The notes under the pieces: model-generated
Told to the model about the DNA's origin: nothing
The model's database searches: none
The model's input: only the letters and a program-made list of their open reading frames with translations
Translations under genes and position numbers: made by a program
In this document: positions 1 through 32,382 of the stretch, in pieces
Layout: every line of letters begins with the position of its first letter
How positions within the stretch are numbered: the first letter of the stretch is position 1
NCBI GenBank assembly: GCA_015488295.1
Contig: WFOC01000116.1
Coordinates: 1-32,382, forward strand
DNA: 32,382 nucleotides
Direction of reading: 5' to 3'
DNA from: Gammaproteobacteria bacterium
GTDB lineage: Bacteria; Pseudomonadota; Gammaproteobacteria; SZUA-229

Positions 1-25
1 TATTACGGCTCTTGGGCTTGCTCAT
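1..25 (-). CDS. Possible 5' end of a CDS leaving the window on the left (MSKPKSRN...)
   Basis: Minus-strand ATG at 23-25 preceded by a purine-rich SD-like GAGAGG; only 8 codons visible, open to the window edge. Confidence 0.3.
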
Positions 26-167
26 TGAGCACCTCTCATTCGTCCAGTTTTCTCTTGCTTTAGGGGTTTTTCTGGACGTTTATTCTATCATCTTTCGATG
101 ATTACTTATGAAAAATCAGCAGGTTATGTATATTTCAGGATCGACTAATTAGAGTGGCAATTTTTTA

Positions 168-210
168 TACCATAAAACAAGGGCGAATTATTCGCCCTTG
201 TTTTATGGTA
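168..210. terminator. Bidirectional terminator-like perfect inverted repeat
   Basis: taccataaaacaagggcgaa-tta-ttcgcccttgttttatggta: perfect 20-bp arms with 3-nt loop; GGGCGAA/TTCGCCC core flanked by A-rich/T-rich tracts, just after the minus-strand CDS ending at 251. Confidence 0.75.
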
Positions 211-250
211 GGTTTTAATTGTGGCTGACAAACAAAGCCGTTTTTTTGTT

Positions 251-1168
251 TTAGTTGTCGGAGCCTGTTGCTGTGCCGATTCGTCTGGTAGATAAAGCAA
301 GGTTGTCGATATAAAGATGCATGTTGGAGGGCGCGGTATGCCCGCCATAATATATATCAAACCAGAACTCTTCGATTTTAAGATCAGGTGTGGATCTGAA
401 CATTATGTCAGTTTCTTCCATGGCCAGATAGCCGTCAACCCAGCCTCTTAATATGCCGTCAGTTTCTCCGGGGGTGTTCAGCTTTACATAGGTTTCCACG
501 CAGTACCATCGGTTCTTTTTCAGTGTGCCGCGATTGTCTTTATCCCAGGGCATGTTGTCGCCATATTTTCCTGGCATGTAAGCGTGATAAGTGTAATAAC
601 TTAAATCAATGAGTTCAGGTCCCATCCATGATCGCCCGAACTCCATTCGTGCTGACCAGCCGTTTATGCCGTTGGAGGCTCTTCCGCCCCAGCCGCCACG
701 ATCATATCTTCCGGCTGATCCGGGTAATTTTCCGCTTCCTCTGCTGGTGTTCCATGATTCATCGAAACGCAGGTAGTAGCGTGCATAAAGTTCAGTCGGT
801 TCTTTCATGCCGACATCGGAAAAACGATAGCTTAAGCTGGTGCCGTAGTTGGAATTTCTGTTGACCGAGATGCGAAGTGACTTTTTGCCGTTAAATACAA
901 CATCGCCGCTAACCAGTTGTCTATTGTCGGCGTGTGAGCCGCGGCTGAAATTTTTTTCATAACTGTCATCTTCAAAATCTTCGAAGAAAAAAACGTCTTG
1001 ATCATTTTTTGCAACATCCTGAATTGTGCCGATGCCAAGAGGTCTCGACAGAGGGGAGGTTGGGATTTCGGTGCAGCCTGAAATGGAAGTGATGAGGAAG
1101 ACTGATAACAGGAGTGCTGGAATGATGTGTAAATGTCTGGCGTGAAGGTCGATCCTTGAGTGAGTCAC
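251..1168 (-). CDS. Lipoprotein with polysaccharide lyase (PL14-like) / concanavalin-like fold, putative
   Basis: Signal peptide with lipobox (ITSISGC); motifs KLPGSAGR, GGWGGR, NGWSARMEF, VKLNTPGETDGILRGWVDG resemble PL14-type secreted lyases. Confidence 0.6.
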   Translation of the reverse strand: MTHSRIDLHARHLHIIPALLLSVFLITSISGCTEIPTSPLSRPLGIGTIQDVAKNDQDVFFFEDFEDDSYEKNFSRGSHADNRQLVSGDVVFNGKKSLRISVNRNSNYGTSLSYRFSDVGMKEPTELYARYYLRFDESWNTSRGSGKLPGSAGRYDRGGWGGRASNGINGWSARMEFGRSWMGPELIDLSYYTYHAYMPGKYGDNMPWDKDNRGTLKKNRWYCVETYVKLNTPGETDGILRGWVDGYLAMEETDIMFRSTPDLKIEEFWFDIYYGGHTAPSNMHLYIDNLALSTRRIGTATGSDN

Positions 1169-1297
1169 TGACTAAACCTCGTTGAAGTTCTGGTGCTGAA
1201 TTAAAATAACTATATCAAATATTCTGCTGTGGTTTTTGTTTTCATGTTTGATGCGAGTTGGTGTGCGGGAAAAGCCCGGTGATTAAGGCTGATATTT

Positions 1298-1834
1298 TCA
1301 GTTTTCTGTAATGATGTAATCGCCGTTATTAATGTTGTCAACTGACCAGTTACCGATGCTGTAGCGGATAAGTCTAAGTGTTGGAAAGCCGGTGGCGGCG
1401 GTCATGCGTCTTACCTGGCGATTACGGCCTTCGGTAATGCTTAGCTCAACCCAGGAAGTCGGGATGTTTTTTCGTTCGCGGATGGGCGGCTTGCGTGGCC
1501 AGAGGTTTTTTGGCGGGTGAATGATTTTTGCTTTTGCCGGTCGTGTCAGGCCGTCTTTGAGTTTCACGCCTTTTTCTAGTTGTGCGATAGCCTTATCTGT
1601 TATTTCGCCTTCGACCTGCGCCCAGTAGGTTTTTTTCATTTTGTTTTTGGGTTCGGTAATTCTGCTTTGCAGTTTGCCGTCATCGGTGAGCAGTAACAGG
1701 CCTTCACTGTCGCGATCCAGTCGACCGGCAGCGTAGACATTTTTCTGTGTGATGAAATCAGCCAGGGTTTTGCGGCCCTGTTCGTCGGTGAACTGGCAGA
1801 GTACATCAAAAGGTTTGTTGAATAATATAATCAT
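1298..1834 (-). CDS. rluE: RluE-like 23S rRNA pseudouridine synthase (RsuA/RluE family)
   Basis: [52 protein letters not shown] motifs. Confidence 0.85.
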
Positions 1835-1839
1835 AAGAA

Positions 1840-1956
1840 AGTTGGCAGTAGGCAGTTAGCAGTCGTCAGTTAAAAACAAAAGCGCTTAAAAGTCGTAGCC
1901 TGCCGCGCAAAAAAAACGATGTTTTGCTTTTGCTGCAAACTGATGACTGCCAACTT
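1840..1956. repeat. Dispersed imperfect palindromic element, copy A
   Basis: gttggcagtaggcagttagcagtcgtcagttaaaaacaaaag ... cttttgctgcaaactgatgactgccaac; same architecture as 8088-8208 and 21236-21351. Confidence 0.8.
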
Positions 1957-1994
1957 CTCCTCCTGGCAGTAAGCTGATGAAAGCAATAATGCCA

Positions 1995-2921
1995 TCAGAC
2001 AGGCTGTAAATTATACCAGCGCTCGCGCCGTCCTCTTGCTGCGTCGAGGCGGTTGAACATGGTGATCATTGCGTCCTCGTTAATACCGCGCCAGCGCAGA
2101 TCTTTTTTCGGGCCTTTAAATTCGGCATCGGTAACGATGGTGGTGAGTTGCTTGGTCATCGGTAGAATGTGCTGGTGTTCATCGACCAGCATCTGGATGC
2201 GTTTTGAGCCGCGAAATTTCATCTCGGAAATCTTGTCGATGTTTTCCATGATGTGTTCAACGCCGGGATATTTTTTCAGCAGGTTGGATGCCATCTTGTA
2301 ACCAATGCCTGGAATGCCGGGAATGTTGTCGACCTTGTCGCCGGCCAGTGCCAGCAGGTCGGCGATCAGTTCGGGTTTTACGCCAAAACTTTTTTCCACG
2401 TCTTTGTAATGCAGGATTTTATTTCGTGCGTAATCCCACCAGATGTCGCCGGGGCGTAGCAGTTGCGCCAGGTCTTTATCGGCGCTGAGGATGGTGATGT
2501 TAAAACCGTCTTCGCGTAGCTGTGTAGCCAGCGTGCCGATGATGTCATCGCCTTCAAAACGGTTGCTGGAAAAATCAGCGATGCCGGCAGCGCGGCAAAA
2601 ATCACGGCAGTGTTTGAACTGGCTTTTTAGCTCGACCGGTGCCGGTGGCCGGTTGGCCTTGTATTCGGGAAAAATTTCACGGCGGTAGGAGTTGGTCTGC
2701 TTGGCATCAAAGGCGCAGGCGATATATTCGGGTTGTTCCAGTTCCAGCAGTTCACGCAGGAATTCGGTAAAACCGTAAACCGCATTGCTGGGGTTGCCTT
2801 CGCTATCGACGATGCTGTCATCATAAACATGCCAGCCACGGAAGATGTAGATGCTGCTATCAACAAGGTAGGCGCGTTTTGTTTTAATATGTGACATTGT
2901 GCTGCATTTTACGCGAGCCAT
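1995..2921 (-). CDS. 5'-3' exonuclease (Pol I N-terminal / Xni-like, H3TH domain)
   Basis: YLVDSSIYIFRGWHV, FEGDDIIGTLA, LSADKDLAQLL, ALAGDKVDNIPGIPGIGYKMASNLL motifs. Confidence 0.85.
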   Translation of the reverse strand: MARVKCSTMSHIKTKRAYLVDSSIYIFRGWHVYDDSIVDSEGNPSNAVYGFTEFLRELLELEQPEYIACAFDAKQTNSYRREIFPEYKANRPPAPVELKSQFKHCRDFCRAAGIADFSSNRFEGDDIIGTLATQLREDGFNITILSADKDLAQLLRPGDIWWDYARNKILHYKDVEKSFGVKPELIADLLALAGDKVDNIPGIPGIGYKMASNLLKKYPGVEHIMENIDKISEMKFRGSKRIQMLVDEHQHILPMTKQLTTIVTDAEFKGPKKDLRWRGINEDAMITMFNRLDAARGRRERWYNLQPV

Positions 2922-2958
2922 GTAGATTGTACATAATATAATAGGGTGAATTTTTGAT

Positions 2959-4134
2959 ATGGTTGATTTGCTAAAGAGACGGCTTTTAAAGCAGGGTATG
3001 CTTGGCTTGAGTGTGTGCGGTGCCGGCGCGGTCTGGTCTAATGCATTGATTGCTGCGGCTCGTCTTCCTCATGGTCAGATGCTGCAGGCGGCAGATGAAA
3101 ACGGTGTGCGCCTGCCTCGCGGTCTGCGTTCGCGTATTGTTGCGCGTTCATCGCAGCCGGTAATCACGGGGCGGGATTATAAATGGCACGCTGCACCTGA
3201 TGGTGGTGCCTGCTTTGCTACAAAAGATGGTGGCTGGATATACGTGTCGAACAGCGAGATGCGTTCAACCGGTGGTGTGGGTGCGATTGTGTTTGATGCA
3301 CGCGGTGAAATTATCGATGCCTATCCGATTCTGCAGCATACTCGTGACAACTGCGCCGGTGGTGCTACGCCCTGGGGTAGCTGGCTTTCCTGTGAGGAAT
3401 ATAATCATGGGCGTGTCTGGGAATGTTATCCTGATGGCAAAACGCCGGCAGTGGTTCGCCCTGCGCTGGGCGTTTTTAATCACGAAGCGGTCGCGGTTGA
3501 TGAAGTCAACAAACAGCTGTATCTGACGGAAGATAAAAGAGATGGCTGCCTGTACCGGTTTACTGCCGAGCGCTTGACTGCGCAGGGTTACCCGGATCTT
3601 TCCGCTGGCATACTGGAAGTTGCCACCATGCAGCAAACCTTTGAGGCGGGTGCACGAGGCATTCTGGGCTGGCTGCCGTTGTCTGATGTGCAGGCTGAAA
3701 TGCAACCGACGCGCTATCAACAGGCTTCTGCTCTGACCTTTGATGGTGGTGAAGGTATCACCTGGTTTGACGGAAAAATTATTTTCACCACTAAAGGAAA
3801 TAATCGTGTGTGTCGATATGATACTCGAAGTCAGCTACTTGACGTTGTTTATGATGCGGCTGATTCATTAACGCCAATATTAACTGGCGTAGATAATGTG
3901 ACAGTCTCGTCGTCAGGAGACATCTACGTTGCTGAAGATGGTGGTGACATGCAGGTGGTTGTCATTGATGCGCAGGGTGCGTTGTACCCGTTATTGCAAA
4001 TAGCGGGGCATAACTATTCTGAAGTAGCGGGGCTGGCATTCAGTCCCGATGGTAAACGTCTGTATTTTAGTTCGCAACGTGGTGCCACGGGGCGATCTGT
4101 AGATGGTATAAGCTATGAAATTAGTGGCTTCTGA
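2959..4134 (+). CDS. PhoX-like phosphatase (DUF839), putative twin-arginine or Sec export
   Basis: N-terminal KRRLLKQGMLGLSVCGAGA signal; NCAGGATPWGSWLSCEE, FNHEAVAVD, YLTEDKRDGCLYRF motifs. Confidence 0.75.
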   Translation: MVDLLKRRLLKQGMLGLSVCGAGAVWSNALIAAARLPHGQMLQAADENGVRLPRGLRSRIVARSSQPVITGRDYKWHAAPDGGACFATKDGGWIYVSNSEMRSTGGVGAIVFDARGEIIDAYPILQHTRDNCAGGATPWGSWLSCEEYNHGRVWECYPDGKTPAVVRPALGVFNHEAVAVDEVNKQLYLTEDKRDGCLYRFTAERLTAQGYPDLSAGILEVATMQQTFEAGARGILGWLPLSDVQAEMQPTRYQQASALTFDGGEGITWFDGKIIFTTKGNNRVCRYDTRSQLLDVVYDAADSLTPILTGVDNVTVSSSGDIYVAEDGGDMQVVVIDAQGALYPLLQIAGHNYSEVAGLAFSPDGKRLYFSSQRGATGRSVDGISYEISGF

Positions 4135-4233
4135 TTAACGGGATATAGTCCCGGTAAAAATAGCCTACTAATAAGTGAACGATCATTGTAAAATTCGCTC
4201 TTTAAACTGCCTAAAAAACGAAAACATATAAAT

Positions 4234-5265
4234 ATGTCAGGAATATCAAAAAAAGCTGTTATCGAATTATCCAAGAAGGGTAGTCGTCTGTTTCGAAGCG
4301 GCCAGCTGCAAGAAGCTGAAAAAGCATATTTAGAAGCCAAAGAGCTGGATGCGGAAAATCCTTATGTGCTCTCCGGTCTCGGTGATGTTTATCGCAAGCT
4401 TAATCGTTTTGAAGAATCCGGCGCGCAATATGACGCGGTATTAAAAAAAGACCCCAATAATATTTTTGCGCTGCGTGGCGCAGGTGATGCGCGTCGCGGC
4501 ATGAAACAACCGCTGGCCGCCATTCCTTACTGGCTGCGTTATCTGGAGATCAACGAGAAAGACAGCCACGTCATGGTGCGCATTGCTGATGCGTATCACA
4601 AGCTGGATGATAGCGAGAACGCGATTGATTTTTACGAGCAATCGCTGGCCATCAAACCATACGATCCATTTGCGCTGCTTGGCCTGGGCAATGTTTATTA
4701 CGCGCAGCATAACGACGAAAAAGCACTGGACTGTTTTGAAAAACTGCTGGCAAAAAATACTTCGCACAATGTTGTGCTGATGACCATGATCGGCAATATC
4801 TACCGTCGCCGAAAAGAATTTGATCGTGCCATGGGACATTATGAAAATGCGCTGGAACTCGATCCGAAAAATAATTTTGCCCTGTTCGGCATGGGTGACT
4901 GCTTCCGTGGTCAGCTGAACATGGAGCGCGCGGTTTACTGGTGGGGAAAAATCCTTGATCAGGAACCGGATAATCAATCACTGTGGACACGTGTCGGCGA
5001 TGCGCTGGTGTCGCTGGGTCGTCTGGACGAAGCCATTCAGCACTATAATGCCAGCCTGCGGGTTGATCACGATCTGTACGCCGTGCTCGGTCTTGCCCGC
5101 GTCGCGCAGAAACAGGGTGATCCTGACAAAGCCTGTTATTACTGTGAGCAGGCGCTGGAAGTGGACGAAGATAATATTCGCGCACTGGAAGAACTGGCGC
5201 GCATCTGTGATGAGGCGGGTTACACCGAAAGGGCGCAACAGGCGCGCGCACGGATAAAACACTGA
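4234..5265 (+). CDS. Tetratricopeptide (TPR) repeat protein
   Basis: Serial ~34-aa TPR units (e.g. NPYVLSGLGDVYRKLNRFEESGAQYDAVLKKDP) across almost the whole 343 aa. Confidence 0.85.
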   Translation: MSGISKKAVIELSKKGSRLFRSGQLQEAEKAYLEAKELDAENPYVLSGLGDVYRKLNRFEESGAQYDAVLKKDPNNIFALRGAGDARRGMKQPLAAIPYWLRYLEINEKDSHVMVRIADAYHKLDDSENAIDFYEQSLAIKPYDPFALLGLGNVYYAQHNDEKALDCFEKLLAKNTSHNVVLMTMIGNIYRRRKEFDRAMGHYENALELDPKNNFALFGMGDCFRGQLNMERAVYWWGKILDQEPDNQSLWTRVGDALVSLGRLDEAIQHYNASLRVDHDLYAVLGLARVAQKQGDPDKACYYCEQALEVDEDNIRALEELARICDEAGYTERAQQARARIKH

Positions 5266-5311
5266 TCTGAAATCTGTTCGTTAGACGTTTGCTGTCGTCG
5301 CATTTTCTGTC

Positions 5312-5992
5312 ATGCAATACCTTACCTTTATCAGCGCGCTTATCGCCATTGTTGGCCTGGCGTTTGCGGCCACTGGTATCAAGCGACTGATTCAGCGCCG
5401 CTTTTTCCGTGCCGCCGGGCTGGAAATTTCCGGCCTGTTTTTTCTGCTGCTGGCATCCTCGGCATTTCTGCTGGCCTCAAATTTATACACCTACCAGCGC
5501 CTGGTTTATGAGCAGGCAATCGCCGAAATCACTTTTGAAGAACTTGATGTGCAGCGCTACCGTGCCGACATTCGGGCGCTGGATTCTGATTTTCAGCAAA
5601 GCGTCGAACTGAACGGTGATGAATGGCAGCTGGATGCGCAGGTGCTGACCTGGCAGGGGCTGGCAACGCTGTTCGGGCTGGATGCAAATTACCGGCTGCA
5701 CCGCATCGCCGGGCGCTATCTTGATATTAAAGATGAGCGGGCGCGGCCACGCAGTGTTTATTCGCTGCTGCAAAAGCAGCCGATGATTGGTGCTGATAAA
5801 TTCGACCTCTGGCAGTTCGCGCATAAACATCAGGACTGGCTGCACTGGGTCGATGCCGCCTACGGCAGCGCGGTTTTTCTGCCGATGACTGATGGTGCAA
5901 AATACCGTATTGCCATCAGCCGCACCGGCCTGATCGCTCGCCCGGCCAATGCCGAAGCGCGTAAAGCGGTCAGTCACTGGATTGGTTTATAA
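5312..5992 (+). CDS. Hypothetical inner-membrane protein with soluble C-terminal domain
   Basis: Long ORF, two N-terminal hydrophobic helices, then a ~150-aa soluble region; no family assigned. Confidence 0.6.
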   Translation: MQYLTFISALIAIVGLAFAATGIKRLIQRRFFRAAGLEISGLFFLLLASSAFLLASNLYTYQRLVYEQAIAEITFEELDVQRYRADIRALDSDFQQSVELNGDEWQLDAQVLTWQGLATLFGLDANYRLHRIAGRYLDIKDERARPRSVYSLLQKQPMIGADKFDLWQFAHKHQDWLHWVDAAYGSAVFLPMTDGAKYRIAISRTGLIARPANAEARKAVSHWIGL

Positions 5993-6007
5993 AGATAAAA
6001 AAGATCT

Positions 6008-6111
6008 CACCACAGAGCCACGGAGGACACAGTGATTTCAATGGTTTATCGCATCGCAGGCGCGGTTAACCGTAAAAAAGTTTTTCTCTGTGTCCTCTGT
6101 GCCTCTGTGGT
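6008..6111. repeat. 'CACAGAG'-type intergenic inverted repeat element
   Basis: accacagagccacggaggacacag (6009-6032) versus ctgtgtcctctgtgcctctgtggt (6088-6111): near-perfect inverted arms. Confidence 0.8.
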
Positions 6112-6193
6112 AAAAAAACTGTTTTTCATGCTTTCGGCATGAGAAATCTATGGATAGTCCGAAAATAATACAGTTTCTTTCCTCAGAAACGCC

Positions 6194-6199
6194 TATAAT
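6194..6199 (+). promoter_or_regulatory. Candidate -10 box upstream of typA
   Basis: TATAAT 34 nt before the GTG start; -35 is weak. Confidence 0.4.
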
Positions 6200-6232
6200 G
6201 CGCCCCTTTTTCCCATTTTAAAGAGAATTACC

Positions 6233-8050
6233 GTGAGTACAAAAATCCGTAACATTGCGATCATCGCCCATGTCGACCATGGCAAAACAACGCTGGTAGA
6301 CAAATTGCTGGAGCAGTCTGGCACCCTGGATGAGCGCAAAGCACCGGGTGAACGCATCATGGATTCCAATGATCAGGAAAAAGAACGCGGTATTACTATT
6401 ACTTCGAAAAACACAGCGATTGAGTGGAATGATTATCACATCAATATCGTTGACACACCGGGGCACGCCGACTTCGGTGGTGAAGTGGAACGTGTACTCT
6501 CTATGGTTGATTCGGTGCTGCTGCTGGTCGACGCGGTCGACGGCCCGATGCCACAGACCCGTTTTGTTACCCAGAAAGCATTTGCCATGGGTTTCAAACC
6601 GATTGTGGTCATCAACAAGATCGACCGTGAAGGTGCCAACCCGAATCGCGCACTGGATTTAACTTTCGACCTGTTCGACAAGCTGGGTGCGACCGATGAG
6701 CAGCTGGACTTCCCGGTTATCTACGCTTCGGCCATCAACGGTTTTGCCAGCGAAGAATCGGATATTACCAGTGGTGATATGACACCGTTGTTTAATGCCA
6801 TCATCGAGCACGTGCCTGAGCCGGATGTTGATCCTGACGGCCCGTTCCAGCTACAGATTTCTACACTTGATTACAACAGCTATGTTGGCATCATCGGCAT
6901 CGGCCGTATTCGCCGCGGCGTTGTTAAAACCAACATGGCAGTGAAAATCATCAGTGATGATGGCAAGGAGCGCGGCGGTCGTATCGGCCAGGTGCTGGGT
7001 TTTCACGGCCTTGAGCGTGTTGAAGCTGAAGAAGCGCAGGCCGGCGACATCGTTGCGATTACCGGCATCGATCCGCTGTCGATCTCCGACACTATCTGTG
7101 ATCCCAACGTGGTGGAGGCGCTGCCGCCGATGACCGTCGATGAGCCGACTATCAGCATGATGTTCCAGGCGAACTCTTCACCGTTTTCCGGTCAGGAAGG
7201 CAAGTATGTTACCAGCCGTAATATCTGGGACCGTTTGCAACAGGAGTTGAAACACAATGTGGCACTGCGTGTGGAGCAGGTCGAAGGCGATAAATACAAA
7301 GTATCTGGCCGTGGTGAATTACACCTTTCGGTATTGATTGAAACCATGCGCCGGGAAAACTTCGAGCTGGCCGTGGGTCGCCCGGAAGTAATTATTCATG
7401 AAGAAAACGGTGTCAAGCTGGAGCCATATGAAGAGCTGACCGCTGACATCGAAATCGAGCACCAGGGTGCGGTAATGGAAGCGCTGGGTCTGCGTAAGGC
7501 CGAGTTGAAAGACATGGTGCAGGATGGCAAGGGCCGTGTGCGACTCGACTTTATTATTCCTGCACGTGGCCTGATCGGCTTTCGAACAGAATATCTTTCT
7601 ATGACGCGCGGCACCGGCCTGTTGTACAGCGTGTTCGACCATTACGGTCCAATCGTGTCGGACGGCATTGGCCAGCGCCAGAACGGTGTGCTGATTTCCA
7701 ATGCGCGCGGCAAGGCGGTGGCGTATTCGCTGTGTCCGTTGCAGGAACGCGGCAAGTTGCTGGTGGGTAATAATGATGAAGTTTATGAAGGCCAGATCGT
7801 CGGCATTCACTCACGTGATAACGACCTGGTGGTCAACCCGATCAAGCCCAAGCCACTGACCAACGTGCGTGCTTCGGGCACCGATGATGCGCTGACCCTG
7901 TCGCCGCACATCAAATATACGCTGGAGCAGGCGCTGGAATTTATTGATGATGATGAGCTGGTGGAAGTCACGCCGGAAAACATCCGCATCCGTAAAAAGC
8001 TGCTGAAAGAAAGTGAGCGTAAGAGTGCGGGTCGCGGTAAGAAGAAATAG
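6233..8050 (+). CDS. typA: Ribosome-associated GTPase TypA/BipA
   Basis: [53 protein letters not shown]; 605 aa; C-terminal [17 protein letters not shown] typical of BipA. GTG start preceded by AAAGAGAA. Confidence 0.97.
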
Positions 8051-8087
8051 GTTTTTTTGTTGCTGTTGGCTGGCAAGTATTAAGAGA

Positions 8088-8208
8088 AGCTGGCAGTTTG
8101 CAGTCGGCAGTTATCAGTTAAAAGCAGAAAGCTGAGATATTATGTGAGTTGTCGCATAAGCGATGCTTTTGGTTTCTGCTGCCAACTGATGACTGCAAAC
8201 TGCAAACG
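8088..8208. repeat. Dispersed imperfect palindromic element, copy B
   Basis: ctggcagtttgcagtcggcagttatcagttaaaagcagaaa ... tttctgctgccaactgatgactgcaaactgcaaac; centre tcgcataagcgatgcttttg. Confidence 0.85.
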
Positions 8209-8214
8209 TTCCCT

Positions 8215-8775
8215 TCAATAAATAACCGCGCCTTCGCTTTCGCCATTGTTTGTCAGGCGATCATATTCATTGTCTTTCTGCGCATATTTCTGCACCACTG
8301 AATTTCCGATGCTGTTGACTATGCGTGCCAGCATGCGGCAGTTTGGCTGCGGCGGGATTTCGCTGAAAGCTTTGTCCATCTCCCTGGCTGCCAGCAAACC
8401 ATTATTGCCATGATTTATTTCATGCTGGGTCAGCGCCCTGTTAAATTTATTAAAAACCTCGATGGTTTGCTGGTCGGTGACGTGTTTGCTCAAAATCGGC
8501 AGGATATGCTCCACATGGACACTGGTCCGGGTGTCGGTGATCTGGCAGCCATAAGGGCCGGGTGCACTGCGAAAGTTCCAGTTGATGTACCAGTTGGTGC
8601 GGCCATTAAAGGAACCGCTGCCGGCGCGTATCGGTGAGTGTCGCATCAACTCGGGTTTGATCTCGTAGGGTGTGCGTGGCGAGATCTCGTAATATTTGTA
8701 CTCGGTTGATTCGATGGTTTCGGCACAGGCGGCGAAACTCAATAGCAATAAGCTCAGGCTTGAAAATAACTTCAT
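8215..8775 (-). CDS. DUF922-like secreted protein, putative zinc-dependent protease
   Basis: Signal peptide MKLFSSLSLLLLSFAACAE; HEINH (HExxH) motif within NRALTQHEINHGNNGLLAA. Confidence 0.7.
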   Translation of the reverse strand: MKLFSSLSLLLLSFAACAETIESTEYKYYEISPRTPYEIKPELMRHSPIRAGSGSFNGRTNWYINWNFRSAPGPYGCQITDTRTSVHVEHILPILSKHVTDQQTIEVFNKFNRALTQHEINHGNNGLLAAREMDKAFSEIPPQPNCRMLARIVNSIGNSVVQKYAQKDNEYDRLTNNGESEGAVIY

Positions 8776-8794
8776 AAAATTAAAAGGGATAAAT

Positions 8795-9172
8795 TTACCA
8801 GGTGTATTGAAAAATATTGGTCACCGGTTTTTCTATCTCGTCTTCATTCTGAAACAGGCTGTTGGAAACCGGGTTGCCGGTGCTGTCGGGTTTGTAGCTG
8901 GGGAAAAGCTCGACTTTAATTCGAGGTTTGATGATCAGCTCTTCGCTGTTTTCGCGCCAGGGGTTATCCTGCTCTGGCTCGGCGCGCCAGTCTTTGTTGC
9001 CCTCGTGAATCATGTCAGACAGCGGTGTGCGATAAGTTTCGGGTAACTGGATGATGCCATTGGCCGCAGCATAGACGGTGGTGCTGACAAAAAACAGCAG
9101 CAGGGCAAAGCCGTTGCTGCGTTGCGTTGTGGGCAACAGGTGAGAAGCTTTTTTCTGCAAGCGGTTGGACAT
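8795..9172 (-). CDS. Hypothetical exported protein
   Basis: Likely start MSNRLQKK at 9172, sharing TAATG with the upstream gene's stop; hydrophobic N-terminal segment FALLLFFVSTTVYAAA. Confidence 0.5.
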   Translation of the reverse strand: MSNRLQKKASHLLPTTQRSNGFALLLFFVSTTVYAAANGIIQLPETYRTPLSDMIHEGNKDWRAEPEQDNPWRENSEELIIKPRIKVELFPSYKPDSTGNPVSNSLFQNEDEIEKPVTNIFQYTW

Positions 9173-9978
9173 TAGTGTACGTCTGCTACCTGGCGTTGCC
9201 ATTTCAGGCTATTGAACCAGTATTCATGCACGCTTTTGATCCACTCATCAGCTTCATGCGCGATGATCCAGGCGTTAAGAAAGTTCAGCATGTCCTGGTC
9301 GCCTTTGTTGACAGCAAAAGCTTCTTTGGTTGTCAGCAGCGGGTTTTTTAATGGCAGGTCAACCGCGTCGGAATGTTTTAGTGAAATAAATTCAGGAATC
9401 GGTGAGGGCGCGACAAAGGCGTGCACTACGCCATTGATAACGGCTGAGCTGGCATCACGTTCGGTTTTGCGGATATCGAGCCTGGCTTTGGGGAAAACCT
9501 TGCGCGCAAGGCTGGCCGATACTGTGCCTTTTACTGCCGTGATATAGACTTTTTCGTTGTTCAGATCTTTGATGCTGTTGAAGTCCCGGGTTAGCTTCAG
9601 GTTGGTAACCAGGCTGTAACCGGAGCTGGAATAAGGCATGGAATAATTTATCTTCAAAGCGCGCTGTGGTGTAATGGAAAGCCCGGAAGCGATGATGTCT
9701 ATTTCGCCTTTTTGCAGCGCCGGGATCATCTGTTTCCACTGGTATTGCCTGAATACGGCTTTTACGCCGATGTCTTTTGCCAGTTGTCTGGCAATATCAA
9801 TCTCAAAACCGATTAGCTCGCCTTTTTTGTTCAGCATTACCCAGGGTGGCATGATGGAGACACCCACGCGTATTTCGCCGGCTTTTTGAATACTGTCGAG
9901 CAGGTTGCTGCCGGCTGTTGCGGCGCTGCTGAATGTCAGTGACAGGAGAAGAAGGAACAGTGCTTTTAAAAACTTCAT
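9172..9978 (-). CDS. Periplasmic substrate-binding protein, amino-acid ABC transporter type (SBP_bac_3)
   Basis: Signal peptide from internal Met (MKFLKALFLLLLSLTFSSAATA); IRVGVSIMPPWVMLNKKGELIGFEIDIARQLAKDIG, DIIASGLSITPQRA motifs. Confidence 0.85.
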   Translation of the reverse strand: MKFLKALFLLLLSLTFSSAATAGSNLLDSIQKAGEIRVGVSIMPPWVMLNKKGELIGFEIDIARQLAKDIGVKAVFRQYQWKQMIPALQKGEIDIIASGLSITPQRALKINYSMPYSSSGYSLVTNLKLTRDFNSIKDLNNEKVYITAVKGTVSASLARKVFPKARLDIRKTERDASSAVINGVVHAFVAPSPIPEFISLKHSDAVDLPLKNPLLTTKEAFAVNKGDQDMLNFLNAWIIAHEADEWIKSVHEYWFNSLKWQRQVADVH

Positions 9979-10278
9979 TGATAAACCTTTAGCGAAAACA
10001 GTATGTGTACCCGTTGTATCTTGCGTTATTTGCCTGTGTAGCGCAATTGCCAATCAGAGCGTTTGGCTGCATGTCTGGCTAAAAGCCTGTTGAGCCTGCG
10101 CTGGAACTGCATTGGGCGGTCAGTCCGGCAGCTTTAGGACGGATAAACCGGGAAAGGGTTCGGTTTTTTATAGAAATATCTGTCGCATCTGGTTTCGGGC
10201 AAATGCCGGTTCGGCACGAATTGCAATAATTCACTGATTTCGGCTGTTGAAAGTACACATTTTTATCAAACTTTGCTG

Positions 10279-10284
10279 TATAAT
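10279..10284 (+). promoter_or_regulatory. Candidate -10 box for the EF-G paralogue
   Basis: TATAAT ~133 nt upstream of the start; implies a long 5' leader. Confidence 0.4.
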
Positions 10285-10416
10285 TCGCCGGCTAAATTAA
10301 TCCTGATTGGTGTCATCGAAAGCCGGTCGTCTGAAAGCTGTTTTGTAGTGCTTGCTTTATCAGGATTGCGATTTTAACAATTTTAATTTAATGCATACAT
10401 TACGAGTAGTAGAGCC

Positions 10417-12507
10417 ATGGCAGACGTAGACCTAAGTAAATACAGAAATATCGGAATTTTCGCCCACGTGGATGCCGGTAAAACGACAACCACTGAACGT
10501 ATCCTGAAACTGACTGGTAAAATTCATAAAACCGGTGAAGTACATGATGGTGAAGCAACCACTGACTTCATGGAGCAGGAACAGGAACGCGGTATTACCA
10601 TTCAGTCTGCGGCCACCAGCTGTGAGTGGAACGGCCACCGTCTGAACATTATTGACACACCGGGACACGTTGACTTCACCATCGAAGTGTATCGTTCGCT
10701 GAAAGTGCTGGACGGCGGCATCGGCGTATTCTGTGGTTCGGGTGGTGTTGAGCCACAATCTGAAACTAACTGGCGTTATGCTAACGAATCAGAAGTTTCA
10801 CGTGTCATCTTTATCAACAAGCTGGACCGTATCGGTGCGGACTTCTACCGCGTGGTAAAACAGGTGGAAGACGTGCTGGGTGCGAACCCGCTGGTTATGG
10901 TACTGCCAATCGGCATCGAAGACGATTTCAAAGGTTGTGTTGACCTGCTGACTCGCAAAGCCTGGATCTGGGACAACGACGCAGACACCACGGCTTACCG
11001 TATCGAAGAGCCACCTGCTGAGATGGCTGACCAGATCGAAGAATGGCGTGAAAAACTGATTGAGACTGCGGTTGAGCAGGATGATGATGTTATGGAGCGT
11101 TACCTGGAAGGCGTAGAGCCGACACCGGAAGAGGTCAAGGCCTGCATCCGTAAGGGCACGCTGACCATGGACTTCTTCCCGACTTACTGTGGTTCTGCGT
11201 TTAAGGACAAAGGTGTGCAGCTGGTGCTGGATGCGGCGGTCGATTACCTGCCTGATCCAACCGAAGTCAAGCCACAGCCTGAAGTGGATCTGGAAGGTAA
11301 CGAGACTGGCGAATACGCTATCGTTGATCCGGACAGACCTTTGCGCGCACTGGCGTTCAAAATTATGGATGACCGTTTCGGCGCACTGACTTTCGTGCGT
11401 ATTTATTCCGGTCGCATGGACAAGGGCATGACCGTGCTTAACACCTTCACCGGCAAAACCGAACGTATCGGCCGTATGGTTGAGATGCACGCCGACGAGC
11501 GCATCGAGTTAGACGGCGCACAGGCGGGTGATATTATCGCTGTGGTCGGCATGAAGAACGTGCAGACCGGTCACACCCTGTGTGATCCGAAAAATCCTGC
11601 GACACTGGAACCAATGGTGTTCCCTGATCCGGTTATTTCGATTTCGATTTCACCAAACGACAAAGGTGCGTCTGAGAAGCTGGGCATCGCGCTGGGCAAG
11701 ATGATCAAAGAAGATCCATCGTTCCGCGTTGAAACCGACGAAGATTCTGGCGAGACCATTCTGAAAGGCATGGGTGAGTTACACCTCGACATCAAGGTCG
11801 ACATCCTGAAACGTACTCACGGTATCGAAGCGACCATCGGTAAACCACAGGTGGCTTATCGCGAAACCATTACCAAACGTGTTGAAGATTCCTACACGCA
11901 CAAGAAACAGTCTGGTGGTTCAGGCCAGTTCGGTAAAATCGATTACATCATCGAGCCGGGCGAGCCGGGCAGTGGTTACGAGTTTGAGTCAACGGTTACC
12001 GGTGGTAACGTGCCACGTGAGTTCTGGCCTGCGATTGAAAAAGGCTTCGAGAAAATGTCAGAGCACGGTGTGCTTGCCGGCTTCCCGTGTCTGGACTTTA
12101 AGGTAACACTGGTTGACGGTCAGTTCCACGCGGTGGATTCATCGGCTGTTGCTTTCGAACTGGCAGCGAAAGCCGCTTATCGTCAGTCTATGCCGAAAGC
12201 CGGTCCTCAGTTGATGGAGCCGATCATGAAGGTTGACGTGTTCACACCGGAAGATCATGTGGGTGATGTCATCGGTGACCTGAACCGTCGTCGCGGCATG
12301 ATCAAATCACAGGAAGCCGGTCCAACAGGCGTTCGCATTAAAGCTGAGTGCCCGCTGAGCGAGATGTTTGGTTACATTGGTACACTGCGTACCATGACAT
12401 CCGGACGTGGTCAGTTCTCTATGGAGTTCCTGCATTATGTAGCCGCACCGAAGAACGTTTCTGAAGAAGTGATTAAAGAAGTGAAGGAACGCGAAGCAGC
12501 CAAGTAA
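10417..12507 (+). CDS. fusA: Elongation factor G (paralogue-like, outside the str operon)
   Basis: [50 protein letters not shown] domains IV/V; 696 aa. No rpsL/rpsG/tuf neighbours. Confidence 0.93.
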
Positions 12508-12525
12508 GCCTGTTTTGAGTTCTTG

Positions 12526-12557
12526 AAAAAAGCCGGCTCTTTTGGGTCGGCTTTTTT
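12526..12557 (+). terminator. Rho-independent terminator after EF-G
   Basis: aaaaaagccggctcttttgggtcggctttttt: AAAAAGCCG/CGGCTTTTT stem followed by T tract. Confidence 0.85.
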
Positions 12558-12584
12558 ATTTGCCAGGACACCTCAGGCTTATAG

Positions 12585-13295
12585 GTGGTCGATGAAATGA
12601 CGATAGATACGAACTGGTTAATTGGTTTGCACATTCCGGCGCAATTGATGCCGGACTTTGTGCTGTGGGGCATGAATATTCTGTTCGCGTGTCTATTGAT
12701 TTTTGCAGCGATGAAAGTGGAATTCAGGCAGTTGCTGAATAACCGGCCGGGGCAGCACGTTTATTTCGGTGCTATGGTGATGCTGCTGTTGCTGTGGGGG
12801 ATCAAGGCCGGTATCTCGCCGGGGCTGGGTTTTCATCACCTGGGTGCAACACTGTTCACCCTGATGTTCGGCTGGCCGCTGGCGGTTATTGGTCTGACAA
12901 CAATCATGCTGGCCTCGGTATTGTTGCAACACAGTGAATTGATCGGCATGGGGGTGAACGGTATGCTGAGTATTGTCATCCCTGTGTTTACAAGCTACAT
13001 GGTGCTGAAGCTGTCGCAAAAATATCTGCCGGATAATTTTTTTATCTATATCTTTGTGGCGGCGTTTTTTGGCGCGGGGATTGCTGTTGCGGCCAGTCGT
13101 TTAACGTCCATTGTATTATTGAGTCTGGTGGGCGCTTATCCGGACGCTAAGTTAATCGAAGAGTCATTGTTGTACACACCGCTGTTCATGTTTCCGGAAA
13201 TGTTTGTTACCGGCATGCTGGTCAGTATTTTTGTTGTCTATAAACCAGACTGGGTTATGACGTTTGATGATGAGCGCTATATCATCGGTAAGTAA
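12585..13295 (+). CDS. CbiM-like energy-coupling-factor type permease / multi-pass membrane protein
   Basis: Multiple TM helices; FHHLGATLFTLMFGWPLAVIG and VNGMLSIVIPVF resemble the CbiM/ECF permease family. GTG start (or ATG at 12597). Confidence 0.6.
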   Translation: MVDEMTIDTNWLIGLHIPAQLMPDFVLWGMNILFACLLIFAAMKVEFRQLLNNRPGQHVYFGAMVMLLLLWGIKAGISPGLGFHHLGATLFTLMFGWPLAVIGLTTIMLASVLLQHSELIGMGVNGMLSIVIPVFTSYMVLKLSQKYLPDNFFIYIFVAAFFGAGIAVAASRLTSIVLLSLVGAYPDAKLIEESLLYTPLFMFPEMFVTGMLVSIFVVYKPDWVMTFDDERYIIGK

Positions 13296-13328
13296 ATCAT
13301 GGTGGGTTTTTACCGGCCTGTACAGGCG

Positions 13329-14561
13329 CTAGGCAGGCTTGAGCAGCGCTGGCAGTGCCGCCGTTAATGCATCGATATGTGCGCGGCTATGCCTGGCTGA
13401 CAATGTTATTCTTAAACGTGAAGTGCCTTTCGGCACCGTCGGCGGGCGGATGGCGGTGACCAGGAAACCGGCATCAAATAATTGCTGGCTGATGCGGACG
13501 GCCTGTTTTTCATCGCCGATGATCAATGGTTGAATGGCTGTTTGCGAGTTTTCGATATTCAGTCCCGTCTGTTCGCAACAGTTTCTGAAATAAGTGATAT
13601 TGCGCTTTAACTTTTGCAGATGCTCAGGCTCGTTCTGTAGAAGTTTCAAACTGCAGCGCGTGGCCTCGGCGATTGCCGCAGGCATGGCGGTGGTGTAAAT
13701 GTAGGTACGCGCCTGCTGGATGATGGTTTCAATCAGTGCGTCGCTGCCCGCGATGAAAGCGCCTGCCGTGCCCATGGCTTTGCCCAGGGTCGCCATGTAG
13801 ATGGGTACATCGTTGTTGCTTAATGAGAAATGCTGCAGGCAGCCTTTGCCGGTTTCACCCAGTGTGCCAAAACCGTGGGCATCGTCCACCATCAACCAGC
13901 TGTCGCTGGTTTTGCACAGTGTGGCTAATGCGGGCAGGTTGGCGATGTCACCGTCCATGCTGAAAACGCCATCGGTCAAAATTAGTTTTTCAGCGGTGGG
14001 TTTTTCTACTTTGCTGATTTTTTGTTGCAGGCTGTCTACATTATTATGCAGGTAACGCTGAAAACGCGCGCCACTGATCAGGCCGCCGTCGATCAGTGAA
14101 GCGTGGTTTAAACGGTCTTCAAAAACAAAATCATTTTTATCGAGCAGTGCCTGGCACAGGCCAAGGTTTGCCATGTAGCCGGTGGAAAACAAAATGGCGC
14201 GTGGATAACCGGTGAATTCAGCCAGTTCCTGTTCGAGCTGATGGTGTGCCATGGTGTGGCCGTTGACCAGGTGAGCAGAGCCGCTGCCGACACCGTATTT
14301 TTTTATGGCATCACAGGTGGTTTGTTTTAGCTGCGGGTGGTTGGCAAAGCCGAGATAATCGTTGCTGCAAAAACTGATAACATTTTTGTTTTCAAAAATT
14401 ATCTCTGCCTGTTGCGGGCTGTTGATGATGCGGCGCTTGCGATAACGATGCTGTCGTTTTTTTTCTTCCAGTGCCGGGCGCAGGTTTTTCAAGAGAGGCA
14501 GTACTGTAAAAAAGCGGGGCTTATCCGCAGGCGCAGGCCGATTGTTTGCCTTTGGTTTCAA
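13329..14561 (-). CDS. bioF: 8-amino-7-oxononanoate synthase
   Basis: [57 protein letters not shown]. Start uncertain: listed start overlaps bioB by 41 nt. Confidence 0.93.
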
Positions 14562-15525
14562 AAACCTGTTTGGTGTTCAGGCCCAGTTTGGCGAACAGTT
14601 GCTGGTCATGGCTTTCGTCCGGGTTATCTGTGGTTAATAAACGGTCGCCATAGAAGATGGAATTAGCACCGGCAAGAAAACACAGCGCCTGGGTTTCATC
14701 CGACATTTCAGTACGGCCGGCAGACAGCCGCACCACCGATGCCGGCATGATGATACGCGCCGCCGCGACAGTACGGACAAATTCCAGCGCTTCGATTTCA
14801 TCAACGCCGTGCAGTGGTGTACCTTCGACCTGTACCAGCATGTTGATCGGCACGCTGTCCGGGTGTTGTGGCAGATTGGCAAGTTGCTGCAGAAGTGAAA
14901 CGCGATCCTCGCGCTTTTCACCCATGCCCAGAATGCCGCCGCTGCAGACGTTGATGTTGGCGGCGCGCACGTGCGCCAGCGTGTCCAGGCGATCCTGATA
15001 GGTGCGGGTGGTGATGATGTCGCCGTAGTGTTCGGGCGAGGTATCGAGGTTGTGATTGTAATAATCCAGCCCGGCCTGTTTTAAGCGCTGGCTTTGTTTT
15101 TCGGTGAGCATGCCCAGTGTGACACAGGTTTCCATGCCGATGTTTTTTACAGCAGTGATCATGTCGATCACTTTATCCAGGTTTTTATCGGTCGGGTTGC
15201 GCCAGGCTGCGCCCATGCAGAAGCGGTGGGCACCGTTGTTTTTCGCCTGCTGTGCTTTTTCGATGACCTCGTCCAGCGGCAACAAACGCTCGCGTTCGAC
15301 TTCGGCATCGTTCTTCGAACTTTGCGAACAGTAGCCGCAATCTTCCGGACAGGCACCGGTTTTGATGCTGAGCAGGGTGCTGACCTGCACCTGATTGGGG
15401 TCGAAATTTTGCCGGTGAATACTTTGTGCCTGAAATAACAGGTCGTTAAAAGGCAGTTCGAACAGGGCGGAAATTTCCTGTTTTGACCAGTCGTGGCGTA
15501 ATGCAGGCTTGCTTGTTTCTGACAT
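14521..15525 (-). CDS. bioB: Biotin synthase (radical SAM)
   Basis: [16 protein letters not shown] cluster motif; [31 protein letters not shown]. Confidence 0.97.
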
Positions 15526-15584
15526 GATGAGTGCTTCTGGCTTATAATTAAGGCTATTTTACACTACACGGATGAGTAGCCAAA

Positions 15585-16307
15585 ATGGAACTTGCGCCGC
15601 CCACGATATTAAAAACCCTGTTATCAGGGCTTTTTCCGTCACGATGTATTTTCTGCCAGCAGACAACAGGGCGTGAGCTTGATGTTTGCCCGGCCTGTTA
15701 TGACGCATTGCCGCACAATCAAACCTGTTGCGTACGCTGCGCCCTGCCGTTGGCGGAGGATATTAACCACGCTGTGTTGTGCGGGCGCTGTATCAAAAAG
15801 CGGCCAGCGTTTGATTACGCTTACAGCCCGTTTCGCTACGAGAATGAAATCATCACTCTGGTGCATCAGCTGAAATTTTCTGAAAAAATTCGTTTTTCAC
15901 GAAGTATCGGCGAAATGCTGTGGCAGCATTTTTCGACTACGGGCGAGCGTCCGGATTGTCTGCTGCCGGTAGCGCTGCACAAATCACGTATGCGCCAGCG
16001 TGGTTTTAACCAGTCGATAGAAATCGCCCGTGTGCTGGCAAAAAAACTGGCGATACCGATTGAGCATACCGCTATCGAGCGCCAGCGAAGCACCGTTGCA
16101 CAGACCGGTCTGAGTGCAAAACAGCGACAGAAAAATATCTGCGGTGCGTTTGCCGTGGTCGGTGAGTTGCATTATAAACACGTGCTGATTATTGATGATG
16201 TCATGACCACCGGTGCTACGGTCAACGAGCTGGCGAAGTTGCTGAAAAAACATAATGTCGAACGTGTCGGCGTGCTGAGTATTGCGCGTGCGCCGGTGAA
16301 GAAATAG
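15585..16307 (+). CDS. comF: ComF family amidophosphoribosyltransferase-like protein
   Basis: Cys-rich N-terminus (CIFCQQ, CPACYDALP, CVRCALPL, CGRC); MRQRGFNQS; VLIIDDVMTTGATVNELAKLL PRPP motif. Confidence 0.9.
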   Translation: MELAPPTILKTLLSGLFPSRCIFCQQTTGRELDVCPACYDALPHNQTCCVRCALPLAEDINHAVLCGRCIKKRPAFDYAYSPFRYENEIITLVHQLKFSEKIRFSRSIGEMLWQHFSTTGERPDCLLPVALHKSRMRQRGFNQSIEIARVLAKKLAIPIEHTAIERQRSTVAQTGLSAKQRQKNICGAFAVVGELHYKHVLIIDDVMTTGATVNELAKLLKKHNVERVGVLSIARAPVKK

Positions 16308-16495
16308 TTAAATGTTTTATTTGAAAAATGTGTGAATAGCACGTAATAACCTGGTTCTTGTGACGCTCTAGTTTTTTTAACACCCTAGTTCACCACGTAA
16401 CGGACATTGGGGGAATTACACCGAAGACTAAAAATCGGCCGAAGCAGACCTTCAAATTAGGTCTCAATATCAATAATCGTGGTCTGTCCCCGATT

Positions 16496-16564
16496 GTTTC
16501 CGTTCTCAACCCAATTTCATTGTCTGAAAAAAATTTCACAATGTCGCCTATGTGTTGCATCCGG
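16496..16564. repeat. Degenerate direct repeat flanking the toxin-antitoxin pair, left copy
   Basis: gtttcc..aatttcattgtctgaaaaaa..caatgtcgcctatgtgttgcatccgg; aligns with indels to 17260-17325. Confidence 0.5.
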
Positions 16565-16722
16565 TAGTAAAACTGGAAGTGATTTAGAGACTGGACCAGG
16601 ATTAAGATAAGTCATTGAATTCAGAGGTGTATTTATTTTGTCTAAACAGGACTATCAGATGGTATTAAAAAATCCGTGAATAAGTGATATGCTTATTTCA
16701 TAACGAAACGAGATCAAAGTTT

Positions 16723-16911
16723 ATGGCTACTGTTATGCATGATGTAAAAGAACTGGTCAATCATTTGCCGGATGATGCCAGTATTGAAGACGTGCAATAC
16801 CATCTATATGTATTGGAAAAAATTCGCAAAGGACGTGATGACATTAGCAACGGTCGTCATTTCACGACTGAGCAGGCCAGGGAGCATTTAAGTCGATGGC
16901 TCAAGCCATAA
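16723..16911 (+). CDS. Putative antitoxin
   Basis: Small ORF (MATVMHDVKELVNHLPDDASIEDVQYHLYVLEKIRKGRDDI...) overlapping a RelE/ParE toxin by 16 nt. Confidence 0.75.
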   Translation: MATVMHDVKELVNHLPDDASIEDVQYHLYVLEKIRKGRDDISNGRHFTTEQAREHLSRWLKP

Positions 16912-17207
16912 TCTGGTCAAAGGAGTCACTGGACGATATAGATAACATTGCACAATACATCAGCCGTGGTTCGCTCTACCATGCGCAACAGGTCGTTGAG
17001 CACATTTTTGAGCGTGGCGATAAGTTGCCAGAGCAACCTGAATCCGGACGGAAAGTACCCGAACTGAATGATCCACTGGTACGGGAATGCTTTATTTATA
17101 GTTATCGACTGATTTATGAAATCAAAGAAGCTGATATTACCATTCCGGGCGTAATTCACGGGCGACGGTTGCTTGAGTCCGTTGAGCGATTTGATTCATC
17201 ACTGTAA
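16896..17207 (+). CDS. RelE/ParE-superfamily toxin
   Basis: WSKESLDDIDNIAQYI, ESGRKVPELNDPLVRECFIYSYRLIYEI, IHGRRLL: ParE-like pattern. Confidence 0.85.
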   Translation: MAQAIIWSKESLDDIDNIAQYISRGSLYHAQQVVEHIFERGDKLPEQPESGRKVPELNDPLVRECFIYSYRLIYEIKEADITIPGVIHGRRLLESVERFDSSL

Positions 17208-17259
17208 ACTGTTAGAACAATCCCCCAACGTTGTAAATAAAACTACCTCCTGCCTGAAC

Positions 17260-17325
17260 GTTTCCTTTGGCGAAAATTTCGATTGTTGAAAAAGCCGCTT
17301 AACGTCTCTTATGTGTTGTTGCGGG
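17260..17325. repeat. Degenerate direct repeat flanking the toxin-antitoxin pair, right copy
   Basis: gtttccttt..aatttcgattgttgaaaaa..taacgtctcttatgtgttgttgcggg. Confidence 0.5.
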
Positions 17326-17384
17326 ACACTACATCAATTGGAACTATTGGTTAATAAAACAGTGCTTATAACTTTCTCAAGCCG

Positions 17385-18479
17385 TTAAGTAACAGCCGCA
17401 AACTGATAATCCAGAAACACACCAACAAATAACACCAGCCCGAACCAGTTATTGTTTAAAAAGGCTTTAAAGCAAAGCTCGCGTTTTCGATCCTTGATCA
17501 GGTATTGCTGGTAGATGGCGAATACACTGGCGGCGGTGACACCGAGATAGTAGAAGCCGCTTAATTCTGCACGGTGCCCGATCAGTAATAAATCCAGGAT
17601 GAGCAGGATTTGTATTATGCCGATGATTAGCTTGTCCTGATTGCCGAACAGGATGGCGGTGGATTTAACACCGATTTTTATGTCGTCATCGTAGTCCACC
17701 ATGGCATACATGGTGTCGTAGGCAGTGGCCCACAGGATGGTGGCGAGAAAGATCAGCCAGGTGACGGCGGTAATCTCGTTTGCCTGTGCGGTATAGGCCA
17801 TCGGTGCCGACCAGCCAAAAGCTGCACCCAGATGCACCTGCGGCAGATAGTGGTAGCGTTTCATGAAAGGATAACTGGCAGCGAGGGCGATGCCGCCAAG
17901 TGACATCCAGATGGTCAGCTCATTCATGAACAAGACTAAAATGAATGCGATCAGACTGAGCGAGGCGAATACCAGCAGGGTCTCTTTTTCGGTGATCTGT
18001 CCCGAAGCAAGCGGGCGCTGTTTTGTGCGCGCCACTTTGCCATCGATATGGCGGTCGGCGTAATCATTTATTGCGCAGCCGGCAGAGCGCATCAGGATAA
18101 CTCCCATCACAAAAACAAACAGCACCAGCGGATCCGGCCAGCCTTCGGCGGCGATCCACAATGCGATCAGGGTTGGCCACAGCAGTAAAAGAATGCCGAT
18201 GGGTTTGTCCAGTCGCACCAGCCGCGCATAGAGTACGGCTTTTTTATAAAGTGAACTTTGCTGAAATGTTGCAAGCCCCTGCCGGGCACTTTTATTCAGA
18301 GCGCAAAAAAATGCCTCGGCCCTGTCGAGCAGAGGGTGTCGTGCCAGAGCATCGATCAGTTGATCAATTTTTTTGAGCAGTGTTTTGCCCGCCCGCCCGA
18401 TGTTTTTTACAGTAGTGAGCAGGCTGGATAATGCAGCGTTTGTCTTCATCGAAGGCGATTTTACCTGATTTGAAATCAT
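17385..18479 (-). CDS. ubiA: 4-hydroxybenzoate octaprenyltransferase, with N-terminal extension
   Basis: RLDKPIGILLLLWPTLIALWIAAEG, RSAGCAINDYADRHIDGKVARTKQRPLASG, YDTMYAMVDYDDDIKIGVKSTAILFG. Confidence 0.93.
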   Translation of the reverse strand: MISNQVKSPSMKTNAALSSLLTTVKNIGRAGKTLLKKIDQLIDALARHPLLDRAEAFFCALNKSARQGLATFQQSSLYKKAVLYARLVRLDKPIGILLLLWPTLIALWIAAEGWPDPLVLFVFVMGVILMRSAGCAINDYADRHIDGKVARTKQRPLASGQITEKETLLVFASLSLIAFILVLFMNELTIWMSLGGIALAASYPFMKRYHYLPQVHLGAAFGWSAPMAYTAQANEITAVTWLIFLATILWATAYDTMYAMVDYDDDIKIGVKSTAILFGNQDKLIIGIIQILLILDLLLIGHRAELSGFYYLGVTAASVFAIYQQYLIKDRKRELCFKAFLNNNWFGLVLFVGVFLDYQFAAVT

Positions 18480-18545
18480 TAAATCAGGCGTAATCGGTGT
18501 TATAGTTTTAATCTGTTATTAATCGCTTTTAAACCAGATTTAGTC

Positions 18546-19076
18546 ATGAAAAATATTCGCAGTTTTGAAAATTTTACGCCGCAGATAGACGAAACTGTTT
18601 TTGTCGATGACAGTGCCGTGGTCACCGGCAACGTCAGCATTGGTGAAGACAGTTCGGTGTGGCCATGCTGTTCCATCCGTGGTGACATTCATACCATAAC
18701 CATCGGCGTACGCACTAACATTCAGGATGGCAGCATCCTGCACGTCACGCACGACAGCGAGTATGCACCCGGCGGTTTTGGCCTGACCGTGGGTGATGAC
18801 GTGACCGTGGGACATAACGTGGTGCTACACGCCTGCACGGTGGAAGATCTATGCCTGATCGGCATGGGATCGGTGGTGCTCGACGGTGCGCTGGTGCAGT
18901 CGGGCGCGATGGTCGGTGCTGGCAGCCTGGTGCCGCCCAACAAGGTGCTGGAAGGTGGTTATATGTGGCTGGGCAGCCCGGTAAAACGTGTGCGTGAGCT
19001 GACAGATAAAGAAAAGTCATTCCTCAAATATTCCGCGCAGCAGTATGTGAAGCTGAAAAATCGCCACGCTGGTTAA
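18546..19076 (+). CDS. Gamma carbonic anhydrase family protein (left-handed beta-helix hexapeptide repeat)
   Basis: DDSAVVTGNVSIGEDSSVWPCCSIRGDIHTITIGVRTNIQDGSILHVTHDS; VGHNVVLHACTVED; IGMGSVVLDGA. Confidence 0.9.
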   Translation: MKNIRSFENFTPQIDETVFVDDSAVVTGNVSIGEDSSVWPCCSIRGDIHTITIGVRTNIQDGSILHVTHDSEYAPGGFGLTVGDDVTVGHNVVLHACTVEDLCLIGMGSVVLDGALVQSGAMVGAGSLVPPNKVLEGGYMWLGSPVKRVRELTDKEKSFLKYSAQQYVKLKNRHAG

Positions 19077-19265
19077 ATTGGATTATTTTTTAAGTGCTTG
19101 ATTAGCCTGCTGTTTGCCAGAACGATGGCAGACAGTGCCGGCGAGCGCCAAAAAACCATCCGCCTGTCGATTTTTTGACAGCGGGCGCTGTATTCGATGA
19201 TGAGTGGACTATACTCACGGCTATGTATATTTGTAACTCTTTGATTGATTTTGGAATAAGTCCCG

Positions 19266-21185
19266 GTGTTCGTGGATAAACAAAAATCGTCAAACATCAT
19301 CGATCTTAATCGCAGTCTTCAACAAAAAGAGACTGAGATCGAATTGTTGCAGAAGACTTTTACCGAAATCGGCAGCGAGCTGGATATCGAAAAAGTTTTT
19401 CAGATCGTCTCCGAGCGCGCGCGGGAACTGATCAATGCGGAAACCCTGTTAATCCCCCTGTTAGATAGTAACTGCGAAACCTATACTTATCGCGGTGGTG
19501 CTGGCAAAAATGCGGAAGAGATTGTCGGTGAGTCGCTGCCGCTGGATTTTGGTGTTTGCGGCTGGGTGTGGAAACATAAAAAACCCTGGTGGCAGGGCAT
19601 GATGAATGAGCTCAGTGGTGATGAAAAAAATCGCTGGGAGCAGGAAGCTGGCAATATGATTCTGGTGCCGCTGCAGGGGAAACGGCACTTTCTTGGTGGT
19701 ATTGCTGGTCTGAATAAGCGAGGAGGCGGTAGCTTTGGCAAAAAAGATCTCAGCCTGTTGCAGCTGTTTGCCAGCATCGTTTCTGTTGCTATTGAAAATG
19801 CCATGGCGGTCAAGAGCATGGAAGATTCACATGCGCTGAATGAAGACTACCGTTACAAGCTTGAAAACCTGAACAAACAGCTCATCGAAAGCAGCAAAGA
19901 GCTGGAATATCTGTCGTTATATGATTCGGTTACGGCGCTTCCTAATCGCTCATTATTTTATGATCGTCTTTCGCGTGACATTGTCGAAGCCAGAAATGAC
20001 GGCAGCACGATTGGCGTGCTCTTAATCGATATTGATAGTTTTAAGGACATCAATGATACGCTCGGCCATGATCTTGGTGACAGCCTGCTCAACAAAATTG
20101 CGCGCCGCTTTGATGACGGCATTAATATCAACGAAACACTGGCTCGCCTTGGTGGTGATGAATTTACCGTGATTTTACCCGGGCATGATCAGGCGCAGGT
20201 GCTCAGGCGTGCAGAAAAACTGATTGATAGCCTGAAGCCGGCTTTCATCCTTGAGAAAAACAGCATTGTGGTCAGCGCCAGTATTGGTGTTGCGGTTTAT
20301 CCGGATCATGGTGAGAACATCGGCAACCTGTTGAGCCACGCTGATTTTGCCATGTATGAAGCCAAAAGCAGCAGCCTGAAAATCTGTGTGTATAACCCGG
20401 ATAGCGATCATCTGGCGCAGGGGCATCTGGCGATGGTTGCCGACGTGCGAACAGCGATGAAAGAAAAACAGTTTGAACTGCATTATCAGCCAAAGGTCAG
20501 TGCGGTGAGTGGAAAGGTTGTTTCTGCAGAAGCTCTGGGACGCTGGTGCTGCACAGAGCGTGGTAATGTGCCGCCGAATATCTTTATCAATGTGCTTGAA
20601 CAGAACGGCCTGATTGATGAGTACACCTACTGGGCGATAGAGACGGCGCTGGCGCAGGCAAAAGACTGGCAGCAGCGTTACGGTGAGATGCGAATTGCTG
20701 TCAACCTGTCACCACAAACCTTGATGCATCCGGGCTTTAAGGAAAAGTTTGACCAGATTGTTAAAACAGAAAATGATGGCAAGTTGCTGACTTTTGAGAT
20801 TACAGAAAATCTGTTTTTGTCTGAGTTCGACCGGCTGGCCGAAGTGCTTGAGCATATCTGTGCGCTGGGCGTGGAATTATCGATTGATGATTATGGCACG
20901 GGTTATTCTTCGTTGAGCCGGCTCAGACGTTTGCCCGTTAGCGAATTAAAAATCGACCAGACCTTCATCAAGGAAATGGTCGACAATAAAGATGATCAGG
21001 TTCTGGTGCACTCAACCATCGAGCTGGCACATAATCTTGGTTTGAATGTGGTGGCCGAAGGCGTGGAAAATGAAGCGGCACTGGCACTGCTGAGAAAATT
21101 AGGCTGCGACACGATACAGGGTTTTTTGATCAGCCAGCCATTGCCGGTGGAAAAATTTAATGCGTTTATTGAAGCGCAGTCATAG
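19266..21185 (+). CDS. GAF-GGDEF-EAL bifunctional c-di-GMP signalling protein
   Basis: GAF-like N-terminus; RLGGDEFTVIL; EAL domain AEALGRW, VNLSPQTL, TFEITEN, SIDDYGTGYSSL, VVAEGVEN. GTG start. Confidence 0.92.
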   Translation: MFVDKQKSSNIIDLNRSLQQKETEIELLQKTFTEIGSELDIEKVFQIVSERARELINAETLLIPLLDSNCETYTYRGGAGKNAEEIVGESLPLDFGVCGWVWKHKKPWWQGMMNELSGDEKNRWEQEAGNMILVPLQGKRHFLGGIAGLNKRGGGSFGKKDLSLLQLFASIVSVAIENAMAVKSMEDSHALNEDYRYKLENLNKQLIESSKELEYLSLYDSVTALPNRSLFYDRLSRDIVEARNDGSTIGVLLIDIDSFKDINDTLGHDLGDSLLNKIARRFDDGININETLARLGGDEFTVILPGHDQAQVLRRAEKLIDSLKPAFILEKNSIVVSASIGVAVYPDHGENIGNLLSHADFAMYEAKSSSLKICVYNPDSDHLAQGHLAMVADVRTAMKEKQFELHYQPKVSAVSGKVVSAEALGRWCCTERGNVPPNIFINVLEQNGLIDEYTYWAIETALAQAKDWQQRYGEMRIAVNLSPQTLMHPGFKEKFDQIVKTENDGKLLTFEITENLFLSEFDRLAEVLEHICALGVELSIDDYGTGYSSLSRLRRLPVSELKIDQTFIKEMVDNKDDQVLVHSTIELAHNLGLNVVAEGVENEAALALLRKLGCDTIQGFLISQPLPVEKFNAFIEAQS

Positions 21186-21235
21186 GCTTCATAACTGTCT
21201 TTAGAGGTGTTAAGGCAGCTTTCTGTCAGGGAGAG

Positions 21236-21351
21236 AAGTTTGCAGTTGGCAGTTATCAGTTAAAAACAAAAACTGAAAACCACGTAATTGATCGCACAAG
21301 CAATGCTTTTGTTTTTTACTGTTAACTGATAACTGCCGACTGCAAACTTTT
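21236..21351. repeat. Dispersed imperfect palindromic element, copy C
   Basis: gtttgcagttggcagttatcagttaaaaacaaaa ... ttttgttttttactgttaactgataactgccgactgcaaac; centre tcgcacaagcaatgcttttg. Confidence 0.88.
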
Positions 21352-21381
21352 TCGATATTGTTCATGCCAGGCCTCTAAATA

Positions 21382-22773
21382 TTAAAAACGAATAATCACC
21401 TTCAGCCCCTGCCCGCTATCAGCCTGGCATAGTTGCAAGCTTCCCCGGTGCATCTGCACCACACGATCAACAATTGACAGACCAATGCCGCAACCGGCGA
21501 CCTGGTGATTCTGCGCCCGATAAAATCGTTCCACGACCCGTTCACGATCTTCTTCTGAAATGCCCGGCCCGTTATCTTCAAAAATCAAAGTGGTTTTTTT
21601 ATCTTGCTGTGAAAGGCTTATTTTTATCTTTCCGTTTTCCGGCGTGTGCGAAATAGCATTGGTCAGCAGGTTGCGAATCAGTAGTCGCAGAGAAGGTTCG
21701 TTGCCATTGATCGACGCGGCATGTGTTTCGTTAAAGCTGATCTCGATGTTCCTGTTGATTGCCAGCGGGGATAACATGGCGCTTTCTTCGATAAGCAGCG
21801 CATTCAGATCTACCCGGGTAAAATCTTTGCTCAGCAGTTCGGGTTCCAGCCGTGCCAGTGTGAGCAGTTGTTCGACCAGGTGTGTGGTTCGGTCAACGCT
21901 GTGAATAACCTGATCAAGCGATTCATTTTGCTGTTTATGATTTTTGGCATTTTTTGCCAGCTCGGTGTGCAGGCGAATGGCTGCCAGCGGTGTGCGTAAC
22001 TCATGGGCTGCGTCTGAGGTGATGCGCTTTTCACGCGCCAGGGTTTCATTTAAGCGAGTTAATAACTGGTTGAGAGCATTTTTAATGGTTGATAATTCTG
22101 CATAATTATTATCAGTTTCTATTCGTTCAAGATTGTCACCGCTGCGCCGGTTGATCTGTGAGGCGAGTTGATGCAGTGGTTTCAGTCCCTGATAGATGGA
22201 GAAAAACATGATCAGGAACAGTGCCGGTATCAGAATAATGAACATGTAAAAAAGATCATTGCTGATTTTTCCGGTGAGGTCGTTGCGCACATCAATGCGC
22301 TCGGCGGTAATGCAGATGTATTGCCCGTTGCTGCTGCGAAGTTTGAATGCGCGCCAGTCGTAGCCGTTGATGAGCGTGTCGTGAAAGCCGGGAGCCTGTT
22401 CGGTGATTGGTTCCAGTGGCGCATTATATGATTTGATCAGCAGGTTGCCTTCATCATCCCAGACCTGAAAAGACAGCTTGGTCTCGTAGGCGTGTGCCGG
22501 ATTGTTGTCAGTGTTTTTACCCTGTTCTTCAAAATCGATATACATGAGTGCAATCCCGTTCTCATCCAGATATTCCTGAATTCTGGAAAAACCGCCGTCA
22601 GCGTTCTGTGATTGTGCCAGGCTGAGAATGATTCGGGCAGAGCGTGCCAGCTGGGCATCGAACAGCTCACGGGTTTCGTGACGTACATCCTGATAGGCGA
22701 ACCATGCGATGCCGCCGACCAGAATGATTGATGCAGTAATGAGGCGTGATAATAATTGAAAACGGATTGACAT
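21382..22773 (-). CDS. Sensor histidine kinase (QseC/PmrB-like)
   Basis: Two TM helices with periplasmic domain; H-box DAAHELRTPLAAIRLHTELAK; DNGPGISEEDRERVVERFYR; GCGIGLSIV. Confidence 0.92.
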   Translation of the reverse strand: MSIRFQLLSRLITASIILVGGIAWFAYQDVRHETRELFDAQLARSARIILSLAQSQNADGGFSRIQEYLDENGIALMYIDFEEQGKNTDNNPAHAYETKLSFQVWDDEGNLLIKSYNAPLEPITEQAPGFHDTLINGYDWRAFKLRSSNGQYICITAERIDVRNDLTGKISNDLFYMFIILIPALFLIMFFSIYQGLKPLHQLASQINRRSGDNLERIETDNNYAELSTIKNALNQLLTRLNETLAREKRITSDAAHELRTPLAAIRLHTELAKNAKNHKQQNESLDQVIHSVDRTTHLVEQLLTLARLEPELLSKDFTRVDLNALLIEESAMLSPLAINRNIEISFNETHAASINGNEPSLRLLIRNLLTNAISHTPENGKIKISLSQQDKKTTLIFEDNGPGISEEDRERVVERFYRAQNHQVAGCGIGLSIVDRVVQMHRGSLQLCQADSGQGLKVIIRF

Positions 22774-22790
22774 GGCGCTGTGGGTTTTTC

Positions 22791-23450
22791 TCAGGCTTTA
22801 GCGATGATGTAACCGATGCCGCGCACGGTTTTGATCAGCTCGCTGCAGAATTTTTTGCGCAGGTGATGGATGTGTACCTCGATGGTGTTGCTTTCGATTT
22901 CGTCGCCCCAGCTGTAGAGCTTCTGCTCCAGATGGTGTCTTGATAAAACGCGGCCCTGATTGGTGATTAACTCTAGCAGCAGTGTGAATTCGCGCCGTGA
23001 TAGAGTTATGGGCTGCTGCCGGTATTCCACAGTATGGGCGGTGGTGTTGATAACAATGTCTTTGTATTGCAGTGTTTCTGATGCACTGCCGCGATTACGG
23101 CGGCTCAAAGCGCGCAGGCGAGCGCATAGCTCGGCAAACTCAAAAGGTTTTACCAGGTAGTCATCTGCGCCGGCATCAAGACCTTTGACGCGGTCAGCAA
23201 TATCGTCCTGTGCGGTGAGAATCAATACCGGGCTGTGGTCGTTTGCTTCGCGCATCTTTTTCAGCACATCAAGGCCGCTCATCCGGGGCAGGCCGATGTC
23301 CAGAATGATGCAGTCATATTGTGTGCCGGTGATGGCTGAGAGCGCAGTTTCGCCATTTTTCACCCAGTCGACAGCATTATCCTCGCGGCGCAAACCTGCG
23401 CAGACACCATCACCAAGTAGCGTATCGTCTTCGACCAGTAATATTCTCAC
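22791..23450 (-). CDS. OmpR-family response regulator (QseB/PmrA-like)
   Basis: MRILLVEDDTLLGDGV, DIGLPRMSGLDVL, DDYLVKPFEFAEL; winged-helix LSRREFTLLLELITNQGRVLSR...VHIHHLRKKF. Confidence 0.95.
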   Translation of the reverse strand: MRILLVEDDTLLGDGVCAGLRREDNAVDWVKNGETALSAITGTQYDCIILDIGLPRMSGLDVLKKMREANDHSPVLILTAQDDIADRVKGLDAGADDYLVKPFEFAELCARLRALSRRNRGSASETLQYKDIVINTTAHTVEYRQQPITLSRREFTLLLELITNQGRVLSRHHLEQKLYSWGDEIESNTIEVHIHHLRKKFCSELIKTVRGIGYIIAKA

Positions 23451-23493
23451 AATGTAATCCGTCGCTTTGTTTGTAGTGTTTTAGGCTTTCTTT

Positions 23494-23510
23494 CTTAAGG
23501 TTTTCTTAAG
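23494..23510. promoter_or_regulatory. PmrA/QseB-type box 1
   Basis: CTTAAG-GTTTT-CTTAAG, matching YTTAAK-N5-YTTAAK, in the intergenic region upstream of both the regulator and tlpA. Confidence 0.7.
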
Positions 23511-23541
23511 GCTGTGGCTGATGCTTTTAAATTTAACCAGT

Positions 23542-23558
23542 CTTAAGGGTTTTTTAAG
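23542..23558. promoter_or_regulatory. PmrA/QseB-type box 2
   Basis: CTTAAG-GGTTT-TTTAAG, matching YTTAAK-N5-YTTAAK, tlpA-proximal. Confidence 0.7.
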
Positions 23559-23612
23559 AAAGACAGATTACTCTTGTTGGCAGTAATTGAAAATTTATAT
23601 AACCGTTATTTT

Positions 23613-24107
23613 ATGAAAAAAATTATTGCCTTTATTCTACTGACGGCTTCCTTGCTGAGTTTGAATGTGTATGCCGAAGTGTCCCAGTCAGTAGCGCAGG
23701 CACCTGATATAAAACTGCCGACGGTCGATGGCAGTGTGCAGCTTTCTGACTTTAAGGGCAAAGTGGTCTATCTGGATTTCTGGGCATCGTGGTGTGTGCC
23801 CTGTAAAAAATCGTTTCCCTGGATGAATATCATGCAAAAACGTTATGCCGATCAGGGCTTTGTTATTGTGGCGGTTAATCTTGATAAAGAACGGGCGCTT
23901 GCTGATAAATTTCTTGAACAGATGGTGGTGAATTTTATAGTCGCTTTTGATGCCAGTGGCAGCAGTGCAGAAGAATACAAGTTGAGAGGTATGCCCAGCA
24001 GCTATTTGATTGGTCGTGATGGTAAGTTGCATGCGTCGCACATTGGCTTTCGTGAAAAAGATAAAGATAAATTAGAGCAGGCGATTAAAAGTCTGCTGCT
24101 CAGGTAG
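23613..24107 (+). CDS. TlpA/ResA-like exported thiol-disulfide oxidoreductase
   Basis: Signal peptide MKKIIAFILLTASLLSLNVYA; thioredoxin fold VYLDFWASWCVPCKKSFPWMN with WCVPC active site. Confidence 0.9.
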   Translation: MKKIIAFILLTASLLSLNVYAEVSQSVAQAPDIKLPTVDGSVQLSDFKGKVVYLDFWASWCVPCKKSFPWMNIMQKRYADQGFVIVAVNLDKERALADKFLEQMVVNFIVAFDASGSSAEEYKLRGMPSSYLIGRDGKLHASHIGFREKDKDKLEQAIKSLLLR

Positions 24108-24129
24108 TCAAACAGCAGGTGTTTTTTGT

Positions 24130-24342
24130 ATGAAGTTAAGTCTTTTATTTATTGTTATGGCGCTGCTTGCAGGTTGCAGTTCTATGGGTGTGGAGCCGTG
24201 GCAACGTGATTTGCTGGCAAAAGATTCGATGCAGCCGGTACCGAATTATTTTGAAAACTTTTATGACGAGCATATCTATTTTAGTAAAGAAGCCTCCAGT
24301 GGTGGTCAGGGTGTTGGTGGAGGTGGCTGCGGATGCAACTGA
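24130..24342 (+). CDS. Small lipoprotein with glycine/cysteine C-terminus (DUF4266-like)
   Basis: Lipobox LLAGC; EPWQRDLLAKDSM; tail SSGGQGVGGGGCGCN; overlaps the next ORF. Confidence 0.85.
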   Translation: MKLSLLFIVMALLAGCSSMGVEPWQRDLLAKDSMQPVPNYFENFYDEHIYFSKEASSGGQGVGGGGCGCN

Positions 24343-25643
24343 TAAAGATCAAGGGCAAGCTTGCAATGGCGACCTGCACCCTGTTGCAGGTGAGTGCTTC
24401 TGTTAGTCAGGCCGGTGCCAGCCAGTCTGGTGACTGGGATATCGATTCCTCATTTTTATATTATTCAGAAAGTGATGGTCGGGTTACCGCGTTTGAACCG
24501 GCAGTAAGGGCCGGGGTTGATCTGGGTGATGATGAGTACATTAATTTTCAGGTAGTGGTTGATGCACTGACCGGTGCCACCCCCAACGGTGCGCATAAAT
24601 CAAAACAGGTGCAGACATTCACCAACCCGTCTGGCAAGGGTGAGTATACGGTGCAGCCTGGTGAGTTGCCATTGAGCACAACTTTTCGTGATACCCGCGT
24701 GGCAGTAACGGCAGAATGGGATAAACCCATTGATCGTTTGTCCAGTGTGCTGTTGGGTGCCAGTGTCTCGGCGGAGGTTGATTATACTTCGCTGGGTGTC
24801 AGCTCGACGTATCAACGTGACTTCAATAACAAAAATACCACGCTTGCTGCGGGCCTTGCATTAACCTTCGACACTATAATGCCTATCGGTGAAGTGCCGG
24901 AAGGTTTAAATCCGATGCGGGTTGGTGGTGTTGATCAGCAGCGTCTGGGAGCGAGTGATACCAGAGAAACGATTGATCTGGTAATTGGTTTTACCCAGAT
25001 TGTTAGTCGTACCACCCTGTTTCAGCTGAATTATACTTTCGGCACATCTTCGGGGTATCATAATGATTACAATAATGTATTAACCGTGGTGAATCCTGAT
25101 GGTACGCTGAGCACAGCGCCCTGGGTTGCATCAGGCACGGGTAATCGACCTTATCTATTTGAGAAACGCCCTGATTCACGCAGCAGAAATATTCTGTTTT
25201 TCAGAGGTGTGCATCACCTGACAGAAGACGTGATTAATTTCTCTTACCGCTATTTTACCGATGACTGGGGTATAAATTCACATACGCTGGATTTCAGATA
25301 CCGTTACCAGCTGAATTCGCGCCAGTACCTGCAGCCGCATATTCGTTACTACACACAGACCGGGGCAGATTTTTACCGGCATGATCTGGTGCAGGGCAGT
25401 GATGTTGATGCCAGTGGCGTGGCGATAGTGCAATATGCCAGCAGTGATTATCGCGTTGGTGCCTTTGATAGCACAACGCTGGGATTGTCTTATGGCATTG
25501 CTTTAACAAATAACAGCGAGCTCACCATACGTGGTGAGTTGATGCAGCAGAAGATTGATAATTCTGAAGTGCCAAGAGCCGGTGAGGAAACCCCTGATCT
25601 GACAGCGGTGATTTTCCAGATGGGTTACCGTTTTATCTGGTAG
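24333..25643 (+). CDS. DUF3570-like outer-membrane beta-barrel protein
   Basis: Alternating amphipathic strands, C-terminal aromatic (FQMGYRFIW); INFQVVVDALTGATPNGA; ATG lies within the preceding lipoprotein gene. Confidence 0.8.
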   Translation: MQLIKIKGKLAMATCTLLQVSASVSQAGASQSGDWDIDSSFLYYSESDGRVTAFEPAVRAGVDLGDDEYINFQVVVDALTGATPNGAHKSKQVQTFTNPSGKGEYTVQPGELPLSTTFRDTRVAVTAEWDKPIDRLSSVLLGASVSAEVDYTSLGVSSTYQRDFNNKNTTLAAGLALTFDTIMPIGEVPEGLNPMRVGGVDQQRLGASDTRETIDLVIGFTQIVSRTTLFQLNYTFGTSSGYHNDYNNVLTVVNPDGTLSTAPWVASGTGNRPYLFEKRPDSRSRNILFFRGVHHLTEDVINFSYRYFTDDWGINSHTLDFRYRYQLNSRQYLQPHIRYYTQTGADFYRHDLVQGSDVDASGVAIVQYASSDYRVGAFDSTTLGLSYGIALTNNSELTIRGELMQQKIDNSEVPRAGEETPDLTAVIFQMGYRFIW

Positions 25644-25671
25644 ATTTTTTTAATTAGTAGTGGTGGTATTC

Positions 25672-25699
25672 AAGGTGTCCTGTCGGGCACCTTTTTTTA
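25672..25699. terminator. Terminator between the DUF3570-like gene and aroE (convergent)
   Basis: aaggtgtcc-tgtc-gggcacctt followed by T tract. Confidence 0.8.
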
Positions 25700-26548
25700 T
25701 TCTGTGTTTTGTTGCTGATCAAATGACTGGCGCAGTTGTTTTATGACGGGAGAGGTTTCCGGTTTAACGCCGCGCCAGATATAAAATGATTCTGCTGCCT
25801 GCTCGACCAGCATGCCCAGGCCATCAAAAACCTGTTTGGCACCATTGCCTGTTGACCATTGCATGAACGGTGTGGCCTGTGCTGCATACATCATGTCGTA
25901 ACTGCAGGCAGCGGTTTTGAAAACGGTACCGGGGATGGGTGGCAGGTCGCCCTGCAGGCTGGCGGAGGTGCCGTTGATGACAATATCAAAACATGCATCA
26001 TTGATTTCATCCAGCCCGCAACCGTTGATTGCTCCCAGATCGGAAAAGTCCTCAGCCAGTTGTTCGGCTTTGTGTTTGGTTCGGTTTGCGATTAATAGCG
26101 AGGCGGGTTGTTGTTCCAGCAGTGCCTGTAGTACGCCGCGAACAGCGCCGCCAGCACCGATGAGCAGGATGTCTTTATCTTTTATTGTGACACTGTGATT
26201 TTTCATCAGGTCGCGTACCAGCCCGATGCCATCGGTGGTGTCACCAAACAGACTACCGTCTGCCTGCAGCACTAAAGTATTTACCGCGCCAGCACGTTGT
26301 GCACGAGCGCTGTGTTGTGTGGCGCATGACCAGGCATCTTCCTTGAATGGCACGGTGACGTTTAAGCCTTTGCCATTGCTGGCAATGAAATCTTTTACTG
26401 CTTGCTCAAACTGACCGATCTCGACCAGTTCAGCGGTGTAGATCAGCGACTGCTTTGTTTGCTCGGCGAACTGTGTGTGTATCTGCGGTGATTTGCTGTG
26501 AGCTATCGGGTTGCCAAAGACAGCGTAGCGATCAATAGTGGTAGTCAT
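25697..26548 (-). CDS. aroE: Shikimate dehydrogenase
   Basis: RYAVFGNPIAHSKSPQIHTQFAEQT, LNVTVPFKEDAW, GAGGAVRGVLQALL, DGLGMLVEQAAESFYIWRG. Confidence 0.96.
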   Translation of the reverse strand: MTTTIDRYAVFGNPIAHSKSPQIHTQFAEQTKQSLIYTAELVEIGQFEQAVKDFIASNGKGLNVTVPFKEDAWSCATQHSARAQRAGAVNTLVLQADGSLFGDTTDGIGLVRDLMKNHSVTIKDKDILLIGAGGAVRGVLQALLEQQPASLLIANRTKHKAEQLAEDFSDLGAINGCGLDEINDACFDIVINGTSASLQGDLPPIPGTVFKTAACSYDMMYAAQATPFMQWSTGNGAKQVFDGLGMLVEQAAESFYIWRGVKPETSPVIKQLRQSFDQQQNTE

Positions 26549-26567
26549 GTTTGTCCGGGCGTGGGGG

Positions 26568-27641
<1,074 letters not shown>

Positions 27642-27709
27642 TTACATTATTTAAATTTGAAAATATCGTGGCATAATATGGTTTTTTACAAACAGGGAAT
27701 GGTGAGCTA

Positions 27710-28219
27710 ATGCGTGAGAAAAAAATAACAGGTTTATTGGCGGGCAGCGTTACATTTTTTTTATTACTGGTGCCGTTAATGCTGGTGCATGCGGATGAGG
27801 GCAAACGGGTATCTCATCCGGGGGTGTATGTTCAGCAGGTAGATAAACCGGTTTCAGCGGTTTATGACGCTTTGTATAAAAGCCTGGAAGAGGCACGTTT
27901 TTATGTGGTGTTCGAGCCGGATATCGGAAAAAACCTGGCGCGTTTTTCAGAGAAGTGGGGCGATGATTATAATCAAAACAAGCTTTCGGTTATTCGCAGC
28001 ATGATTTTCTGTAACGGCTGGTATGCCAATGAAGTCAGTAACTTAGATCCGAATATGTTGGGTTTTTGTCCGCTGCATCTGACCCTGATCGAACGTGATG
28101 GTAAAGCCACGGTGCTGTTTAACCGACCGGGTGTGATGGCGAAAAATAGTCCCGCGCAAAAGCTGCTGGAAGAAATTGAGGACAAGATTATCGGTGCGGT
28201 ACAGCAGGGCTTAAAATAA
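27710..28219 (+). CDS. DUF302-like exported protein
   Basis: Signal peptide; VDKPVSAVYDALYKSLEEARFYVVFEPDIGKNLARF pattern of DUF302. Confidence 0.65.
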   Translation: MREKKITGLLAGSVTFFLLLVPLMLVHADEGKRVSHPGVYVQQVDKPVSAVYDALYKSLEEARFYVVFEPDIGKNLARFSEKWGDDYNQNKLSVIRSMIFCNGWYANEVSNLDPNMLGFCPLHLTLIERDGKATVLFNRPGVMAKNSPAQKLLEEIEDKIIGAVQQGLK

Positions 28220-28356
28220 GCGCCTTGTTTTTGTGGCGAATTTTTTAAAAGCAAAGCCTGAAGAGCATTCTTCATTTTTTTGATTTATGGCAGGAACATG
28301 ATGATGGGGACTCATAATCAGGCACTCTAAAGTTCTATATTTTGTTTTTTTAGACG

Positions 28357-28400
28357 AGAATAATAACGGAGCCGGCGTTTGTCGGCTTTTTTATTATTCT
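28357..28400. terminator. Terminator-like hairpin
   Basis: agaataataacggagccg-gcgtttgt-cggcttttttattattct; GC core plus complementary A/T flanks, 138 nt past the DUF302-like stop. Confidence 0.7.
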
Positions 28401-28576
28401 TGTGTCGATATATTGTAAATAGTAGATTTCCCGGCTTGAATTGCTATAAGTAAGCTAATAAAAATGTGATCAAACTCAGGGCTAAAGCAGGTTTTTTCGT
28501 TCTCTATTGTCTGTTATGTGCCTGCACCAGCCTGCAATTCTCATGAATTGCTCATTGATATTTGGGGAAACATCAC

Positions 28577-31144
28577 ATGTCTGATACTGCCGTCAAGCAA
28601 CGCATCCTGATTGTTGAAGAGTCAGCGACACTGCGTTACATTCTTGGCAAAACTCTCCAGAAGCAAGGTTACGAACTTATCAGCGCCGACAGTTTTGAGT
28701 CGGCGGTCGAGACACTGCAGACCAATACACTACAGCTGCATGCCATTCTGGTCGGCTGGCCTAATTACGAGCATTTTGAGCACTCCAAGCAACTGCTGGT
28801 TTTACTGGATCGTGAACCTTACAGCGAGGTGCCGGTGGTGCTGTTATCCAATGATGCCGAACTGGAACTGCTTAACTGGATGAGTACGCGTAAAACCACT
28901 GCACTGGTTCCCTGGGAAAATTATCAGGAAGTGGTGTCCTCATTGCAGTCGATGCTGGATACCGATTCACCTGAACCGATCATTGAGCAGCGCCAGTTCC
29001 GGCGAGACATAAGGCCGACGAGTGTGTTATTTGTCGATGATTCAAAAAGTATCCGTACTTATTACCAGCGTTTGCTGGAGCGCAATAATTACTCTGTGGT
29101 AACGGCGAGCTCGGTTGATGAGGCTTATAAAATTGCGCACGAGAAAGTGATCGACATTGCTATTGTTGATTATTTTATGCCGGAGCAGAACGGTTATGTG
29201 CTGTGCCAGAAATTAAGGGATGACCCGCTTACTGCTGATATTCGCACAGCGGTGATTACCGGCACTTATCTGGATTCTGTTATTCGTGACTGCCTGCAGG
29301 CGGGTGCGATTGAATGTATGTTTAAAAATGAAGCGGAAGAATTATTTCTGGCGCGTATTTCGGGGATGCGCCGTTTTATCGAAGTGCAGCGTTCTATAGA
29401 AAAGCAACGTGAAAATCTTTCTGCCATTTTAGAGTCGGTGGGTGAAGGTGTTTACGGCGTTGACAAAGATGGTCGCATCACTTTTATGAATCCTGCTGCG
29501 TTAAAAGTTCTGGGGCTGCATGATGTAAAGCCTTTGCTTGGTGTTGGTGCCTATGATGCGTTTCATTGCAGGCAGCACGACATCGGTCGTGACCTGTTGA
29601 AGGAAGCCTATTATTCCGGTGAACAATTAAAAGGCTGGGAAACGCAGTTTCGCCATAAAAACGGAAAAGAGATTCCGGTTGACTGCACGTTGTACGCGTT
29701 GTCGGTAAATGGTAAGCAGGAAGGTTCAGTGATTGCGTTTCGTGATATTTCTGAACGCAAGATGATGGAAGAGAAACTGCGTTGGCAGGCAACGCATGAT
29801 CACCTTACCGGCTTATACAACCGTCGTTATTTTGAAACCTATCTGGAAAAAGAGATCGGCAATGTTAACCGTACCGGCATCATGAGTGCGCTGGTATATC
29901 TTGATCTGGATCGCTTTAAATACGTTAACGATACGGCCGGCCATGAAGTCGGTGACAAGCTGCTCATTGATCTTAGTAACGAACTCAATAAACATTTACG
30001 TCGTCATGATATTGCAGCACGAATCGGTGGCGATGAATTTGCCCTGATTCTGAAAAATGTTGATGAAGGTATGGCGGTAAGTATTGCCGATGAAATCCGT
30101 GTATCACTTTCCAATCTGCGCGTGCATCATGAAGACAAGGCGTATCATGTCAATGCCAGTTTTGGTGTGGCGATGATGGATATAGCCGACATTACGGCCG
30201 GTGACGTAATGGCGAATGCAGATATTGCCTGCCATATTTCAAAACGACTGGGCCGCAATCAGACACACATGTACGAAAAAGGCAGTGATGAGCGTAACGC
30301 CATGGGCAGTGAGCTGGGCTGGTCGGTGCGTATCCGTGATGCGCTGGAAAAAGATATGTTCCAGCTGCATTATCAGCCCATCATGCGTATGGAAGATGTC
30401 GATCTGGTTAACCTGCCGGCGCAGGATGGTGTTCTCTGGCAGCGCCACCTGGATGAAACCGACAAGGTTAATAGTTATGAAGTGCTGGTTCGCATGATTG
30501 ATGAGAATGGCGAATTAAACTACCCTGACAGCTTTATTCCGACGGCAGAACGTTTCAACATGATGACCGATATTGATATGTGGGTGCTGGAAAATGCCCT
30601 GCAGGAAATGGTTGCTACCGGGCCGGCGAGTAAAAACATACGGCTGTCGATTAACATCTCCGGCAATACGGTAGACAGTGATGAGACGCTGGGAAAAATA
30701 AAAGCGTTGATCGAGCAATACGATATCAGTCCCAGCTCATTGACCTTTGAAGTGACTGAAACCTGTGCTATTGCAAACCTGGAGCAGGCCAATGATTTTA
30801 TCAACGAGCTGAGAAAAATCGGTTGCCGTTTCTCGCTGGATGATTTTGGTTCAGGATTCTGTTCGTTCTCGCAACTGAAAAATCTGCCTACCGACTTTGT
30901 CAAAATTGATGGCCAGTTTGTGCGTAGCATGGCGCGTGGAGCAACCGACCGTGCCATCGTTACTGCGATGAATGATGTTGCGCATTCGCTGGGGCGTTAT
31001 ACCGTGGCAGAATACGTGGAGAGCCCAGAGATTGTGCGGTTGCTGAAAATTTGCGGTGTTGACAAGATTCAGGGGAATTATATTTCGGTGCCGTTGACTG
31101 GTCTGCCGAATACGAATGTTTTCAAGTTGCAGCAAAGTGTTTGA
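28577..31144 (+). CDS. Tandem receiver-PAS-GGDEF-EAL signalling protein
   Basis: Two N-terminal CheY-like domains (second: FVDDSKSIR, IVDYFMPEQNGY), PAS, RIGGDEFALIL, EAL domain (YEVLVRM, SINISGNTV, FEVTET, SLDDFGSGF). ATG at 28577 with GGGGAAAC upstream. Confidence 0.92.
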   Translation: MSDTAVKQRILIVEESATLRYILGKTLQKQGYELISADSFESAVETLQTNTLQLHAILVGWPNYEHFEHSKQLLVLLDREPYSEVPVVLLSNDAELELLNWMSTRKTTALVPWENYQEVVSSLQSMLDTDSPEPIIEQRQFRRDIRPTSVLFVDDSKSIRTYYQRLLERNNYSVVTASSVDEAYKIAHEKVIDIAIVDYFMPEQNGYVLCQKLRDDPLTADIRTAVITGTYLDSVIRDCLQAGAIECMFKNEAEELFLARISGMRRFIEVQRSIEKQRENLSAILESVGEGVYGVDKDGRITFMNPAALKVLGLHDVKPLLGVGAYDAFHCRQHDIGRDLLKEAYYSGEQLKGWETQFRHKNGKEIPVDCTLYALSVNGKQEGSVIAFRDISERKMMEEKLRWQATHDHLTGLYNRRYFETYLEKEIGNVNRTGIMSALVYLDLDRFKYVNDTAGHEVGDKLLIDLSNELNKHLRRHDIAARIGGDEFALILKNVDEGMAVSIADEIRVSLSNLRVHHEDKAYHVNASFGVAMMDIADITAGDVMANADIACHISKRLGRNQTHMYEKGSDERNAMGSELGWSVRIRDALEKDMFQLHYQPIMRMEDVDLVNLPAQDGVLWQRHLDETDKVNSYEVLVRMIDENGELNYPDSFIPTAERFNMMTDIDMWVLENALQEMVATGPASKNIRLSINISGNTVDSDETLGKIKALIEQYDISPSSLTFEVTETCAIANLEQANDFINELRKIGCRFSLDDFGSGFCSFSQLKNLPTDFVKIDGQFVRSMARGATDRAIVTAMNDVAHSLGRYTVAEYVESPEIVRLLKICGVDKIQGNYISVPLTGLPNTNVFKLQQSV

Positions 31145-31279
31145 AGATTTTTTCCGCAAAAGAAAGCGAATAAACGCAAATTTTCTTATTTCATTGTCGT
31201 TGCTGAATTTTAATAACAGCCTGTTGTTGGTCGGTGCCGGGCCTGCAAAAGTTTATGTTTTATATTCGCGGGCGTTTTA

Positions 31280-32212
<933 letters not shown>

Positions 32213-32382
32213 TTAATGCCGGAAGATGTGATTATCGCACAATCGAATTATTTTTGATGGCCTGGCGGTCAGCTTTTGCTGTGATGCCAGTATTTTATCA
32301 ACGCGGCCGTGAAAATACCGGTGCAGTTCAAGGCTGTTGCGTGCCGGTTTTTTTCCTGATGGGTTGGCGCTGGTGGAGATGA
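32213..32382 (-). CDS. tsaC: C-terminal part of TsaC/YrdC/Sua5-family threonylcarbamoyl-AMP synthase (truncated by window edge)
   Basis: Manual translation: ISTSANPSGKKPARNSLELHRYFHGRVDKILASQQKLTARPSKIIRLCDNHIFRH*; STSANPSGKxPA is diagnostic; adjacent to hemF. Confidence 0.8.
   Translation of the reverse strand, partial: ISTSANPSGKKPARNSLELHRYFHGRVDKILASQQKLTARPSKIIRLCDNHIFRH

Follow-up and report, generated by a model that had tools for sequence, protein, structure and literature searches.

Two boxes in the divergent gap between an OmpR-family response regulator gene and a tlpA operon are predicted to be tandem operators of the adjacent regulator, through which it would switch on the genes of a putative DsbD-TlpA-DUF3570 relay. 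Judged from sequence, the probability of this reading is roughly 0.8. The locus (Table 1) lies in a window of 32,382 nucleotides, the whole stretch of DNA that was analysed. By eye, the region lies between two large proteins of GGDEF-EAL type (19266-21185 and 28562-31144), the second of which also has receiver-like and PAS-like parts.

Table 1. Genes and proposed regulatory elements of the locus (positions in the window)
Feature	Position	Strand	Remarks
Sensor histidine kinase, 2CSK_N, QseC-like	21382..22773	-	ExxE (HETRE) right after the first transmembrane stretch
OmpR-family response regulator (Response_reg + Trans_reg_C)	22791..23450	-	Nearest to QseB/PmrA models, below their cut-offs
Possible regulator -10, TAAAAC	23478..23483	-	10 bp past box 1; weak, unconserved in relatives
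Box 1, CTTAAG-GTTTT-CTTAAG	23494..23510	both strands	TTAAG-N6-TTAAG perfect on both strands; proposed operator of the leftward regulator promoter
Degenerate third half-site, TTTAA	23532..23536	+	Two-mismatch match TTTAACCAGTCTTAAG; role inferred only
Box 2, CTTAAG-GGTTT-TTTAAG	23542..23558	+	TTAAG-N6-TTAAG perfect on +, one mismatch on -; proposed activator site of the tlpA operon
Proposed tlpA -10, TACTCT	23569..23574	+	Exactly 10 bp past box 2
TlpA/ResA-like thioredoxin-fold protein	23613..24107	+	Signal peptide, WCVPCK
DUF4266 lipoprotein, 70 aa	24130..24342	+	PF14086, E 2e-20; C-terminal GGGGCGCN
DUF3570 outer-membrane-barrel-like protein	24333..25643	+	PF12094, E 2e-117; TGAT flavinylation-type motif

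The gap that holds both boxes is 162 bp long (23451-23612), and is bounded by the GTG start of the regulator on the minus strand and by an ATG of tlpA. This ATG opens the signal-peptide-like sequence MKKIIAFILLTASLLSLNVYA; the start given in the open reading frame list is an earlier TTG, at 23574. The sequence-only reading had reported the two boxes with 31 bp between them, and both are present letter-for-letter. It had also related them to the YTTAAK-N5-YTTAAK consensus of PmrA/QseB-type regulators. Both boxes match this consensus, and are its only zero-mismatch matches in the window, but the consensus itself is unselective: when up to two mismatches are allowed, 27 matches are found in the window against 26.5 expected, and genome-wide there are 12 exact oriented matches against 10 for the reversed control. 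The genome scan that had been proposed as a means of defining the regulon was run with this pattern and could not define it.

The word that is conserved is stricter, TTAAG-N6-TTAAG, in which TTAA is usually followed by G and rarely by T. It has only eight separate exact copies in the 2.71-Mb assembly. Box 1 and box 2, 48 bp apart, are two of these, so the presence of both in one gap is very unlikely to be due to chance (about 1e-7 per gap for two exact 16-mers, by hand estimate). With one mismatch the word is not enriched genome-wide (44+58 matches against 80+88 for the control). The signal rests on the pairing of the boxes and on their conservation, not on a genome-wide count.

Among 369 genomes sampled from the class, 95 have DUF3570. 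In a first set of 58 loci, a divergent regulator-kinase pair adjoins the operon in four (L079, L083, L084 and L092); in these four and in the window, a perfect TTAAG-N6-TTAAG always separates the regulator from the operon (in L083 it falls slightly within the DUF4266 gene as called), and few other loci have it. A second set comprised 80 named DUF3570 loci, 69 of them with enough upstream sequence, on contigs some of which were also in the first set; these contigs were scanned with a four-sequence DUF3570 alignment, an eight-sequence one being too diverged. A perfect box was found upstream of the operon in 21 of the 24 loci with a QseB/PmrA-like regulator nearby, as against 5 of the 45 without (regulator without box, 3; neither, 40; Fisher P 3.6e-10, uncorrected for phylogeny). 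In one of the positive loci, L208, the only site is a distant one, at -385. Two of the three regulator-bearing exceptions, L147 and L157, have one-mismatch boxes, and the third, L154, has none. The regulator lies downstream of the operon in L189 and L190 (Pseudocolwellia), L187 (Cellvibrionaceae) and L206, all distant from the window, and the box is still upstream of the operon.

An unbiased dyad count over the gaps of 23 regulators, retained after those more than 85% identical had been dropped, gave TTAA-N7-TTAA as the top dyad, tied with its own shifted forms (22/23 against 11/45). Several loci have two or three sites per gap, with starts 37, 48, 51 or 54 bp apart, and some have a single box. 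Together with the -10 spacing and the base-contact residues described below, this co-occurrence supports the earlier prediction that the adjacent regulator controls the tlpA-lipoprotein-barrel operon, which can be considered computationally well supported.

In 20 of 25 promoters (14/17 for tlpA and 6/8 for dsbD) a TANNNT element lies 10-11 bp after the second TTAAG, where about 6% would be expected per promoter; the pattern was first seen by eye and then counted on much the same promoters, which makes its P value optimistic. The downstream half-site was considered as a classical -35 and rejected, and the 10-bp geometry is preferred because there is no consistent -10 at 16-18 bp past that half-site. 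In the inferred promoters, the upstream half-site falls at approximately -38 to -34 and the downstream one at approximately -27 to -23. No sigma-70-like promoter, and no good -35, was found at the locus. In the PmrA-pbgP promoter complex, the -35 is likewise at half-site 1 (PMC4660055). The degenerate third half-site of the window is 11 bp upstream of the first half-site of box 2.

Box 2 would most likely drive tlpA-DUF4266-DUF3570. Box 1 may be the self-control site of the regulator, on weaker evidence. It faces the regulator gene, with TAAAAC 10 bp beyond it, but no consistent -10 is conserved on that side among the relatives, and autoregulation is for this reason the weaker half of the original claim.

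The sequence-only reading had predicted control of the divergent pair. The tlpA side of that prediction is supported, but the predicted regulon also takes in dsbD, with the divergent fxsA. In the same genome, dsbD is itself preceded, at 85 bp, by another perfect site (G000:C47:5015-5030, L012). Among the perfect sites that could be read in six regulator-bearing genomes, the only recurrent flanking promoters were those of regulator/tlpA and of the divergent fxsA/dsbD pair. A perfect box upstream of dsbD was found in nine regulator-bearing genomes (G000, G369, G375, G383, G381, G382, G388, G389 and G386), two of them Pseudocolwellia; in G386 the gap is common to dsbD and tlpA. None of the 19 dsbD loci in genomes without the linked regulator has one. 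Over half of the genomes with the regulator have a dsbD without the box, among them G371 and G372 (69% regulator identity with the window), which suggests that dsbD is a frequent target of the regulator, but not a universal one. In L187, L170 and L206, dsbD is inside the cluster. The gene divergent from dsbD, for an fxsA-like membrane protein (by eye; L012 982-1491), shares the box gap in at least five genomes and may be co-regulated.

Other candidate targets fared less well. Neither of the two ApbE genes in the assembly is linked to the window operon. Although apbE would be expected to belong to the same pathway, no perfect box was found at apbE in any of the 29 loci scanned in regulator-bearing genomes (two with cut or short upstream sequence), and the apbE of the window's genome has a one-mismatch box; apbE was rejected as a separately controlled target. 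Orthologues of this unlinked gene (L130; 61-65% identity) follow DUF3570 directly in L135, L138, L140, L141, L143 and L151, and would share the operator there. The cluster-type apbE itself (L130 1471-3142) adjoins DUF971-like and sulfate adenylyltransferase-like genes (by eye). A site at rpsF (L004), a palindrome between cysS and rpsF, is non-recurrent and was taken as a chance match or a terminator. The genes feoAB were reduced from core to suggestive targets, a one-mismatch box being close to feoA only in the window's genome and in G369.

The neighbourhood of the operon varies. In L187 (1291-10957; a Cellvibrionaceae MAG), feoA-feoB, dsbD, tlpA, DUF3570, apbE, regulator and kinase form one cluster. 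In L189 (12535-14412), L206 (7187-8992) and L190, the kinase is followed by genes for three proteins, the first cupredoxin-like, the second a membrane protein of about 260 aa and the third of about 240 aa, an arrangement seen in regulator-bearing loci only; the last two proteins have no Pfam match in L189, the locus tested. L189 (Pseudocolwellia agarivorans) also encodes, between DUF3570 and the regulator, a methyl-accepting-type protein with MCPsignal and CZB zinc-binding domains (9437-10549).

The three genes downstream of box 2 make up a single operon with matches to Redoxin/AhpC-TSA, PF14086 and PF12094, i.e. the thioredoxin-like, DUF4266 and DUF3570 set. The DUF4266 and DUF3570 reading frames share 10 bp (24333-24342), which suggests translational coupling. 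The TGAT of the DUF3570 protein, at residues 80-83, agrees with the pattern [S/T]GA[S/T], and LTG(A/S)(S/T) is present in 8/8 aligned sequences; no second flavinylation motif was found in the protein by eye. The same gene set appears in published clusters: ApbE, DUF3570, DUF4266 and a thioredoxin-like protein are encoded together, often with DsbD, a DUF3570 protein was shown to be flavinylated by ApbE, and DsbD is proposed, from gene clustering, to feed electrons to the DUF3570 system (Meheust et al., 2021, PMC8238504). This was the sole paper naming DUF3570 in the open-licence PMC literature searched. The passages of that paper on these clusters describe no regulator or operator, whereas the window system has a regulator and predicted operators; and dsbD, often included in the published clusters, is unlinked in the window's genome, where it is joined to the system only by the common operator.

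A mechanism can be proposed on this basis. The kinase would activate the OmpR-family regulator, a dimer of which would occupy the pair of TTAAG half-sites, arranged head to tail with an 11-bp period. The upstream half-site would lie across the -35 region and the -10 ten bp past the downstream one, and RNA polymerase would be recruited, at box 2 for the tlpA operon and, most likely, at box 1 for the regulator-kinase pair; the third perfect box, elsewhere in the genome, would drive dsbD and perhaps the divergent fxsA. Electrons would then pass from DsbD to TlpA (and DUF4266) and on to the flavinylated DUF3570 protein.

The regulator could instead be an orthologue of PmrA or QseB, with the boxes belonging to a polymyxin/LPS or QseBC-type regulon. 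Its top NCBIfam scores are indeed those for QseB (NF007663, 244.3 bits) and PmrA (NF007928, 241.7 bits), and its best PDB match is E. coli BasR; both scores, however, fall far short of the curated cut-offs (345 and 330 bits), and either name would be wrong. The kinase gives a similar picture: like QseC it has a 2CSK_N sensor domain, and a QseC-type model is the best-scoring one, at 244 against a cut-off of 475; the targets of the pair also differ from those of QseBC. With PmrA/BasR of the Enterobacteriaceae the regulator shares the OmpR-family fold, and the boxes share a direct repeat of 11-bp period with the -35 at the upstream half-site; the PmrA box of K. pneumoniae corresponds in half-site, in spacing and in its placement relative to the -35. 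Nevertheless, PmrA half-sites are CTTAAT/CCTAAG, whereas those of the window type are TTAAG, ending in G and rarely in T. The base contacts of PmrA are made by Asn188, Asn196 and Arg210 (PMC4660055). The equivalents of Asn188 and Arg210 are invariant in all 25 linked regulators, but that of Asn196 is His in the window and in 22 of the 25, so that the three-residue contact set is incomplete; in addition, Thr187 is replaced by Ser and Glu199 by Lys in all 25. No polymyxin-type target genes were seen at window-type sites, and LPS-modification genes did not recur at the sites in six genomes. Orthology to PmrA or QseB is thus very improbable, and the regulator fits a TTAA-reading relative of PmrA with another edge preference. 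A 2CSK_N search of twelve genomes gave one match each in nine, of which eight were the operon-linked kinase and the ninth (G383) was weak and on another contig; there was no match in the genomes of L189, L187 and L206, where the linked kinases are too diverged for the model. As no second QseC-like kinase was seen in the twelve genomes, the pair is consistent with a dedicated two-component system.

Two further explanations concern the boxes themselves. The bound regulator might hold the operon off, through a loop joining box 1 and box 2, and release it in response to a signal; the multiple sites per gap at their various spacings would suit this, as would sites that cover the -35 and the spacer between it and the -10. 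However, the constant distance to the -10 and the absence of a good -35 match PmrA-like activation, and some loci have a single box, so that repression appears improbable. The least likely explanation, to which we give almost no weight, is that the boxes are chance AT-rich words, or a palindromic terminator or attenuator. CTTAAG is self-complementary, and TTAAG-N6-TTAAG sites on their own do not outnumber the control; against this, no terminator-like site was found at the locus, and the boxes are kept across genera, together with the regulator, at equivalent positions in gaps that have otherwise diverged. Operators through which the adjacent regulator activates the relay genes remain the preferred reading.

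A sharper form of this reading, and compatible with it, is an Fe(II) switch, in which a BqsS-like kinase would sense periplasmic Fe(II) and the regulon would comprise iron redox chemistry and uptake, including feoAB. TTAAG-N6-TTAAG is the operator of the Fe(II)-responsive BqsR, the most downstream pentamer of which is reported to overlap the -35 (PMC4682146). Both boxes equal this repeat exactly, and the window has the half-site, the spacing and the clustering of operators in the promoter in common with BqsRS/CarRS of Pseudomonas aeruginosa; the overlap of the downstream pentamer with the -35 is not seen, the downstream half-site of the window falling between the -35 and -10 of the inferred promoters. 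In BqsS, an R-E-x-x-E motif (ExxE) is implicated in iron sensing (PMC12666569). The H-E-x-x-E of the window kinase is similarly placed near the first transmembrane helix. Most linked kinases have an ExxE, but those of L189, L190 and L206 lack it, and it overlaps the general, family-wide ELFDAQL motif. The likeness to BqsRS was judged from these published descriptions of operator and ExxE. The feoAB genes are within the cluster of L187 and of L157, and in the window's genome a one-mismatch box lies 94 bp upstream of feoA; this box is unconserved, with a one-mismatch match close to feoA in only one other genome. Iron is a plausible signal and, among candidates, the leading one, and the switch a tentative proposal at less than even odds. 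The fuller claim, more doubtful still, is that a DsbD-powered, flavin-bearing outer-membrane electron relay is under the control of a dedicated Fe(II)-sensing two-component system not described before. If it were true, iron itself would switch envelope iron redox chemistry in many uncultured Gammaproteobacteria.

An operator of this type has been described before; no report was found of the target system, of dsbD among the targets or of the dedicated regulator in the open-licence PMC literature searched. DUF3570 and DUF4266 proteins are without a known physiological role, and a dedicated regulator with a readable operator would provide a handle on when the DUF3570 system is used. That an unlinked dsbD has the common operator is evidence, separate from gene clustering, for DsbD as the electron donor. 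The box, the -10 spacing and the predicted targets are directly testable in cultured relatives, for example Pseudocolwellia agarivorans.
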